This document shows positions 1 to 64,000 of a stretch of 64,000 bases of DNA, piece by piece (positions within the stretch are counted from its first letter, which is position 1; each line of letters opens with the position of its first letter). Source of the DNA: Rhodococcus sp. SBT000017 (GTDB lineage Bacteria > Actinomycetota > Actinomycetes > Mycobacteriales > Mycobacteriaceae); NCBI RefSeq assembly GCF_003688915.1, contig NZ_REFU01000003.1, positions 38,501-102,500 on the forward strand, read 5' to 3'. The position numbers and the translations under genes were made by a program. The notes under the pieces were generated by a model. That model had not been told where the DNA came from and did not search any database. It saw only the letters and a program-made list of their open reading frames with translations.

Positions 1-2953
1 CGGTCGAATCGACTTCGACCAACTGCTGCAACGTCCGCGGGTAGTGGCCGGCAGCATGCAGCGGAAGCAACGAGAAGTCACCAATCGGTGACCACCAGAT
101 ACGAGCCAAGTCCACGCTGTCAGGCACATCAGCGAGGATCGGCGCCGCCACGCAATCCCACAGCCACCCGAGGCAATCAAATATCTCGTGACGTTGACGC
201 CTGGCATCTCCGAATGTCGATTCGGAGGAATGAGTCTGACGCGCTGCAGCCTTGCGAAACAACTCGGTCTGCTGTGCGAGCGCGTCGGCCCCGACACGCG
301 GCAGCTCGACCGTTCGCGACCCCTTCGAATCACCCACCAGGAGCGCGGTCGACGACTCCTCTCCAGGAATCAGCAACACCAGCGTTCCTGGCAAGGACAA
401 CGAGTCGTACGCCTTGCTGCCCGCGGCATCGAGCGTCAGCGCCATCCCCGCGTCATGAGCGAGGGATCTGCGTCGTTCCCGAACTTGCCTGTCTGTCACG
501 GAGGCCAGACCGAGGAGCGGCGACAGATCAACCGAACCGACTGCCGTCTGCGCGGACCGCACATGCATCGTCTGTCGCCACAGCACTGAGCGGATCTGAT
601 CGGCCCACGCAAGCGCATCGCCGTACTGCTGTTGCGCAACAGCAAATCTCACTGCACTGACGAGCGCGCCCGCCAACTGTTCGAGCAACCGGCGGCGCTC
701 GCCGAGACTCATACCGACCCAAGCGACTTCCGTCGTCAGTTCGACAGCCTGACGATGCGCCGAGAGCGCCTCGCCGGGAGCCGAGTACGCTTCGGCATCC
801 TCCGCCCATAGCGCGGACTGCGCGAATCTGTGAGCTGCAGGAATCTCGCTGAGTGCAGCAGCGCGCCGCTGAACGTCGAGGATTTCACCGAGGGATACAG
901 AATCTGGGTCGAGGGTGCGCGAATAACGCAGCGCGCGAGCTAGGTTGGCCAGCGCTGGCAGGAGCCTGGGATCACTGTCACCCGCGATCGCAATTCCATG
1001 TTCCGAGGTATCGATGGATGCTGCAATGTCAGCACGGGCGGCTTCCATCTCACCCACCGACTCCCGAAACACCGCACGCTGCCTGTACGCGTCGCCTAGG
1101 TTCGACAGACGGGACGCCGCATCTGCGTGGTTGTCCGGCAGCACCTCGACCGAGGTAGTCAGGTGGCGAATAGCTTCGTTGAAGTTCGTCACCAGTCCGG
1201 TGTGGTGCGCCTTGGCGGTCAGGGCGAGGCCTAGGTTTGAGGCGTACCCAGACATTTCGGCTACTCGTTCGCCTGCACGGGACAGCGCGTCGGCGAAGAA
1301 TTCGATTGAAGCGTCGAGATCCTCCAATGATGCGGTGATCTCGTATCGTTCTACCAGTGCGTTGCCCAGGTTGCTCGCGAAGCCCGGCCACATCACCGAA
1401 TTGCTGTCGGTGTCCTGAACCGCTCTCTCCGACAACGCGATTGATTCGTCGAGATCGCCTCGATCGAGAGTTGTCTCGAATCGAGCCCGCAGAGCAAGCG
1501 CCAGATCGTTACGTCTCTCGGCAACCCGAATTGCTACCGATTCCTCGCACGCGAGCGCTCCGCGGTAGAGGCCTATCGCGCGGTCGAGGTCTGACAGGTT
1601 CGCCCGTTCGTCGAAGTTATCGCTGAGCGTGACCGCGAGGTTGGTCAGGCGAGCCGGATACTCGCGGTGCGTATCCGGAGTGAGGCTCACGGCCTCGTAC
1701 GCGGACGTGGTTGCCTGATCCAGGTCCTCCAGGGAACGAGTTGTCGCGTACCGGTCCCTTAACGCCGTGCACAGCGTCGTGAGCGCTGCCGCGCGGAAGA
1801 GACTCGGCCGATCCAACAGCAGCAGGGCATCGCCACTCCGCTCGATCGCCCGGTCGATCAGTGCCGGATCGGACAGTAGATCCGCCGCGACTCGTAGGGC
1901 AGCACTGTAGCTCGCCAGTGTGCGCCCGGTGTCTGCAGCGACCGGGTCTGCGGCGGCGATAGCGGACTCGTACCTATCGAGCGATTCACGGGCTGAATTT
2001 CTGTCGGCTAAGTGATGTGCGAGGTCGCTCGCCACGCCTGCCCACACTGCGAGGATGAATGCTCTGTCAGGGTGTGCGTCGACCACGTTCGATGGAAATT
2101 GCCGAAGCAGCCGAAGCCCCTCCACGAGATTCTTCGGCTCCGTCGTGTGATGGAACCGTTGCCTCATCAGTCCCACGAGAGTGGCGGTCAGTACAGGAAA
2201 ATCGGGATCGTCACCGTCGAGATTCGCGAGCGCTTGGTGTGCGGCATCGACGGCCTGAACAATGAGCTCAGGATCCGGACGCTGATCGTGCAGGGCGTCG
2301 AGCGCATGGGACAGGGTCGACCAGCTGTTCGCCGTGTCACGCGAGTCTGGCGATTTCTCGTCAATCGCCTGCCTAGCGTAGCGAACGGCGTCCTCCAAGT
2401 CGGCCAAAGACGCATCGGCGTGACTCAGCGTTTCGGCGAGATTTGTTAACACACCACGGCGGGTATCTGGATCTACCGCACCTGATTCAGCCGCGGACCT
2501 CAACAGCTCCAGCGCCCGCGCGCGGTCGGCACCTGTTGGCTCGGGCCGTCGGTTCATCAGGCCGACAGCCAGATTGGCTTGGCACTCTGCCCGAAACTCT
2601 GCGTCCCCACTCTCCCCGATCTGCTCCAGCGCAAGTTCGAAAAGCCTGCAATATTCACCGAGATCGTCTGGATCGAACCTGTCCCACAACATGAGAGCCA
2701 GCTCCGCCAAGTACTCCGGCTTGCCTGACTTGGGCCCTGCTACCACCGCCCGTGCGCGCAGGATGGCGTCGTCGAGATCGTCGGCGTCGGCGTTTTGGTG
2801 ATACCGCGCTTGCAACAAAGTGGCCACGTGCCACTGCAAGTCGGCCCAATCGTCATCCGTCTCGTCCAGTCGATCGAGCGCGTCGCGCATGGCATCGAGC
2901 GAAGGCTCGGCGGCCGCGAATTCCGACTCGTCTGGACCCTCAGCATCAGCCAC
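1..2953 (-). CDS. CHAT domain-containing tetratricopeptide repeat protein (C-terminus beyond window)
   Basis: One open frame of about 984 residues runs from a GTG at 2953 to the left edge without a stop; an in-frame TGA lies upstream at 3040-3038. Residues about 90-690 are degenerate helical repeats with a recurring NL-x-x-x-L ... L-x-x-A pattern, as in tetratricopeptide repeats (clear at about residues 434, 528 and 573). Near residues 953-962 the motif WWSPIGDFSLLPLHAAG matches the start of a CHAT domain, a caspase-like peptidase fold usually placed after TPRs. The catalytic His and Cys normally lie further C-terminal, so activity cannot be judged here. TPRs probably bind a partner; the substrate is unknown. 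The start codon has no strong ribosome binding site. Such proteins are common in actinomycetes and some act in conflict or signalling systems. Confidence 0.85.
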   Translation of the reverse strand, partial: MADAEGPDESEFAAAEPSLDAMRDALDRLDETDDDWADLQWHVATLLQARYHQNADADDLDDAILRARAVVAGPKSGKPEYLAELALMLWDRFDPDDLGEYCRLFELALEQIGESGDAEFRAECQANLAVGLMNRRPEPTGADRARALELLRSAAESGAVDPDTRRGVLTNLAETLSHADASLADLEDAVRYARQAIDEKSPDSRDTANSWSTLSHALDALHDQRPDPELIVQAVDAAHQALANLDGDDPDFPVLTATLVGLMRQRFHHTTEPKNLVEGLRLLRQFPSNVVDAHPDRAFILAVWAGVASDLAHHLADRNSARESLDRYESAIAAADPVAADTGRTLASYSAALRVAADLLSDPALIDRAIERSGDALLLLDRPSLFRAAALTTLCTALRDRYATTRSLEDLDQATTSAYEAVSLTPDTHREYPARLTNLAVTLSDNFDERANLSDLDRAIGLYRGALACEESVAIRVAERRNDLALALRARFETTLDRGDLDESIALSERAVQDTDSNSVMWPGFASNLGNALVERYEITASLEDLDASIEFFADALSRAGERVAEMSGYASNLGLALTAKAHHTGLVTNFNEAIRHLTTSVEVLPDNHADAASRLSNLGDAYRQRAVFRESVGEMEAARADIAASIDTSEHGIAIAGDSDPRLLPALANLARALRYSRTLDPDSVSLGEILDVQRRAAALSEIPAAHRFAQSALWAEDAEAYSAPGEALSAHRQAVELTTEVAWVGMSLGERRRLLEQLAGALVSAVRFAVAQQQYGDALAWADQIRSVLWRQTMHVRSAQTAVGSVDLSPLLGLASVTDRQVRERRRSLAHDAGMALTLDAAGSKAYDSLSLPGTLVLLIPGEESSTALLVGDSKGSRTVELPRVGADALAQQTELFRKAAARQTHSSESTFGDARRQRHEIFDCLGWLWDCVAAPILADVPDSVDLARIWWSPIGDFSLLPLHAAGHYPRTLQQLVEVDST

Positions 2954-3341
2954 ATCGCAAGTATTACTGCGAGGAGCGATCGCAGGAATAGGCCGATTGA
3001 ATCTGATCGGGAACTTACAGTGAATATCACTGCGAAATCACTCGAACGCATGACACAGTCGGCAGCACAATCTCGCCGAGAATCAGTCCCTCGGAACTGG
3101 CTACGCGACGGCAGCATCCATGGGTCGACGTTGCGAAGCACTGCTGCCGCGGACGTAGCGATCGAAATTGAGATGTATTGCCTAGGTAGTTTTCGCGGTC
3201 CGAACTGACCGCGCCTAGCCACTCGGCCACACCCGCATCACCGATGACGATGCCGTATCGGATGGACGTGGACCACAGTTTCGATCACCGTGATTCGAAT
3301 ACCGAGGGTTGATTCGGACGCCCACGGGAAGACTGTGCGTC
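2954..3341. other. Intergenic region between CHAT gene and DUF2254 gene
   Basis: No convincing gene is visible here. It separates two divergently transcribed genes and so should hold both promoters. It contains a perfect inverted repeat CAGTGA-ATA-TCACTG at 3018-3032, about 65 bases upstream of the CHAT start, a possible operator. It also contains a hairpin with 7-bp perfect arms (CGCGGTC/GACCGCG, 3194-3213) next to a minus-strand stretch (3236-3213) that resembles the acceptor and D-arm of a tRNA. No T-arm follows, so it is not called as a tRNA. Confidence 0.5.
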
Positions 3342-4685
3342 ATGAAGGAACACATGGCGAAGCTGCGGGAATCGTTCTGGTTCATTCCCGCCGTCCTCGG
3401 AGTTGTCGCACTCGTGCTCGCGCAGGCCCTGGTGAGTCTCGATCGCTATCTGCTCGACACTCGCGTGGATCTGACGGGCTCGTTGCTCTATCACGTGGGT
3501 GCCAGTGGCAGCCGCGACATCCTCGGTGCCATCGGCGGCTCGATGCTCGGTGTGGCCGCGACGTCGTTCTCCATCACCATCTCGGTTCTCGCCACCGCCA
3601 GTTCCTCGTACGGCCCCCGCCTGGTGCGCAACTTCATGGCCGATCGCGGCAACCAGGTGGTGCTCGGAATCTTCGGTGCCACGTTCCTGTACTCGCTGAT
3701 GGTGCTGCGGTCGATTCGCTCGATCGAATCCGACGGGTCGGTCTTCGTCCCGGACATCGCCGTCAACGTTGCCGTTGCGCTCGCGGTGGTCGACGTGGGT
3801 GTGCTCGTCTACTTCATCCATCACATCGCGCAGTCGATCCAGGTGGCGACGCTGTCCGGCCGTGTCCGAGACGAACTGTCGGAGTCCGTCGACGCGCTGT
3901 ACCCGCCCGAGCAACCCGCTGATGCAGCGTCGGCGGAGGGCATCGTCAAGCCGCCCGTCTACACCACGGTGTTGGCCGAGGAGTCCGGCGTGATCATCGA
4001 CATCGACGAAAACGGCTTGCTGGACATCGCTGCCGACACCGACACATTGATCGACATCCATCGAGTGCCCGGTGAACATGTCGTTGCCGGTGAGCCGCTG
4101 GCCGATGTTCTGGCCGATCGCTCGGCCGACATCTCCGACGATGCGTTCGCGCGAGTTCGAGGGTCGTTCGACATCGGCACCAGTCGAACACCCCGGCACG
4201 ACATCGCTTTCGCCGTCGAGCAGATGACCGAAATGGCGGTGCGCGCCTTGTCGACGGGGGTCAACGATCCGTACACGGCACGCAACGCCATCGACGATCT
4301 CACGGTCGGACTCGTCGCGGTCGTCCAGCGCCCCATGCCCTCTCGTGCTCGATGCGGCTCCGACGGCACCGTGCGGGTGATCACTCGCCGCGTCGCCGTT
4401 CCGTCGCTGATCGACCATGCCCTCGATGCCGTGCGGATCTACGGCACCGGCAGCCCGATGGTGGTGCAGGCAGGCATACGTCTCGCCGAGCGAGTCGGTC
4501 GCGCGGCACACTCCTCCGAGAACGTCGACGCTGTCCTGACCCAACTGGAGCTGCTGGACAGTGCGTTGGCATCGGGCGACGCCGACACCGCCCGCACAGC
4601 CGATGCCCGAGAGCAGATCTCGCGCGCGAGGACCGCGATCACCGATCGGGTTCCCCTGGCAGTACCTCGCGTCGTGATTCGGTAG
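3342..4685 (+). CDS. DUF2254 family membrane protein
   Basis: A 447-residue protein with four predicted membrane segments in the first 165 residues (starting WFIPAVLGVVALVLAQ), then a soluble C-terminal part. The segment STGVNDPYTARNAIDDL near residue 305 matches the conserved GxNDPxTAxxxID motif of DUF2254, a family of predicted integral membrane proteins with no established function. An in-frame ATG at 3354 has a better-placed Shine-Dalgarno (AAGGAA) and could be the true start. The MarR gene follows after 35 bases, so the two are probably co-transcribed. Family assignment is firm; role is unknown. Confidence 0.85.
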   Translation: MKEHMAKLRESFWFIPAVLGVVALVLAQALVSLDRYLLDTRVDLTGSLLYHVGASGSRDILGAIGGSMLGVAATSFSITISVLATASSSYGPRLVRNFMADRGNQVVLGIFGATFLYSLMVLRSIRSIESDGSVFVPDIAVNVAVALAVVDVGVLVYFIHHIAQSIQVATLSGRVRDELSESVDALYPPEQPADAASAEGIVKPPVYTTVLAEESGVIIDIDENGLLDIAADTDTLIDIHRVPGEHVVAGEPLADVLADRSADISDDAFARVRGSFDIGTSRTPRHDIAFAVEQMTEMAVRALSTGVNDPYTARNAIDDLTVGLVAVVQRPMPSRARCGSDGTVRVITRRVAVPSLIDHALDAVRIYGTGSPMVVQAGIRLAERVGRAAHSSENVDAVLTQLELLDSALASGDADTARTADAREQISRARTAITDRVPLAVPRVVIR

Positions 4686-4720
4686 ACGCCACAACCGGAC
4701 ACCGTGGGAGGATGGTCGGT

Positions 4721-5254
4721 ATGCCAGCACCGTCTCCGCTTCCCCTCGATCCCATTGCAGAGGCACACCGCCAGTGGACCGAGCACGGGTGGTCCGAGGC
4801 CGCCGACGGTATGGCAGCAGTGACGTCGTTGATGCGCGCGCAGCAGATCATGCTCGCCCGAGTCGAGGAAGCGTTGAAGCCGACGGGACTGACCTTTTCG
4901 CGCTACGAGTTGCTGACGTTGTTGACCTTCACCAAGAACGGCGCTCTGCCGATGGCGAAGGCGAGCGCACGTCTGCAGGTTCATCCCACGAGTGTGACCA
5001 ACGCTGTCGATCGCCTCGAGTCGGTGGGATACGTTCGACGCATCCCGCATCCGAGCGATCGGCGCACCACGCTGGTCGAAATCACCGAGCAGGGACGCAC
5101 GTTGGCAGTCGAGGCCACCGAGCGCCTGAACTCGCTGGTCTTCGCACGCCCCGGGCTGGCGCGTGACAAGTTGATGGCGCTCGTCCGGATCCTGGCGGAA
5201 CTGCGTTCGGATGCAGGCGATTTCGACAGTGATGACATAACCACATCGTTCTGA
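4721..5254 (+). CDS. MarR family transcriptional regulator
   Basis: A 177-residue protein with a central winged helix-turn-helix. The recognition-helix region contains LQVHPTSVTNAVDRLESVGY and the wing HPSDRRTTLVEITEQGR, both typical of MarR proteins, which bind inverted repeats as dimers and release DNA on binding small ligands. The ATG at 4721 is chosen because GGGAGGA lies about 8 bases upstream; an in-frame ATG at 4712 overlaps that site. It follows the DUF2254 gene closely. A perfect 14-bp palindrome (5303-5316) downstream, before the next gene, is a candidate operator. Ligand and targets cannot be told from the sequence. Confidence 0.9.
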   Translation: MPAPSPLPLDPIAEAHRQWTEHGWSEAADGMAAVTSLMRAQQIMLARVEEALKPTGLTFSRYELLTLLTFTKNGALPMAKASARLQVHPTSVTNAVDRLESVGYVRRIPHPSDRRTTLVEITEQGRTLAVEATERLNSLVFARPGLARDKLMALVRILAELRSDAGDFDSDDITTSF

Positions 5255-5302
5255 GTTCGATGGTGACTCGTCACAAGACAATGGCACACCCGTACCGTTC
5301 GT

Positions 5303-5316
5303 GGTGCAATTGCACC
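5303..5316. promoter_or_regulatory. Perfect 14-bp palindrome, candidate MarR operator
   Basis: GGTGCAATTGCACC is its own reverse complement. It lies 49 bases after the MarR stop and 41 bases before the GTG of the actin/Hsp70-fold gene, where a repressor would block that promoter. MarR proteins recognise such dyads; assigning this one to the neighbouring MarR is inference. Confidence 0.4.
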
Positions 5317-5356
5317 GGGAACAGGGCGGAGTCGATCTGCTGAAGGGCGGGGCGGG

Positions 5357-6181
5357 GTGCTGGTGTTGGGGGTCGGGGCGGGTGCGCACGGTGCACGCGC
5401 GATTCTGACGTATCTGGACAGCCCCCACCGCACACCCATCGTGTCTCGGACGGTGCGCCGCGCTCCCGGGCAGTCGCTGTCCACCACGATCGCCACCGGC
5501 GTCGATGCGATCCACTCCATCGCCGCGACGATGTCGCTCCCGGTGCAGTTCTCGGCCATCGCCTACCGGGTTGCCACCGATCCCGGTTCGGTCGCCACCC
5601 GAGGCACGGCCCGCACGGCATCGCTCGTTCCGGAAACCGCTGCGCAAGTGCGCTATCTGCGTTTCATCGGGCTGGTACCCAATCACGGCGTCACCGTGTT
5701 GTGCGACATCGGAAGCACCGGAACCACCGTCACCGTCATCGATCTCGCGTCCACTCGCACCCTCATGACGCGGCGCACCGCCACGTTCTGCGGCGACGAT
5801 CTCGATCACTCGGTTCGTAGGCTGCTCTCGTCCAACGGCGTTCGCGTCGGAATCGACGCCAGCCGATCCATCAAGGAGCAGTTGAGCGTCGACTCCGTCG
5901 TCAGCACCACCGATGCAGCCGGTGCTGCACGGCATGTGCTGACCCGACGCGACTTCGACGATCTGATCGCCGGACCGGTGCGGTACGCGGGCATGCTGGT
6001 GGAGCAGACCATCGAATTGTCCGGTGCCCGACCGCAGTCCATCGTCGTGGTCGGCGGCGGCGCGAACATCACCTCGATAGCGCGGTCTCTCGAGCTGAGG
6101 ACCGGCCTGACGACGCTGGTGCCCTCGATGCCGGAGTTGGTCTCGGCCCGTGGGGCCGCCCTCCTGTCCCCGGACAGATAG
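5357..6181 (+). CDS. Actin-like/Hsp70-fold ATPase-like protein, short form
   Basis: A 274-residue protein with features of the sugar kinase/Hsp70/actin fold: an N-terminal strand VLVLGVGAGAHGARAIL (phosphate-1-like), a central LCDIGSTGTTVTVID (phosphate-2-like) and a C-terminal VVVGGGANITSIARSL (adenosine motif). It lacks the Hsp70 substrate-binding half. Mycobacteria and rhodococci carry similar short Hsp70-family proteins of unknown role. The start is a GTG. Its stop codon lies inside a hairpin shared with the convergent enoyl-CoA hydratase gene. The fold assignment is reasonable; ATP hydrolysis and function are not shown. Confidence 0.65.
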   Translation: MLVLGVGAGAHGARAILTYLDSPHRTPIVSRTVRRAPGQSLSTTIATGVDAIHSIAATMSLPVQFSAIAYRVATDPGSVATRGTARTASLVPETAAQVRYLRFIGLVPNHGVTVLCDIGSTGTTVTVIDLASTRTLMTRRTATFCGDDLDHSVRRLLSSNGVRVGIDASRSIKEQLSVDSVVSTTDAAGAARHVLTRRDFDDLIAGPVRYAGMLVEQTIELSGARPQSIVVVGGGANITSIARSLELRTGLTTLVPSMPELVSARGAALLSPDR

Positions 6182-6201
6182 GGCGGACCGGCCCTATCTG
6201 T
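6174..6201. terminator. Bidirectional hairpin spanning two stop codons
   Basis: ACAGATAGGGC and GCCCTATCTGT form a perfect 11-bp stem around the 6-base loop GGACCG. The left arm contains the TAG stop of the plus-strand gene and the right arm contains the TAG stop of the minus-strand enoyl-CoA hydratase gene. There is no strong T-run on either side, as is common in actinomycetes. Confidence 0.7.
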
Positions 6202-6970
6202 GCTGGAAGTTCGGCGTCCGCTTCTCGATGAAGGCCGACATGCCTTCCTTCTGATCCTCGGTGGCGAAGGTCGAGTGAAACACGCGGCGCTCGAACAGAA
6301 CCCCCTCGCGCAGGCTCAACTCGAACGATCGGTTCACCGCTTCCTTCGCCATCATGGCGACCGGTAGCGACATCTCGGCGATGGTGGTCGCGGTCGCGAT
6401 GGCGTCGGCGAGCAAATCGGCGACCGGCACGATGCGCGAGACCAATCCTGCTCGCTCGGCTTCCTCGACCTTCATGTTGCGGCCGGTCAAGCACATCTCC
6501 ATGGCCTTGGCCTTGCCCACCGCTCGCGTCAGGCGCTGCGACCCGCCGATTCCCGGAATCACACCGAGCTTGATCTCGGGTTGTCCGAATACCGCGGTGT
6601 CCGAGGCGATCAGAACGTCACACAGCATCGCGAGTTCACACCCGCCGCCGAGTGCGTAGCCGGAAACCGCCGCGATCAGAGGTGTTCGAGCCGATGCCAG
6701 TCGATCCCAGGCGGCGAAGAAGTCGTCGAGGTACACGTCCATGTAGGACTTGGGCTGCATCTCCTTGATGTCGGCCCCGGCCGCGAAGGCCCGCTCGGAG
6801 CCGGTGATCAGGATTGCACCGATGTCGGAGTCCGCGTCGAGTTCCTCGACCACCGAGACGACTTCACGCATCAGCTCGGAGTTGAGCGCGTTCAACGCCT
6901 TCGGACGGTTGAGCGTGATGATGCCGACGCGTCCTCGACGCTCGAGCAGAATTGTCTCGTAGTCACTCAC
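6194..6970 (-). CDS. echA: Enoyl-CoA hydratase (valine pathway)
   Basis: A 258-residue crotonase-family enzyme. [15 protein letters not shown] gives the oxyanion hole and first catalytic glutamate (GGGCEL); [15 protein letters not shown] gives the second (QPE). The C-terminus ([19 protein letters not shown]) is very like mitochondrial short-chain enoyl-CoA hydratase. In this operon it most likely hydrates methacrylyl-CoA to 3-hydroxyisobutyryl-CoA, though general beta-oxidation is possible. The start is a GTG overlapping the stop of the upstream dehydrogenase gene (GTGA), implying translational coupling. It is the last gene of the operon. Confidence 0.92.
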
Positions 6971-7875
6971 AGGCCTGCTCCGTTCGAGCGCTCGCGGATG
7001 TCGTTGATGATGCCGGAGAAGTCGACATCGGTGCCGCCCCCGGACGTTTCCTTGAATCGAGCGTACAACTCGGCTGCCCGAAGGCCGAGGACGCCCTCGA
7101 CACCGTTGTCGCGCAGTGCATTGGCAGCCAGACCCAGGTCCTTGTCCATGAGAGCCGCAGCGAAGCCAGGCTTGTACTCGTTGTTGGCGGGGCTAGTCGG
7201 AACCGGTCCGGGCACCGGGCAGTTCGTGGTCAGTGCCCAGCATTGACCGGACGCAGTCGAGGCCACATCGAACAGTGCCTGGTTGCTCAGCCCCAGCTTC
7301 TCCCCCAGCACGAAGGCCTCACTGATGGCGATCATCGACACTCCGAGGATCATGTTGTTGCAGATCTTGGCGGCCTGGCCGTTGCCCGCCGCACCGCAGT
7401 GCACCACCTTGCGGCCCATGACATCGAGAACCGCTGCAGCAGAGGCGAAATCCTCCTCGGATCCGCCGACCATGAAGGTCAACGTTCCCGCGGCCGCGCC
7501 CCCGACACCGCCGGAAACCGGCGCGTCGAGACTGCGGTGGCCGGCCTCGTGCACAAGCTTGTGCGCGGCGTGGGCGTCGGCGACGTCGATGGTCGAGGAA
7601 TCGATGAACAACGTGCCCGGCGCGGCAGCAGGCAGCAGGTCCGCGTACAACCCGAGTACCAGTTTGCCGTTGGGCAGCATCGTGATCACGATGTCGGCAT
7701 CGGCGACGGCGGCCACGGCCGATTCCACGACGGTGACACCGTCCTTCGTAGCCTGCTCCAGCGCCGCGGGTACCAGATCGAAGCCCTGCACCGTGTAGCC
7801 GGCGGCAGCCAGATTGGCGGCCATCGGTCCACCCATGTGGCCGAGGCCGATGAAGCCGATCGTCTTCTCGCTCAT
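6967..7875 (-). CDS. mmsB: 3-hydroxyisobutyrate dehydrogenase
   Basis: A 302-residue beta-hydroxyacid dehydrogenase that oxidises 3-hydroxyisobutyrate to methylmalonate semialdehyde with NAD. The N-terminal [17 protein letters not shown] is the Rossmann dinucleotide-binding motif; [16 protein letters not shown] is the substrate-binding loop; [11 protein letters not shown] carries the catalytic lysine. Length is usual for the family. It overlaps the hydrolase gene upstream by four bases (ATGA) and the hydratase downstream (GTGA), within a five-gene valine degradation operon. Confidence 0.93.
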
Positions 7876-8930
7876 GACTGCTCACCTTCTGTGTGTGCGT
7901 TCGACAGGCCCAGCTCCGCGTCCCCGAGAGGTGCGAAGTACCGGTCGACGTCCTCGGGCGTGACGTCTGCCAACGTACGCGGTTGCCATTGCGGGTTGCG
8001 GTCTTTCTCGACCACCTGTGCTCGAATTCCCTCGACGAGGTCGTGGCTGGACAGCGACGCGACCGACACGCGGTATTCCTCGTCGAGTACCGCCTCGAGC
8101 GTCGGCAGCGTCGCTGCCCGACGCAGCGATCTCAGTGTCACTGCCAACGACACAGGCGATTTGGACGCAATGTCCTGCGCCGACTTCTGCGCCTCGGGCA
8201 CTGCGCTGGCGGCCAGGGCGTCCACGATGCCCTGGACGTCGTCGCCGGCGTAGCACTCGTCGATCCATTCCTGCTGACCGACAACTGTGGACTCCGGTGC
8301 CGGCTCGCTGAACGTCGCGACGGCCTCTCCGACGCTGACCGTCTCGAGTGCTGAGTAGAAGTCCTCCAGCTTGTCGGAGGGGATGTAGTGATCGGCGAAC
8401 CCGACCGCGATGGCGTCGGCGGCATTCATCCGCGCCGTGGTGAGCGCGAAGTGGGTGCCGATCTCGCCCGGTGCGCGCGAGAGCAGGTATGTGCCACCCA
8501 CATCGGGAACGAAACCGATACCGACCTCGGGCATCGCGATCTTCGATCGCTCGGTGACGATGCGAGTGTTGGCATGTGCCGAGAGCCCGACGCCTCCGCC
8601 CATGACGATGCCGTCCATGATGGCAACGAACGGCTTGGGGAACCGAGCGATCGCGGCGTTGAGGATGTACTCCTCCCGCCAGAAGTCCTTGCTACCGCTG
8701 CCGCCGTCCTTGGCATCGTGGTAGATGGAGACGATATCGCCGCCGGCACACAGTCCGCGCTCACCTGCTCCGGTCAGCAGAACGACGTCGACTGCGTCGT
8801 CGGTTGCCCACTGCGCCAATGCCGGTGCGATCTCACGCACCATCGCATGATCGAGCGCGTTGATGGCTTTCGGGCGGTTCAAGGTGATCCGACCGATACC
8901 GCCGGAGACCTCGAGGATCACGTCGCTCAT
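7872..8930 (-). CDS. 3-hydroxyisobutyryl-CoA hydrolase
   Basis: A 352-residue crotonase-superfamily protein, longer than enoyl-CoA hydratases, as expected for HIBCH-type hydrolases. GIVMGGGVGLSAHAN is the oxyanion-hole segment and MPEVGIGFVPDVGGTYLLSR the catalytic glutamate region. It would release free 3-hydroxyisobutyrate from its CoA ester, which the adjacent mmsB product oxidises. The C-terminal helical part (RAQVVEKDRNPQW) matches HIBCH. Four-base overlaps with both neighbours show tight coupling. Confidence 0.92.
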   Translation of the reverse strand: MSDVILEVSGGIGRITLNRPKAINALDHAMVREIAPALAQWATDDAVDVVLLTGAGERGLCAGGDIVSIYHDAKDGGSGSKDFWREEYILNAAIARFPKPFVAIMDGIVMGGGVGLSAHANTRIVTERSKIAMPEVGIGFVPDVGGTYLLSRAPGEIGTHFALTTARMNAADAIAVGFADHYIPSDKLEDFYSALETVSVGEAVATFSEPAPESTVVGQQEWIDECYAGDDVQGIVDALAASAVPEAQKSAQDIASKSPVSLAVTLRSLRRAATLPTLEAVLDEEYRVSVASLSSHDLVEGIRAQVVEKDRNPQWQPRTLADVTPEDVDRYFAPLGDAELGLSNAHTEGEQS

Positions 8931-10066
8931 GCGGCACCCACGATCGATCGAGCGACGACCACCCGCATGATCTCGTTGGTGCCTTCCAGAATCTGATGCA
9001 CCCGAAGGTCACGAACTATCTTCTCGACGCCGTATTCGCTGAGGTAGCCGTAGCCGCCCAGCAGTTGCAGCGCTCCGTTGGCGACCTCGAATCCGGTATC
9101 GGTTCCGAAACGCTTAGCCATCGCGCACATTTCGACCTTGTCCGGAGCGTCGTGCTGCAACGCGTCCGCGGCCCGCCACAGCAGCGTGCGGGCGGCCTCT
9201 AGTTCGGTCTTGAAATCGGCAAGTCGGAACTGGAGCGCCTGCGCATCGAGCAACCGCGCGCCGAACGCCTTGCGCTCGGAGAGGTAGGCAACGGCCTTGT
9301 CGAGAGCGGACTGCGCTCCGCCGATCGAACACGCGGCGATGTTGATGCGTCCGCCGTTGAGTCCGTTCATCGCGATACGGAACCCGTCGCCTTCGTTGCC
9401 GAGCAGATTCTCGGCCGGAATGCGAACGCCTTCGAGAACCACCTGCCGGGTGGGCTGAGCATTCCACCCCATCTTCTTCTCGTTGGCTCCGAACGAGAGT
9501 CCCGCGGAGTCCCTCGGCACGATGAACGCCGAGATGCCCCGCGGCCCTGGTGCACCGGTGCGCGCCATCACGATGTACACCTCGGATGTGCCTGCGCCGG
9601 AAATGAATTGCTTGACGCCGTCCAACACGTACTCGTCGCCGTCGCGCACCGCCTTGGTGCCGAGCATCGCTGCATCGGATCCCGCGCCCGGCTCGGTGAG
9701 GCAGTAGCTCCCCAGCTGGTCCATCGTGCACAGTCCCGGGAGCCAACGTTGCCGTTGCTCGTCGTTGCCGTAGGTGTCGATCATCCAGGCGACCATGTTG
9801 TGAATGGAGATGTATGCCGCGATGGACGGGTCACCGGTGGCCAGCTGCTCGAAAATCCGCACCGAGTCGACTCTGGTCAGACCCGATCCACCCACATCCT
9901 CGCGAATGTAGATGCCACCCATTCCCAGTCCCGCTGCCTTGCGCAGCACGTCGACCGGAAAGTGTTTCTGCTGATCCCATTCGATGGCATTCGGTGCCAG
10001 GAACTCGTCGGCGAATTCCCGAGCGGTGTCGTTGATCGCTCGCTCGTCCTCGTTCAAGGTGAACAT
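8927..10066 (-). CDS. Isobutyryl-CoA dehydrogenase-like acyl-CoA dehydrogenase
   Basis: A 379-residue acyl-CoA dehydrogenase. YCLTEPGAGSDAA is the first family signature; QLLGGYGYLSEYGVEKIVRD and QILEGTNEIMR form the second signature, with the catalytic glutamate in LEGTNE. FAD binds noncovalently. Its operon neighbours (mmsA, hydroxyisobutyryl-CoA hydrolase, mmsB) make isobutyryl-CoA the likely substrate. It starts with ATG seven bases after mmsA and overlaps the hydrolase gene by four bases. Chain-length specificity is inferred from context. Confidence 0.9.
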   Translation of the reverse strand: MFTLNEDERAINDTAREFADEFLAPNAIEWDQQKHFPVDVLRKAAGLGMGGIYIREDVGGSGLTRVDSVRIFEQLATGDPSIAAYISIHNMVAWMIDTYGNDEQRQRWLPGLCTMDQLGSYCLTEPGAGSDAAMLGTKAVRDGDEYVLDGVKQFISGAGTSEVYIVMARTGAPGPRGISAFIVPRDSAGLSFGANEKKMGWNAQPTRQVVLEGVRIPAENLLGNEGDGFRIAMNGLNGGRINIAACSIGGAQSALDKAVAYLSERKAFGARLLDAQALQFRLADFKTELEAARTLLWRAADALQHDAPDKVEMCAMAKRFGTDTGFEVANGALQLLGGYGYLSEYGVEKIVRDLRVHQILEGTNEIMRVVVARSIVGAA

Positions 10067-10073
10067 CGCCGGA

Positions 10074-11582
10074 TCAGTCCATGTTCGGAATGACGAAGTG
10101 ATTCTGCGCTGCAGCCTCTTTGGTGCCCGACGGCCAGCGCTGGGTGACCGTCTTGGTCTTGGTGTAGAAGCGGATCGAATCGGGTCCGTGCTGGTTCAGA
10201 TCGCCGAATCCCGAACGCTTCCAACCACCGAACGTGTGGTACGCGATCGGCACCGGAATCGGTACGTTGACTCCGACCATGCCCACCTGTACGCGGGAGC
10301 AGAAGTCTCGCGCAGTGTCGCCGTCACGGGTGAAGATGGAGACGCCGTTGCCGTATTCGTGCTCGGTGGGCAGACGCAGCGCATCCTCGTAGTCCTTCGC
10401 GCGGACGACGATCAGGACGGGTCCGAAGATCTCTTCCTTGTAGATCCGCATGTCGGTGGTCACCTTGTCGAACAGCGTTGCACCGGCGAAGAATCCGTTC
10501 TCGTGGCCTTCGAGACTGAAGCCGCGGCCGTCAACGACCAGCTCGGCTCCCTCGTCCACACCGATCTGGGTGTAATCGTTGACTCGCTTGAGCGCATCGC
10601 TGCCCACGAGCGGGCCGAAGTCCGCGTTCTCGTCATCGGAGCGACCGATCTTCAGCTTCGCCACGCGCTCGGTCAGCTTGGCGACCAACGCGTCGGCGGT
10701 CTCCTCCCCGACCGGAACCGCGACGGAGATGGCCATGCAGCGCTCGCCTGCCGAACCGTAGGCGGCACCGAGCAGCGCGTCGGCGACCTCGTCGAGGTCG
10801 GCGTCGGGCATCACGAGGGCGTGGTTCTTGGCTCCACCGAAGCACTGTGCGCGCTTGCCGTGCTGGGCTGCCGTCTCGTAGATGTACTGCGCGATGGGCG
10901 TCGAGCCGACGAAGCCGATGGCCTTGACGCGGTCGTCGGTGAGCAACACGTCGACGGCAGTCTTGTCACCGTTGACGACGTTGAACACGCCCGGCGGGAG
11001 TCCTGCTTCGAGGAACAGCTCGGCAAGCTTGAGTGGGACGGACGGGTCGCGCTCGGAGGGCTTGAGGATGAACGCGTTTCCGCAGGCGATGGCCGGTCCG
11101 GCCTTCCACAGGGGAATCATTGCGGGGAAGTTGAACGGGGTGATTCCGGCTACGACGCCGAGCGGCTGACGCATCGAGTAGACGTCGATTCCGCCGCCTG
11201 CACCTTCGGTGTACTCGCCCTTGAGCAGGTGCGGGACGCCGACGGCGAACTCGACGACCTCGACGCCACGCTGGATGTCACCCTTGGCGTCGGCGATCGT
11301 CTTGCCGTGTTCGGACGACAGCAGACGGGCGAGCTCTTCCATATCGCGAGTGACCAAGGCGAGGAACTTCATGAGCACCCGCGCACGACGCTGCGGGTTC
11401 CACTTGGCCCATTCACGTTGAGCCTGTTCGGCATCGGCGATGACGGCCTCGACCTCCGATACGTCGGCCAGGGGAACCCGGGCCTGAACCTCGCCGGTGT
11501 TGGGGTCGAAGACGTCCCCGAAGTTTCCGGAGGTGCCTGCGACATGCTTGCCGCCGATGAAGTGCGTGAGTTCGCGAGCCAT
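10074..11582 (-). CDS. mmsA: Methylmalonate-semialdehyde dehydrogenase (acylating)
   Basis: A 502-residue aldehyde dehydrogenase converting methylmalonate semialdehyde plus CoA to propionyl-CoA. The catalytic cysteine is in SAGERCMAIS and the NAD-binding segment in FVGSTPIAQYIYETA; GGAKNHALVMPDAD replaces the usual glutamate-base motif, as in MMSDH enzymes. The start at 11582 (MARELTHFIGG) fits the family N-terminus; the frame stays open upstream but encodes no family sequence. It is the first gene of the valine operon, with a candidate promoter at 11625-11652. Confidence 0.94.
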   Translation of the reverse strand: MARELTHFIGGKHVAGTSGNFGDVFDPNTGEVQARVPLADVSEVEAVIADAEQAQREWAKWNPQRRARVLMKFLALVTRDMEELARLLSSEHGKTIADAKGDIQRGVEVVEFAVGVPHLLKGEYTEGAGGGIDVYSMRQPLGVVAGITPFNFPAMIPLWKAGPAIACGNAFILKPSERDPSVPLKLAELFLEAGLPPGVFNVVNGDKTAVDVLLTDDRVKAIGFVGSTPIAQYIYETAAQHGKRAQCFGGAKNHALVMPDADLDEVADALLGAAYGSAGERCMAISVAVPVGEETADALVAKLTERVAKLKIGRSDDENADFGPLVGSDALKRVNDYTQIGVDEGAELVVDGRGFSLEGHENGFFAGATLFDKVTTDMRIYKEEIFGPVLIVVRAKDYEDALRLPTEHEYGNGVSIFTRDGDTARDFCSRVQVGMVGVNVPIPVPIAYHTFGGWKRSGFGDLNQHGPDSIRFYTKTKTVTQRWPSGTKEAAAQNHFVIPNMD

Positions 11583-11624
11583 GGAGTTTGTCCGTCCTCG
11601 AGCGTGGAAGTGAAGTACGCCCAT

Positions 11625-11657
11625 CCTATAGTCGGATGTCCATGTAAGTCCAGGACT
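11625..11657 (-). promoter_or_regulatory. Candidate promoter and dyad for the valine operon
   Basis: On the minus strand TGGACT (11652-11647) and TATAGG (11630-11625) are separated by 16 bases, a plausible -35/-10 pair placing transcription start about 35-40 bases before mmsA. A perfect dyad AGTCC-A-GGACT (11647-11657) overlaps the -35 and could bind a regulator. Inferred by eye. Confidence 0.4.
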
Positions 11658-11659
11658 GG

Positions 11660-12412
11660 TCACATCCGGTCGTAGAACTGCCTCAGATCGGCACCGGCAC
11701 GACTGACCTCGGCCTCGGTGGAGCCGTCGGCGCGGAAGATGCGGCGCAGGATCAACGGATCGAGATCGTCCATCGCAGGAGCGAACGTCACCTGGGGAAG
11801 TTCGGGGAACGACGCGCGATCGGCGAACCAGTCATCGGGGTCGAACTCGTCGTCCGCATCACCGACGCCCTCGATCAGTTGATCGAGATCGACTCCACGC
11901 AGCGTCAGGATGGTGGCGGCGGACGCGTCGATGTGCTCGGCGGCGATGTACATCAGAGCCGCCGCGTGTTTGCAGGGCCACCCGTCGTCGGGGCATGTGC
12001 AGTCGAAATCGAGCTGCCCCTTGTCGTGCGGCAGCAATACCGACGCCAACGCCTGCGGAATGGCATTGGAGGCCAGCTCGGCCAGCATGCCGGGGTTCGA
12101 TCGCACCCTGCCGACCAGCGCGGCAACCTCACCCTGCGTGAGCGGGTCTACGGTGACCGAGGCCGAGAACGGCTCGAGCTGACTGCCCTGCACCTCGCCG
12201 TAAATCTGCCCGCGCTCCACCCCGAGAGTGAGCACCTGCCCTTGGCGCGCATACGTTCTGCCCCGAGCGATCCGACCCGGATCCGCGAGGTCCTCCATGG
12301 CCGCGACGAAATGCCTGCCCCACCACGTCTGCCCGAACGCACCGCGCTTGTTCCTGGACTCGATGCCGCCCTTGACTTTTCGACGCTTTCCGTACTGCGA
12401 GAAGTCGGCCAT
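11660..12412 (-). CDS. SWIM zinc finger protein
   Basis: A 250-residue protein with a SWIM zinc finger, CTCPDDGWPCKH (C-x-C-x6-C-x-H), near residue 138, a motif that binds DNA or protein. The N-terminus FGQTWWGRHFVAAMED is typical of actinobacterial SWIM proteins encoded beside SNF2-family ATPases. The start codon at 12412 overlaps the helicase stop as TGATG, so the two are translated together and probably work as a complex. The biological role, perhaps in DNA repair or chromosome maintenance, is not established from sequence. Confidence 0.88.
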   Translation of the reverse strand: MADFSQYGKRRKVKGGIESRNKRGAFGQTWWGRHFVAAMEDLADPGRIARGRTYARQGQVLTLGVERGQIYGEVQGSQLEPFSASVTVDPLTQGEVAALVGRVRSNPGMLAELASNAIPQALASVLLPHDKGQLDFDCTCPDDGWPCKHAAALMYIAAEHIDASAATILTLRGVDLDQLIEGVGDADDEFDPDDWFADRASFPELPQVTFAPAMDDLDPLILRRIFRADGSTEAEVSRAGADLRQFYDRM

Positions 12413-15246
12413 CACTCCCCCACCGCATCCTCGCTGAGGCGGAACAGTTCCTGCAGCTCCGCGGTGTCCATTTCGGTCACCCAGTTCTCGCCGGTGCCCA
12501 CCGCCAGATTCGCCAGATCCTGCTTGGAGACGAGCATCGAGTCGATCCGTTCCTCCACGGTGCCCACGCACAGCAGTTTGCGCACCTCGACGTTCTTGCG
12601 CTGTCCGATGCGAAAGGCCCGGTCCGTCGCCTGATTCTCCACCGCCGGATTCCACCAACGATCGAGATGAACGACATGATTGGCGGCCGTGAGATTCAGC
12701 CCGGTGCCGCCGGCCTTGAGCGAGAGCATCATGATCGGCGGACCGTCGTCGCTCTGGAACTTCTCCACCATCTCGTCGCGCTTGGCCTTGCTCACGCCGC
12801 CGTGCAGGAACGGCACCTCGGTCCCGAATCGCTCGGCGAAGTACGGTGCCACGAGCTCACCGAACTCCCGGAACTGCGTGAACAGCAACGCTTTCTCGTT
12901 GTCGCCCAGAATCGAATCGAGCATGTCCTCCACCAAACCGATCTTGCCCGAGCGATGCTGCCCCCTCTTGAGCACCGGAGAGCCGTCGGACAGGAAATGG
13001 GCGGGGTGATTGCACACCTGCTTGAGACGAGTGAGCGCGGACAGCACCGCGCCCTTGCGCTTCATGCCCTTCGCGTCGGCGATCTGCGCCATCATCTCGT
13101 CGACGACCGCCTTGTACAGCGCGGCCTGCTCGGCCGTGAGGTTGGCGCGCACGGTCATCTCGTTCTTCTCGGGCAGATCCGAGATGACCGTCGGGTCGGT
13201 CTTGACGCGCCGCAGAATGAACGGCGAGGTGATGGCGCGCAGACGTGAGACTGCGTTCTCGTCGTTCTCGCGCTCGATCGGAACCGAGAATCGCTTCCGA
13301 AAGTCCGACGGCCTACCGAGCATGCCCGGGTTGGCGAAGTCGAGAATGGACCGCAGCTCGTCCAGGCGATTCTCGACCGGTGTTCCGGTGAGCGCCAACT
13401 TGTGATCCGCGGGAATCGCGAGCGCCGCCTTGGCCTGCACGGTGCCCGAGTTCTTGATGTGTTGCGCCTCGTCGAGGACCACGCGACGCCACGTCTGCTC
13501 CGCCAACTGCGCACGATCCTTGGCCATCAGCGCGTAGGTGGTGACGATCAAGTCGTGTTCGGAAATTGCCCGGTCGAGCTCGTCGCCCTTCGACCGGGCC
13601 GGCCCGTGATGCACCAGCACTCGCAGAGCCGGGGTGAATTTCGCCGCCTCACGCTGCCAGTTGCCGACCACCGACATCGGTGCCACCAGCAGCGTCGGCG
13701 TCGAACTCTTCTCGTGCGCGAGCAGTGTCAGTACCTGCAGAGTCTTGCCGAGCCCCATGTCGTCGGCGAGCACCGCCCCGAGACCGAGCCGACTCATGAA
13801 CGCGAGCCAATCGAGCCCGCGCTGCTGATACGGCCGCAGAGTCGCGTTCACACCGGGCGGTACCGGGATCGTCTCCGGCACCGCACCGGGCTCGAGCAAC
13901 GTGGCCGCCCATCCCGAGGCTCGAATGTCCTGGACCGGAGCCGGCGGCGGATCGGCCAGCGTCATCTCGCGCATCAGCGTGCTCAGCGCCGTCCCGTCGC
14001 CGTGATGCTCGGCGACGTACTTTGCGGCTCGCGCGAGCTGACCGCCGTCGGCCAGCACCCACTGACCGCGCAGCCGCACGAGATCGCCCTTCGAGACGGC
14101 GAGTCTGTTCATCTCCGCCTCGGTCAGCACCATGTCGCCGAGTTGGAGCTGCCAGTCGTAGGACACCAGCTCGTCCATGCCGACCGCACGATCGGCGGCC
14201 GCTTTCGTCACCGCGGGCGAATCGACGCGCAGCCTCATCGACGGATCCAGCCTCGTCCAGGCCCGAGGTAGCAGAACCGTCGTTCCGGTGGCCTGCAGTG
14301 CCGTCGCACCGTGTTCGACGAGGTCGATGACCACCGACGTCGGAAGCAACAGATCGAGGGTGCCTTCCTGAGACGGCAGATCACGCAGTCTCGGGTACGC
14401 CGCCACGGCATCGCCGAGCTTGCGCACGGCGATGGAGAGCAGCGTGGCATCGACCTTGCGGCTCATCGGAACCGGCCGCGGCGCTTCGCCATCGGCTCGC
14501 AGACACACCTGCAGCGTCCAGTACGACTCCGCTGCTTCCTCGGAGGAACCGTCCACGGCGTCATCGTCGTCATCGGGTTCGAGCAGGCGTAGCACCAGGG
14601 ACGGCTCGTCGACGGTGAGGCTTCCGCGCCAGTTCTCGAGCAACGTCGAGATCTGTTGCGTGCCATCTGCATACGGGTCGTCGCGAATCAGAGCAGACAA
14701 CAGCGGATGGTCCGAGTCCGGTCTGCCCAGAACCGATCTGACGATCGGATCGGTGAGCTCCTCCACCATGTCGTCGAGGATCTTCTTGGGCCGCTCGCTC
14801 GCACGCTGCACCGACGGCATGGCGACGGCGAGTTCGCTCAGCCAGGCCCGTTGACGCTCACCCCCGACCAGACGCCACCGTGGCCACCACTGCCCGTCCA
14901 TCAACTTCAGGGCCGGAACGACGCGACCGCCGCGGACCCACCGTTCGATTCCGCGGGCGACGTGTGCCAGGTAGCGGAGATCACCGGAGATCGCCGCGTG
15001 CTCGGACGGCGTCCGCAGCAAGAGATCGGCTGCGTCGTGCGGGGCGAGCGCGATGGCCGGAACCTGCACCGGGGCCTGCGCGGTGGCACTGCGTCCGGAC
15101 GCCGGAAACGAGACATCGGCACGGTGCCGAAACGTCCGGGTGAGAACGTGCGCGTGGGTCGGCGGCAGATCCGGTTCGTCGCCGGTGGTGATCTCGTCGT
15201 CCCACAGCATCAGCCCGGCACCGGGAGACCAGAGACCGTGCAGCAT
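12412..15246 (-). CDS. SNF2-family DEAD/DEAH-box helicase-like ATPase
   Basis: About 944 residues. The C-terminal half is the two-lobed SNF2 motor: Walker A in DDMGLGKTLQ, Walker B as VVLDEAQHIKN (DEAQ), motif III LTGTPVENRL, motif V LKAGGTGLNLT and motif VI QATDRAFRIGQ. The N-terminal half is the actinobacterial extension beginning MLHGLWSPGAGLMLW, which guides the start choice at 15246; the frame is open upstream to 15318. These enzymes use ATP to translocate on double-stranded DNA. It pairs with the downstream SWIM gene and is divergent from an oxidoreductase gene 81 bases away. Confidence 0.92.
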   Translation of the reverse strand: MLHGLWSPGAGLMLWDDEITTGDEPDLPPTHAHVLTRTFRHRADVSFPASGRSATAQAPVQVPAIALAPHDAADLLLRTPSEHAAISGDLRYLAHVARGIERWVRGGRVVPALKLMDGQWWPRWRLVGGERQRAWLSELAVAMPSVQRASERPKKILDDMVEELTDPIVRSVLGRPDSDHPLLSALIRDDPYADGTQQISTLLENWRGSLTVDEPSLVLRLLEPDDDDDAVDGSSEEAAESYWTLQVCLRADGEAPRPVPMSRKVDATLLSIAVRKLGDAVAAYPRLRDLPSQEGTLDLLLPTSVVIDLVEHGATALQATGTTVLLPRAWTRLDPSMRLRVDSPAVTKAAADRAVGMDELVSYDWQLQLGDMVLTEAEMNRLAVSKGDLVRLRGQWVLADGGQLARAAKYVAEHHGDGTALSTLMREMTLADPPPAPVQDIRASGWAATLLEPGAVPETIPVPPGVNATLRPYQQRGLDWLAFMSRLGLGAVLADDMGLGKTLQVLTLLAHEKSSTPTLLVAPMSVVGNWQREAAKFTPALRVLVHHGPARSKGDELDRAISEHDLIVTTYALMAKDRAQLAEQTWRRVVLDEAQHIKNSGTVQAKAALAIPADHKLALTGTPVENRLDELRSILDFANPGMLGRPSDFRKRFSVPIERENDENAVSRLRAITSPFILRRVKTDPTVISDLPEKNEMTVRANLTAEQAALYKAVVDEMMAQIADAKGMKRKGAVLSALTRLKQVCNHPAHFLSDGSPVLKRGQHRSGKIGLVEDMLDSILGDNEKALLFTQFREFGELVAPYFAERFGTEVPFLHGGVSKAKRDEMVEKFQSDDGPPIMMLSLKAGGTGLNLTAANHVVHLDRWWNPAVENQATDRAFRIGQRKNVEVRKLLCVGTVEERIDSMLVSKQDLANLAVGTGENWVTEMDTAELQELFRLSEDAVGE

Positions 15247-15327
15247 CGGTCCATCCAACCAGCAAGCACCGACACACTCGAGGTGAGGCGCTCCCGAGCG
15301 AGTCGCTGGGTGAGGCACAGTAGGTAC

Positions 15328-16233
15328 ATGATCGCGTACGGCTTCAGTGAATACGGCGGACCCGACACCGAATACCTTCTGGACCTACCCGTTGCGGAGC
15401 CGGGACCGGGGCAGATTCTCGTGGCGGTCCACGCCGCCGGGGTCAATCCTGCCGACTGGAAGGTGCGGGCGGGCAATCGCAAGGACACCGTGCAGATCAC
15501 CTTGCCCGCGGTTCTGGGTCGGGAAGTATCGGGCACGGTCGTGTCGACCGGTGCCGGTGTGGCCGACTTCTCGGTGGGCGACCACGTGTTCGGAGCCACC
15601 GCCTCGGGACATGGAGGCTATGCGCAGTACACCGTGCTCAACGCGTCGAGCACGGCCCACAAGCCGGAGGCCGTCTCGTGGGCAGCCGCCGCCACCCTGC
15701 CGGTGGCTGCCGGGACCGCACACGACGCGCTGCGCCGGCTCGCCGTCGGCACTGGTGATTCCATCCTGGTGCTCGGGGCCGGTGGCGGCGTGGGTTCGGC
15801 CGTTCTGCAACTCGCGCGCGCCGACGGTATCGACGTTCTCGCCGTTGCGAGTGCAGGAAAGCGGGAGTGGATCGAGAGCCTCGGAGCCGAATTTTTCGCC
15901 TCTGGCCTGCACTTCGTCGATTCGATCTCGCGACCGGTGAACGGCATCGTCGACCTCGTCGGAGGCGAGACGTTGCGCGCTGCCGCGACCACTGTGACGG
16001 CGGGGGTACCGATCGTGAGCGTCGCAGACCCGATGCTCGCGGCGCAGTGGGGCGGTTCCGGAGTCGATCGCGACCGCACCACCGCAGCATTCGCGCGGCT
16101 GGCGGACCTGACCGCCTCGGGCGTCATTCGTCCGCGTATCGACCATGCCTTCCCGCTCGAGCGTGCGGGTGAGGCTCTCGCCCTCGTCGAGGACGGACAC
16201 GTGCTCGGCAAGGTCGTGGTCGAGGTTCGCTGA
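15328..16233 (+). CDS. MDR superfamily NADPH:quinone reductase-like oxidoreductase
   Basis: A 301-residue medium-chain dehydrogenase/reductase. PGPGQILVAVHAAGVNPADWK is the GroES-like N-terminal domain and VLGAGGGVGSAVLQLA the NADP-binding Rossmann motif. The cysteine and histidine zinc ligands of alcohol dehydrogenases are absent, so it is of the zinc-independent quinone oxidoreductase type. It starts at ATG 15328, divergent from the SNF2 gene. Substrate unknown. Confidence 0.88.
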   Translation: MIAYGFSEYGGPDTEYLLDLPVAEPGPGQILVAVHAAGVNPADWKVRAGNRKDTVQITLPAVLGREVSGTVVSTGAGVADFSVGDHVFGATASGHGGYAQYTVLNASSTAHKPEAVSWAAAATLPVAAGTAHDALRRLAVGTGDSILVLGAGGGVGSAVLQLARADGIDVLAVASAGKREWIESLGAEFFASGLHFVDSISRPVNGIVDLVGGETLRAAATTVTAGVPIVSVADPMLAAQWGGSGVDRDRTTAAFARLADLTASGVIRPRIDHAFPLERAGEALALVEDGHVLGKVVVEVR

Positions 16234-16331
16234 CGCCGGGTGCGGGTGAGCGGATCGCTGTCGGTACCTTCCGGCACACTGCTGTCGCGAGGGACCGATG
16301 ACCGAGTACGAAGATCTACGATGGGGCGTGC

Positions 16332-17054
16332 GTGAGAAAGCTGTGGGTAGCGGTACTGCTGGTGATCGCTGCGGCAGTGATGGCTGTGTTCGGCTCGTGC
16401 GACCGGCCCGTCATCCCCGGTTTCTCCCCCGCCGAACCGGCTCCGGGTAGTCCCACTCGCACTCAGGTCGAGCAGTTGCTCGCCCAGGTTCGTGTGGTCG
16501 CTGCCAGGCCCGATGCCCTCGGCTACGAGCGTGGATGCAAGAGCGGCGAAGGGTGTGTGTTCGGCCCGGCGTGGACGGACGACTACGACGGGCCGGGTGG
16601 TCACGACGGCTGCGGTACCCGCGACAACGTCTTGGCGCTGTCGATGACCGAGGTCGAGTTCCGCGCAGGCACTCGCGACTGCGTCGTGCTGTCGGGTTCG
16701 CTCGCGGATCCGTACTCCGGTGAACCGATGCAGTTCACCAAGTCCGACGCCGGAAAGATTCAGATCGATCACGTCTACCCCCTGTCCGCTGCATGGGACA
16801 TGGGCGCGAACACGTGGTTGCCCGACAAGCGCGTTCGATTCGCCAACGACGTGGCGTTCAATCTGCTCGCGGTCAACGGGGCGGACAATCAGAGCAAGAG
16901 CGACAAGACACCCTCGCAATGGTTGCCGCCGAACGCGGCCTACCACTGCTTCTATGCGGGCAAGTACCTGTCGGTCGCTGCCCAGTACGAGTTGCCGATC
17001 ACGCAGGCCGATCAGAGTGTTCTCGCCTCGGTCGCCTCGACGTGCGCGGCGTAA
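16332..17054 (+). CDS. Secreted HNH endonuclease-like protein (DUF1524)
   Basis: A 240-residue protein starting at GTG 16332 with an N-terminal hydrophobic export segment (LWVAVLLVIAAAVMAVFGSC) whose end resembles a lipobox. The conserved core IDHVYPLSAAWDMGA carries the His of the HNH metal finger and NLLAVNGADNQSKSDKTPSQW the Asn-containing second half, as in DUF1524 proteins. It is probably a cell-surface or secreted nuclease of nutritional or unknown role. Many actinomycetes carry such orphan exported HNH proteins. No immunity gene is adjacent. Confidence 0.85.
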   Translation: MRKLWVAVLLVIAAAVMAVFGSCDRPVIPGFSPAEPAPGSPTRTQVEQLLAQVRVVAARPDALGYERGCKSGEGCVFGPAWTDDYDGPGGHDGCGTRDNVLALSMTEVEFRAGTRDCVVLSGSLADPYSGEPMQFTKSDAGKIQIDHVYPLSAAWDMGANTWLPDKRVRFANDVAFNLLAVNGADNQSKSDKTPSQWLPPNAAYHCFYAGKYLSVAAQYELPITQADQSVLASVASTCAA

Positions 17055-17064
17055 CGTCTCAGCG

Positions 17065-17892
17065 ATGGCAACAGCACACCCGCGCAGCGTCCTCGACCGT
17101 GAGACACAGCTCTGTATGTCCCTGTCCGGCCGACCGAGCAACATCGGAACTCGTTTCCACAACTATCTCTACGACGAGTTGGACCTGAATTTCGTCTACA
17201 AGGCGTTCACCACCACCGACCTCGCCGCCGCGGTGGGAGGCGTTCGCGCGCTGGGCATTCGAGGCTGCGCCGTCTCCATGCCGTTCAAGGAAGACGTTAT
17301 CGAACTGGTCGACGTGATGCACGAGTCGGCGAGCGCGATCGAATCCGTCAACACGATCGTCAACGAGAACGGCGTCCTCCACGCATACAACACCGACTAC
17401 CAGGCCGTCGCGAACCTACTTGCTGCGAGTGGCTTCTCGACCGACTACTCGGTGGCCGTCACCGGCAGCGGCGGCATGGCCAAGGCTGTCGTTGCCGCAC
17501 TGCGAGATTCGGGATACACCCGGGGCACCGTCGTCGCCCGCAACGCGAACACCGGCCCGGCCCTCGCCGAGACCTACGGCTACGACTGGTCGGCCGCAGC
17601 AGTGGGCGCAGACCTGCTGGTGAACGTGACCCCGGTGGGTATGGCCGGCGGGCCGGACGCTGATTCGGCACCGTTCACCGAACAGCAGATCGACGCAGCG
17701 AAGGCCGTGTTCGACGTGGTCGCCATGCCGTCGGAGACGCCGCTGATCGTTGCGGCCCGAGCGGCGAACAAGCCCGTGATCACCGGCGCTCAGGTCATCG
17801 CTCTGCAGGCGGCAGAACAGTTCGTTCTCTACACCGGAGTGCGGCCGTCGGACGAACAGATCGCGCGCGCATCGGAGTTCTCGCGCAGCTGA
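17065..17892 (+). CDS. Shikimate/quinate 5-dehydrogenase family protein
   Basis: A 275-residue AroE-like enzyme. SMPFKEDVIELVD contains the catalytic lysine (PFK) and NTDYQAV the partnering aspartate; VAVTGSGGMAKAVVAAL is the NADP-binding loop. It sits alone, not in an aromatic biosynthesis operon, so it may be a paralogue of the main AroE with different substrate preference. The ATG at 17065 lies ten bases after the HNH gene. It is convergent with nagB with almost no gap. Confidence 0.85.
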   Translation: MATAHPRSVLDRETQLCMSLSGRPSNIGTRFHNYLYDELDLNFVYKAFTTTDLAAAVGGVRALGIRGCAVSMPFKEDVIELVDVMHESASAIESVNTIVNENGVLHAYNTDYQAVANLLAASGFSTDYSVAVTGSGGMAKAVVAALRDSGYTRGTVVARNANTGPALAETYGYDWSAAAVGADLLVNVTPVGMAGGPDADSAPFTEQQIDAAKAVFDVVAMPSETPLIVAARAANKPVITGAQVIALQAAEQFVLYTGVRPSDEQIARASEFSRS

Positions 17893-17893
17893 C

Positions 17894-18685
17894 TCACAGG
17901 TGCTGCCACCGGGGCTTGTTGGCGTAGGCGTACCGGTAGTACTCCGCAAGTGCGAGCGACGACGCCGCAGCCTCGTCCAACAGCACCGTTGCGTGCGGGT
18001 GCCATTGGATCGCCGACGCCGGACAGTGCGCCGACAACGGCCCCTCGACGGCTGCCGCCACCGCGTCGGCTTTCGACTCCCCTGTGGCAATCAACACCAG
18101 GTGTCGCGCCTCGTCGATGGTGCCGAGACCCTGCGTCAGTACGTGATGCGGCACGTCCTCGGGCGAATCGAAGAAACGGGCATTGTCGACGCGAGTCTGT
18201 TCGGTCAGCGTCTTCACCCGCGTCCGTGATCTCAGTGATGATCCGGGTTCGTTGAAGCCGATGTGTCCGTCGGTGCCGATTCCGAGAATCTGAACATCGA
18301 TGCCGCCTGCGGCTGCGATCGCCGCGTCGTACCGCTGGGCCTCGGCCGCGATGTCGTCCGCTTCGCCGTCGGGCGAGAACACTGCGGCGTCGTCCAGATC
18401 GACGTGGTCGACGAAGTTCTCTCGAATGAACGAGAAGTAGGACTGCTCTGCTGTTTTCGCCAGTCCGATGTACTCGTCGAGCAGGAAGGCTCGACATCGC
18501 GCGAACGACAGGCCGTCGTCCCGATGCCGTCGCGCCAGTTCGCGATACGTGCCCACCGGGGTGGACCCGGTTGCCAGTCCCAGTACAGGAGTGGAGCCTG
18601 CTCGCGCGACTCGTGCGACTCGTTCGACGATGTCGGCAGCCGTTCGGTCCACTGCGTCGGCCCCCTCGAGGATCACGACCTCCAT
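17894..18685 (-). CDS. nagB: Glucosamine-6-phosphate deaminase
   Basis: A 263-residue isomerase/deaminase producing fructose-6-phosphate and ammonia from glucosamine-6-phosphate. [17 protein letters not shown] binds the sugar phosphate, FLLDEYIGL holds the catalytic aspartate and [16 protein letters not shown] the catalytic histidine. Its ATG follows directly on the nagA stop. Last gene of the nagE-nagA-nagB operon that takes up and degrades N-acetylglucosamine. Confidence 0.95.
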
Positions 18686-19870
18686 CTAGCTGTCCTCTCC
18701 GATTGCTGTTCCGCCTCTTATCACCTGTAACGGCTCGAACGCCGCGTCGACCATCAGCACGTCGGCTCTCATGCCCTGTTCGAGGCAACCGACGTCGGAG
18801 CCGAGGCCGATCGACGCCGCCGGAGTCGACGATGCAGCCCGAACCGCATCGACCAGTGGCACACCGGCGTCCAGCACGGCGCGGCGCAACAGGTCCAGTA
18901 CGGTCGCGGTTCCGCCCGCGATAGGAGCGGTCTCGGAATCTGCGTCACGGGACAACCGTGCGACCGAGTGGTGGACGGTCACATCCAGTGGCCCGAGCCG
19001 ATAGCGGCCGTCCGGCATACCGGCCGCGGCCATCGCGTCGGACACCAGCGCGATCCGTGCGCCACCGACGAGATCGAACACCGCGCGCACGGTCTCGTCG
19101 GCGAGGTGCACTCCGTCGCCTATCAATTCGAGCACCATCACGCTGCGCGCCGCGGCAGCCAAGCACTCGCTCACCGGACCCGGCGACCGATGATGCCAGG
19201 TCGGCATTCCGTTGAACAGGTGCGTGGCCGTCATCGGACCGTCCCCCAGCGACTCGATACCGCGTCGAGTGGTGAGGGCATCGGCGTCCGTGTGCCCGAT
19301 GCTCGGGAGTATTCCGTTCTCCCGCAACATCTCTGCGATGGCGGTAAAACCGTCGATCTCGGGCGCAAGGGTCATCGACTGCACCGCTCCCCGGCCCGCG
19401 CTCAGTATGTCGCGGAGCAGTCCGGGATCTCCGCTGCGCAGCGACGCCGGATCCTGTGCGCCGCAGCGGGCGACCGAGAGGAACGGCCCCTCGAGGTGGA
19501 CTCCGGCGATGTCACCGGACTCGTACAGATCGGCCAACAGCGACGTCTGCGTGATCAGCCGTTCCGGCGGTGCCGACACCAGTGAGGCGAGCATCGTCGT
19601 TGTCCCGCGGGAGCGGTGATGCCGTACCGCCGTCATGAGATCGATGGCCGGTGAATCCGGAAAAGAGGCCCCCGCTCCACCATGACAATGCAGATCGACC
19701 AACCCGGGCAGGATCGTCGAATTCGTCTGCGGTACTGCCTCACCGGGCCACGCCGATGCAGGTCCGACCCACGAGATCCGGTCTCCCGTCGACGCGAGAA
19801 CGCCGTCCTCGATCACCTGCTCGCGCGTGACGACCCGCCCGCGGTGCGTCGTCGTAGTGGATGCGGTCAT
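18686..19870 (-). CDS. nagA: N-acetylglucosamine-6-phosphate deacetylase
   Basis: A 394-residue amidohydrolase-superfamily enzyme. LPGLVDLHCHGGAGASF is the first metal motif, GVHLEGPFLS the glutamate ligand, IGHTDAD and THLFNGM further metal/substrate residues, and LVSDAMAAAG the catalytic aspartate. It deacetylates GlcNAc-6-phosphate from the PTS to give the nagB substrate. Its start overlaps the nagE stop by four bases (ATGA), and nagB follows immediately. Confidence 0.95.
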   Translation of the reverse strand: MTASTTTTHRGRVVTREQVIEDGVLASTGDRISWVGPASAWPGEAVPQTNSTILPGLVDLHCHGGAGASFPDSPAIDLMTAVRHHRSRGTTTMLASLVSAPPERLITQTSLLADLYESGDIAGVHLEGPFLSVARCGAQDPASLRSGDPGLLRDILSAGRGAVQSMTLAPEIDGFTAIAEMLRENGILPSIGHTDADALTTRRGIESLGDGPMTATHLFNGMPTWHHRSPGPVSECLAAAARSVMVLELIGDGVHLADETVRAVFDLVGGARIALVSDAMAAAGMPDGRYRLGPLDVTVHHSVARLSRDADSETAPIAGGTATVLDLLRRAVLDAGVPLVDAVRAASSTPAASIGLGSDVGCLEQGMRADVLMVDAAFEPLQVIRGGTAIGEDS

Positions 19871-21114
19871 GCCCGATCAGGTTCGAGCACTGCGTCGTCC
19901 TCACGTCCGGGGGTGCGCAGGTTCCACTTCTTGATGACGAAGCTGAACAAGAAGTAGTAGATCACCGCGTACACCAGGCCGATCGGGATGAGCAGCCACG
20001 CCTTGGTGGCGATTCCGTAGTTCAGCAGATAGTCGATGCCGCCGGCGGAGAAGAAGAAACCGTCGTGGATCCCGAGAGCATTGGTCAACGCCATCGAGGT
20101 TCCGGTCAACACCGCGTGAATGATGTAGAGCGGCCAGGCCACGAACATGAACGAGTATTCGAGCGGCTCGGTGATGCCGGTGACGAAGGCAGTCAGGCCG
20201 GTGGACAACATGATTCCGCCGACGATCTTCTTCTGCGACGGCTTTGCGTTGCGGTAGATCGCGAATGCCGCAGCGGGAAGAGCGAACATCATGATCGGGA
20301 AGAATCCGGTCATGAACACTCCGGCGGACGGGTCGCCGGCGAAGAACCGGTTCAGATCGCCACGGACCAATTGGCCGCCTGCATCCTGGTAGTCCCCAAC
20401 CAGGAACCAGACGACGGAGTTCAGAATGTGATGCAGCCCAGTGGGAATGAGCATGCGGTTGGCGAAGCCGTAGATTCCGCTGCCCACCACACTGTGGTCG
20501 GCGACGGTGTTGCCCACCCACTGGAGAGCGCTGTAGAAGAGCGGATAGACGAACGACATTATTACGGCGACAACGAGACCGGTGATCGCCGTCATGATCG
20601 GCACCAGACGACGGCCACTGAAGAAGCCGAGATAGTCCGGCAGCTTCTGTCGATAGAAGCGCTGCCAGAGAATTGCCGAGAGCAGTCCGATGACGATGCC
20701 TGCCAATACGCCGTAGTCGATCACGGCCGGGTCTCCGTTGGCATCGACCTTTCCGTCGAGCACGACCGGCGACATTGCCGTGAAGACGCCGTTCATCACC
20801 ATGTAGCCGACCACCGCTGCGAGCGCGGTCGAACCATCGGACTTCTTGGCCCAGCCGATGGCGATACCGACTGCGAAGATGAGGGGAAGCCAGGTGAACA
20901 CCGCCTGACCCGCGGCGGAAATGACCGCAGCGGTGGTCTCCAGTGCGCTGAATCTCCCCAGCAGGTCATCCTGACCGAGCCGCAGGAGAATTCCGGCGGC
21001 GGGCAGAACAGCGATCGGGAGCATGAGGCTGCGTCCGAACCGCTGCAGCCCGGCCAATGATCGAGATTCCTTCTTCGGCTCGGTATCGATCGAGTCCGTC
21101 TTCTTCGGGGTCAT
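19867..21114 (-). CDS. nagE: PTS N-acetylglucosamine permease, EIIC subunit
   Basis: A 415-residue membrane protein with about ten membrane segments, the EIIC channel of the glucose/GlcNAc PTS family. SLMLPIAVLPAAGILLRLG is the conserved first segment; TGLHHILNSVVWFLVGDY and ITEPLEYSFMFVAWPLY are sugar-site motifs. No EIIB or EIIA domain is fused; these are separate divergent genes (21291-21982). First gene of the nagE-nagA-nagB operon. A candidate dre-like operator lies in the shared promoter region. Confidence 0.93.
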   Translation of the reverse strand: MTPKKTDSIDTEPKKESRSLAGLQRFGRSLMLPIAVLPAAGILLRLGQDDLLGRFSALETTAAVISAAGQAVFTWLPLIFAVGIAIGWAKKSDGSTALAAVVGYMVMNGVFTAMSPVVLDGKVDANGDPAVIDYGVLAGIVIGLLSAILWQRFYRQKLPDYLGFFSGRRLVPIMTAITGLVVAVIMSFVYPLFYSALQWVGNTVADHSVVGSGIYGFANRMLIPTGLHHILNSVVWFLVGDYQDAGGQLVRGDLNRFFAGDPSAGVFMTGFFPIMMFALPAAAFAIYRNAKPSQKKIVGGIMLSTGLTAFVTGITEPLEYSFMFVAWPLYIIHAVLTGTSMALTNALGIHDGFFFSAGGIDYLLNYGIATKAWLLIPIGLVYAVIYYFLFSFVIKKWNLRTPGREDDAVLEPDRA

Positions 21115-21187
21115 GGCGACCTTCTCTTCGAGGCTGGTCCTTCGAGGGCGATTTCGCTGTTGTGACCGGGTGCCATCAGGGGTACTG

Positions 21188-21203
21188 TCCGGTCATTACC
21201 AGT
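21188..21203. promoter_or_regulatory. dre-like operator between nagE and EIIB genes
   Basis: TCCGGTCATTACCAGT matches the DasR/NagR consensus ACTGGTCTAGACCAGT at 11 of 16 positions, with both GGTC/ACCAG half-site cores preserved. It sits 74 bases before nagE and 88 before the EIIB gene, where one site could control both directions. Assignment to the GntR at 21985-22728 is inference. Confidence 0.5.
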
Positions 21204-21290
21204 TGTAGTTTGGCCAGGTGGCAAGCACATGTCAACCCGGCCGTGTGATCCACCCGACAGACATACGCCGACAGAAAGCGGGAACCCCAC

Positions 21291-21521
21291 ATGTCCAAAG
21301 CGGACGCGATCGTCGAAGGCCTCGGCGGTGCCGACAACATCGTCGAGATCGAAGCGTGCATCACTCGGCTGCGCACCGAGGTCAAGGACGGGTCGTTGGT
21401 GAACGAGGCAGCGCTCAAGGCGGCAGGTGCCCACGGCGTCTTTCACAAAGGAACCGCAGTTCAGGTCATCGTCGGCCCCGAAGCGGACACGCTCGCAGAA
21501 GACATCGGCGACATCCTGTGA
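21291..21521 (+). CDS. PTS glucose/N-acetylglucosamine EIIB subunit
   Basis: A 76-residue single-domain EIIB. The phosphorylated cysteine is in IEACITRLRTEVKD, the hallmark of the glucose-family B domain (normally CxTRLR). It passes phosphate from EIIA to sugar bound by EIIC. The next gene (EIIA) starts at GTG 21518, overlapping the stop. It is divergent from nagE, with the candidate dre site between. Confidence 0.93.
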   Translation: MSKADAIVEGLGGADNIVEIEACITRLRTEVKDGSLVNEAALKAAGAHGVFHKGTAVQVIVGPEADTLAEDIGDIL

Positions 21522-21982
21522 GCGACGCCAGGGTGATCCTCAGCCCTGTTGCCGGCCAGGTCATCTCACTCGCCGACGTGCCGGACCCGGTGTTCTCGGC
21601 GCAGATGGTCGGCTCCGGTGTCGCGCTTCGCCCGGCCCCGAACGACGGGTCGGTCGAGGTTCGTTCGCCGGTCGCGGGCACGATCCTCAAACTCCATCCG
21701 CACGCGTTTGTCGTCTTTACCGAGGACAAGGCTGGTGTGTTGGTGCACATCGGTATCGACACCGTGAAAATGAAGGGCGCGGGCTTCGAACTCGTTGCAG
21801 CAGAGGGTGATCGAGTCGAGGCAGGCGACCTCGTCGTCACCTACGATCCCGCAGCGATCGCGGCGGCGGGCTACTCGGATGTCGTTCCCGTCGTCCTGAT
21901 GGATTCGAAGCCGGATTCGGTGACGAGTGCGAACATCGACGACACCGTGGCAGTGGGCGACCTACTGTTCGAGCTGCCCTGA
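21518..21982 (+). CDS. PTS glucose-family EIIA subunit
   Basis: A 154-residue EIIA (Crr-like). SPVAGQVISLADVPDPVFSA is the conserved N-terminal sheet, and HIGIDTVKMKG contains the phosphorylated histidine at about residue 81. It receives phosphate from HPr and gives it to the adjacent EIIB. GTG start overlapping the EIIB stop (GTGA) indicates coupling. Convergent with the GntR gene, with three bases between. Confidence 0.93.
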   Translation: MSDARVILSPVAGQVISLADVPDPVFSAQMVGSGVALRPAPNDGSVEVRSPVAGTILKLHPHAFVVFTEDKAGVLVHIGIDTVKMKGAGFELVAAEGDRVEAGDLVVTYDPAAIAAAGYSDVVPVVLMDSKPDSVTSANIDDTVAVGDLLFELP

Positions 21983-21984
21983 TC

Positions 21985-22728
21985 TCACCGGCGCTGCGGG
22001 GTGCGTCGCCCGCCTTCGACTTCCATCGACAGTTGATACCGATCGCAGCGGTACCAGCTCTCGGTGTGTTCGAGCGGCTCGTCGCCGCTGAAGGAGACTC
22101 GGTCGAAATACAGCACGGGGGCACCGCGCTTGGTGCCGAGCAGGGTGGCGGTATCGCTGTCGGCCGCAGTGGCTTTGACGGTCTGCTCGGCCCGGTCGAT
22201 GGTCAACCCGTAATGGATCTGTACGGCCTCGTACACCGATTTGCTCAGGTCGTGCTCGATCAGGCCGGGAAGCAAGGAAGCCCGGTACCACGCGTCGTCG
22301 ACGCTGACCGGTTCGGCATCGGCCAGTCGTAGACGTTTGACGTGGTAGGTCTGTTCTCCGTCGGCAAGGCCGAGAGCACGAGTCGTTGCCGCCGAGGGGC
22401 TTTCGAGCCGCGCGAACAGCACCACCGTGGTGGGCGTCAATCCTTGCGCGCGCATCTCCTCCGAGAACGACGCCAGGTGCAAACGCGACTGCACGGTGCG
22501 ACTGGCCACGAACGTGCCCTTGCCACGGACCCGCACCAGGTGTCCGTCGTTGACGAGCTGGCCGATGGCTTCGCGAACGGTGATGCGGCTGACGCCGTAG
22601 TCCTCCATCAGTTTTCGCTCGCTGGGCATCAGATCGCCGGGTTGCAGCTCCTTGGTGCAGCGGTGCAACAGGATTGCGCGAAGCTGTTCGTGCTTCGGGA
22701 CCTGACTGTCCCTCAGATGTACGGGCAT
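21985..22728 (-). CDS. GntR/UTRA family regulator, DasR/NagR-like
   Basis: A 247-residue regulator. The N-terminal winged helix LMPSERKLMEDYGVSRITVR is followed by a UTRA ligand domain ending in EHTESWYRCDRYQLSMEVE. This layout is that of DasR/NagR/NagQ repressors, which bind glucosamine-6-phosphate or GlcNAc-6-phosphate. Its position beside the GlcNAc PTS and nag genes supports that role. The ATG at 22728 is used; two GTGs just upstream are in frame. A dre-like site (22775-22790) lies upstream, suggesting autoregulation. Confidence 0.9.
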   Translation of the reverse strand: MPVHLRDSQVPKHEQLRAILLHRCTKELQPGDLMPSERKLMEDYGVSRITVREAIGQLVNDGHLVRVRGKGTFVASRTVQSRLHLASFSEEMRAQGLTPTTVVLFARLESPSAATTRALGLADGEQTYHVKRLRLADAEPVSVDDAWYRASLLPGLIEHDLSKSVYEAVQIHYGLTIDRAEQTVKATAADSDTATLLGTKRGAPVLYFDRVSFSGDEPLEHTESWYRCDRYQLSMEVEGGRRTPQRR

Positions 22729-22774
22729 CACCACTGCGCCGGCCTTTCCGTCACTCGCCGAACCAGCGGTACGG

Positions 22775-22790
22775 ACTGGTCCGGTCCAAC
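22775..22790. promoter_or_regulatory. dre-like operator upstream of the GntR gene
   Basis: ACTGGTCCGGTCCAAC matches the dre consensus ACTGGTCTAGACCAGT at 11 of 16 positions, with a perfect left half-site. It lies 47 bases before the regulator start and may also affect the divergent transporter gene. Confidence 0.45.
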
Positions 22791-22813
22791 CCAGAGACTA
22801 CGTCACGTCGAGG

Positions 22814-24127
22814 GTGCCCCGACAGCATTCGGCCACCGACGCCTGGCGCGACTCGGCTCGACGGGAAACGACGCGACAGGCGACGGCCCACAGTGCATCA
22901 TCGTCAGTCGTGACCACTGCCGACGCCGCCGACGGACCGACGCCGCTCTCGACCCCCATCAGCGCAGGAATCGTGGCCTCACTGGTCGGCTTCACCAGCT
23001 CGTTCGCCGTCGTGCTGACGGGCCTGCGGGCGGTAGGTGCAAGCCCGACAGAGGCGGCCTCCGGCTTGCTGGCACTGTGCGTCACCCAGGCCGTGGGCAT
23101 GATGTGGCTCGCGCGCAGATACCGACAGCCCATCACGCTGGCGTGGTCGACGCCGGGCGCTGCACTGCTCGCCGGAACCGGTGTGGTCGTCGGAGGGTGG
23201 CCCGCCGCGGTGGGTGCCTTCGTCACTGTCGGGGTGCTGATCCTCCTGACGGGCCTGTGGCCGAGACTCGGCGCGCTCGTCTCGAGAATTCCGGTACCAC
23301 TCGCGCAGGCAATGCTGGCCGGAGTACTCCTTCCGCTCTGCGCGGCACCGGTCGTCGCCTTCGCCGACTCCCCCGCCCAGGTAGCTCCGGTGGTACTCGT
23401 CTGGCTCGTCGTACTTCGGTTCAATGCACGCTGGGCAGTTCCTGCAGCATTCGCCGCGGCGGCGGCGGTCATCGCGGCCGACTTGATCGGCGGCGACACC
23501 CCCATCGCGGCCTCGGATCTGATTCCCCGAATCGACTGGACGGTTCCGCACTGGAGCTGGCAGGCCACAGTAGGTATCGCGGTGCCGCTGTACATCGTCA
23601 CGATGGCGTCGCAGAACATCCCCGGCACCACGGTCATGGCATCGTTCGGGTTCCGAATTCCTTGGCGTGCGTCGATGACCGTCACCGGAACCGGCACTGT
23701 CCTCGGCGCATTCGCCGGCGGTCACACGATCAACCTCGCCGCGATCAGCGCTGCGCTCTCGGCGAATCCCAGTGCCCATCCGGACCCGAAGCGGCGATGG
23801 GTCGCCGCATTCTCCGCCGGATCCTCCTACCTGGTGCTGGCACTGCTGTCCACGGCCCTGGCGACCCTGGTTGCCGCAGCTCCCGCAGGTGTGGTGGAAA
23901 CCGTTGCCGGACTTGCCCTGTTGGGAACTCTCGCGGCGTCGTTGTTCGGCGCACTCGAACATGCGTCGGACAGAGAAGCAACGGTTCTGACTTTCCTCGT
24001 CGCTGCGTCCGGCCTGACATTCGCAGGAATCGGCTCCGCGTTCTGGGCCTTGGTCGTCGGTCTGGTGGTCCGAGCAATCCTGCGTCGGCAGTCCCCGGCG
24101 ATGCCCGCTACCGACGCCACTGGTTAG
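22814..24127 (+). CDS. BenE-type benzoate/H+ symporter family transporter
   Basis: A membrane protein of 437 residues from GTG 22814, or 405 from the in-frame GTG at 22910; the shorter form fits the usual BenE length and begins just before the first membrane segment (PISAGIVASLVGFTSSFAVV). About twelve membrane segments follow. TPGAALLAG and MASQNIPG match conserved BenE motifs. BenE proteins import benzoate with protons, but no benzoate catabolism genes are near, so the substrate is open. Divergent from the GntR gene; the thioesterase gene follows after ten bases. Confidence 0.82.
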   Translation: MPRQHSATDAWRDSARRETTRQATAHSASSSVVTTADAADGPTPLSTPISAGIVASLVGFTSSFAVVLTGLRAVGASPTEAASGLLALCVTQAVGMMWLARRYRQPITLAWSTPGAALLAGTGVVVGGWPAAVGAFVTVGVLILLTGLWPRLGALVSRIPVPLAQAMLAGVLLPLCAAPVVAFADSPAQVAPVVLVWLVVLRFNARWAVPAAFAAAAAVIAADLIGGDTPIAASDLIPRIDWTVPHWSWQATVGIAVPLYIVTMASQNIPGTTVMASFGFRIPWRASMTVTGTGTVLGAFAGGHTINLAAISAALSANPSAHPDPKRRWVAAFSAGSSYLVLALLSTALATLVAAAPAGVVETVAGLALLGTLAASLFGALEHASDREATVLTFLVAASGLTFAGIGSAFWALVVGLVVRAILRRQSPAMPATDATG

Positions 24128-24137
24128 GGTCACGTTC

Positions 24138-24611
<474 letters not shown>

Positions 24612-24615
24612 CCGA

Positions 24616-25641
24616 CTACAGGCCGATCTCGTCGGCTGTACGCAACGCCCTGGTGACGATGTCGTCGATGAGCGTCGTGGTCGGCCCGCCCGCCACGGCC
24701 CGGTTTCGCGAATCGGCTTCCATCCGGCGCATGACGCCTTCGGCGATGATCGAGAGCTTCCACAGCGCCAGCACCTGCCAGAATCCGACATCGGAGACGT
24801 CACGCCCGGTGTGCTGCGCATACGACTCGACGAGCTCGGCCCGTGTAGGAAAGCCCGGCAGAGTCGACGCCATGAACGGACCGGCGACCCCGTCGTCGGC
24901 TTGCGGCCAGTAGGCCAGCAGGCCGCCGAGGTCCGCCAACGGATCTCCGAGTGTGCACAGCTCCCAGTCGACGACCGCGGCGACACGGCCGTCTTCGCGG
25001 GCCGTGATGACGTTGCTGAGGTGGAAGTCTCCGTGCACCAGAGTCACCTCGTGCTGCGGAGGGATGTTGGCTGCCAATCGAGTTGCCAGCGAGTCGATAC
25101 CGGGTACGTCGCGAGTGCGCGAGGATTGCCACTGCTTGGTCCACCGGGCGAGTTGGCGAGCGGCGTACGGCTTGTGGCTGGCCAGATCGGCCAGACCCGA
25201 GGATTCCAGATCCACGCGGTGGATGTCGGACAGCGCCACCGTGAGGCCGAGCCCGATTCGGCGTCTGTGATCGGGGTCGAGTTCTTCGGCTACCGACACC
25301 GAGTCGACGACGATTCCGTCGACGAAACTCATCAGCACAAGCGGAACCTCGGACACCGAAGAATCCTCGGTGATCGCAATCATTTTCGGAACCGGCACCG
25401 CCGTGTTCTGCAGGCCCGACAGAATTCGATGTTCACGCACGACATCGTGTGCGGACGCCAACAGTTTCCCCAGTGGTGGACGTCGAAGTACCCAACTACT
25501 GCCACCGGCGTCACGAACCGCGTAGGTGAGATTGGACTGACCGTTGCCGATCCGGTGAAAGGTGAGAGGCGAGGTTGCGCCGATTCCCAATCCTGCGATC
25601 CAGGTCGTTACTGCTTCTTCGTCCAGTCCCACTGCGCCCAT
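24616..25641 (-). CDS. APH-family phosphotransferase (ACAD10/FadE36-associated type)
   Basis: A 341-residue kinase-fold protein. VTLVHGDFHLSNVI contains the catalytic aspartate (HGDFHLSN) and VDWELCTLGDPLADLGG the metal-binding Asp. GIGATSPLTFHRIGNGQSNLT is the N-lobe glycine loop typical of APH proteins linked to acyl-CoA dehydrogenases. ATG 25641 is chosen for its GAGGG site nine bases upstream; an earlier in-frame ATG at 25689 lacks one. It probably phosphorylates a hydroxyacyl-CoA or similar metabolite; drug resistance is unlikely. Confidence 0.85.
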   Translation of the reverse strand: MGAVGLDEEAVTTWIAGLGIGATSPLTFHRIGNGQSNLTYAVRDAGGSSWVLRRPPLGKLLASAHDVVREHRILSGLQNTAVPVPKMIAITEDSSVSEVPLVLMSFVDGIVVDSVSVAEELDPDHRRRIGLGLTVALSDIHRVDLESSGLADLASHKPYAARQLARWTKQWQSSRTRDVPGIDSLATRLAANIPPQHEVTLVHGDFHLSNVITAREDGRVAAVVDWELCTLGDPLADLGGLLAYWPQADDGVAGPFMASTLPGFPTRAELVESYAQHTGRDVSDVGFWQVLALWKLSIIAEGVMRRMEADSRNRAVAGGPTTTLIDDIVTRALRTADEIGL

Positions 25642-25756
25642 AGAAGAACCCTCACTTCGCCGCGCGACACCGTTGTCGACTGCCGTCATCGGAATTCGAC
25701 CGATAGTAGCGAAGCAGAACCTGCTCGGGTGCGAAGGACTCCAGACCCGGGACGAG

Positions 25757-26083
25757 TCAGCTGGCGCGCACGAACGCGGGGACCAGAGCCGGAGTAGCAG
25801 TTGCCGCGGCCGGCACCGCTGCGCCGTGGCGCTTGACCGCGATTTCGTCCACTTCACCGATGAGCATTGCTACCAACGTCTCCGGCTCGGCCGCCCACAC
25901 CGAGGAGATGTTGCGAACCTCGGCGGGTGCGAAGAGGCCGCTGTTGGTGAGTGCATCGATCCACTCGGCGACTGCCTCGGCGGTAGGCTCGGGCACGGTG
26001 GACCGGTCGAGGGAATCCGCTTCGAACTCGTTGCAAAAGAACGCGCGGACCATGTCGAGCTGTCCCTGAGACATTGCGGTCAT
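25757..26083 (-). CDS. Small conserved protein, paralogue of 31641-31952
   Basis: A 108-residue protein with a strong ribosome binding site (GAAGGAG) before its ATG. The family is not one I can name. Its core AEWIDALTNSGLF followed by a helical stretch is clearly related to DEWVQALTQSGLF in the protein at 31641-31952. Both look all-helical, with an acidic N-terminal half and no signal peptide. The last 20 residues are alanine/proline-rich and probably disordered. Function unknown. Confidence 0.7.
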   Translation of the reverse strand: MTAMSQGQLDMVRAFFCNEFEADSLDRSTVPEPTAEAVAEWIDALTNSGLFAPAEVRNISSVWAAEPETLVAMLIGEVDEIAVKRHGAAVPAAATATPALVPAFVRAS

Positions 26084-26675
26084 GTTCTTCTCCTTCGAGT
26101 TTCCGGCGTCCGTAGGTGTCGAGTACCCGATTCCGACGGGTTGTGACGGGTACCACGGCCCGTTTCCAGATCGTTATCGATGTGCCTGTAACGGTCGAAT
26201 GCGGGTTTCCGATGCGGCTGAAACTACGCCCTTTTGGACGGTCTCGCCCAGGGTGAACTGGACTATGTGAGTATCGTCACATAGATGGACCCATCCAATC
26301 AACGCCTTGCAACGAAGTCATAGTTCGCTTCACGAAATGCTGTGACGGGAAACAATCCGAGGGCAAATGCCCAGCTGAGCGGACCGAGAGCCGCTCGAGG
26401 GTGCGCATCGGCGGCCGGTATGCGAGCGACGCCGATCCGACCCACTCGATTCGGTTGCAGGTGAGAGGACCGTTCGATCGATAGAAACCAGTCCTGACCC
26501 CCGATTGAATCATTGAAACCGACTTCGAGAATTTGACGGCATGGTCACCGTTACCCGACACTGCATGATTCCGTACAGGCGGACTGGCGTGATCGAATCG
26601 TTACCAGAGCAACTATCAGCCGGTTCCCATGTTCCTCACATCCGACGTTCAGCCGGATCGGGCACGGTGGCGCTC
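26084..26675. other. Long intergenic region with a CRP/GlxR-like site
   Basis: 592 bases between divergent genes. Open frames here have no coding character. The region is less GC-rich than its neighbours and contains a perfect cAMP-receptor-type dyad (listed separately). No riboswitch class or RNA gene was recognised, though the length leaves room for a small RNA. Confidence 0.5.
26263..26284. promoter_or_regulatory. CRP/GlxR-type binding site
   Basis: TGTGAGTATCGTCACA (26267-26282) fits TGTGA-N6-TCACA exactly, and the dyad extends three bases further each side (CTA/TAG), giving perfect 8-bp arms. Such sites bind CRP/GlxR-family cAMP receptors in actinomycetes. It lies 180 bases upstream of the minus-strand small protein and about 390 upstream of the plus-strand membrane protein. 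Confidence 0.6.
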
Positions 26676-27389
26676 ATGCCACCACCGAGCCTGGACTCCG
26701 GACCGATCCGCGCATCACCCGCCGCCGAGACGCTCGCGGCGCCGCCCGGCACCACGAGCCGACCACGCCGGCGAGCCGTCGTCGCTCGCTTGGCCGTGTC
26801 CGGTGCCTCTGCGGTCCTGTTGCTGATCTTCCTGATGTGGGCCCCGCATGTCGCACCCTCGACGTCCGGGGTATCGACGACCGCCTCGGCACTGGCCGCT
26901 CACGTACTCGATGCGATCGATGTGACCGCGGTGTTGATCGCCGTCGCCGTCCTCGCCGTGGTGGCGCTGATACGCAAGCTGCCGTTCGGAATCGGGGTGG
27001 TGATCGCCTGCACCATCGGTGCCGTCGTGACCAGTGCGCTGGCTCGCGAGATCCTGGGAGCGTCGATGCCGTCCGCAGACCTTCCGAACGGACAACTCGT
27101 CGCCGTGGCCTCTCTGCTCGCGGCGGCATCCATGGTGGCGTCCACAACGTGGCGGCCCGTGATCCTCGGTCTGGGAACCGTCGCAACGCTGGCGGTGGCG
27201 GCAGCTGCCTTGATCGTCGGATCCGCGTCCGTCACCGGGATAGTGAGCGCAGCATCGATCGTGTTCGTGTGGTGGCCTGTGTGCTCGATCGTCATGCTCT
27301 ATTCGCCTGTCGCCGCTGCCCGTGAAGCTCGCAACCCACTCGACACGGCCGCCCTGGCCGTTCAACGCAAGATGGGGCGCTCCCGGTGA
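26676..27389 (+). CDS. Integral membrane protein, possibly degenerate PAP2-like
   Basis: A 237-residue protein: a basic, proline-rich N-terminus (about 40 residues), then six or so membrane segments, then a short basic tail. I do not recognise a named family. The arrangement R-E-I-L-G ... LPNGQLVAVASLLAAAS recalls PAP2 phosphatases (RP...PSGHA), but the signature Ser-Gly-His is replaced by Asn-Gly-Gln, so if related it would be catalytically dead. The start at ATG 26676 precedes the first charged stretch. Its stop codon lies inside a strong hairpin. Confidence 0.65.
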   Translation: MPPPSLDSGPIRASPAAETLAAPPGTTSRPRRRAVVARLAVSGASAVLLLIFLMWAPHVAPSTSGVSTTASALAAHVLDAIDVTAVLIAVAVLAVVALIRKLPFGIGVVIACTIGAVVTSALAREILGASMPSADLPNGQLVAVASLLAAASMVASTTWRPVILGLGTVATLAVAAAALIVGSASVTGIVSAASIVFVWWPVCSIVMLYSPVAAAREARNPLDTAALAVQRKMGRSR

Positions 27390-27413
27390 TGAACAACCGG
27401 AACGCGCCCCATC
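27371..27413. terminator. Hairpin terminator overlapping the membrane protein stop
   Basis: GATGGGGCGC with TCCCGG on the left and CCGG with GCGCCCCATC on the right form a long GC-rich stem around a ten-base loop. The left arm includes the last codons of the plus-strand gene. It can serve the convergent transhydrogenase operon as well. Confidence 0.7.
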
Positions 27414-27434
27414 GATACTGCTGACGGCTCGTGA

Positions 27435-28856
27435 CTAGAGGGCTTTGAGCTCCTCGGTCACCTCGGACACCGACTTCTTCGCGTCACCGAACAGCATCGA
27501 GGTGCCCTCGGCGAAGAACAACGGGTTCTCGATGCCTGCGAATCCGGACGACATCGACCGCTTCAGAACGATGACCGACTTCGACTGATCGACGTTCAGG
27601 ATCGGCATCCCGTGAATCGGGCTCGACGGATCGTTGCGCGCAGCCGGGTTGGTCACGTCGTTCGCGCCGATGACCAACGTGACGTCGGTGCGGGCGAACT
27701 CGTCGTTGATGTCGTCCATCTCCTTCATCGCGTCGTACGCGACGTCGGCCTCTGCCAGGAGCACGTTCATGTGCCCTGGCATGCGACCGGCGACGGGGTG
27801 AATGGCGTACTTGACCTCGACGCCCTTCGACTCGAGCAGCTTGGCCATGTCCTTGACCGCGTGCTGTGCCTGCGCAACGGCGAGGCCGTATCCGGGAACG
27901 ACGATGACCTGGTTGGCGTAGGCCATCTGGATGGCAGCGTCGGCCGCGGACGTGGCCTTCGCAGTTCCGCCGCCTGCACCCGCGGGACCTGCAGCAGCGT
28001 CACCGCCGCCGAATCCACCGGCGACGATTGCCGGAATGGAACGGTTCATGGCCTTCGCCATGAGGTTGGTCAGGATCGTGCCGGAGGCGCCGACGATCAT
28101 GCCTGCAACGATCATCGCGGTGTTGTTGAGCGCCAGACCTGCGGCCGCGGCGGACAAACCGGTCAGAGCGTTGAGCAACGAAATGACGACCGGCATGTCC
28201 GCGCCACCGATGGGCAGCACAACCGTCAGACCGAGAACTCCGGCGAGTACGAGAACCGCAACGATCCACCACTGCGACACCCCGCCGCCCGGAGTGGCGT
28301 TGATGCCGATGACCACTGCAGCTGCCACAGCGCCGATCAGCAGCAGAGCGTTGAGCGGCTGCTGCAACTTGCCGATAGTGATGGGCGAACCGGGCAGGGT
28401 CTCCTGCAACTTGAGGAACGCGATCAGCGATCCCCAGAACGAGATGGACCCGATGATCGCCGCGAACAGCGACCCGATGACGATGTGGACCGTCGGCGAT
28501 TCACCGTGCTTGAAGTTCGAGAAACCCGACGTGTCGAGGAACTCGGCCCAGGCGATCAGCGCGACCGTTCCACCGCCGACGCCGTTGAACAGAGCCACCA
28601 ACTGTGGCATCGCGGTCATCTTGACCCGGCGAGCAGGCGGGATACCGAGCGCAACGCCGACGACCAGACCGAAGACGATCAGAATCCAGTTACCGGTGTC
28701 TCGGATGGAGATCAGCGTGGCCACGACAGCGAGGAACATGCCGATCGCGGCGATCTGATTGCCGCGCACGGCCGTCTTCGGTCCGGTCAGACCCATCAGG
28801 CCGTAGATGAACATGCCGAAGGCGACGATGTAGAGAATGTTGACGAGATTGTCCAT
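27435..28856 (-). CDS. pntB: NAD(P)(+) transhydrogenase, beta subunit
   Basis: A 473-residue protein: eight to nine membrane segments in the first ~270 residues and a C-terminal NADP(H)-binding domain III with GYGLAVAQAQHAVKDMAK, HPVAGRMPGHMNVLLAEA and TLVIGANDVTNPAA. It forms the proton channel and NADP site of the proton-translocating transhydrogenase, which uses the proton gradient to reduce NADP with NADH. The ATG overlaps the upstream stop (TGATG). Last gene of the operon. Confidence 0.96.
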   Translation of the reverse strand: MDNLVNILYIVAFGMFIYGLMGLTGPKTAVRGNQIAAIGMFLAVVATLISIRDTGNWILIVFGLVVGVALGIPPARRVKMTAMPQLVALFNGVGGGTVALIAWAEFLDTSGFSNFKHGESPTVHIVIGSLFAAIIGSISFWGSLIAFLKLQETLPGSPITIGKLQQPLNALLLIGAVAAAVVIGINATPGGGVSQWWIVAVLVLAGVLGLTVVLPIGGADMPVVISLLNALTGLSAAAAGLALNNTAMIVAGMIVGASGTILTNLMAKAMNRSIPAIVAGGFGGGDAAAGPAGAGGGTAKATSAADAAIQMAYANQVIVVPGYGLAVAQAQHAVKDMAKLLESKGVEVKYAIHPVAGRMPGHMNVLLAEADVAYDAMKEMDDINDEFARTDVTLVIGANDVTNPAARNDPSSPIHGMPILNVDQSKSVIVLKRSMSSGFAGIENPLFFAEGTSMLFGDAKKSVSEVTEELKAL

Positions 28857-29179
28857 CAGGAGTCAGCACCCTTCGTGGCCTTGGCAGGGACCGGCTTGGA
28901 CTTGAACATGCCGAGCATGCGGTCGGTGACCACAAATCCACCGATGACGTTGACGGTTCCGAACACGAGCGCGACGAACAGGATGACCTGCAGGCCGATG
29001 GACGGATCCTCGACCTTGCCGAGCACCACCAGGGCTCCGAGCACGACGATGCCGTGGATGGCATTGGTTCCCGACATCAACGGGGTGTGCAAGGTGTTGG
29101 GCACCTTGGAGATCACCGCGAAGCCGACGAACCCGGACAACACCAGGATCGCAATGTTCGCGAGCAGCGGGGTGTACAT
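28856..29179 (-). CDS. pntAb: NAD(P) transhydrogenase, alpha subunit part 2 (membrane)
   Basis: A 107-residue protein with three membrane segments, matching the membrane part of the alpha subunit (domain II). VISKVPNTLHTPLMSGTNAIHG is the highly conserved start of this region. Alpha is split into two genes here, as in Rhodospirillum and most actinomycetes. It overlaps both neighbours by one base in TGATG junctions. Confidence 0.95.
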   Translation of the reverse strand: MYTPLLANIAILVLSGFVGFAVISKVPNTLHTPLMSGTNAIHGIVVLGALVVLGKVEDPSIGLQVILFVALVFGTVNVIGGFVVTDRMLGMFKSKPVPAKATKGADS

Positions 29180-30297
29180 CAGTTCTCCTTCTCACGTGTC
29201 ACGCAGGCACCGGCAAGAACCTCGTCCGAGAAATCGGGGGCGAGCTTGCCGTCGACCAACATGAGTTCGAGCAATGCCGAGATGTTCTTCGAGTACAGCT
29301 CGCTGGCGTGCTCGGGCATCGAGGCCGGCAGGTTCAACGGCGAGCAGATGGTGACGTCGTGCTTGACGACGGTCTCGCCTGGCTCGGTGAGTTCACAGTT
29401 GCCACCGGTCTCACCCGCGAGGTCGACCACGACACTGCCGGGCTTCATGCCCTCGACGGCTGCGGCCGTGACCAGTCGCGGGGCGGGGCGTCCGGGCACC
29501 AACGCGGTGGTGATGACCACGTCGAATCCCTTGATGGCCTCTTCGAGAGCCTTCTGCTGTTGCACTCGCTCGTCTTCGGTCAGCTCACGTGCGTATCCGC
29601 CCTCGCCTGCGGCGTCGATCCCGAGATCGAGCCACTGCGCGCCGACGGAGCGAACCTGATCCGCCACCTCCGGACGCACGTCGTACCCGGTGGGGCGGCC
29701 GCCGAGACGCTTCGCGGTGGCGAGCGCCTGCAGACCTGCCACGCCGACGCCCAGTACCAGCACGGTAGCGGGCTTCACGGTGCCCGCGGCGGTGGTGAGC
29801 ATCGGGAAGAACCGGGTGGACTCGGACGCGGCCAGCAGCACGGCCTTGTAGCCTGCGACGTTGGCCTGAGAGGACAGTGCGTCCATCACCTGCGCCCGCG
29901 AGATCCGCGGGATCGCTTCGACGGCGAAGGCCTGCACTCCGGCTGCCTTCAACGCCCCGATGCTGTTCTCCGCGTTGCGCGGTGCCAGAAATCCGATGAG
30001 CGTCGAACCCGACGTCAGCTTGGCGATCTCGGCGTCGGACGGCGGCGCGACCTTGACCACGACGTCCGCCGACCATGGATCACCGATGGTCGCGCCGGCG
30101 GCGACGTACAGCTCGTCGGGAATCAGAGCGCCGAGACCGGCACCCGATTCGACGACGATCTCGACGCCCTTACCCGTCAGGGAGGCAACGATCTTGGGCA
30201 CCAGGGCGACGCGACGTTCGCCCTCCCCCGATTCCCGAACCACACCGACGACAGTCGTGGATCCCGAACCCTTCTCAGTGCTCTGCGATGTATCCAA
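29179..30297 (-). CDS. pntAa: NAD(P) transhydrogenase, alpha subunit part 1 (NAD-binding)
   Basis: A 372-residue soluble domain I related to alanine dehydrogenase. VVGVVRESGEGERRVALVP is the conserved N-terminus and VLVLGVGVAGLQALATAKRLG the NAD-binding motif; the mobile loop is near PGRPAPRLVT. No ATG or GTG fits before the domain, and the best start is a TTG at 30297 preceded by AGGAAG. A longer frame extends upstream to 30495 but that sequence has no family resemblance. First gene of the operon; divergent from the HIT gene. Confidence 0.92.
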   Translation of the reverse strand: MDTSQSTEKGSGSTTVVGVVRESGEGERRVALVPKIVASLTGKGVEIVVESGAGLGALIPDELYVAAGATIGDPWSADVVVKVAPPSDAEIAKLTSGSTLIGFLAPRNAENSIGALKAAGVQAFAVEAIPRISRAQVMDALSSQANVAGYKAVLLAASESTRFFPMLTTAAGTVKPATVLVLGVGVAGLQALATAKRLGGRPTGYDVRPEVADQVRSVGAQWLDLGIDAAGEGGYARELTEDERVQQQKALEEAIKGFDVVITTALVPGRPAPRLVTAAAVEGMKPGSVVVDLAGETGGNCELTEPGETVVKHDVTICSPLNLPASMPEHASELYSKNISALLELMLVDGKLAPDFSDEVLAGACVTREKEN

Positions 30298-30542
30298 ATC
30301 TCCGTCTTCCTGCGTTGAATGGTGTCCACTGATCGGCCAATGGCCCCGAACGTGCGACGAGTGGACGAACCCATGCGACAAAGGCACAAGGTCCCTGATA
30401 GTAGCCAGAGGAGACAGACCGCGGGTAACCCGGAACACAGTCCGATTCGTTCTGAATCGAGTCCGTTCGGCATTCCGCAGCCACAAGACGAGCAATTGTG
30501 ATGCACGCCATACAGGTCTATCGGTGATGATCGGACCCTACA

Positions 30543-30992
30543 GTGACAACCGTGGAATCTTGCATCTTCTGTGCCATCGTCGCCGGCGACGCCCCCGCAC
30601 ACCGTGTGTTCGAGAACGACCACGCGGTCGCCTTTCTCGACATCCGGCCGGTCAGTCGCGGACACCTGCTCGTCGTCCCGCGCGAGCACGCCACCGATCT
30701 GAACTCGACCCATCCGGACGCGGCCGCTGACGTGTTTCGCGTCGGGCATACGTTGGCGCGCGCCGTGCGCCACTCGGACCTGCGCGCCGACGGAGCCAAT
30801 CTCGTGATCAACGACGGCAAGGCCGCATTTCAGACGGTGTTCCACCTCCATCTGCACGTGGTGCCCCGCTGGCATCGGGACCGGATGCGGTTCGCTGCCG
30901 GGTTCGTGACGCGCCGCCTGCGTGAGCCCGAGCGTGTCGCGGACTCCGTTCGCGTCGGGTTGGCCCGGTTGAACGGCGAATCGACGGCATGA
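30543..30992 (+). CDS. HIT family protein
   Basis: A 149-residue histidine-triad nucleotide hydrolase. SCIFCAIVAGDAPAH gives the N-terminal zinc/nucleotide region, DIRPVSRGHLLVVPREH the core sheet, and HLHLHVVPRW the catalytic triad. HIT enzymes hydrolyse AMP conjugates or dinucleoside polyphosphates; the substrate here is unknown. GTG start at 30543. The peptidase E gene begins inside its last codons (30989). Confidence 0.92.
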   Translation: MTTVESCIFCAIVAGDAPAHRVFENDHAVAFLDIRPVSRGHLLVVPREHATDLNSTHPDAAADVFRVGHTLARAVRHSDLRADGANLVINDGKAAFQTVFHLHLHVVPRWHRDRMRFAAGFVTRRLREPERVADSVRVGLARLNGESTA

Positions 30993-31633
30993 AGCTGTTC
31001 CTGTCCTCGTACCGATTGGGCGGTCACTCCGACGCTTTCGTCGAACTGACCGGGCCGCCGTCCGATCTCGCGGTCATCGCGAACGCATCGGACGCGTGGC
31101 CTGCTGCCGCTCGCGAATCCTCGCTTCGCAGCGAGTTCGGTCCGCTGAGCGCGCTCGGGTACCGGCCCGCCGAGCTGGATCTGCGCCAGTACGTGGGTCG
31201 GCCCGCCGCATTCGAGCGCGCACTGGACGGCTTCGGTGCGGTCTGGGTGCGCGGGGGCAACACCTTCGTCCTGCGCGCTCAACTCGCCCGCTCGGGTGCA
31301 GACGAGATTCTGGCCGAGCGTGTTCGGCGGGGATCGATCGTGTACAGCGGATACAGCGCGGGCGCGTGTGTGGCCGCACCGTCGTTGATCGGAGTCGAGG
31401 ACGCGGACGACCCAAGCGAGGTTCGGCCCGCCACCGGTGTCGATCCGGTATGGACCGGGCTGGGTCTGGTCGATTTCTCGATCGTCCCGCACTTGAATTC
31501 CGTTCTGGACGAGAACGATTCGGGGCATGCAACCGTGCAGCGCCTACGCAGGGACGGTATCGACTGTCGTGGGTTGACCGACGACCAGGCCATCGTCGTC
31601 GATGCGTCGGGGACGCGTGTGCTCGGTAGTTGA
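30989..31633 (+). CDS. Peptidase E-like protein (S51, class I glutamine amidotransferase fold)
   Basis: A 214-residue protein. IVYSGYSAGACVAAPS contains the nucleophile-elbow serine of peptidase E, and AVWVRGGNTFVLRAQLA the conserved GGN motif. Family members are serine hydrolases cleaving dipeptides with N-terminal aspartate, though many actinobacterial ones are uncharacterised. It overlaps the HIT gene by four bases (ATGA), so the two are co-expressed. Convergent with the small protein gene at 31641. Confidence 0.85.
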   Translation: MKLFLSSYRLGGHSDAFVELTGPPSDLAVIANASDAWPAAARESSLRSEFGPLSALGYRPAELDLRQYVGRPAAFERALDGFGAVWVRGGNTFVLRAQLARSGADEILAERVRRGSIVYSGYSAGACVAAPSLIGVEDADDPSEVRPATGVDPVWTGLGLVDFSIVPHLNSVLDENDSGHATVQRLRRDGIDCRGLTDDQAIVVDASGTRVLGS

Positions 31634-31640
31634 CCTTCGT

Positions 31641-31952
31641 TCAACCCAGGCGGGCCAGTGGGGCGAGTCGGTCCAGCGAGGACCACGCCAGCGAGCAGCG
31701 CCTGGCGGTCATTTCGTCCGCGTCGAGCACCAGCATGTCGAACAACTGCCGAGGGGCCTGATGCCACGAGTCGGCGATCTGCGCGATGGTTGCTCGATCG
31801 AACAGCCCGGACTGCGTCAACGCCTGAACCCACTCGTCGATCTCGCCTCGGTGAATGCGCTCGATGGTGTCGTATTCGATTCCGCCCCCGAGGAATTCGT
31901 ACGAGAACATCGCGGCCACGTAGTTCCAGGAGTCACTTCCGGGATCGATCAT
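31641..31952 (-). CDS. Small conserved protein, paralogue of 25757-26083
   Basis: A 103-residue helical protein with a strong Shine-Dalgarno (GGAGG, seven bases from ATG 31952). The family is unnamed to me. DEWVQALTQSGLFDRATIAQI aligns with the motif in the protein at 25757-26083, 5.6 kb away. No signal peptide, metal site or membrane segment is seen. Function unknown; it could be a lineage-specific cytoplasmic binding protein. Confidence 0.7.
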   Translation of the reverse strand: MIDPGSDSWNYVAAMFSYEFLGGGIEYDTIERIHRGEIDEWVQALTQSGLFDRATIAQIADSWHQAPRQLFDMLVLDADEMTARRCSLAWSSLDRLAPLARLG

Positions 31953-32145
31953 GGTGCAGCCTCCTTGTCGACTCGCACCGCATGGGGATGCGAGGTTCGC
32001 TGCGCTGGACGCTAGCGTGGCGAACTACAAAATTGCGTGTCGGCGACGCATCGATCTGGTAACGCCTGAGGCTGGTGTTACTGATGTGACTCACTTCGGT
32101 CGAACACTCACCCTCCTCCGTACAGGGTGGGTAGAGTCCGCATTC

Positions 32146-32661
32146 GTGGGCACTCGAGCCGTTGCAGCGTTGATCGCAGCGATCATATTCGGGCTGGTCG
32201 GATGCTCGAGCACACCGGACACCGAGGCCGATCCGGATCCGTCCGAGACGGCCGACCAGCCCGTGACCGAAGAACTCTTCGTCGGTGAATGCGGGTCGAT
32301 GGACGACACGGAAGTGCAGAGACTCACGTCCGTATCCGACCTGACGGTGGTGTCCGAGAACGCCATTCGTTGTCGATGGGAATCCGCGACGGGCGCGTAC
32401 GCGATGTTCACCTGGTACCGCGGCAGCCCCATCGATCGAGAGAGTTCCGTGGCCGAAGCGGTCGGCCGCACCATCGAGCGCATCGATGTCGACGGTCACC
32501 CAGGATTCACCGCCGCGGCCTCGGGAGCGTCGTGCGAGGCCGGGGTCGAGAACGGGGACGGCTTCGTGCACTGGTCCGTCAATTACATGGTCGACGGCCC
32601 CCGCGATTCGTGCGACGTCGTCGAGGATCTGGCCAGAACCACGATCTCGAAGGCGAAGTAG
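32146..32661 (+). CDS. DUF3558-type lipoprotein
   Basis: A 171-residue lipoprotein from GTG 32146: a hydrophobic signal (AVAALIAAIIFGLVGCSS) with lipobox LVGC, an acidic Ser/Thr/Pro-rich linker, then a DUF3558-like domain with paired cysteines (ECGSMDD, IRCRWES, ASCEAG, DSCDVV). DUF3558 proteins are anchored on the outer face of the membrane in Corynebacteriales; the function is unknown. A second related lipoprotein follows after four bases, so the two form a tandem pair. Confidence 0.8.
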   Translation: MGTRAVAALIAAIIFGLVGCSSTPDTEADPDPSETADQPVTEELFVGECGSMDDTEVQRLTSVSDLTVVSENAIRCRWESATGAYAMFTWYRGSPIDRESSVAEAVGRTIERIDVDGHPGFTAAASGASCEAGVENGDGFVHWSVNYMVDGPRDSCDVVEDLARTTISKAK

Positions 32662-32665
32662 CCCG

Positions 32666-33202
32666 ATGACGACGTTCCCCTGCACCGATTCCACCCGTCG
32701 CGTCCTTGCCGCTGTCCTCGTCACTGCCGCCGTCGGAACCGGATGCACCACCACCGTGACCGGTAGGGCGGCACCCGCTCGAGGCGGCGGTAGCGGCCAG
32801 TTCGACAAGCTGCTCGAGGAGTGCATCGCCGTCCCGGACCCCACCATCGCCGAAACAGTGGGTGCCGACCTCGTCGATCAGTACTTCTACGGTGCAGTGT
32901 GCATGTGGACCGGCGTCGGTGCCGCCGGGCTCATCGACGTGACCTTCGCCTGGTTCGAGAACGAAGCCCTCTCGCGCGAGCGAGAGCTGGCCGATCGGCT
33001 CGGCTACGCGACCGAGGACGTCGACGTTGCCGGCACCACAGCATTCCTGTCACGACGACCGGCCGACCCATCGTCGTGCGGAATCAGCGCGGCGTACTCG
33101 GGCGTCATCACCTGGTGGGTGCAATACCGAGGCGGCAGTCCGGCCGACCCGTGCGCCGCGGCCACCGAACTCGCAGAACTGACACTGCAACGCAACCAGT
33201 GA
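32666..33202 (+). CDS. DUF3558-type lipoprotein (second of pair)
   Basis: A 178-residue lipoprotein starting at ATG 32666. The signal sequence ends in the lipobox VGTGC; the mature domain has the same cysteine layout as its neighbour (EECIAV, AVCMWTG, SSCGIS, DPCAAA) and the same xCxW core, so the pair probably arose by duplication. Probably co-transcribed with the first. Surface lipoprotein of unknown function. Confidence 0.8.
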   Translation: MTTFPCTDSTRRVLAAVLVTAAVGTGCTTTVTGRAAPARGGGSGQFDKLLEECIAVPDPTIAETVGADLVDQYFYGAVCMWTGVGAAGLIDVTFAWFENEALSRERELADRLGYATEDVDVAGTTAFLSRRPADPSSCGISAAYSGVITWWVQYRGGSPADPCAAATELAELTLQRNQ

Positions 33203-33295
33203 CCGACCGACCGACCCCGACCCCGACTCCGCCTCACGCGTGGCCGTGACAGACTCGAGTGTCGACGGTCACATTTTCGACGTGAGGAGACCGAG

Positions 33296-34678
33296 ATGTC
33301 GGTGACGACCGATGCAGATGCCCGCCTGAGCGAGCTCGAATCCCTTCTTTCGCCCGGCTCGGTGGTCACCGACCCGGACATCACCGAGGGCTACCGACGC
33401 GACTGGGCCAAGGATCCCGACGCCGGTACCCCGCTGGCCGTCGTACGCGCACAGTCCACCGAGGACGTTCGTGCCGTCATGCGATGGGCCACCGAGCACG
33501 CCGTGGCGGTCGTCCCACGCGGTGCGGGATCGGGTCTGTCCGGTGGAGCCACCGCCGTGGACGGCGGAATCGTGCTCACCACCGAGTTGATGCGCGAAAT
33601 CACCGTCGATCCGGTGACCCGCATCGCGGTGGTACAACCCGGACTGCTCAACGCCGAGGTCAAGAAGGCCGTCGCGGAACACGGCCTCTGGTATCCACCG
33701 GATCCGTCATCGTTCGAGATGTGTTCCATTGGAGGCAATGCGGCCACCAATGCGGGCGGACTGTGCTGTGTGAAGTACGGCGTCACCACCGATTACGTTC
33801 TCGGTCTCGAGGTCGTCCTGGCCGACGGTACCGCCGTCCGACTGGGCGGGCCACGCCTTAAAGACGTTGCGGGCCTGTCCCTGGCGAAGCTGTTCGTCGG
33901 CTCCGAAGGCACGCTGGGCATCATCACCGAGATCACTCTTCGATTGATTCCGGCGCAACCTCCCGCCAGTACGGTGGTCGCCTCGTTCGCCTCGGTGCAC
34001 GACGCCACCGCCGCAATTCTGGCCATCACCCGGAACCTGCGGCCGTCGATGCTCGAGTTCATGGACCGCGCGTCCATCGGTGCCGTCGAAGACGCCATGA
34101 ACATGGGACTCGATCGCGAGGCGGCGGCGATGCTCATTGCTCGGTCCGACTCCCCCGGTGCCGACCGAGGCCGCGAGATCGAGATCATGGCGGCCGCGTG
34201 CACCGAGGCCGGGGCCTCGGATGTCTTCACCACCGACGACCCCGATGAGGGCGAGGCCTTCGCTGCCGCACGGCGATTCGCCATTCCCGCGGTCGAGCGA
34301 CTCGGCAGCCTGCTGCTCGAGGACGTCGGGGTTCCGCTGCCCGCACTGCCGGCCCTCGTCGACGGAATCGCCGAGCTGTCCACGAAATACGACGTGCTGG
34401 TGGCGGTCATCGCCCACGCCGGTGACGGCAACACCCACCCGCTGATCGTCTTCGACCCCGAGGACGCCGACATGACACGTCGCGCCAACATCGCGTTCGG
34501 CGCGATCATGGATCTGGCAATCTCGTTGGGCGGCACTATCACCGGTGAACACGGAGTCGGTCGCCTCAAGAAGGCGTGGCTTCCCGATCAGGTGGGTGAG
34601 GACGTCATGGAGCTGACCCGCCGAATCAAGACCGCACTCGATCCGGCGGGGATCCTCAACCCCGGTGCTGTGCTGTGA
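33296..34678 (+). CDS. FAD-linked oxidase, GlcD-like
   Basis: A 460-residue flavoprotein of the VAO/GlcD type. VVPRGAGSGLSGGATAVDGG is the FAD pyrophosphate-binding loop of the PCMH domain; GNAATNAGGLCCVKYG and GSEGTLGIITEITLRL follow as in glycolate/D-lactate oxidases; the C-terminal AHAGDGNTHP and GEHGVGRLKK hold substrate-site histidines. It oxidises a 2-hydroxy acid; the exact substrate (D-lactate, glycolate, 2-hydroxyglutarate) is unresolved. Monocistronic by appearance, with GAGGAG before ATG 33296. Confidence 0.9.
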   Translation: MSVTTDADARLSELESLLSPGSVVTDPDITEGYRRDWAKDPDAGTPLAVVRAQSTEDVRAVMRWATEHAVAVVPRGAGSGLSGGATAVDGGIVLTTELMREITVDPVTRIAVVQPGLLNAEVKKAVAEHGLWYPPDPSSFEMCSIGGNAATNAGGLCCVKYGVTTDYVLGLEVVLADGTAVRLGGPRLKDVAGLSLAKLFVGSEGTLGIITEITLRLIPAQPPASTVVASFASVHDATAAILAITRNLRPSMLEFMDRASIGAVEDAMNMGLDREAAAMLIARSDSPGADRGREIEIMAAACTEAGASDVFTTDDPDEGEAFAAARRFAIPAVERLGSLLLEDVGVPLPALPALVDGIAELSTKYDVLVAVIAHAGDGNTHPLIVFDPEDADMTRRANIAFGAIMDLAISLGGTITGEHGVGRLKKAWLPDQVGEDVMELTRRIKTALDPAGILNPGAVL

Positions 34679-34748
34679 GCGGAGCGGCTGACGCCGCACG
34701 TGCGCGCAACTTCGTAGCAGGGGTCGAATTTCCATGCACGACCCTCGG

Positions 34749-36053
34749 TCAAACGGTGAACCCGTCCGCCACCGCCAATACCTCGTCGAGGATTTCCAGT
34801 CCCTGACGAATTTCGTCCTCGGACGTGGTCAACGGCGGGGCAATCTGTAGGCGGTTTCCCGACACGAACGGCCACAGCCCACGTGATTTCGCCGCTGCGG
34901 TCACCGTACCCATCGCCGCCGCGTCCTTGCCCGACGCGGCGAACGGCACCAGCGGTTCCCTCGTCGTGCCGTCCTTGACCAATTCGACGGCCCAGAAGAA
35001 TCCCTTGCCGCGCACCTCGCCCACGCTCGGATGTGATTCGGCCAGCTTCGACAGGCCCGCACCCAGTACGTCCTCGCCGACGTGACGCACGTGCTGAAGG
35101 ATCTTGTCGCGCTCGAACACTCCGATGGATGCCACGCCCGCGGCGCACCCGAGCACGTGCCCGGAGTAGGTCAAGCCGCCCGGATACGGCTTGTGGTCGA
35201 ACTGCGAGGCGATCTTCTCCGAGATCACGACACCGCCGAGGGGGATGTACCCGGAGTTGACGCCCTTGGCGAACGTGATCAGATCCGGTGTCACATCCCA
35301 GGCCTGGCACGCGAACCATTCGCCGATGCGCCCGAACCCGACCATCACTTCGTCGGCGATGTAGACGATTCCGTACTTGTCGCACAGTGCCCGAACGCCG
35401 GCCAGATATCCGGGCGGTGGAATCAGCACACCGTTGGTGCCGATCACCGATTCGAGGATCAGTCCGGCAATGTTCTGCGCGCCCTCGAGCACGATGACCT
35501 GCTCCAGATGCGCCAGTGCTGCCGTCGTCTCGTCCTCGGGAGTCGTTGTGCCCCAGGGCGACCGGTAGGGGTACGGCCCGAAGAAGCGCACGACGTCGAC
35601 GTTGGTGGGTTCGGTGCCCCAACGCCGTGGCTCGCCGGTGAGACCGATCGCAACTCCGGTCCCACCGTGGTACGAGCGATACGCGGCAAGCATCTTCGTA
35701 CGCCCGGTGTGCTGTCGCGCCAGCCGCACCGCATGCTCGACGGCTTCTGCGCCACCGGTCGTGAAGAACACTCGGTTCAGATCACCCGGCGCACGTTCGG
35801 CGATCAACGCGGCGAGTTCACTGCGCTTGTTGTTGGCCACGGTCGGGGAGATGGTCGTCAGAACCTGAGCCTGTTCGACTATGGCGGCGACCACGTCGGG
35901 GTGTTGATGGCCGAGATTGACGTTGACCAACTGCGACGAGAAGTCCAGGTATCGGTTGCCCTTGTCGTCCCAGAACCACGATCCCTCCGCCCCCTCGACG
36001 GTGATCGGGTTCAGTTCGGCCTGCGCCGCCCAGGAGTAGAACACGTGATCCAT
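34749..36053 (-). CDS. Class III aminotransferase, possibly beta-alanine:pyruvate type
   Basis: A 434-residue PLP enzyme. TFAKGVNSGYIPLGG has the lysine that binds PLP, ADEVMVGFGRIGEWF the aspartate contacting the ring, and YRSYHGGTG part of the phosphate site. It is the last gene of the pyrimidine operon; the pathway yields beta-alanine or 3-aminoisobutyrate, which such an enzyme would deaminate. The substrate is inferred from context. The ATG abuts the stop of the binding-protein gene. Confidence 0.88.
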   Translation of the reverse strand: MDHVFYSWAAQAELNPITVEGAEGSWFWDDKGNRYLDFSSQLVNVNLGHQHPDVVAAIVEQAQVLTTISPTVANNKRSELAALIAERAPGDLNRVFFTTGGAEAVEHAVRLARQHTGRTKMLAAYRSYHGGTGVAIGLTGEPRRWGTEPTNVDVVRFFGPYPYRSPWGTTTPEDETTAALAHLEQVIVLEGAQNIAGLILESVIGTNGVLIPPPGYLAGVRALCDKYGIVYIADEVMVGFGRIGEWFACQAWDVTPDLITFAKGVNSGYIPLGGVVISEKIASQFDHKPYPGGLTYSGHVLGCAAGVASIGVFERDKILQHVRHVGEDVLGAGLSKLAESHPSVGEVRGKGFFWAVELVKDGTTREPLVPFAASGKDAAAMGTVTAAAKSRGLWPFVSGNRLQIAPPLTTSEDEIRQGLEILDEVLAVADGFTV

Positions 36054-37196
36054 CTACTTGCCGCCTTCCTCCAGTGTGACCTCTATCGGAGCGTACGACT
36101 CCCCGGTGACGTCCACACCGTCGGCCTTCAACAAATCGAGCGCCTGCGTGACGTACTCGTTGGTGTACGCCTCGGCATCGGGATCGGCTGTCAGCACCGT
36201 CGATCCCTCGGCATTCTTGGTGCTCTTGGCGATGTCGACAGTCTGCTGCCAGGCCGCCTCGTCGATCATGCCGATGCCCTCTGCGGACGGCCAGATCAGT
36301 TTGTTGACCTCGTTGACCTGCCAGAGCTGGTGACTCGCGCCGAGTGTCGAGCCCGCCGCAACGGTGATGTCGCGGCACGTTTCGACGTTGTCGCGGCAGA
36401 AGATCCAGCCCTTCAACGATGCCGCCAGGAATTTGACGGTCTGCTCCTGGTAGGCCTCGTCGGAGAGCCTGTCGGTATTGGCCCAGATCGCGTCCTGCAG
36501 CATCGCGACTCCGTCGTCGTTCCAGTTCAGCGCGGTGAAATCGTCTGCGGTGTAGAGCGCACCGGTTGCGGGGTTCACGGTCTCGAGCAACTGCGCGTAC
36601 TCGTTGTACGACATCGCCTGGGCTGCAGCGATATCACCGGACAACAGGCCGTTCATGTCGAACTGCTGCTGCACCAACGTCACGTCGGAGGGACTGACCC
36701 CGGCCTTGGTCATACCGGCGAACAGCTCGAATTCGTTTCCGTAGCCCCAGTTTCCGACGGTCTTGCCCTGGAGGTCGGCGGGTGAGGCGATGTTCTGATC
36801 CTTGAACGAGACCTGCAAGGTGCCCGACTTCTGATAGATCTGGGCCACGTCGGTGATGCCGGCTCCGGCCTCACGGGATGCGAGCGCCTTCGGTACCCAC
36901 GCGACGGCATAATCGGCCTGCCCCTGTGCGAGCACGGTTTGCGGGACGATATCGGTTCCGCCGTCGAGGATTTCGACATCCAGCCCCTGCTCGGCGTAGA
37001 AACCCTGATCGACGGCGGCGAGGTAGCCCGCGAACTGGCCCTGCTTGAACCACTGCAGTTGAAGCTTGATCGTGGTGTCCCCGTCGGCACCGGTGTCGGT
37101 GTCGGTCGTGGTGGTACTGCACGCCGAGGCGACCACTGCCAGCGCCATCACGGCGGCGAGAAGAGATCGGGGGGTTCGGGTGATCTTCACGTTCAT
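36054..37196 (-). CDS. ABC transporter substrate-binding lipoprotein, NMT1/THI5-like
   Basis: A 380-residue lipoprotein with lipobox VVASAC after a signal segment, then an NMT1/THI5 periplasmic-binding fold (KLQLQWFKQGQFAGYLAAVDQ, GLDVEILDGG). Such proteins bind pyrimidine-like heterocycles, taurine or riboflavin analogues. Its place between pyrimidine-ring-opening enzymes and an aminotransferase suggests pyrimidine or hydantoin uptake. AGGAG precedes ATG 37196. Three bases from the permease gene. Confidence 0.9.
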   Translation of the reverse strand: MNVKITRTPRSLLAAVMALAVVASACSTTTTDTDTGADGDTTIKLQLQWFKQGQFAGYLAAVDQGFYAEQGLDVEILDGGTDIVPQTVLAQGQADYAVAWVPKALASREAGAGITDVAQIYQKSGTLQVSFKDQNIASPADLQGKTVGNWGYGNEFELFAGMTKAGVSPSDVTLVQQQFDMNGLLSGDIAAAQAMSYNEYAQLLETVNPATGALYTADDFTALNWNDDGVAMLQDAIWANTDRLSDEAYQEQTVKFLAASLKGWIFCRDNVETCRDITVAAGSTLGASHQLWQVNEVNKLIWPSAEGIGMIDEAAWQQTVDIAKSTKNAEGSTVLTADPDAEAYTNEYVTQALDLLKADGVDVTGESYAPIEVTLEEGGK

Positions 37197-37199
37197 CTC

Positions 37200-37943
37200 C
37201 TAGATACGACGCCGGGACACGAGCTTCTCGAGCAGCAGAACAACCAGAAAGAAGAGCAAACCGACTGCGATGGCACCCATCACATAGGCCCATGCCCGGG
37301 GGTAGGCCGTGTTCGCCGCGGCGGAGGTGATCCGCGACCCCAAACCGTTCTGCAATCCACCGAAGTACTCGCAGATGATGGCAGCAATGACAGCATTGGG
37401 AGCGGCAACCCGCAACCCGGTGAAGATGTGCGGAACGGCGGACGGGAGGCGGACGATTCGCGTGAACTGCCAACCACCCACGGCATACGACGTCATGAGA
37501 TCGTGGTGCACGGCCGAGACCTGACGCAGTCCTTTTGCCGCACTGACGAATACCGGGAAGAACACGACGATGGTCACCACGAGGCGGCGCGGTAGATCGG
37601 TGGTCGAGGAGAACATCGAATTGAACACCGGCGCAAGAGCGACGATGGGAACGGCTGCAGCACCCGCTGCCAACGGGGTGAGCAATTCGTCGACGATCCG
37701 CAGGCGAACCGCTGCCATTGCCGCGAGGAGACCGAGGACCGAGCCTGCGATCAACCCCACCAGAGCATTGGTTCCCGTTGCCAGACTTGCCGATCCGATG
37801 TTGCCGAGATTTCGCACGAATTGCTCGGCGATGGCGCTCGGCGACGGCAGCAGGAACGACGGAACCCCCGCGACGACCGTGAGCATTTGCCACAGTGCGA
37901 GCGCCGCTGCACCGAACACCACCGGTGGCAGCCAGAGCTTCAT
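37200..37943 (-). CDS. ABC transporter permease (second of the operon)
   Basis: A 247-residue permease with about six membrane segments. SAVHHDLMTSYAVGGWQFTR ... LPSAVPHIFTGLRVAAPNAV is the EAA loop that docks to the ATPase. It is of the SsuC/ThiX type. Its start overlaps the ATPase stop (ATGA). Together with the permease at 38716-39651 it probably forms a heterodimeric channel. Confidence 0.92.
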   Translation of the reverse strand: MKLWLPPVVFGAAALALWQMLTVVAGVPSFLLPSPSAIAEQFVRNLGNIGSASLATGTNALVGLIAGSVLGLLAAMAAVRLRIVDELLTPLAAGAAAVPIVALAPVFNSMFSSTTDLPRRLVVTIVVFFPVFVSAAKGLRQVSAVHHDLMTSYAVGGWQFTRIVRLPSAVPHIFTGLRVAAPNAVIAAIICEYFGGLQNGLGSRITSAAANTAYPRAWAYVMGAIAVGLLFFLVVLLLEKLVSRRRI

Positions 37944-38719
37944 CGCAGATCCGCACTTCGAACCGTGCGGCCGTGCAACGCGTCCCGAACCGCGGTGATG
38001 GACGAGAAGAACTCCGCCGATTCGCGAGGATCACCGTTCGCGCCGAATCTGTCGATCGTCAGTGTGTCGACGATCCGCCCCGGCCGAGGGGACATCACAA
38101 CCACCCGATCGGACAGGTACACCGCTTCGGGAATCGAGTGGGTCACGAACACCACTGCCGCGCTCGACTCCTCGGCGATGCGCAGTAGGTCGTTCTGCAT
38201 CTTCTCGCGGGTCATCTCGTCCAGGGCACCGAACGGCTCGTCCATCAACAACAGTCCCGGCGTTCGGGCCAGCGCCCGCGCGATCGCCACTCGTTGCTGC
38301 ATCCCACCGGATAGCTGGCTGGGAAACTTCTCTGCGAAATCGGTGAGTCCGACGAGGTCCAGGAGTTCGCGCACCCGTTCCGCGCGTACGCGTTTGGGTA
38401 CCTTGTGCAGTTCGAGCGGCAACGCGACGTTCGATTGCACTGTGCGCCAATCGAGCAGCCCGGCCTGCTGAAAGGCGATGCCGTATTTCTGTTCGATGCG
38501 GGCTCGGCGAGCAGTCAGACCGAACACCGACACAGCACCGGACGTGGGTTGCTCGAGATCGGCAACGATGCGGAGCAACGTCGACTTACCGCACCCCGAA
38601 GGCCCGATCAGCGAGACGAATTCACCGGGCGCGATCGCGAGCGAAACATCCTCCAGCGCAGTCACTCCCCCGTCGAACGTCTTCCCGACGCCCTCGACGA
38701 GTACCGCATGCTCGGTCAT
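37940..38719 (-). CDS. ABC transporter ATP-binding protein
   Basis: A 259-residue ATPase. Walker A GPSGCGKSTL, Q-loop FQQAGLLDWRTV, signature LSGGMQQRVAIARAL, Walker B LLLMDEPFGALD and the H-loop FVTHSIPEAV are all present, as in SsuB/TauB-type importers. The ATG at 38719 overlaps the upstream permease stop. The frame stays open far upstream but that part overlaps the permease gene. Confidence 0.94.
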   Translation of the reverse strand: MTEHAVLVEGVGKTFDGGVTALEDVSLAIAPGEFVSLIGPSGCGKSTLLRIVADLEQPTSGAVSVFGLTARRARIEQKYGIAFQQAGLLDWRTVQSNVALPLELHKVPKRVRAERVRELLDLVGLTDFAEKFPSQLSGGMQQRVAIARALARTPGLLLMDEPFGALDEMTREKMQNDLLRIAEESSAAVVFVTHSIPEAVYLSDRVVVMSPRPGRIVDTLTIDRFGANGDPRESAEFFSSITAVRDALHGRTVRSADLR

Positions 38720-39651
38720 GACCGATCCTTTCGACCAGGCGAGCGGCCCGCATACCGACTCAGTGCGATGTCGAGCAGCGACACCAACCCGGTCACCACC
38801 AGCCCGAGCACCGCTGCACCGAGAACAGCGGCGTACAGGCGGGATGCGTCTCCTGTTGCCTGCTGCGAGAACACGATGATCTGCCTGCCGATACCGCCGG
38901 TCGTTCCGGTGGAGATTTCGGCGACCACGGCACCGATCACGGCGGCGGCCGCGGCCAGACGCAGCGCCGGAATCAGATGCGGCACAGAGGCGGGTAGGCG
39001 TAGTCGAACGAGGGTGGTCCACCATCCGGACGCATAGCTGTGCATCAGATCGAGTGCTGCCCGATCGGGTGCACGCAGGCCTCGCAGCATCCCCACCGCC
39101 ACCGGGAAGAACGCGAGATACGACGCGATGACGGTGATACTCATCCACGGCTGCCATGCGTAGCCGCCGATGGCAATCTTCCCGCCCCACCCCGCGACCA
39201 GCGGTGCCAACGCGATCAGCGGAACCGTCTGCGAGACGATCACATACGGCAACACGGACCGCTCGACCCACACGAATCGCTGCATCGCCACGGCCAGCAC
39301 CAGCCCGACCACCGTCCCCAACGCGAACCCCAGTACCGCGAGCCCGAACGTGAACAGGCCACTGGAGGCGATCGCGGCACCGACACTGCGAGCCCCGGCG
39401 ACGTTCACCTCGGGCTCGGTGAGCGCCGCCAACACCGACCACACGTGCGGTAGCGCGCCGTCGTCGGTGCGCGGCAGCACCCGCACTCCGGCGATACTCA
39501 CCCCGTCCTCGGGGACGAGCACTTTCACCAGCTCCCAGAAAACCAGCAACAAGCCGACGGCCACCACCGCCATCAACGGACGCCGCCCTCCTCGATTCGC
39601 ACCGGCGGGAGTAGGCGCCACCACCGAAGCCTGATCGAGAACGCTCGTCAC
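38716..39651 (-). CDS. ABC transporter permease (first of the operon)
   Basis: A 311-residue permease from GTG 39651, with membrane segments starting PLMAVVAVGLLLVFWELVKV and an EAA loop DLMHSYASGWWTTLVRLRLP. It is longer than its partner permease and differs in sequence, so the transporter has two distinct channel subunits. The GTG overlaps the LLM oxidoreductase stop (four bases). Confidence 0.9.
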   Translation of the reverse strand: MTSVLDQASVVAPTPAGANRGGRRPLMAVVAVGLLLVFWELVKVLVPEDGVSIAGVRVLPRTDDGALPHVWSVLAALTEPEVNVAGARSVGAAIASSGLFTFGLAVLGFALGTVVGLVLAVAMQRFVWVERSVLPYVIVSQTVPLIALAPLVAGWGGKIAIGGYAWQPWMSITVIASYLAFFPVAVGMLRGLRAPDRAALDLMHSYASGWWTTLVRLRLPASVPHLIPALRLAAAAAVIGAVVAEISTGTTGGIGRQIIVFSQQATGDASRLYAAVLGAAVLGLVVTGLVSLLDIALSRYAGRSPGRKDRS

Positions 39652-40679
39652 GACGTTGCCGTCACGCTCGGGCGAATCTGCGGAATGATGCTCTCTCCGT
39701 ACGCTTCGAGTGTCGCGGCCTTGGCGTCGTGCTGCAGGTACACCGAGAACTGGTCCACGCCGAGTGTCTCCAGCTCTTTCAGCTTGGCGATGTGATCTGC
39801 CGGGGTGCCCAGCAGGCAGAACCTGTCGATCACCTCGTTCGGAACGAATTCTGCGTGCGAATTGCCTGCTCGGCCGTGCTCGTTGTAGTCGTAACCTTTG
39901 CGCGCCGCGATGTAGTCGGTGAGTGCCTGTGGAACTCCGCCGCCATCGCCGCCGTAGCGCGAGACGATATCGGCGACGTGATTGCCGACCATCCCGCCGA
40001 ACCAACGACACTGATCTCGGGCATGTTCGAGCCCTGCATCGGTACCGTCGGTGACGTACGCGGGAGCTGCAACGCAGATCGAGATCGAATCCGGGTCGCG
40101 ACCCGCCTGCTCGGCCGCAGCGCGGACCCGGCCGATCGTCCACGCCGCGATGTCGGGATCGGCCAGCTGCAGAATGAAACCGTCCGCCACCTGTCCGGTG
40201 AGCTCGAGGGCTTTGGGTCCGTACGCCGCAACCCATACCTCGAGTCGGGACCGCTCCGCCCATGGGAACTGCACCGTCGTCTCACCGACCCGAGCACTCC
40301 GCCCGTTGGCCAGGCTGCGGATCACATCGATCGATTCCCGCAGCGTGGCAAGGGTTGTCGGCTTGCCGCCGAGGGCACGGACCGCCGAATCACCGCGGCC
40401 GATGCCGCAGACGGTCCGATTGCCGAACATGTCGTTGAGCGTCGCGAACGTCGATGCCGTAACCGTCCAGTCGCGGGTGGCGGGATTGGTGACCATCGGA
40501 CCGACGGTCACCCGCCTCGTCGCGGCCAGAATCTGACTGTAGATGACGTACGGTTCCTGCCACAGCAGGTGCGAATCGAACGTCCACACGTGCGAGAAGC
40601 CATGTGTCTCTGCCTGTCTGGCCAGGTCGACCACACGGGACGCCGGCGGATTGCATTGGAGCACTACCCCGATGTCCAT
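39648..40679 (-). CDS. LLM class (F420/FMN-dependent) oxidoreductase
   Basis: A 343-residue luciferase-like TIM barrel. MDIGVVLQCNPPASRVVDLA is the usual N-terminal strand, and GPMVTNPATRDWTVTASTFA plus CGIGRGDSAVR are typical of the F420-dependent subgroup. It lies directly between dihydropyrimidinase and the ABC importer. It may do a redox step on the pyrimidine or a related ring, filling the place of the usual dihydropyrimidine dehydrogenase, which is not encoded here. Cofactor and reaction are inferred. Confidence 0.85.
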   Translation of the reverse strand: MDIGVVLQCNPPASRVVDLARQAETHGFSHVWTFDSHLLWQEPYVIYSQILAATRRVTVGPMVTNPATRDWTVTASTFATLNDMFGNRTVCGIGRGDSAVRALGGKPTTLATLRESIDVIRSLANGRSARVGETTVQFPWAERSRLEVWVAAYGPKALELTGQVADGFILQLADPDIAAWTIGRVRAAAEQAGRDPDSISICVAAPAYVTDGTDAGLEHARDQCRWFGGMVGNHVADIVSRYGGDGGGVPQALTDYIAARKGYDYNEHGRAGNSHAEFVPNEVIDRFCLLGTPADHIAKLKELETLGVDQFSVYLQHDAKAATLEAYGESIIPQIRPSVTATS

Positions 40680-40682
40680 AGC

Positions 40683-42104
40683 TCAGATCAGATTCTGCGA
40701 CAGGTCGCGTCGGACGAATCGGCCGTGTCCAGCAGTGCCGGAATAGGATCCGCCGTCGACGATGATCCGGCCACGCGAGATCACGGTGTCGACGTGCCCG
40801 TCGATCTCGAAACCCTCGTACGCCGAATAGTCCATGTTCATGTGGTGGGTCTTGTCGACGCCGATGCTGGTGTGTCCGTTCGGGTCGTAGATCACGATGT
40901 CCGCGTCGGCACCGGGGGTGATGACGCCTTTCCTCGGATACATTCCGAACATCCTGGCCGGGGTGGTGCAGCAGACGTCGACCCACTTCTCGAGCGTGAT
41001 CCTGCCGCTCTTGACGCCCTGGAACATCAGATCGATGCGGTGTTCAACCGAGCCGATCCCGTTGGGAATCTTGGAGAAATCGCCGATACCCATCTCCTTC
41101 TGATCCTTCATGCAGAACGGGCAGTGATCGGTACTGACGGTCGCCACGTCACCGGTGCGTAGATAGCGCCACAACTCGTCCTGATGCCCCTCCGCTCGCG
41201 ACCGCAATGGCGTCGAGCAGACCCACTTGGCACCCTCGAAGCCCGGTGCACCGAGTTGTTCCTCGAGCGACAGATACAGGTACTGTGGACAGGTCTCGGC
41301 AAAGACGTTCTGCCCGTTGCCCCGGGCCTGCGCGATCTGTTCCAGGGCCTGCTTGGCAGAGACGTGTACGACGTAGAGCGGTGCACCGGTGACGTTGGCC
41401 AGCATGATGGCTCGGTGCGTCGCCTCCTCCTCGAGCTGCCACGGCCGTGACGTGCCGTGGAAGTACGGGGCCGTGTCTCCACGCGCGATCGACTGAGCGA
41501 CCAGTACGTCGATCGCGATGCCGTTCTCCGCGTGCATCATCAGCAGTGCACCCGTTTCGGCGGCGGACTGCATGGCGCGCAGGATCTTGCCGTCGTCGGA
41601 GTAGAACACGCCCGGGTAGGCCATGAAGAGTTTGAAACTGGTGACGCCCTCGGATACCAACTCGCTCATGGCTTTCAGGGAATCGTCGGTGACGTCGCCG
41701 ATGATCTGATGGAAGCCGTAGTCGACGGCGCACTGCCCCGCGGCCTTGTCGTGCCATTGCGCCAGAGTGTCCTGGACGCGCTGACCGGGTGTCTGAATCG
41801 CGAAGTCCACGATCGTCGTCGTGCCACCCCACGCCGCTGCGCGCGTTCCGGTTTCGAAGGTGTCGGAGGCGAACGTACCGCCGAACGGCATCTCCATGTG
41901 TGTATGTCCGTCGACCCCACCCGGAATGACGTATTTGCCGGTCGCGTCGACGACGACGTCCGCCGAGGTCTTCAGGTCCGCGGCCAGGGAGACCGATCCG
42001 GGTGCCAGCACTGCAACGATGCTTTCACCGTCGATGAGAACATCCAATTCCTGTGCGCCGGTGGTCGATACCACGGTCCCGCCGTGCACGAAGGTGGTGG
42101 CCAT
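40683..42104 (-). CDS. hydA: Dihydropyrimidinase (hydantoinase)
   Basis: A 473-residue metal amidohydrolase. GGVDGHTHMEMPF gives the HxH motif, SFKLFMAYPG the carboxylated lysine, MMHAENG and VVHVSAKQ the next metal histidines, and VSTDHCPF the aspartate. It opens dihydrouracil or dihydrothymine (or hydantoins) to N-carbamoyl products, the substrate of the upstream gene product. The ATG overlaps the upstream stop by one base. Confidence 0.94.
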   Translation of the reverse strand: MATTFVHGGTVVSTTGAQELDVLIDGESIVAVLAPGSVSLAADLKTSADVVVDATGKYVIPGGVDGHTHMEMPFGGTFASDTFETGTRAAAWGGTTTIVDFAIQTPGQRVQDTLAQWHDKAAGQCAVDYGFHQIIGDVTDDSLKAMSELVSEGVTSFKLFMAYPGVFYSDDGKILRAMQSAAETGALLMMHAENGIAIDVLVAQSIARGDTAPYFHGTSRPWQLEEEATHRAIMLANVTGAPLYVVHVSAKQALEQIAQARGNGQNVFAETCPQYLYLSLEEQLGAPGFEGAKWVCSTPLRSRAEGHQDELWRYLRTGDVATVSTDHCPFCMKDQKEMGIGDFSKIPNGIGSVEHRIDLMFQGVKSGRITLEKWVDVCCTTPARMFGMYPRKGVITPGADADIVIYDPNGHTSIGVDKTHHMNMDYSAYEGFEIDGHVDTVISRGRIIVDGGSYSGTAGHGRFVRRDLSQNLI

Positions 42105-42946
42105 CAGGGTTGCACCAGTGGGCCGTATGCGTCGGGTCTACGGTCGCGATAGAAGGCCCACCGGTCGCGAACCACCTTGATCAAATCCATGTCGAGGTCG
42201 CGCACGATAATTTCGGATTCCGAATCCGACGCCACCTCGCCGACGAATTTGCCTTCGGGGTCCACGAAGTAGCTGGTCCCGTAGAAGTCGTCGTCACCGT
42301 ATTCGGATTCGATTCCGACTCGATTGATCGCGCCCACGTAGTACTCGTTGGCGACGGCCGAGGCGGGTTGTTCGAGCTTCCACAGGTAGTTGGACAGGCC
42401 CCGCGAGGTGGCCGACGGATTGAAGACGATTTCGGCACCGGCAAGACCGAGTGCGCGCCACCCTTCCGGGAAATGTCTGTCGTAGCAGATGTAGACACCG
42501 ATACGCCCGACCGCGGTGTCGAACACCGGCCACCCCAGATTGCCGGGGCGAAAATAGAACTTCTCCCAGAATCCGTTCACGTGAGGGATGTGGTGCTTTC
42601 GATACTTGCCGAGATACGTGCCGTCTGCATCGACGACGGCAGCGGTGTTGTACAGAAGTCCGGGCTGTTCCTGCTCGTAGACGGGCAGAATCATCACGAT
42701 GCCGAGTTCTTTCGCCAATGCGGCGAAACGGTCGACGGTGGGCCCGGGTACCGATTCTGCGTATTCGTAGAACTTCGCATCCTGTAACTGACAGAAGTAC
42801 GGACCGTAGAAAAGTTCTTGGAAACAGACGACTTTCGCGCCCTGCTCGGCGGCGGACCGAGCAAACCCCTCGTGTGCCGCGATCATCGATTCTTTGTCAC
42901 CGGTCCACTTGCTTTGGACCAGAGCAGCTCGAACTGTGGACATCAT
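42104..42946 (-). CDS. Beta-ureidopropionase / N-carbamoyl amidohydrolase (nitrilase fold)
   Basis: A 280-residue carbon-nitrogen hydrolase. The catalytic triad is visible: Glu in CFQELFYGPYF, Lys in KYRKHHIPHV, Cys in GVYICYDRHFPEGWR. It removes the carbamoyl group from N-carbamoyl-beta-alanine, releasing beta-alanine, CO2 and ammonia. GGAG lies just upstream of the ATG at 42946; a second ATG follows at 42943 and a GTG at 42952 is less likely. First gene of the operon. Confidence 0.92.
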   Translation of the reverse strand: MMSTVRAALVQSKWTGDKESMIAAHEGFARSAAEQGAKVVCFQELFYGPYFCQLQDAKFYEYAESVPGPTVDRFAALAKELGIVMILPVYEQEQPGLLYNTAAVVDADGTYLGKYRKHHIPHVNGFWEKFYFRPGNLGWPVFDTAVGRIGVYICYDRHFPEGWRALGLAGAEIVFNPSATSRGLSNYLWKLEQPASAVANEYYVGAINRVGIESEYGDDDFYGTSYFVDPEGKFVGEVASDSESEIIVRDLDMDLIKVVRDRWAFYRDRRPDAYGPLVQP

Positions 42947-43044
42947 TGGCACTCCATCTCTCGCTGGCTTGCACCCTCAAGATATTTTGCGCCGTGTTAC
43001 GGGATCGTTCGGCCGGTTTCGTATGTATTAATCGTCGGAACTGT

Positions 43045-44571
43045 TCACGAGTGTGGAAGGAGTGCGCGCACCGCGTCGATGGAATCCGCGGTGGCGAGGT
43101 TCTTGTCGGGGCGGTATCGCAGTACTCGCGCGAATCTCAGGGCCACACCGCCCGGGTACCGTGGGCTGACCTGCACGCCGTCGAGTTCGATTTCGACGAT
43201 CAGTTCGGGGCGCAGGTACACGGTGTGCTCGTCCCGCTCTCGCTCGTGTTTCGGGAATTCATCGGTCTGCCATTGCAACAGAACGTCGGTCAGGCCTTTG
43301 AAGGTCTTACCGACCATGATCGGGTCACCGCCGTCGGGATCGCGAGCTCCGAGGTGCAGGTTGGACAGGTAGCCGGTGCGGCGCCCGTATCCCCACTCGG
43401 CTCCGAGGACGACGAGGTCGAGGGTGTGCTCGGGTTTGACCTTCTGCCAGCTCTTTCCGCGGCGGCCTGCCGCGTACGGCGCACCGAGAGCTTTGAGCAT
43501 GACCCCTTCGTGCCCGGCGTCGAGCGCTGCGTCGAAGTGGGCCTCTGCCGCGTCCGCATCGGGTCTGACGGCACTGGGAATTCGGTGCTCCGGTGCCACT
43601 CGGTCCAATGCGGCCAGGCGCTGCTCCAGCGGGGCATCGAGCAGGTCGACACCGTCGAGGTGCAGGCAGTCGAAGAAGTAGGGCTGCAGCAGCAGCTCGT
43701 GCGCGCTCTCGGCACCGAATCGGCTCATCGTTTCCTGGAACGGTCGCGGGCGGCCGCTGTCTTCGAGCGCGAGGGTCTCCCCGTCCAGGACCACCGACTC
43801 GCACGGAAGCGCGAGAACCAGGTCCACCAACTCGGGCACACTCGCAGTGATGTCGCGCAGAGTACGCGTGTAGATGCTCACGTCGGTTCCGGAGCGGTGC
43901 ACCTGAATTCGTGCACCGTCGAGCTTGTACTCCACGGTGACATCGCCGGACAGTTGTTCCCAAGCACCGCGCAGAGATTCCGCGGGCGACGCCAGCATCG
44001 GCCGGACCGGTCGACCGACCTCGAGCCGGAATGCATCCAGCGCGTCGACGCCACCGGTGATGGCGGCGATCGCCGTCGCGGGCAAACGACCCGACAGCAT
44101 GAATGCGCGACGCACCGGCGCTTGCGGCAGGTTCGTGGCCGCGGCAACTGCGTCGACCATGATCCCTTCGAGCGCGCCCTGACGCAGCTCACCGGTGACG
44201 AGCCGGATCAGAAATTGACGCTCCTCGGTTGTACTCCGGGAGAACAGGTCGGTCAGTAGCGCCACCCGACGCGCAGCAGAACCGGCCCCCGAGGTCGCCG
44301 CGACCGAAGAAATCGCCTCGTCCACCTCGGCAACCGTCAGCGTCGAGTCCGCAGCAGCCGCAACGTCGAGATCGGCCAGCGTGCGCCAGCCGACCCCTAT
44401 CCGCCCCTGCGGTAACTCCCCCGACAGCCAGGACACGGCGGGCTCGATATCTCCGACATCGGCCTCGGCGAGCAGGGCACCGATCTGCCCGATCTTGATC
44501 TTTCGCGAACGCGTCGCCGACACAGCACGGGACGTTTCGACGATCCTCGACATCAACACAACATCGAACAT
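43045..44571 (-). CDS. lig: ATP-dependent DNA ligase
   Basis: A 508-residue ligase. The adenylated lysine is in EYKLDGARIQVH (motif I); further nucleotidyltransferase motifs include VLDGETLAL (motif III) and EGVMLKALGAPYAAG (IV). The N-terminal alpha-helical domain contains VSWLSGELPQGRIGVGW, as in mycobacterial LigB. It seals nicks with ATP and is probably accessory to the essential NAD-dependent ligase. ATG 44571 matches the LigB start; an open extension to 44604 is not needed. Confidence 0.93.
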   Translation of the reverse strand: MFDVVLMSRIVETSRAVSATRSRKIKIGQIGALLAEADVGDIEPAVSWLSGELPQGRIGVGWRTLADLDVAAAADSTLTVAEVDEAISSVAATSGAGSAARRVALLTDLFSRSTTEERQFLIRLVTGELRQGALEGIMVDAVAAATNLPQAPVRRAFMLSGRLPATAIAAITGGVDALDAFRLEVGRPVRPMLASPAESLRGAWEQLSGDVTVEYKLDGARIQVHRSGTDVSIYTRTLRDITASVPELVDLVLALPCESVVLDGETLALEDSGRPRPFQETMSRFGAESAHELLLQPYFFDCLHLDGVDLLDAPLEQRLAALDRVAPEHRIPSAVRPDADAAEAHFDAALDAGHEGVMLKALGAPYAAGRRGKSWQKVKPEHTLDLVVLGAEWGYGRRTGYLSNLHLGARDPDGGDPIMVGKTFKGLTDVLLQWQTDEFPKHERERDEHTVYLRPELIVEIELDGVQVSPRYPGGVALRFARVLRYRPDKNLATADSIDAVRALLPHS

Positions 44572-44697
44572 AACCGCCCCCACCGACAGCGTGCTGACAT
44601 CCAATTGTTACCGGTGTGACTCGAGCGACTGGTGTTCTTGCTGTTACGTTCGATTCATGTCAGCCACGTCCGTGCTAAAAAGCGCATGGACGACGCG

Positions 44698-46290
44698 TCA
44701 GCTGAATCCGAGAACCTGGTCGCCCCACGCAGCGCGCATGTCGCCGTCGGGGTCGTCGACGAGAGTGTCGGATGCATCGATCACCAGCGTCCAGCGCGTC
44801 TTCTCGGTGTACGGAGCCCAATGCTTGGACGCATCCAACGCGGCGGGGACGCCGTACCGTGCGAAAGCGAGCCAGCGTCTCTGCATCCGCGCCGACACCG
44901 CCATTGCCGGCTTTCGGCCACCGAGCCAGAAGGTGGGGTCTCGGTTGAGCGTTCCGAAATTGCCGAAGACATACGGCAGTTCGGTCGCGTGTCCGGCTCC
45001 CACCCGTGCGGCCTTGAGCATCGGCGTCGCATGATCGAATCGGTACATCCATGTCGGCGAATGCCTGCTGTGCCCGTCGGCGATCCACACGCTCGGCATG
45101 AGGAATCCAGCGTCGCGCGACATGGCCTGTGCCCCAGCCGGTTTGTCACGGTCCGGGTATGCAGCCATGATCTCGGCGACTCGATAGGCAGGCAGATCCG
45201 CGTGGTCGTGAGCGATGGCGCGGAACATCTCGGAGACGGTGTCGGAGGTGATCGGCATCAACGGAGACTTCATGAATCGGAAGATCGAGGGCTCGTCGTG
45301 GTTGGTGCCGATGATCAACGGGATTTTGTGCGAGAGGCCCTTCTGAAAGGCTGCCACGGGATAGCGCGGAACGATATCTCCATCGACGACCGGCGAAAGG
45401 CCAAGTGTCCCAGGAACTGTCGTCGGGATCTCGTAGCAGAGCGTGTCGCCGGCGGTGACCAGCCTGGTGAAATGCATCTCGAACAGTTCCCCGATGTCTT
45501 CCGGGTCGACCCCCACCAACTCCAGGAATCTCGATGCCACCGCGGCTCCGCGTTCGGGGCCGTACACCGAGGTCGCAGGCGCGCTCTGCACGATCGCTCG
45601 CTGGAACAGGCCCTCGGCCTTCGGAGAGGTCATCAACGTGGTGACCGACGCTCCCCCGGAGGATTCGCCGAACACCGTCACCTGATCGGGATCGCCGCCG
45701 AACGCGGAGATGCACTCGCGGACCCACTGCAGCGCGGCAATCTGATCTCGCAGTCCCAGATTGGTCTCGAAGGTGTGCTCGTCGGTGGAGAACGACGAGA
45801 GGTCGAGGAACCCGAACGCGCCGAGACGAAAGTTGATGGTCACCACCACCACGTCGCCGTTCTCGCTGAGGTTCCTCCCGTCGTAGACCCGCTGCGCGGA
45901 CGATCCGAGCGAGTACGCACCGCCGTGGATCCACACCAGCACCGGCCGCAGTTCTGCGTCGGGACGGGGAGCCCAGACGTTGAGCGTGAGACAGTCCTCG
46001 GAAATCGACAGCGACGGATCGATCGGCACCGGGCTGTCGCGTCCCTGCGGAGCCATCGCACCGAATTCGAGGCCGTCGATCACTCCCGACCAGGGCTGCA
46101 ACGGACGCGGCGCACGGAACCGGTGCTTCCCCACCGGAGGCGTCGCATAGGGAATACCGCGCCAGGCCACGATCGGCGACGCATCGGCAGCGACCGGATA
46201 GCCCAGAACGTCACCGTAGGGCGTGGCCACGAGCACGGTGGAATCGGACGCAGCGGAATTGGACGCAGCGGAGTCGGACTCGGTGTCCAT
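44698..46290 (-). CDS. Type B carboxylesterase
   Basis: A 530-residue alpha/beta hydrolase. The nucleophile is in TVFGESSGGASVT, the oxyanion motif in VWIHGGAYSLGS, and SEDCLTLNVWAP is the conserved disulfide-loop signature of carboxylesterase B. It hydrolyses esters of unknown nature. The ATG at 46290 has GGGAGGT upstream. The N-terminus has a short SDSAAS-type repeat encoded by 15-bp DNA repeats. No signal peptide, so probably cytoplasmic. Confidence 0.92.
   Translation of the reverse strand: MDTESDSAASNSAASDSTVLVATPYGDVLGYPVAADASPIVAWRGIPYATPPVGKHRFRAPRPLQPWSGVIDGLEFGAMAPQGRDSPVPIDPSLSISEDCLTLNVWAPRPDAELRPVLVWIHGGAYSLGSSAQRVYDGRNLSENGDVVVVTINFRLGAFGFLDLSSFSTDEHTFETNLGLRDQIAALQWVRECISAFGGDPDQVTVFGESSGGASVTTLMTSPKAEGLFQRAIVQSAPATSVYGPERGAAVASRFLELVGVDPEDIGELFEMHFTRLVTAGDTLCYEIPTTVPGTLGLSPVVDGDIVPRYPVAAFQKGLSHKIPLIIGTNHDEPSIFRFMKSPLMPITSDTVSEMFRAIAHDHADLPAYRVAEIMAAYPDRDKPAGAQAMSRDAGFLMPSVWIADGHSRHSPTWMYRFDHATPMLKAARVGAGHATELPYVFGNFGTLNRDPTFWLGGRKPAMAVSARMQRRWLAFARYGVPAALDASKHWAPYTEKTRWTLVIDASDTLVDDPDGDMRAAWGDQVLGFS
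46241..46280. repeat. 15-bp tandem repeat in the esterase N-terminus
   Basis: Two copies of GAAT(C/T)GGACGCAGCG (46241-46255, 46256-46270) and a partial third (46271-46280). Because 15 is a multiple of three, copy-number change would add or remove five residues without breaking the frame. Confidence 0.6.
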
Positions 46291-46388
46291 GGCACCTCCC
46301 GTTCGGTCGTTGCCCAACGTACCAACATCAACCACCCCCTCGGCGACGATACGCACAGCGTCGACGCCCGCGAGCGAAGGAACCGACG

Positions 46389-47036
46389 ATGAAGAGAATC
46401 GGATGTGCCGCAGTGGCAGTCGTCGGGGCGTGCCTGCTCGGAGCCTGCGGCGCGAGCGGCGAAGGTGACGGTCCGATGGCCACCGTGATCACCGACCGCC
46501 CCACCCCGATCACCACGGCTCCCTCCGCCCCCTCTGCCACGTCGGCAACACCGTCCACCACCGCGACCGGCACGCCGACGTCCACCACTCCGGCACCGAC
46601 GAGTCCTGCTGCAGCGCAGGCGAAGCCGCAGGACTACGCAGGCAAGGCACCCGGCTGGTACTACTTCTCGAGCCCCAGCGGAAAATTCGAGTGCGGAATC
46701 GCCGTCCTCGAATCCTCGATCGCCGGATGCCACGGATCACTCCCTGATTCGGCACCCGAGGTTCCCGGCAGCGGGACGTCGGGAACGGCGGTGAAACCCA
46801 ATGCTGTGCAGCTGATCGCCGGGTCCCCGGCGAAGTTCGAAAGCCTCGGCGATCCCAAATTCCACCGTTTCGACGGTCCTGCGGCGGCCTTGCCGTACGG
46901 CGAAGTGCTCACCGTCCCCGGAAGTGGCTCAACCAACGGCCTGCAGTGCAGCATCGACGAGCAGACCGGGGTCACGTGCTCCGATCAGGTCGGCCACGGC
47001 TTCACCGTCTCGGACGAGGATTTCGACCTTCGTTGA
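46389..47036 (+). CDS. Exported lipoprotein of unknown function
   Basis: A 215-residue lipoprotein: signal segment with lipobox LLGAC, then about 55 residues of Thr/Pro/Ser/Ala linker (probably disordered, wall-spanning), then a compact domain with four cysteines (FECGIA, AGCHGS, LQCSID, VTCSDQ) likely forming two disulfides. The family is common in Corynebacteriales but unnamed to me. Divergent from the esterase gene. Function unknown. Confidence 0.75.
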   Translation: MKRIGCAAVAVVGACLLGACGASGEGDGPMATVITDRPTPITTAPSAPSATSATPSTTATGTPTSTTPAPTSPAAAQAKPQDYAGKAPGWYYFSSPSGKFECGIAVLESSIAGCHGSLPDSAPEVPGSGTSGTAVKPNAVQLIAGSPAKFESLGDPKFHRFDGPAAALPYGEVLTVPGSGSTNGLQCSIDEQTGVTCSDQVGHGFTVSDEDFDLR

Positions 47037-47154
47037 CGGTCTCGTTCGCGCGGCAAATTACCAGGCGTAATGTCCGGGGACGGTACGACAATCCCTGCCG
47101 TACGGTCTCCCCAGCGGCCGACGCCCGTGCGCGCGGCCGGAAGGTGCATCACTC

Positions 47155-48552
47155 ATGAATCAGACCTCGGACCGCCACACAGCGAAGGTCATCGGCGTCA
47201 GCATCGCCGCTGCTGTGGGCGGGTTCCTGTTCGGCTTCGACAGCTCGGTCATCAACGGCGCTGTCGACTCGATCGAAGATCACTTCTCCCTCGGCTCGTT
47301 CACCACCGGCTTCGTGGTCGCGATCGCCCTCATCGGGTGCGCAGTGGGTGCCTGGTTCGCCGGCAGCCTCGCAGACCGTTGGGGACGCAAGAAAGTCATG
47401 CTGCTGGGCTCGGCCCTGTTCGTCATTTCCTCGATCGGTTCGGGATTGGCGTTCAGCGTCCCCGATCTCATGCTCTGGCGAGTGCTCGGCGGACTCGGAA
47501 TCGGCATCGCCTCGGTGATCGCACCGGCGTACATCGCCGAGATCGCTCCGGCCAAATGGCGTGGCTCCCTGGCCTCGCTCCAGCAATTGGCCATCACCAT
47601 CGGCATTTTCGCAGCTCTGCTGTCCGACGCCCTTCTCGCCGGTGCCGCCGACGGCGCGTCCAACGACCTGTGGTTCGGCATCGAGGCCTGGCGCTGGATG
47701 TTCCTGGTCGGCGTGATTCCCGCTCTCGTGTACGGGTTGCTGGCCACCCTGATCCCGGAGTCTCCGCGCTACCTCGTCGGTCAGCATCTCGACGAAGAAG
47801 CGGCCCGAGTCCTCGCCGAGATCACCGGTGAGCTGCATCCGGACGAGCGCGTCCACGAGATCAGACTGACGCTGCGCAAGGAGTCACGCTCGTCGTTCGC
47901 CGACATTCGCGGTCCGAAGTTCGGCCTGCAACCCATCGTCTGGGTCGGCATCACGATGGCCGTGCTGCAGCAGTTGGTCGGCATCAACGCGATCTTCTAC
48001 TACTCGACGACGCTGTGGCGGTCGGTCGGCTTCACCGAGGATCAATCGTTCACCACCTCTGTCATCACCGCTGTGATCAACGTGGTCATGACGTTCGTGG
48101 CGATCCTGTTCGTCGACCGAATCGGTCGGCGCAAGCTGCTGATGGCGGGCTCGATCGGCATGTTCGGCGGGCTCGTCATGGCGTCGGTGGCGTTCTCGCA
48201 GGCGACCGGCAGCGGCGATGACGTCACGTTGCCCGCTCCGTGGGGTGCGATCGCGTTGGTCGGTGCCAATCTGTTCGTCATCTTCTTCGCCTCGACCTGG
48301 GGTCCGATCATGTGGGTCATGCTCGGTGAGATGTTCCCCAACCGCATGCGCGCCATGGCGCTCGGCATCGGTACCGCAGCCAACTGGATGGCCAACTTCG
48401 CTGTCACGCTTGCCTTCCCACCCCTGACGTCGTCTGTGGGGCTCTGGGTGATCTACGCAGGGTTCGCTTTGTTCGCCGCGCTCTCGTTCTTCTTCGTGAA
48501 GGCCAAGATCAGGGAGACCAAGGGCATGGAACTCGAGGACATGCTGGGCTGA
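47155..48552 (+). CDS. Sugar porter family MFS transporter
   Basis: A 465-residue, twelve-segment transporter. GGFLFGFDSSVINGA, SLADRWGRKKVM, IPESPRYLV, QQLVGINAIFYYS and VDRIGRRKLL are signature motifs of the sugar porter family. It imports a sugar or polyol by proton symport. No sugar-catabolism gene is adjacent, so the substrate is unknown. Start ATG at 47155. The TPP riboswitch starts 68 bases after its stop. Confidence 0.92.
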   Translation: MNQTSDRHTAKVIGVSIAAAVGGFLFGFDSSVINGAVDSIEDHFSLGSFTTGFVVAIALIGCAVGAWFAGSLADRWGRKKVMLLGSALFVISSIGSGLAFSVPDLMLWRVLGGLGIGIASVIAPAYIAEIAPAKWRGSLASLQQLAITIGIFAALLSDALLAGAADGASNDLWFGIEAWRWMFLVGVIPALVYGLLATLIPESPRYLVGQHLDEEAARVLAEITGELHPDERVHEIRLTLRKESRSSFADIRGPKFGLQPIVWVGITMAVLQQLVGINAIFYYSTTLWRSVGFTEDQSFTTSVITAVINVVMTFVAILFVDRIGRRKLLMAGSIGMFGGLVMASVAFSQATGSGDDVTLPAPWGAIALVGANLFVIFFASTWGPIMWVMLGEMFPNRMRAMALGIGTAANWMANFAVTLAFPPLTSSVGLWVIYAGFALFAALSFFFVKAKIRETKGMELEDMLG

Positions 48553-48620
48553 CGCCGAACCGCAGATACAGGGGCGGCGGCATCGACACCGAGTGACCGG
48601 TGTTACTGTCGCTTTCGTTC

Positions 48621-48703
48621 TGACACGGGGTGTGTCCGCCGATGCGGATGCTGAGATCAAACCCGCCGAACCTGATGCAGGTAATGCTGACGAAGGGATG
48701 TCA
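48621..48703 (+). ncRNA. TPP riboswitch (THI element)
   Basis: The conserved pyrimidine-sensing core GCTGAGAT (about 48650) and pyrophosphate-sensing core CGAACCTGATGCAGGTAATG (48668-48687), then CTGACGAAGGGA, match the thi-box. P1 pairs TGACA (48621-48625) with TGTCA (48699-48703), ending directly at the AAGG ribosome binding site of tenA. Ligand-stabilised P1 would therefore hide that site, implying control of translation. It governs the tenA-ABC operon. Confidence 0.93.
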
Positions 48704-48708
48704 AGGCG

Positions 48709-49431
48709 ATGACGCCTGTTGTATCTGCGGACCCGGTCCGCTTCACCGATCTACTGTGGGATGCCTCCGAGGACATTCGACGCGCGATCGACGACCTCGA
48801 ATTTCTTCGACTCCTCGGGGCGGGGACGCTTCCGCTCGACGCGTTCCGTCGGTACCTCGAACAGGACTCGCTCTATCTCGGTGGGTACGTCAAGTCGCTG
48901 TCGCTGCTGGCAGCACACGCACCGAACCCGGTCGCCGGAGCATTCTGGGCAAGCGCCGCCGCGAGCGCGATGGACGAGGCCGCGTCGCACGAAGCGATGC
49001 TGACCGGTGGAGCCCTGCCCCCGTCGACCCGGACGCCAGAGCCTTCCCCGGCATGCCTCGGTTACACGTCCTACCTGACCGCGACGGCGGCAACCGAACC
49101 GTATCCTGTTGCAGCAGCAGCTGTTCTGCCCTGCTTCTGGATCTACGCCGACGTCGGCCGCTCACTCGCCGGTGCAGCGAGGGCGGTTCTCGATCGCGAT
49201 CCCGATCACCCGTATGCGCAGTGGGTGGCCGCGTACGACGCTCCCGAATTCCATGCCATCGTCGACGCAGCCAGGACATTCGTGGACGACGCGGCTGCTG
49301 CCGCGACTCCGATACAGCGCGAGCAGATGATCGACGCCTTCGTCGTGGCATCGAGGTACGAATTGATGTTCTGGGACAGCGCGTTACATCCCACCCCATG
49401 GCCCCTGGCCGAGAGTGCGGTGTACGCATGA
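48709..49431 (+). CDS. tenA: TenA family thiaminase II / aminopyrimidine aminohydrolase
   Basis: A 240-residue TenA/PQQC-fold protein. AAAVLPCFWIYADVG contains the catalytic cysteine and SRYELMFWDSAL the C-terminal glutamate, both needed for hydrolysis of 4-amino-5-aminomethyl-2-methylpyrimidine to HMP in thiamine salvage. It is downstream of the TPP riboswitch and overlaps the binding-protein gene (ATGA), so it is in one operon with the importer. Confidence 0.94.
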   Translation: MTPVVSADPVRFTDLLWDASEDIRRAIDDLEFLRLLGAGTLPLDAFRRYLEQDSLYLGGYVKSLSLLAAHAPNPVAGAFWASAAASAMDEAASHEAMLTGGALPPSTRTPEPSPACLGYTSYLTATAATEPYPVAAAAVLPCFWIYADVGRSLAGAARAVLDRDPDHPYAQWVAAYDAPEFHAIVDAARTFVDDAAAAATPIQREQMIDAFVVASRYELMFWDSALHPTPWPLAESAVYA

Positions 49432-50441
49432 GAACCACTCGAATTCTCGCCTCGTTGGCGGCGGCCGTCGTTGCCACGACCGGACTGGCGGGCTGCTCGG
49501 ACTCGACGGACTCCGACACCATTCGGTTCGCGTTGGACTGGACGCCCAACACCAACCACACCGGCCTCTATGTGGCCCTGCAGGAAGGCTATTTCGCCGA
49601 CGCCGGCCTGGACGTGGAGATTCTGCCGTACAACAATACTGCGGCGGACACTCTCGTCGATGCCGGAAACGCCGAGTTCGGTATCAGCACACAGAGTTCG
49701 GGCGTCTTCGCCACCTCGGCGGGCGCGCAGATCGTCTCGGTCCTCGCGCCGCTCCAACACTGGGCGACCGGCATCGGAGTTCGCGCCGATCGAGACGACA
49801 TACCGAGCCCGAAGGCGCTCGACGGGAAGGTCTATGCCGGCTTCGGCGAGTCCGGCGAGCAGGCCGGACTCGAGAAGGTCATCCAGAACGACGGCGGCAC
49901 AGGCGAATACGAAACGGTGGTACTGGGCACCTCGGCGTACGAGGCGGTCTACTCCGGGACCGCCGACTTCACCGTCTCCTACTTTGCGTGGGAAGGCATC
50001 GAGGCCGAGCACAGCGGAACGCCGATGAAGTACTTCGACTACACCGACTACGGATTTCCCGACGCCTACGCGATCACGATCAGTGGCAACGAGCCCTGGC
50101 TCGCCGCCCATCCGGATCAGGCCGAGAAGTTCGTCCAGGCACTTCAGCGCGGCTACCAACTCGCCGCCGACGATCCGGACAAGGCCGCACAGGATCTGAT
50201 CGACGCCAATCCGGGAACATTCACCGACGAATCGCTCGTCTTCGAGAGCCAGGAGATGCTCGCAGAGAAGTACATGAAGGACTCCACTGGCGAGGTAGGA
50301 CGGCAGAGTCTCGACAAGTGGACCGAGTACTCGAAATTCCTCTACGACAGCGGTGTGCTCGCCGATCAGAACGGCGCGCCTCTGACCGCGGAGCCGGACT
50401 GGTCGACCTACTTCACCAATGACTACCTCGGCGATCGATGA
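49428..50441 (+). CDS. thiY: Thiamine-precursor ABC transporter substrate-binding lipoprotein
   Basis: A 337-residue NMT1/THI5-like lipoprotein with lipobox LAGC. FALDWTPNTNHTGLYVALQEG is the hallmark motif of HMP/N-formyl-aminopyrimidine binding proteins (ThiY, THI5-like), supporting a pyrimidine ligand. Its start overlaps the tenA stop. With the permease and ATPase that follow it makes a thiXYZ-type importer. Regulated by the TPP riboswitch. Confidence 0.93.
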   Translation: MRTTRILASLAAAVVATTGLAGCSDSTDSDTIRFALDWTPNTNHTGLYVALQEGYFADAGLDVEILPYNNTAADTLVDAGNAEFGISTQSSGVFATSAGAQIVSVLAPLQHWATGIGVRADRDDIPSPKALDGKVYAGFGESGEQAGLEKVIQNDGGTGEYETVVLGTSAYEAVYSGTADFTVSYFAWEGIEAEHSGTPMKYFDYTDYGFPDAYAITISGNEPWLAAHPDQAEKFVQALQRGYQLAADDPDKAAQDLIDANPGTFTDESLVFESQEMLAEKYMKDSTGEVGRQSLDKWTEYSKFLYDSGVLADQNGAPLTAEPDWSTYFTNDYLGDR

Positions 50442-51255
50442 GCCGGTAGCCGCTGACCGAGGTTCCTACTCGTTCAGCGGTATCCGAGCCTCGCTGCGTT
50501 GGGCGTGGCCTGCGCTGACCGTCGTCGTTCTGATCATCGCCGCCTGGCAGGTCTACGTCCAGATCAGCGGCATCCGGCCGCAGGTGCTGCCGTCCCCCGG
50601 CCGCGTGGTGGTCCAGGGTTGGGCGCAACGCGATGCGATCGCCGAGAACGCGGCGGCGACCCTGCAAGTGACCCTCGTCGGTTTCGCGGTCTCCCTGGCC
50701 CTGGCCTGGTTGCTGGCCATCGCGGTGGACTTCTCGCCGTGGCTGCGGCGCGCGTTCGTTCCCCTCTTCGTCGTATCGCAGACGCTTCCCATCATCGCGA
50801 TCGCGCCGCTGTTGATCATCTGGTTCGGCTTCGGGCTGCTTCCGAAGATCCTGGTGATCGCACTGGCCACGTTCTTCCCCATGGCCATCGGGCTCATCGA
50901 GGGTTTCGCAGCGGCCGATCGGGACGCGCGGTCGCTGCTGGCCAGCATGGGTGCCTCGCGCTGGCAACAGTTTCGATACGTGCGGCTACCATCGGCGCTG
51001 CCCCGCTTCTTCACCTCGCTGCGCATCGGAATCACCTACGCCGTCGTCGGTGCGATCTTTGCCGAATATGCCGGGGCCAGTGCGGGACTCGGCATCTACA
51101 TGAGCCAACAGAAGAACTCGTTTCGTACCGATCTGGTTCTCGCCGCGGTTGCCGTGACCGCCGTGATCAGTGTGGTCCTGTTCGTCTCGACTTTCCTGGT
51201 GGAGCGGTTTGTCGCGCCTTGGGCACGTCACGGTTCGGCGGGTCTCCATGTCTGA
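50419..51255 (+). CDS. thiX: Thiamine-precursor ABC transporter permease
   Basis: A 278-residue permease with six membrane segments. SLLASMGASRWQQFRYVRLP is the EAA loop, and FVVSQTLPIIAIAPLLIIWFG is typical of the ThiX/SsuC group. It starts 23 bases inside the end of the binding-protein gene. Single permease gene, so it probably acts as a homodimer, unlike the two-permease importer at 36-40 kb. Confidence 0.93.
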   Translation: MTTSAIDEPVAADRGSYSFSGIRASLRWAWPALTVVVLIIAAWQVYVQISGIRPQVLPSPGRVVVQGWAQRDAIAENAAATLQVTLVGFAVSLALAWLLAIAVDFSPWLRRAFVPLFVVSQTLPIIAIAPLLIIWFGFGLLPKILVIALATFFPMAIGLIEGFAAADRDARSLLASMGASRWQQFRYVRLPSALPRFFTSLRIGITYAVVGAIFAEYAGASAGLGIYMSQQKNSFRTDLVLAAVAVTAVISVVLFVSTFLVERFVAPWARHGSAGLHV

Positions 51256-51985
51256 CGCCGACACCTGCATCGATGTTCGCGATCTCAGCAAATCATTCGG
51301 CGAGAAGCCCGTCCTCGACGGCATGTCGTTCGGTGTTCGCCCCGGCGAGTTCGTGTCGATCATCGGCCCGAGCGGTTCCGGTAAGAGCACGGTGTTCAAC
51401 ATGCTGGCCGGGCTCGACAGGCCCGATTCCGGCACGGTTCGAGTACCGCCGTGCGCCTACATGCCGCAGAAGGATCTCCTGTTTCCGTGGCGTTCGGTGT
51501 TGGACAACACCACCCTCGGGCTCGAAGTGCAGGGCGTTGCCAAGAAGGAAGCGCGTGCGCGGGCACGCGAGCTGTTCCCGGTGTTCGGCCTGGACGGGTA
51601 CGAGTCGGCCAGACCGTCCGAGCTCTCCGGCGGCATGCGCCAGCGGGCGGCGCTGCTGCGCACGGTGGTGCAGGGACGATCGGTACTACTGCTCGACGAA
51701 CCCTTCGGGGCGCTGGACTCGTTGACTCGAAGCGACATGCAGGCGTGGTTGCAGCAGGTCTGGTCGGAATTTCGGTGGACAGTGCTGATGATCACGCACG
51801 ACATCCGCGAAGCGGTCTATCTCTCCGATCGCGTGATCGTCCTCTCCCCCAGGCCCGCCCACGTTCGACGCCAGATCGAGGTCACGCTGCCCCGCCCACG
51901 CGGGCTCGAGATCGTCACGACGCCGCAGTTCGCGGCGGTCGAGAAACAGTTGATGGACGTTCTGCTCAGCGCGTCGACGCTCTGA
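51248..51985 (+). CDS. thiZ: Thiamine-precursor ABC transporter ATP-binding protein
   Basis: A 245-residue ATPase: Walker A GPSGSGKSTV, Q-loop MPQKDLLFPWRSV, signature LSGGMRQRAALLR, Walker B LLLDEPFGALD, H-loop ITHDIREAV. It begins at ATG 51248, overlapping the permease end by eight bases. Last gene of the TPP-controlled operon. Convergent with the LCP gene, with three tandem 16-bp repeats between. Confidence 0.93.
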   Translation: MSDADTCIDVRDLSKSFGEKPVLDGMSFGVRPGEFVSIIGPSGSGKSTVFNMLAGLDRPDSGTVRVPPCAYMPQKDLLFPWRSVLDNTTLGLEVQGVAKKEARARARELFPVFGLDGYESARPSELSGGMRQRAALLRTVVQGRSVLLLDEPFGALDSLTRSDMQAWLQQVWSEFRWTVLMITHDIREAVYLSDRVIVLSPRPAHVRRQIEVTLPRPRGLEIVTTPQFAAVEKQLMDVLLSASTL

Positions 51986-52000
51986 CCGGTACCGCAGGAA

Positions 52001-52048
52001 TTCAGTCGACACAGGGTTCAGTCGACACAGGGCTCAGTCGACACAGGG
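52001..52048. repeat. Three tandem 16-bp repeats over the LCP gene stop codon
   Basis: TTCAGTCGACACAGGG occurs at 52001-52016 and 52017-52032, and CTCAGTCGACACAGGG at 52033-52048. On the minus strand each unit reads CCC-TGT-GTC-GAC-TGA, i.e. the last codons (Pro-Cys-Val-Asp) and stop of the LCP gene. The first unit read by the ribosome is the real end; the other two are downstream copies. Confidence 0.9.
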
Positions 52049-53311
52049 AATGCCGCCGTCGCTGTGCACACCCGCGTCGGGGGCCGTTACCGGATCCGGG
52101 GACGGATCCGGTGCGACGACCTCGAGCGGGGGCGGCGTTGTTGCCGGATCAGGCGCCGAGGTCATCGGCGATGCGGGCGCAGGCGCGTCGCCGATCAACC
52201 GTACTGCCTCGGCCCTGATGGCATCGACGTCGACGAGGTTGACGTCCTGCCCGTCGATCGTGTCGTAGCCCGTGATCGGGAGGGTGTAGAAATCGATGTC
52301 GCCCTGCATGACTGCACCGGCTCCCCCTGCGAGCTTCACCGGATCCAAGGATGCATCGATCACGACGTCGTTCTTGGTGCCCGCTACGAGCGCCCGGAGT
52401 TCGCCGATGTTCGCCATGACACCGGAGGCGCTGAGCTTGGCCATCACTCCCGCCACGAATGCCTGCTGTCGTTTGGTTCGATCCAGGTCGCCGTTGTCGA
52501 GGCCGTGGCGTTGCCGGACGAAGGACAGCGCCTGCGATGCGCTCAGCTCTTGCGCGCCCGCCGCGAAGTCCGCGCCCGAATAGTTGTCGTGTACCGGATT
52601 GTTCAGGCACACCTGAATGGGCCCGACGGCAGTCGCCACGTCGTAGAAGCCCAGAAGGTTCACTTCGGCAAAATGATCGATCGGCACGTCGAGCAGATCA
52701 CGAACCGCGGTCAACGTCGATCGTCGACCAGCGTCTCGCGCTCGACGCTCCCGCTCGGCCGTATCGATGACGCCCTCGTCGAGTAATCGTGTATCGGCGT
52801 CGGCTTTCGCAAGTCCGTACGCTTCCTTGATCTTTCGCTTGCCGTATCCGGGAACGTCGACGTAGTCGTCGCGAGGTATCGACAGCGCGGTCGCGCGACC
52901 GCCGTCGGCCGGAAGGTGCACCAGCAACAACGTGTTGGTGTTGTAACCGCCGACATCGCTGTCGCCCGCATGCAGCGCATCGGTGACGAACTCGGCAGGC
53001 AGGTCGTTGCCGTCCATGTCCTTCCGACTGTCGAGGCCGATCAACAAGATGTTGGTGTCCTCGCCGTTGCCACTCGAATCGTTGTTCGCGATGCCGTCGA
53101 GCGCATCCGAGGTGGTCAGTCCCGTGGTGGCTTCGCGGTACACCGCGAACCCGATTCCACTCACCGCAACCGAGGCAACTGCCGCAGTGGCGACGAAAAC
53201 CCGGCCGATTCGGAGCGCGAGGCCGCGATTGCGCGACGGCGTCCTGATGCGATGGCGCCCCGATCCACGTTCACCGAGGGTGGTGTCGTTGCCTGGGCCG
53301 TTCGAGAGCAC
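52034..53311 (-). CDS. LytR-CpsA-Psr (LCP) family cell-wall glycopolymer ligase
   Basis: A 425-residue protein: cytoplasmic basic N-terminus, one membrane segment (VFVATAAVASVAVSGIGFAV), then the LCP domain outside. DTNILLIGLDSR, LSIPRDDYVDVPGYGKRKI and FVRQRHGLDNGDLDRTKRQQ contain the conserved Asp/Arg residues that bind polyprenyl pyrophosphate. LCP enzymes attach arabinogalactan or other polymers to peptidoglycan. The tail is Pro/Ala-rich and ends in PCVD, a single terminal cysteine. GTG start; stop lies in a tandem repeat. Confidence 0.92.
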   Translation of the reverse strand: MLSNGPGNDTTLGERGSGRHRIRTPSRNRGLALRIGRVFVATAAVASVAVSGIGFAVYREATTGLTTSDALDGIANNDSSGNGEDTNILLIGLDSRKDMDGNDLPAEFVTDALHAGDSDVGGYNTNTLLLVHLPADGGRATALSIPRDDYVDVPGYGKRKIKEAYGLAKADADTRLLDEGVIDTAERERRARDAGRRSTLTAVRDLLDVPIDHFAEVNLLGFYDVATAVGPIQVCLNNPVHDNYSGADFAAGAQELSASQALSFVRQRHGLDNGDLDRTKRQQAFVAGVMAKLSASGVMANIGELRALVAGTKNDVVIDASLDPVKLAGGAGAVMQGDIDFYTLPITGYDTIDGQDVNLVDVDAIRAEAVRLIGDAPAPASPMTSAPDPATTPPPLEVVAPDPSPDPVTAPDAGVHSDGGIPCVD

Positions 53312-53331
53312 CTCGCCAGGCTACTCGGCCC

Positions 53332-53988
53332 TCACCTGGCGGTTGCTCCACCCAATCGCAGCGCGAGATCGTCGACGGCGGAGAACGCCGCCTCCAGATT
53401 GGCTCGTGCCCGCGGAATCTGCGGTGCGAGCGCCGGCACCCGCTCGGCGAGCGTCAGGTCGACCGGAACGAAGTGCACGTCCATCCTCAGAGCAACTCCG
53501 AGCACCTGTCGCAGTTGCGCGGTGGTGTGGTCGGCGGAGGCGTTGTCGGTACCAGGGGTGTAGTCGTTTCCCCGACTGGTCACCACGACCACGGGCTTGC
53601 CGACGAGAGGTGCCGTGTCACTCTCGAACGGCACTGTGATGCCCGGAACGTGTACGTAGTCGATCCATGCCTTCAAGGTCGACGGGATCGACCAGTTGTA
53701 CATCGGTGCGCCGATCAGCACCGCGTCCGCCGAGATCAGTTCCTCGATCAGTTCGACCTGCAACGCCTCGGCGGAAGGATCCACGGTTTCGTCGGCGGTT
53801 CGCAGATGGGGTGCCCAGTGCAGCGCCGAGGTGGGTAGGTGCGGCAGCGGACTCGAGTGCAGGTCTCGATGGATCACCGAGTGATCGGTGCCGATGCCAT
53901 GCCAGGCGTCCGAGAAGCGGGCCGTCACCCTACGGCTGATCGAGCGATCCGGGTCTGCGGACGAATCGAGGTGCAACAACTGGGGCAC
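53332..53988 (-). CDS. azoR: FMN-dependent NADH-azoreductase (flavodoxin fold)
   Basis: A 218-residue NAD(P)H oxidoreductase. LLHLDSSADPDRSISR is the FMN phosphate loop, and GAPMYNWSIPSTLKAWIDYV the flavin-contacting segment of AzoR enzymes. It reduces azo dyes or quinones. The GTG at 53988 is preferred because GAGGAG lies eight bases upstream; another GTG at 53997 overlaps that site. Confidence 0.9.
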   Translation of the reverse strand: MPQLLHLDSSADPDRSISRRVTARFSDAWHGIGTDHSVIHRDLHSSPLPHLPTSALHWAPHLRTADETVDPSAEALQVELIEELISADAVLIGAPMYNWSIPSTLKAWIDYVHVPGITVPFESDTAPLVGKPVVVVTSRGNDYTPGTDNASADHTTAQLRQVLGVALRMDVHFVPVDLTLAERVPALAPQIPRARANLEAAFSAVDDLALRLGGATAR

Positions 53989-54063
53989 TGAAAACACTCC
54001 TCACATGCTGGGTGCTTCGAGCCTATGCGTACCGACGCCTCTGCCCGCTCCTATCCTGGACCG

Positions 54064-54426
54064 ATGGACTTCCGATTCGTCATGCCTGCTCTCGAGTCGC
54101 GATCGGCCAACTCGCTGGCGGCGGTCGTTCACGAGCGGACCGGACCAGACGTGGACATCAGAATCGGCGGTTCGGAGGTACCGCTCGACGAAGCAGCACG
54201 CAGTGCGGTGTTGGAACTTCTCACCCAGCTCTCGACCGGTCGGGCGGTGGCCATCGGCACCGTGGACGAGTTGCTGACCACCTCGCAAGCTGCCGAGGTG
54301 CTCGGTGTTTCCGACACCTATGTCAGACGGTTGGCCGATGCGGGCGATCTACCGATCGAAATGCGAGGCACTCACCGACGATTTCGGCTCGAAGACCTTC
54401 TGCGGCATCGTGATCGATTCCGGTGA
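54064..54426 (+). CDS. Excisionase-type helix-turn-helix protein
   Basis: A 120-residue protein with a C-terminal MerR/excisionase-like HTH: LLTTSQAAEVLGVSDTYVRR, then GDLPIEMRGTHRRFRLEDLL. This layout is common in actinobacterial antitoxins partnered with PIN toxins, but no PIN gene follows; the next gene is on the opposite strand. It may be an orphan antitoxin or a stand-alone regulator. ATG 54064 is chosen; an in-frame ATG lies upstream at 54025. Confidence 0.8.
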   Translation: MDFRFVMPALESRSANSLAAVVHERTGPDVDIRIGGSEVPLDEAARSAVLELLTQLSTGRAVAIGTVDELLTTSQAAEVLGVSDTYVRRLADAGDLPIEMRGTHRRFRLEDLLRHRDRFR

Positions 54427-54439
54427 CGTTGGGGTGCCG

Positions 54440-54760
54440 TCACCCGGCCTCACGTTCGAAGTGCTCGGACTGGACGGTCATGAGATCACGGAACGCCTGA
54501 CCGGCAGCCAGCCAGAGTTGTTCGGAGTCGATGTAGTCCACCCCTCGGATCTCGACATCACCCAGGTACGCGCCGACGTCGACCGACAACATTCCGATGA
54601 CCGAAGAGACGTCGGCATCGAGATACGTGGATTGGGTGTTCTGCAGTTCTCGGAATTGAGCCGAGAAGAACTCGGCTGGGATTCTCCGATCGACGAACTG
54701 GGCGATGAGGAACAGGAAGCGGGACGCGTGGGCTGAGCCCGTCCGGAAGGAATGTTCCAT
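54440..54760 (-). CDS. Colicin-immunity-like small protein
   Basis: A 106-residue helical protein with GGGGAGAGG before ATG 54760. The pattern LFLIAQFVDRRIPAEFFSAQ ... SVDVGAYLGDVEI ... YIDSEQLWLAAGQAFRDL resembles the colicin D immunity/self-protective family (xFxxRIxAxxFExxFxxL, VDAYxxD, IDExxL). Such proteins neutralise a cognate toxin. No toxin gene is recognised beside it, and the similarity is from motif memory only. It lies 230 bases after a gene on the same strand (54991-55761). Confidence 0.6.
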   Translation of the reverse strand: MEHSFRTGSAHASRFLFLIAQFVDRRIPAEFFSAQFRELQNTQSTYLDADVSSVIGMLSVDVGAYLGDVEIRGVDYIDSEQLWLAAGQAFRDLMTVQSEHFEREAG

Positions 54761-54990
54761 GGTGAAGACCTCTCCCCACGGTCGACAGCACCCCTCGCAC
54801 TGTCGACCGTTGAGCTCGCTGATACCCGAATTTCGATGCACGGACGAACTCTCGAACATCGATTCGACCCAGAGGCTAAAACAGGGAGCTCGTCCTACCA
54901 GCGCAAGATTAATCGGACCTTTGTCCCGTTTTTACCGGAAAAGCCAATTTGGTGAGGAGTCACAACACAGCGGTCGTGAGCTGTGGTTCT

Positions 54991-55761
54991 CTACTGAAAC
55001 GATCCCAGCGGAGCGCGATCCGGAGTGTCGAGCTGCCAGAACTGCCAGCCGTCGCGCTCCTCGACATCCCCACTGATATGTGTGGCTACCGCACTGGCAG
55101 CGACGGATGGATTGTCGAACCGGCGGCCTTCCATCGGTCCTGCGGTGATCTCCAGTCGCTGCGTCTCGGGATCGTAGCGGCCGCTGAGCCGATAGCCCTC
55201 ACAATCGGCAACCACCCGTACCCGGTTGTCGATCACTTCTTCTTCCACGGCTGCCTTGGCCGACTTACGAGGTGTCTTCACCCGCGGTGTACGAACCCAC
55301 GTCTGTTCGGGGCCGAGGTCGACCGATGTGTCCAACGTCGAACTCAGACCCAGCAGGTCCCAACGCTCGCTGCCGTGCAGCACTCGGTCCACGGCGATTG
55401 CGTGATGCCCGGTCCTGGTGCGGAGTGGCGAATCCTGGACCCAGAGGTCCACTTCTCCGCGGATGTCGGTAGCCATCTCTTCGGACGAGACCATGTAGAA
55501 GCGCGGCTCTTCGTTCGCGAGATCGACGAACACCCAATACGAGGATCCGGTGTCGTCACTCTCGAGCGATTCGTCCTGCCTGCGGGCCTTCCAATCACCC
55601 GTTACCTTCGATCGCACTCGGACTATGCACGACGACGTGCCGTCCATCGACCAGACCTGCACGGGATTGCGTCGCGATGTCGTCAGCCGCTCCGCGCGTC
55701 CACCGCGCTGTGCGACGGTTCGGATGAATGCCTTGATTCCCCGGTCGGATGTGTCTTCCAC
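54991..55761 (-). CDS. Unknown protein with nuclease-like N-terminus and RAMA-like C-terminus
   Basis: A 256-residue protein from GTG 55761 (GAAGGTGG upstream). I do not know the exact family. Residues about 5-135 look like a PD-(D/E)xK-type fold: CIVRVRSKVTGDWKA in place of the usual xVK motif, then YWVFVDLANEEPRFYMVSSE. Residues about 185-250 resemble the RAMA domain found with restriction enzymes and methylases: RRFDNPSVAASAVATHISGD ... DGWQFWQL. The catalytic lysine and acidic residues look altered, so it may bind rather than cut DNA. A charged linker joins the halves. Confidence 0.55.
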   Translation of the reverse strand: MEDTSDRGIKAFIRTVAQRGGRAERLTTSRRNPVQVWSMDGTSSCIVRVRSKVTGDWKARRQDESLESDDTGSSYWVFVDLANEEPRFYMVSSEEMATDIRGEVDLWVQDSPLRTRTGHHAIAVDRVLHGSERWDLLGLSSTLDTSVDLGPEQTWVRTPRVKTPRKSAKAAVEEEVIDNRVRVVADCEGYRLSGRYDPETQRLEITAGPMEGRRFDNPSVAASAVATHISGDVEERDGWQFWQLDTPDRAPLGSFQ

Positions 55762-55947
55762 GGATTGCCACCTTCAGCCTCGAGAGCGCCCCGTACTTAT
55801 GAAGAGAGGTGTTGCGACGGGTGGCGCTTGCACGACTCGGTTTCCCTCACCCTACTGCGTCAATGCGTGCTCGAGTAACCGCAGAACACCCCGCAGGACG
55901 AGTGCCGGTTACCGTGGTGACACCGAACTCGGCGAGGAGGTACAACC

Positions 55948-56232
55948 ATGACGGTCGAGATCACCCACGACGGTGCCGACCATCGCTTCGAGATCTATGT
56001 CGATTCCGAGTTGGCGGGCTACTCGGAGTACCTCGAATCGGACGGTTCCAGAACGTTTCACCACACCGTGACGCTTCCGCAGTTTCGCGGTCGAGGACTT
56101 GCCGCTGCCCTCACCGAATACGCTCTCGACGACACCAGCACGCAGGGACTGCGCGTTGTCCCTGCGTGCTGGTTCGTTCGCGACTTCATCGCAGCCGCGG
56201 GCGATCGCTACTCGCATCTGATGGAGCCCTGA
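55948..56232 (+). CDS. GNAT family N-acetyltransferase (YjdJ type)
   Basis: A 94-residue short acetyltransferase. TVTLPQFRGRGLAAALTEYA has the acetyl-CoA-binding loop (Q/RxxGxG/A form, QFRGRGLA), and LRVVPACWFVRDFIA the C-terminal segment with a conserved Pro-Xaa-Cys. GAGGAGG precedes the ATG. Substrate unknown; small GNATs of this kind are widespread. Confidence 0.88.
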   Translation: MTVEITHDGADHRFEIYVDSELAGYSEYLESDGSRTFHHTVTLPQFRGRGLAAALTEYALDDTSTQGLRVVPACWFVRDFIAAAGDRYSHLMEP

Positions 56233-56235
56233 CTG

Positions 56236-56451
56236 TCAGCGCCGGGACGACATCACCCCGACGCTGATCTCGGATTCCGATTCACAGTTGTTCGAGGCCA
56301 CTGTCTCCGCGGCCTCGGTCTCACGTGAATCTGCCTCTGCGACAGGTGTTTGAGCGGCTCGTTCCGCTGCAACCCGACGCCGTTCGTAGTTCTGCGCACC
56401 ACGCGCGACGCGTTGTCGGTGTTCGTTCAGGATCTGTTCGTAGTGGTACAT
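56236..56451 (-). CDS. Small hypothetical protein, charged and helical
   Basis: A 71-residue protein with GGAGAA before ATG 56451. The N-terminal half (MYHYEQILNEHRQRVARGAQ) is Arg/Glu-rich and helical; the rest is acidic and Ala/Ser/Glu-rich, probably disordered. No family recognised. Convergent with the GNAT gene, three bases apart. Coding status rests on the ribosome binding site and length. Confidence 0.5.
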   Translation of the reverse strand: MYHYEQILNEHRQRVARGAQNYERRRVAAERAAQTPVAEADSRETEAAETVASNNCESESEISVGVMSSRR

Positions 56452-56893
56452 CTGTTCTCCTACAACAAGAGTGGACGCCGAACACAGAGCATTGCTGTGC
56501 GGCGGAGTATTGAATCGATTGCGGCGTATCGACGGCCGGAACCGGCCGATTCAGCCGAAGGCTCACTCAGAGAGCATGATCGGCGCAAATCGCGAACCGA
56601 GAGCAGACGACTCGACGGCCTACGTAATTCGCTTCTGCTGCCATTGTCCACCTCCACGGTCTCTGCGATGTGCCTGTGTCACGATCATGCACGGCCACCG
56701 CGACGAACTCCACCGATTAAATTCAGCGCGCACGACGCACGAGTCGTTCGTACACCAATTCCCCTGGCGCAAAGGCTATTCCGCGAACAGTAAGCACTTC
56801 CGGACGACGAGGTGCGTAGACGACGACGGCTACGCTGCGCGGTGATATTCGTACCTACGGTCACCTGAGGCGCGGCCAAGACTCCGAGAGCCC
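56452..56893. other. Non-coding stretch left of the IS element
   Basis: 442 bases with no supported gene; open frames here lack ribosome binding sites and family sequence. It has several AT-richer runs unlike the neighbouring genes, consistent with accessory DNA. It leads directly into the first GC-rich repeat unit. Confidence 0.5.
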
Positions 56894-56981
56894 GCAAACG
56901 CGCGCGCGTGTGTCAGCTGCATGGGGAATGGGCAGTGGTCGGGTGGCGATTCTGCTCGCGTATCGCAAGTGCGCGCGCCTT
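56894..56981. repeat. GC-rich 91-bp repeat, unit A, split by the IS element
   Basis: Positions 56894-56981 plus 59411-59413 beyond the insertion rebuild a 91-bp unit, exactly the length of unit B (59471-59561) and identical to it at 78 of 91 positions without gaps. It begins GCAAACGCGCGCGCG and ends GCGCGCGCCTTTGC when rejoined, so its ends are inverted repeats. Confidence 0.85.
56978..56981. repeat. Target site duplication, left copy (CCTT)
   Basis: CCTT directly before the left IS terminus equals CCTT at 59407-59410 directly after the right terminus. Four bases fits the IS21 family. Confidence 0.75.
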
Positions 56982-57119
56982 TGACGGCGCTCAGTGAAAG
57001 TGCCCAGATCTGATCTCTGAAAGTGCTCACCCGTGTGGCTCCGCCAATGAGGGCGGGCCTCCTCCGATGCTGATGGTCTCTGACCACACACCAGCGCCCC
57101 GAAGGAGACCCGCGATCTC

Positions 57120-58493
57120 ATGCTTACATGGGAAGAGGACATGGAGATATCCGCACTGCACAAACGAGGCATGTCGATCTCGGACATCGCCCGCCATACC
57201 GGCCGCAACCGCCGCACCGTCCGCAACTACATCAACGGAACCACCACCCCAGGTGTGCGACGAAAGTCCACGACGGACCCGTTCGAGGACTTCATCGACT
57301 ACATCCGCTACCGATTCACCGAGGACCCGCACCTGTGGGCGGTCGCCCTGTTCGACGAACTGTTGGCCCTGGGCTTCGCACTGTCCTATCCGACGATGAC
57401 CCGCAAGATCCGGCAGCAGAAACTACGCCCGATCTGCCTGGCCTGCAGGACCGCAACCGACCGAGCCAACGCCATCATCGACCACCCACCGGGCGAAGAA
57501 ACCCAATGGGACTACGTCGATCTACCGAACCCGCCGACTGAATGGGGTTGGGGCAGAACAGCACACCTGTGGGTCGGCTCCCTCGCACACTCGGGGAAAT
57601 GGCGGGCGGTACTGACCCCGTCGATGGATCAACCACATCTGGTCGACAATCTCGACCGCGTTGTCCGCGCTCTCGGCGGCACCACCCGAGTCTGGCGTTT
57701 CGACCGGATGGCCACTGTCTGCCACCCCGAGTCCGGTGCGGTGACCGCCAGCTTCGCCGGCGTCGCGAAGTACTACGGGGTCTCGGTCGCGATCTGCCCA
57801 CCGCGGAGAGGGAACCGCAAAGGTGTCGTCGAGAAAGCGAATCACACTGCAGCACAACGCTGGTGGCGGTCGTTACCGGACATGAGCGTCGAGCAGGCCC
57901 AAGCGCATCTCGACAACTTCTGTGCCGCCATCTCCGACAGTCGCACCCGCCACACCCCGGACGGAACCAGCACTGTCGCCGACCTCGCAGCGGCCGAACC
58001 CCTGCAGGAACCGCCGGCGACGGCGTATCCGGTGATTCTCGGCGACAGTCGGACGGCGTCGCGGCAAGCGTTGGTGTCCTACCGCGGCAACCAGTACTCC
58101 GTCCCGCCGGAGTTGGCGTCCGCGCAGGTCACCGTCACCCGCCCCGTCGGCGGTAGTCATCTCGACATCGTCACCGCCTCCGGCATCACTGTCGCCAGGC
58201 ATGCGGTCGCCGCCGACGGTCTCGGCATGATCGTCCGCGACAGCGGTCATGTCGTCGCACTCGAACGGGCCGCGATGGCGACCGCGAACACCGGCAAACC
58301 GCACCGCCGCAAAGAACGGATACCACCCGGGCCTGATGCGCTCAGGGCGGCAGAAGTATTGCGTGGCAGCAGTTTCCATAGTACGAACTACTCGACAGGA
58401 GCAGCTGAAACCGATTCCGCGGCAGCATCATCGGATGTCATCGACCTCTCGGCCTACGAGCGGGCTGCACGGGGAAGGAACACTCTCGCATGA
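57120..58493 (+). CDS. istA: IS21 family transposase
   Basis: A 457-residue DDE transposase. The N-terminal HTH is GMSISDIARHTGRNRRTVRN. The catalytic residues are in QWDYVDLPNP (first Asp), VWRFDRMATV (second Asp) and RKGVVEKANHTAAQRW (Glu). The C-terminal part (YRGNQYSVPPELASAQVTV) matches the IstA beta-barrel region. Its stop overlaps the istB start (ATGA). No frameshift or stop interrupts it. Confidence 0.95.
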   Translation: MLTWEEDMEISALHKRGMSISDIARHTGRNRRTVRNYINGTTTPGVRRKSTTDPFEDFIDYIRYRFTEDPHLWAVALFDELLALGFALSYPTMTRKIRQQKLRPICLACRTATDRANAIIDHPPGEETQWDYVDLPNPPTEWGWGRTAHLWVGSLAHSGKWRAVLTPSMDQPHLVDNLDRVVRALGGTTRVWRFDRMATVCHPESGAVTASFAGVAKYYGVSVAICPPRRGNRKGVVEKANHTAAQRWWRSLPDMSVEQAQAHLDNFCAAISDSRTRHTPDGTSTVADLAAAEPLQEPPATAYPVILGDSRTASRQALVSYRGNQYSVPPELASAQVTVTRPVGGSHLDIVTASGITVARHAVAADGLGMIVRDSGHVVALERAAMATANTGKPHRRKERIPPGPDALRAAEVLRGSSFHSTNYSTGAAETDSAAASSDVIDLSAYERAARGRNTLA

Positions 58494-59344
58494 GTGAAAC
58501 ACCGAAAGGAGGTGCCGCTGCCGATCGACTTCCCGCACCGAACACCGCGGAAGCAGCGAGCCTTTACCAACGTTTGCGTGGCCATCTCGGGGTCCTCAAA
58601 CTCGCCGACGCCGCCGAAGCACTGCCGGCGGTCCTCGACCAGGCCGCGGCGGAGGAGCTGTCGATGACGGCGGCGCTGGAGCGGTTGCTCTCGATCGAGG
58701 TTGCTGCCACCGAAGCGCGGCGGTTGGCAGGCAGGTTGCGGTTCGCGTGCCTGCCGACCCCGGCATCGCTCGAGGACTTCGATTTCGACAACGCCGCCGG
58801 GGTCGACAAGAAGCTGATCGACGAGCTCGCGACCTGCAGATATTTGGAGACCGCTACCAATGTGCTGCTCATCGGCCCGCCGGGGGTCGGGAAGACGCAT
58901 CTGTCGGTCGGGTTGGCGCGGGCTGCTGCGCATGCCGGGTATCGGACGTATTTCACCACCGCCGCCGATCTCGCCGCTCGATGTCACCGGGCTGCGATCG
59001 AAGGCAGATGGGCGACGACGATGCGGTTCTACGCCGGGCCGACACTGTTGGTGATCGACGAACTCGGGTATCTTCCGTTGCCGGGAGAGGCGGCTTCGGC
59101 GTTGTTTCAGGTTGTCTCGCAACGGTATATGAAGACATCGATCGTGATCACCAGCAATCGTGGTGTCGGATCGTGGGGAACGGTTCTCGGTGACGACACC
59201 GTCGCAGCAGCCATGCTCGACCGTCTCCTGCATCGATCGGTAGTCCTCGATATGTCCGGTGATTCCTACCGGCTCCGCGATCACAACGCACGATCGGAGA
59301 AGCTCCGCAAAGCCGTCACCGGGACCCGTCAACCGCTACAGTGA
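58490..59344 (+). CDS. istB: IS21 family helper ATPase
   Basis: A 284-residue DnaC-like AAA+ protein. Walker A is LIGPPGVGKTHLSVGLA, Walker B LLVIDELGYLPLPGEAA, and sensor SIVITSNRGVGSWG. IstB binds DNA in ATP-dependent filaments and recruits IstA to the target. It starts within the istA stop and ends about 10 bases before the right inverted repeat. Confidence 0.95.
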   Translation: MSETPKGGAAADRLPAPNTAEAASLYQRLRGHLGVLKLADAAEALPAVLDQAAAEELSMTAALERLLSIEVAATEARRLAGRLRFACLPTPASLEDFDFDNAAGVDKKLIDELATCRYLETATNVLLIGPPGVGKTHLSVGLARAAAHAGYRTYFTTAADLAARCHRAAIEGRWATTMRFYAGPTLLVIDELGYLPLPGEAASALFQVVSQRYMKTSIVITSNRGVGSWGTVLGDDTVAAAMLDRLLHRSVVLDMSGDSYRLRDHNARSEKLRKAVTGTRQPLQ

Positions 59345-59406
59345 TCACCGCTACCGGGTGAGCACTTTCGCTGAGCGAAGTTGAGCATTTTCGATGAGCG
59401 CCATCA

Positions 59407-59410
59407 CCTT
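59407..59410. repeat. Target site duplication, right copy (CCTT)
   Basis: CCTT immediately after the right IS terminus, equal to 56978-56981. The bases TGC that follow (59411-59413) complete the right arm of repeat unit A. Confidence 0.75.
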
Positions 59411-59470
59411 TGCTTGGTCGACCGTCGCGGGCGCGTCGCGCCGCCACTCGGGTCCAGTCCCCCGGTGTCC

Positions 59471-59561
59471 GCAAATGCGCGCGCGTGTGTCAGGTGCGCG
59501 GGAAATGGTCGGTGGTCCGGGTGCGATTGTGCGCGCGTATCGCAAGTGCGCGCGCATTTGC
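59471..59561. repeat. GC-rich 91-bp repeat, unit B, intact
   Basis: Begins GCAAATGCGCGCGC and ends GCGCGCGCATTTGC, a perfect 14-bp terminal inverted repeat. The last 20 bases, GCAAGTGCGCGCGCATTTGC, are themselves an almost perfect palindrome. It is 86% identical to unit A. It would fold as a long hairpin in either strand. No protein is coded convincingly. Confidence 0.88.
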
Positions 59562-59626
59562 TCGGCCGTCACACGCGAGCACCGTAGGAGCCGCGTCTGT
59601 GTGCGGTTCGAGGCCCGCGGGTGTCT

Positions 59627-59693
59627 GCACGTGCGCGCGCGTTCGTCAGGTGCGCGGGAATTGGTGAGCGGTCGGGGTGCGATTGTGCGCGCG
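59627..59693. repeat. GC-rich repeat, unit C, truncated
   Basis: Matches the first 67 positions of unit B at about 58 of 67, beginning GCACGTGCGCGCGCG and ending TTGTGCGCGCG, then diverges. The right arm is lost, so the terminal inverted repeat is not kept. It lies 65 bases from the rRNA terminator hairpin. Confidence 0.75.
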
Positions 59694-59758
59694 CGGATGG
59701 CGGATGCGTGCGCGTTCGTCCGCGAGAGGGTGGTGTGGGTGTGGGTGGTTTCGAAATG

Positions 59759-59796
59759 CAGAATGGCCCCGGACCTGGTGGTCGGGGGCCATTCTG
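59759..59796 (-). terminator. rRNA operon terminator hairpin
   Basis: CAGAATGGCCCC (59759-59770) and GGGGCCATTCTG (59785-59796) form a perfect 12-bp stem with a 14-base loop, about ten bases beyond the 5S 3' end in the minus direction. It is followed by CATTTC, a weak U-run. Confidence 0.85.
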
Positions 59797-59806
59797 GAAT
59801 GTTGTG

Positions 59807-59923
59807 TTCGGCGGTGTCCTACTCTCCCACACCCTGTCGAGTGCAGTACCATCGGCGCTGGAGGGCTTAGCTTCCGGGTTCGGAATGGGACCGGGCGTTT
59901 CCCCTCCGCTATGGCCGCCGTAA
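59807..59923 (-). rRNA. rrf: 5S ribosomal RNA
   Basis: On the minus strand it starts TTACGGCGGCCATAGCGG, contains CCCGGTCCCATTCCGAACCC and GGTACTGCACTCGACAGGG, and ends in ACACCGCCGAAC. Length about 117. Ends are approximate to a few bases. Last RNA of the operon. Confidence 0.95.
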
Positions 59924-60071
59924 CTCTGCGAAACAGTTACACACGGAACACAACGGTCGTCTCCGATGACCACGTGTCGGTGGGTTCGGTGAACGATGTT
60001 GGTTCATTCAATTGTGGGTACAACCTGAAACGTGTGTTGTTTCAGATATTGCACAGTGGACGCGTAGCTTC

Positions 60072-64000
<3,929 letters not shown>

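Follow-up and report, generated by a model that had tools for sequence, protein, structure and literature searches.

The 64,000-nucleotide stretch of Rhodococcus sp. SBT000017 analysed here, referred to as the window, ends in a minus-strand rRNA operon that comprises 5S, 23S and part of 16S. Directly past the 3′ end of this operon lie three copies of a 91-bp paired-palindrome repeat, the outermost of which is interrupted by an insertion sequence (IS).

56894..56981, plus strand: unit A, left 88 bp of a paired-palindrome unit (first palindrome, 56894-56913; second palindrome, from 56965)
56978-56981, plus strand: CCTT target duplication, copy 1, the final 4 bases of the left part of unit A
56982..59406, plus strand: IS21-family insertion sequence, 2,425 bp, with ends TGACGGCGCTCA...TGAGCGCCATCA
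57120..58493, plus strand: istA, DDE transposase (PF22483, Mu-transpos_C_2; rve weak)
58490..59344, plus strand: istB, helper ATPase (PF01695)
59407..59410, plus strand: CCTT target duplication, copy 2
59411..59413, plus strand: unit A, final 3 bases
59471..59561, plus strand: unit B, intact paired-palindrome element of 91 bp, with its two palindromes at 59471-59490 and 59542-59561
59627..59717, plus strand: unit C, decayed copy, 66/91 identical to unit B
59806..59922, minus strand: 5S rRNA, with the repeats directly past the 3′ end of its operon
60074-63228, minus strand: 23S rRNA of the same operon

Removal of the IS and one CCTT copy joins the two parts of unit A (56894-56981 and 59411-59413) into 91 bp that align without gaps to unit B and are identical to it at 78 of 91 positions, as stated in a first-pass annotation of this DNA, which had also correctly placed the IS three bases from the end of the unit with CCTT on both sides. 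The inverted terminal arms that it described are found at the ends of unit B, where they are perfect over 14 bp (GCAAATGCGCGCGC / GCGCGCGCATTTGC). The internal palindrome that it reported is present as well, but turns out to be the right-hand one of the two 20-bp palindromes in the unit, starting 71 bp after the left one. Units A and B had been recognized and the decayed unit C overlooked. The locus aligns over 2.7 kb, at 89% identity, with position 0.1965 Mb of the comparison genome G022, and units A, B and C are decayed, rRNA-side members of the repeat family described below.

The IS carries the features of the IS21 family, namely the overlapping genes istA and istB, inverted ends with related terminal repeats and a short target duplication, whose 4 bp are within the length range of the family. 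The element shows nothing unusual in itself, and its location in a repeat is that of only one of its three copies in the genome (the window copy, C1:121564 and C1:336378, with duplications CCTT, AATC and CCGT, respectively). G022 harbours eight copies of a related IS (istA 68% identical), none of them inside a palindrome; one, with the duplication ACTC, lies by eye among decayed rRNA-side repeats, and another about 430 bp from the unit at 5.237 Mb. IS elements that target REPs are described in an excerpt of PMC1525189, and such targeting had been proposed for this locus. With one of three own copies and none of the eight G022 copies within palindromes, this proposal is rejected, and the IS21 in unit A looks like a chance insertion in a decayed, rRNA-side family member.

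Each unit consists of two inverted arms of about 38 bp flanking a free centre. An arm is formed by a 20-bp palindrome, GCAAAYGCGCGCGCRTTTGC, followed by a degenerate inner copy of the CAGGTGCGCGCGGATTCG or TGAACGCGCGCGGAAT type, and the centre is kept in length, not in sequence. Over 221 distinct pairs of neighbouring palindromes less than 400 bp apart, the start-to-start distance is 70/71 bp in 115, 60/61 bp in 33, 62–69 bp in 5 and 51/52 bp in 10. Neighbouring units are weakly phased with respect to each other (R = 0.31, P ~0.008), with a best period of 12.4 and not 10.5, and helical phasing among units is given no weight in the reading proposed here.

Searched against its own genome (5,647,116 bp in 5 contigs), unit B has 68 DNA matches at E≤10, a number that falls to 28 at E≤0.001, while the palindrome GCAAAYGCGCGCGCRTTTGC occurs with up to three mismatches 76 times per strand and its reversed control pattern 0 times, so that the family is not a product of chance. 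Its copies are organized as about two dozen clusters. The whole-genome and genus searches thereby bear out the suggestion of a genome-wide, palindromic, REP-like family, nearly always intergenic: with 76 palindromes, and with 3 of 115 clusters located in predicted ORFs, the first-pass concern that these might be local duplications, confined to the locus or lying within genes, falls away. The family is mostly restricted to the clade of Rhodococcus fascians. Matches at E≤1e-6 occur in 15 of 37 genomes of the genus and are lacking at this threshold in the other 22; 24 genomes of other genera give none at E≤1e-5. A scan of named genomes for the exact palindrome returned 102 stretches, of which 91 belong to R. 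fascians-type strains, 10 are outsiders that were set aside (nine non-Rhodococcus records and R. phenolicus) and one (L111) corresponds to the sister genome G021. In that genome there is one clade-type 71-bp unit, at the 2.554 Mb locus of G022, from which it follows that the element predates the clade. The genome labelled ‘R. ruber IEGM 1391' (G014) groups inside the clade on a tree of the M18 gene, which makes its species label doubtful. Viral contigs contain no exact copy of the palindrome, and a phage origin was discarded on this ground. Restriction to one clade, with 22 of 37 genus genomes devoid of matches, is odd for a core function.

The positions of the clusters are shared across genomes. 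Judged from non-rRNA flanks, whose long matches are mostly 84–96% identical, 22 of the 24 own clusters occupy the same place as a G022 element (an extra queried stretch, at 2.953 Mb, was dropped for having no palindrome); the cluster at C2:286 kb matches G022 through rRNA only, and that at 4.034 Mb has no G022 counterpart. For clusters from other genomes, a set of 133 that includes orthologues, duplicate records and two G022 loci, 130 map to sampled G022 DNA, the best hit being an element locus in 128, another origin-side piece in 2 and the terminus (ter) sample in none. A translated search places one of the 3 unmatched clusters at the 3.105 Mb element locus and the other two weakly. In the convergent PNP/M18 gap, read in 24 genomes, 12 clade members have at least one pair, genome G024 has a single palindrome and the rest show none, G026 being unreadable and G021 and G031 probably read from another gene. 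The mobility and strain-to-strain presence differences anticipated in the first-pass annotation are not borne out. What does vary is the number of units per locus, with one to three in local tandem copies.

These fixed positions bear directly on the idea that the units are the remains of a non-autonomous transposable element (MITE) and have no present function, as their inverted termini, length of ~90 bp and dispersed copies might suggest. We consider this improbable: positions are common across the clade, the units of the M18 gap are by eye still recognizable amid diverged surrounding DNA, and a search that covered RAYT and IS21 met no transposase with matching ends. The single candidate pair of empty and filled sites at which a target-site duplication might show, the own 4.034 Mb locus and G022, differs by a larger replacement.

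Gene context was evaluated with a rough gene caller for clusters of at least two palindromes. Among 115 such clusters, 52 are convergent, 36 tandem, 1 divergent, 23 at a contig edge and 3 inside a predicted ORF; convergent gaps thus hold 52 of 89 placed clusters, as compared with 92 of 467 background gaps in 8-kb stretches (92/304/71 convergent/tandem/divergent), a bias whose P values are overstated because orthologues were counted apart. Where a cluster faces a gene 3′ end, it lies within 70 bp of it in 65 of 88 cases (median 33.5 bp), and in three of the genome's own rRNA operons copies directly follow the 5S gene. Of 30 G022 proteins that flank elements, five have no family and the others span metabolic, transport and regulatory functions without any unusual emphasis; by protein family, the elements do not appear to track highly expressed genes.

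In form, the family resembles REP dimers, REPINs and BIMEs (for example of the GTAG and CGTC families), which the accessible part of PMC3733652 describes as short extragenic palindromes, paired at a set distance, lying between convergent or co-directional genes and forming local tandem clusters. According to the same part, REP dimers whose spacers are similar in length and different in sequence are known, and a location past gene 3′ ends with length-conserved spacers is ordinary for REPs. The Rhodococcus family differs in that its consensus bears by eye no GTAG or CGTC terminal tag, its positions are frozen across species, its spacings fall into two classes that differ by one helical turn, it is not found around dif, and the RAYT family (PF01797, Y1_Tnp) occurs in 1 of 37 genus genomes, G019, which is the only one among the 15 with matches. 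No recent dispersal or variability of position is seen, as 22 of 24 own clusters are common with G022. The proposed REP/REPIN-like character therefore holds for a genome-wide, palindromic and extragenic family, and not for a strict REPIN, an identity that the RAYT count rejects. It is possible, though rather unlikely, that the units are still an ordinary REP/BIME-like repeat, the palindrome pairs of which spread once in the clade ancestor and are now immobile, any action being on RNA 3′ ends or supercoiling and the absence from the terminus region a founder accident. Placement past gene 3′ ends, tandem copies, clade restriction and the precedent of length-conserved spacers all agree with such an origin; the RAYT count, the lack of a tag and the modest total of some two dozen clusters, almost all of them old, do not, and it predicts neither the terminus gap nor the lineage-wide one-turn shortening without homogenization that are described below.

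The same gene context would also suit bidirectional transcription terminators, acting between convergent genes as hairpins that lack a U-tract: the convergent bias is strong, the clusters lie close to facing 3′ ends and copies stand just past 5S. The arms, however, do not behave as stems. Across 178 distinct units no pair-keeping co-variation between arms is detected. In an arm-match test of 12 positions, with 29 loci weighted equally, position 15 matches at 0.28 versus 0.47 expected (26 of 2,000 permutations as low), positions 18, 20, 22, 23 and 25 also match below expectation (7 to 49 of 2,000), and a similar, less clear tendency is seen at positions 21, 24, 32, 33 and 35; position 6 leans in the opposite direction (0.82 versus 0.71, 162 of 2,000 as high). 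Nor do stems extend past the unit ends, with values of 0.85 versus 0.92 shuffled for 81 units and 0.94 versus 1.02 shuffled for 64 larger clusters; 23 single palindromes of the clade give 1.00 versus 0.80 (219 of 1,000 shuffles). A hairpin or cruciform reading of the clade units is consequently unsupported. Single palindromes of G021 and G030 look more like terminators, as all three have long, locus-specific complementary flanks of 5–10 bp (10 being the measured limit), a value reached in 169 of 1,000 shuffles with this small number. A sister palindrome, GCAAACGCACGTGCGTTTGC, was set apart from the system: against a mostly-ter G022 sample, three of its six loci match strongly on the ter side, one at an origin-side element locus and two weakly, and it resembles terminators. 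Given further that terminators would also be required near dif, where convergent gaps occur without the element, and that a conserved centre length would be unexpected, a terminator function for the clade units appears quite improbable.

The clusters are unevenly distributed along the chromosome. With contigs C1 of G022 and G017 treated as closed circles, and dif placed by what we take to be its motif, G022 (5,341,557 bp) has dnaA at 3.780 Mb, dif at 1.008 Mb and 23 clusters, whose largest cluster-free gap, 0.29–2.21 Mb of 5.34, includes dif (P = 4.9e-4, the probability that a gap of this size holding dif arises by chance). One of the 23, at 3.57 Mb, shows no palindrome at up to four mismatches, and a 24th, decayed and beside an IS copy, lies at 5.237 Mb, outside the gap; the P value is 3.0e-4 with 24 clusters and 7.8e-4 with 22. 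This search scored 40 of 45 candidates, and ~0.5 Mb of the gap is covered solely by it; it missed one decayed cluster elsewhere. Five matches of 20–27 bp at E>0.4 were disregarded, two of them in the gap (0.46 and 1.04 Mb). In G017 (5,706,031 bp; dnaA 0.153 Mb, dif 2.834 Mb), where 28 of 28 candidates were scored, 15 clusters leave a gap at 2.13–4.49 Mb that includes dif (P = 3.7e-3). The zone around dif in which no element was found thus spans 1.9–2.4 Mb in G022 and G017, and Kolmogorov–Smirnov tests on cluster distance from dnaA give 0.009 and 0.016, respectively. On the own contig C1 (dnaA 3.593 Mb, dif 0.810 Mb), no match at E<0.5 falls between 5.8 kb and 2.05 Mb, with no palindrome among the matches listed. 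As positions are inherited, the gap counts as one ancestral observation, for which G017 is not independent; it is off-centre relative to dif and, having been noticed after looking, its nominal P (~5e-4) is to be discounted. The strands of the elements relative to the origin are, by eye, mixed in the cluster lists.

The gap does not result from a shortage of sites, since 1.2 Mb of it in G022 has an equal GC content (65.4% versus 65.2%) and 151 convergent gaps, as compared with 59 in 0.4 Mb of the origin side. The same 1.2 Mb contains 11 hits at up to five mismatches, none forming a pair or a unit, versus 33 hits in 0.4 Mb on the origin side, and a further 0.2 Mb around dif contains three such hits and no pair. 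Accessory turnover of the ter half is likewise unsupported as a cause, because G022 covers 94% of a 0.4-Mb sample of the own ter DNA, with 92.7% identity. Palindromic sites that are under-represented in Ter are known from SlmA of E. coli (24–52 SBS) and Noc of B. subtilis (~70 NBS), according to the accessible parts of PMC4726725 and PMC3116907. The Rhodococcus family has in common with them tens of palindromic, dif-depleted sites, and differs by its long composite paired sites outside genes, the SBS being mainly in coding regions in the part of PMC3116907 consulted. By analogy, it would be REP-like in form, SlmA/Noc-like in distribution and a member of neither; it is classed with neither because the RAYT, tag and mobility comparisons fail and the protein partner is hypothetical.

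One or two lineages have shortened nearly all of their units by one helical turn without homogenizing them. Among units of 60/61 and 70/71 bp, a count that omits other spacings such as 66 in IEGM 1391 at 4.656, the short class makes up 18 of 20 in ARC_M5 (G033) and 7 of 7 in IEGM 1391, together 25 of 27 versus 12 of 145 in 11 other genomes. In G022 coordinates (Mb), ARC_M5 is short at 2.727, 2.944, 3.057, 3.262, 4.227, 4.656 and 4.870 and remains long at 2.875, and IEGM 1391 is short at 2.727, 2.944, 3.262 and 4.227; two more genomes have a short unit at 3.057, and loci 5.097 and 5.214 are short in every genome where they were seen as pairs. The nearest relative of a unit (n=172) lies at its own locus in 83 cases from another genome and 45 from the same genome, and at a different locus in 38 cases from another genome and 6 from the same genome. 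As nearest relatives are mostly at the own locus, arms were not copied between loci and no new unit swept the genome, and concerted evolution between loci is rejected by the 6 of 172. ARC_M5 and IEGM 1391 have by eye a common centre sequence at 4.227 and common arm motifs at 3.262, which makes one shift in a shared ancestor possible; the single-gene M18 tree does not unite the two. The one-turn shift may go back to a single ancestor and a mutational route.

A different course was taken by G024, presumed to be IEGM 1381 because of a sequence match at the M18 locus and nested within the clade by the M18 tree (100/100 for 14 rows). This genome has 14 palindromes at up to two mismatches; seven loci that were read all coincide with G022 element loci and comprise six lone palindromes and one 60-bp unit, and an eighth, on the rRNA side (L059), is a 71-bp pair. 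Over these eight loci, the G024 lineage has mostly single palindromes.

Taken together, we tentatively favour, at somewhat less than even confidence, a reading in which the units are fixed, clade-specific paired-palindrome clusters that serve as a putative double-stranded platform for a protein and mark the origin side, the IS21 being a chance hit. The two arms would be double-stranded sites for a putative sequence-specific, probably dimeric protein, and their distance of 70/71 or 60/61 bp would keep the bound units facing the same side of the helix. The clusters would flag the origin side of the chromosome for the organization of the nucleoid or the timing of division, and would operate in the manner of SlmA and Noc sites, likewise depleted at ter, without belonging to either group. 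Such a platform best accounts for the constant centre length, the one-turn classes, the lack of hairpin co-variation, the fixed positions and the ter gap.

In the open PMC literature, no mention was found of the palindrome string or of such an interspersed repeat in Rhodococcus, and the word Rhodococcus is absent from the RepRanger paper (PMC12306157); the family thus appears not to have been described there. A bolder proposal, which we regard as unlikely, is that the elements form the cis component of a new chromosome-arm-marking or nucleoid-occlusion-like system of mycolic-acid Actinobacteria, in which a putative dimeric protein binds phased palindrome pairs at some two dozen fixed loci on the origin side and at none around dif, with one lineage re-tuned by one turn and G024 losing the system. 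As Actinobacteria place their septum without a recognizable Min or Noc homologue, according to the accessible part of PMC3989709, a conserved site family that avoids the terminus would offer a direct handle on this process. The one-turn shortening, lineage-wide and without homogenization, would represent a rare natural experiment in which many unlinked sites may have changed in concert with a protein. If the proposal is true, G024, with its mostly single palindromes, would amount to a natural near-knockout, useful for identifying the protein and pointing to a gene-loss screen.

The approximately 91-bp paired-palindrome units lie directly downstream of the 5S gene in three rRNA operons of Rhodococcus sp. 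SBT000017, one in the window and the others in stretches L206 and L006. A decayed unit of this rRNA type, with an IS21 copy about 430 bp away, is present in the positional reference genome G022, where it was not among the matches listed in the whole-genome search:

G022, C1:5237337-5237427 (L337:840-930), decayed rRNA-type unit

Several genomes of the unit-bearing Rhodococcus fascians clade share another arrangement, in which the palindrome forms a 51/52-bp tandem array whose last step is a 70-bp pair:

G022, 3.2616-3.2619 Mb (L192), tandem array
SBT000017, C1:3062302 (L025), tandem array

In KRD162 (L179:5123), one palindrome is enclosed by an inverted repeat that is perfect over 40 bp or more, a feature in which other clade members differ. 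Elsewhere in the genus, the M18/PNP convergent gap of G032 (L230) holds an inverted motif of another kind, GTGCGTA...TTACGCAC.

Across 37 genomes of the genus, a single Y1_Tnp (PF01797) gene was found, in G019 (C38:16734-17096).

The two genomes sister to the clade carry a palindrome of their own, GCAAACGCACGTGCGTTTGC, with 13 near-identical sites in G021, 11 of them exact, and one in G030:

G021, L343, L345, L347, L349 and L351, sister palindrome
G030, L340, sister palindrome

It occurs either singly, with a perfect, locus-specific hairpin of about 30-40 bp, or as a 51-bp tandem array. Most sites are at gene 3' ends, and three of the six loci match DNA on the ter side of G022.
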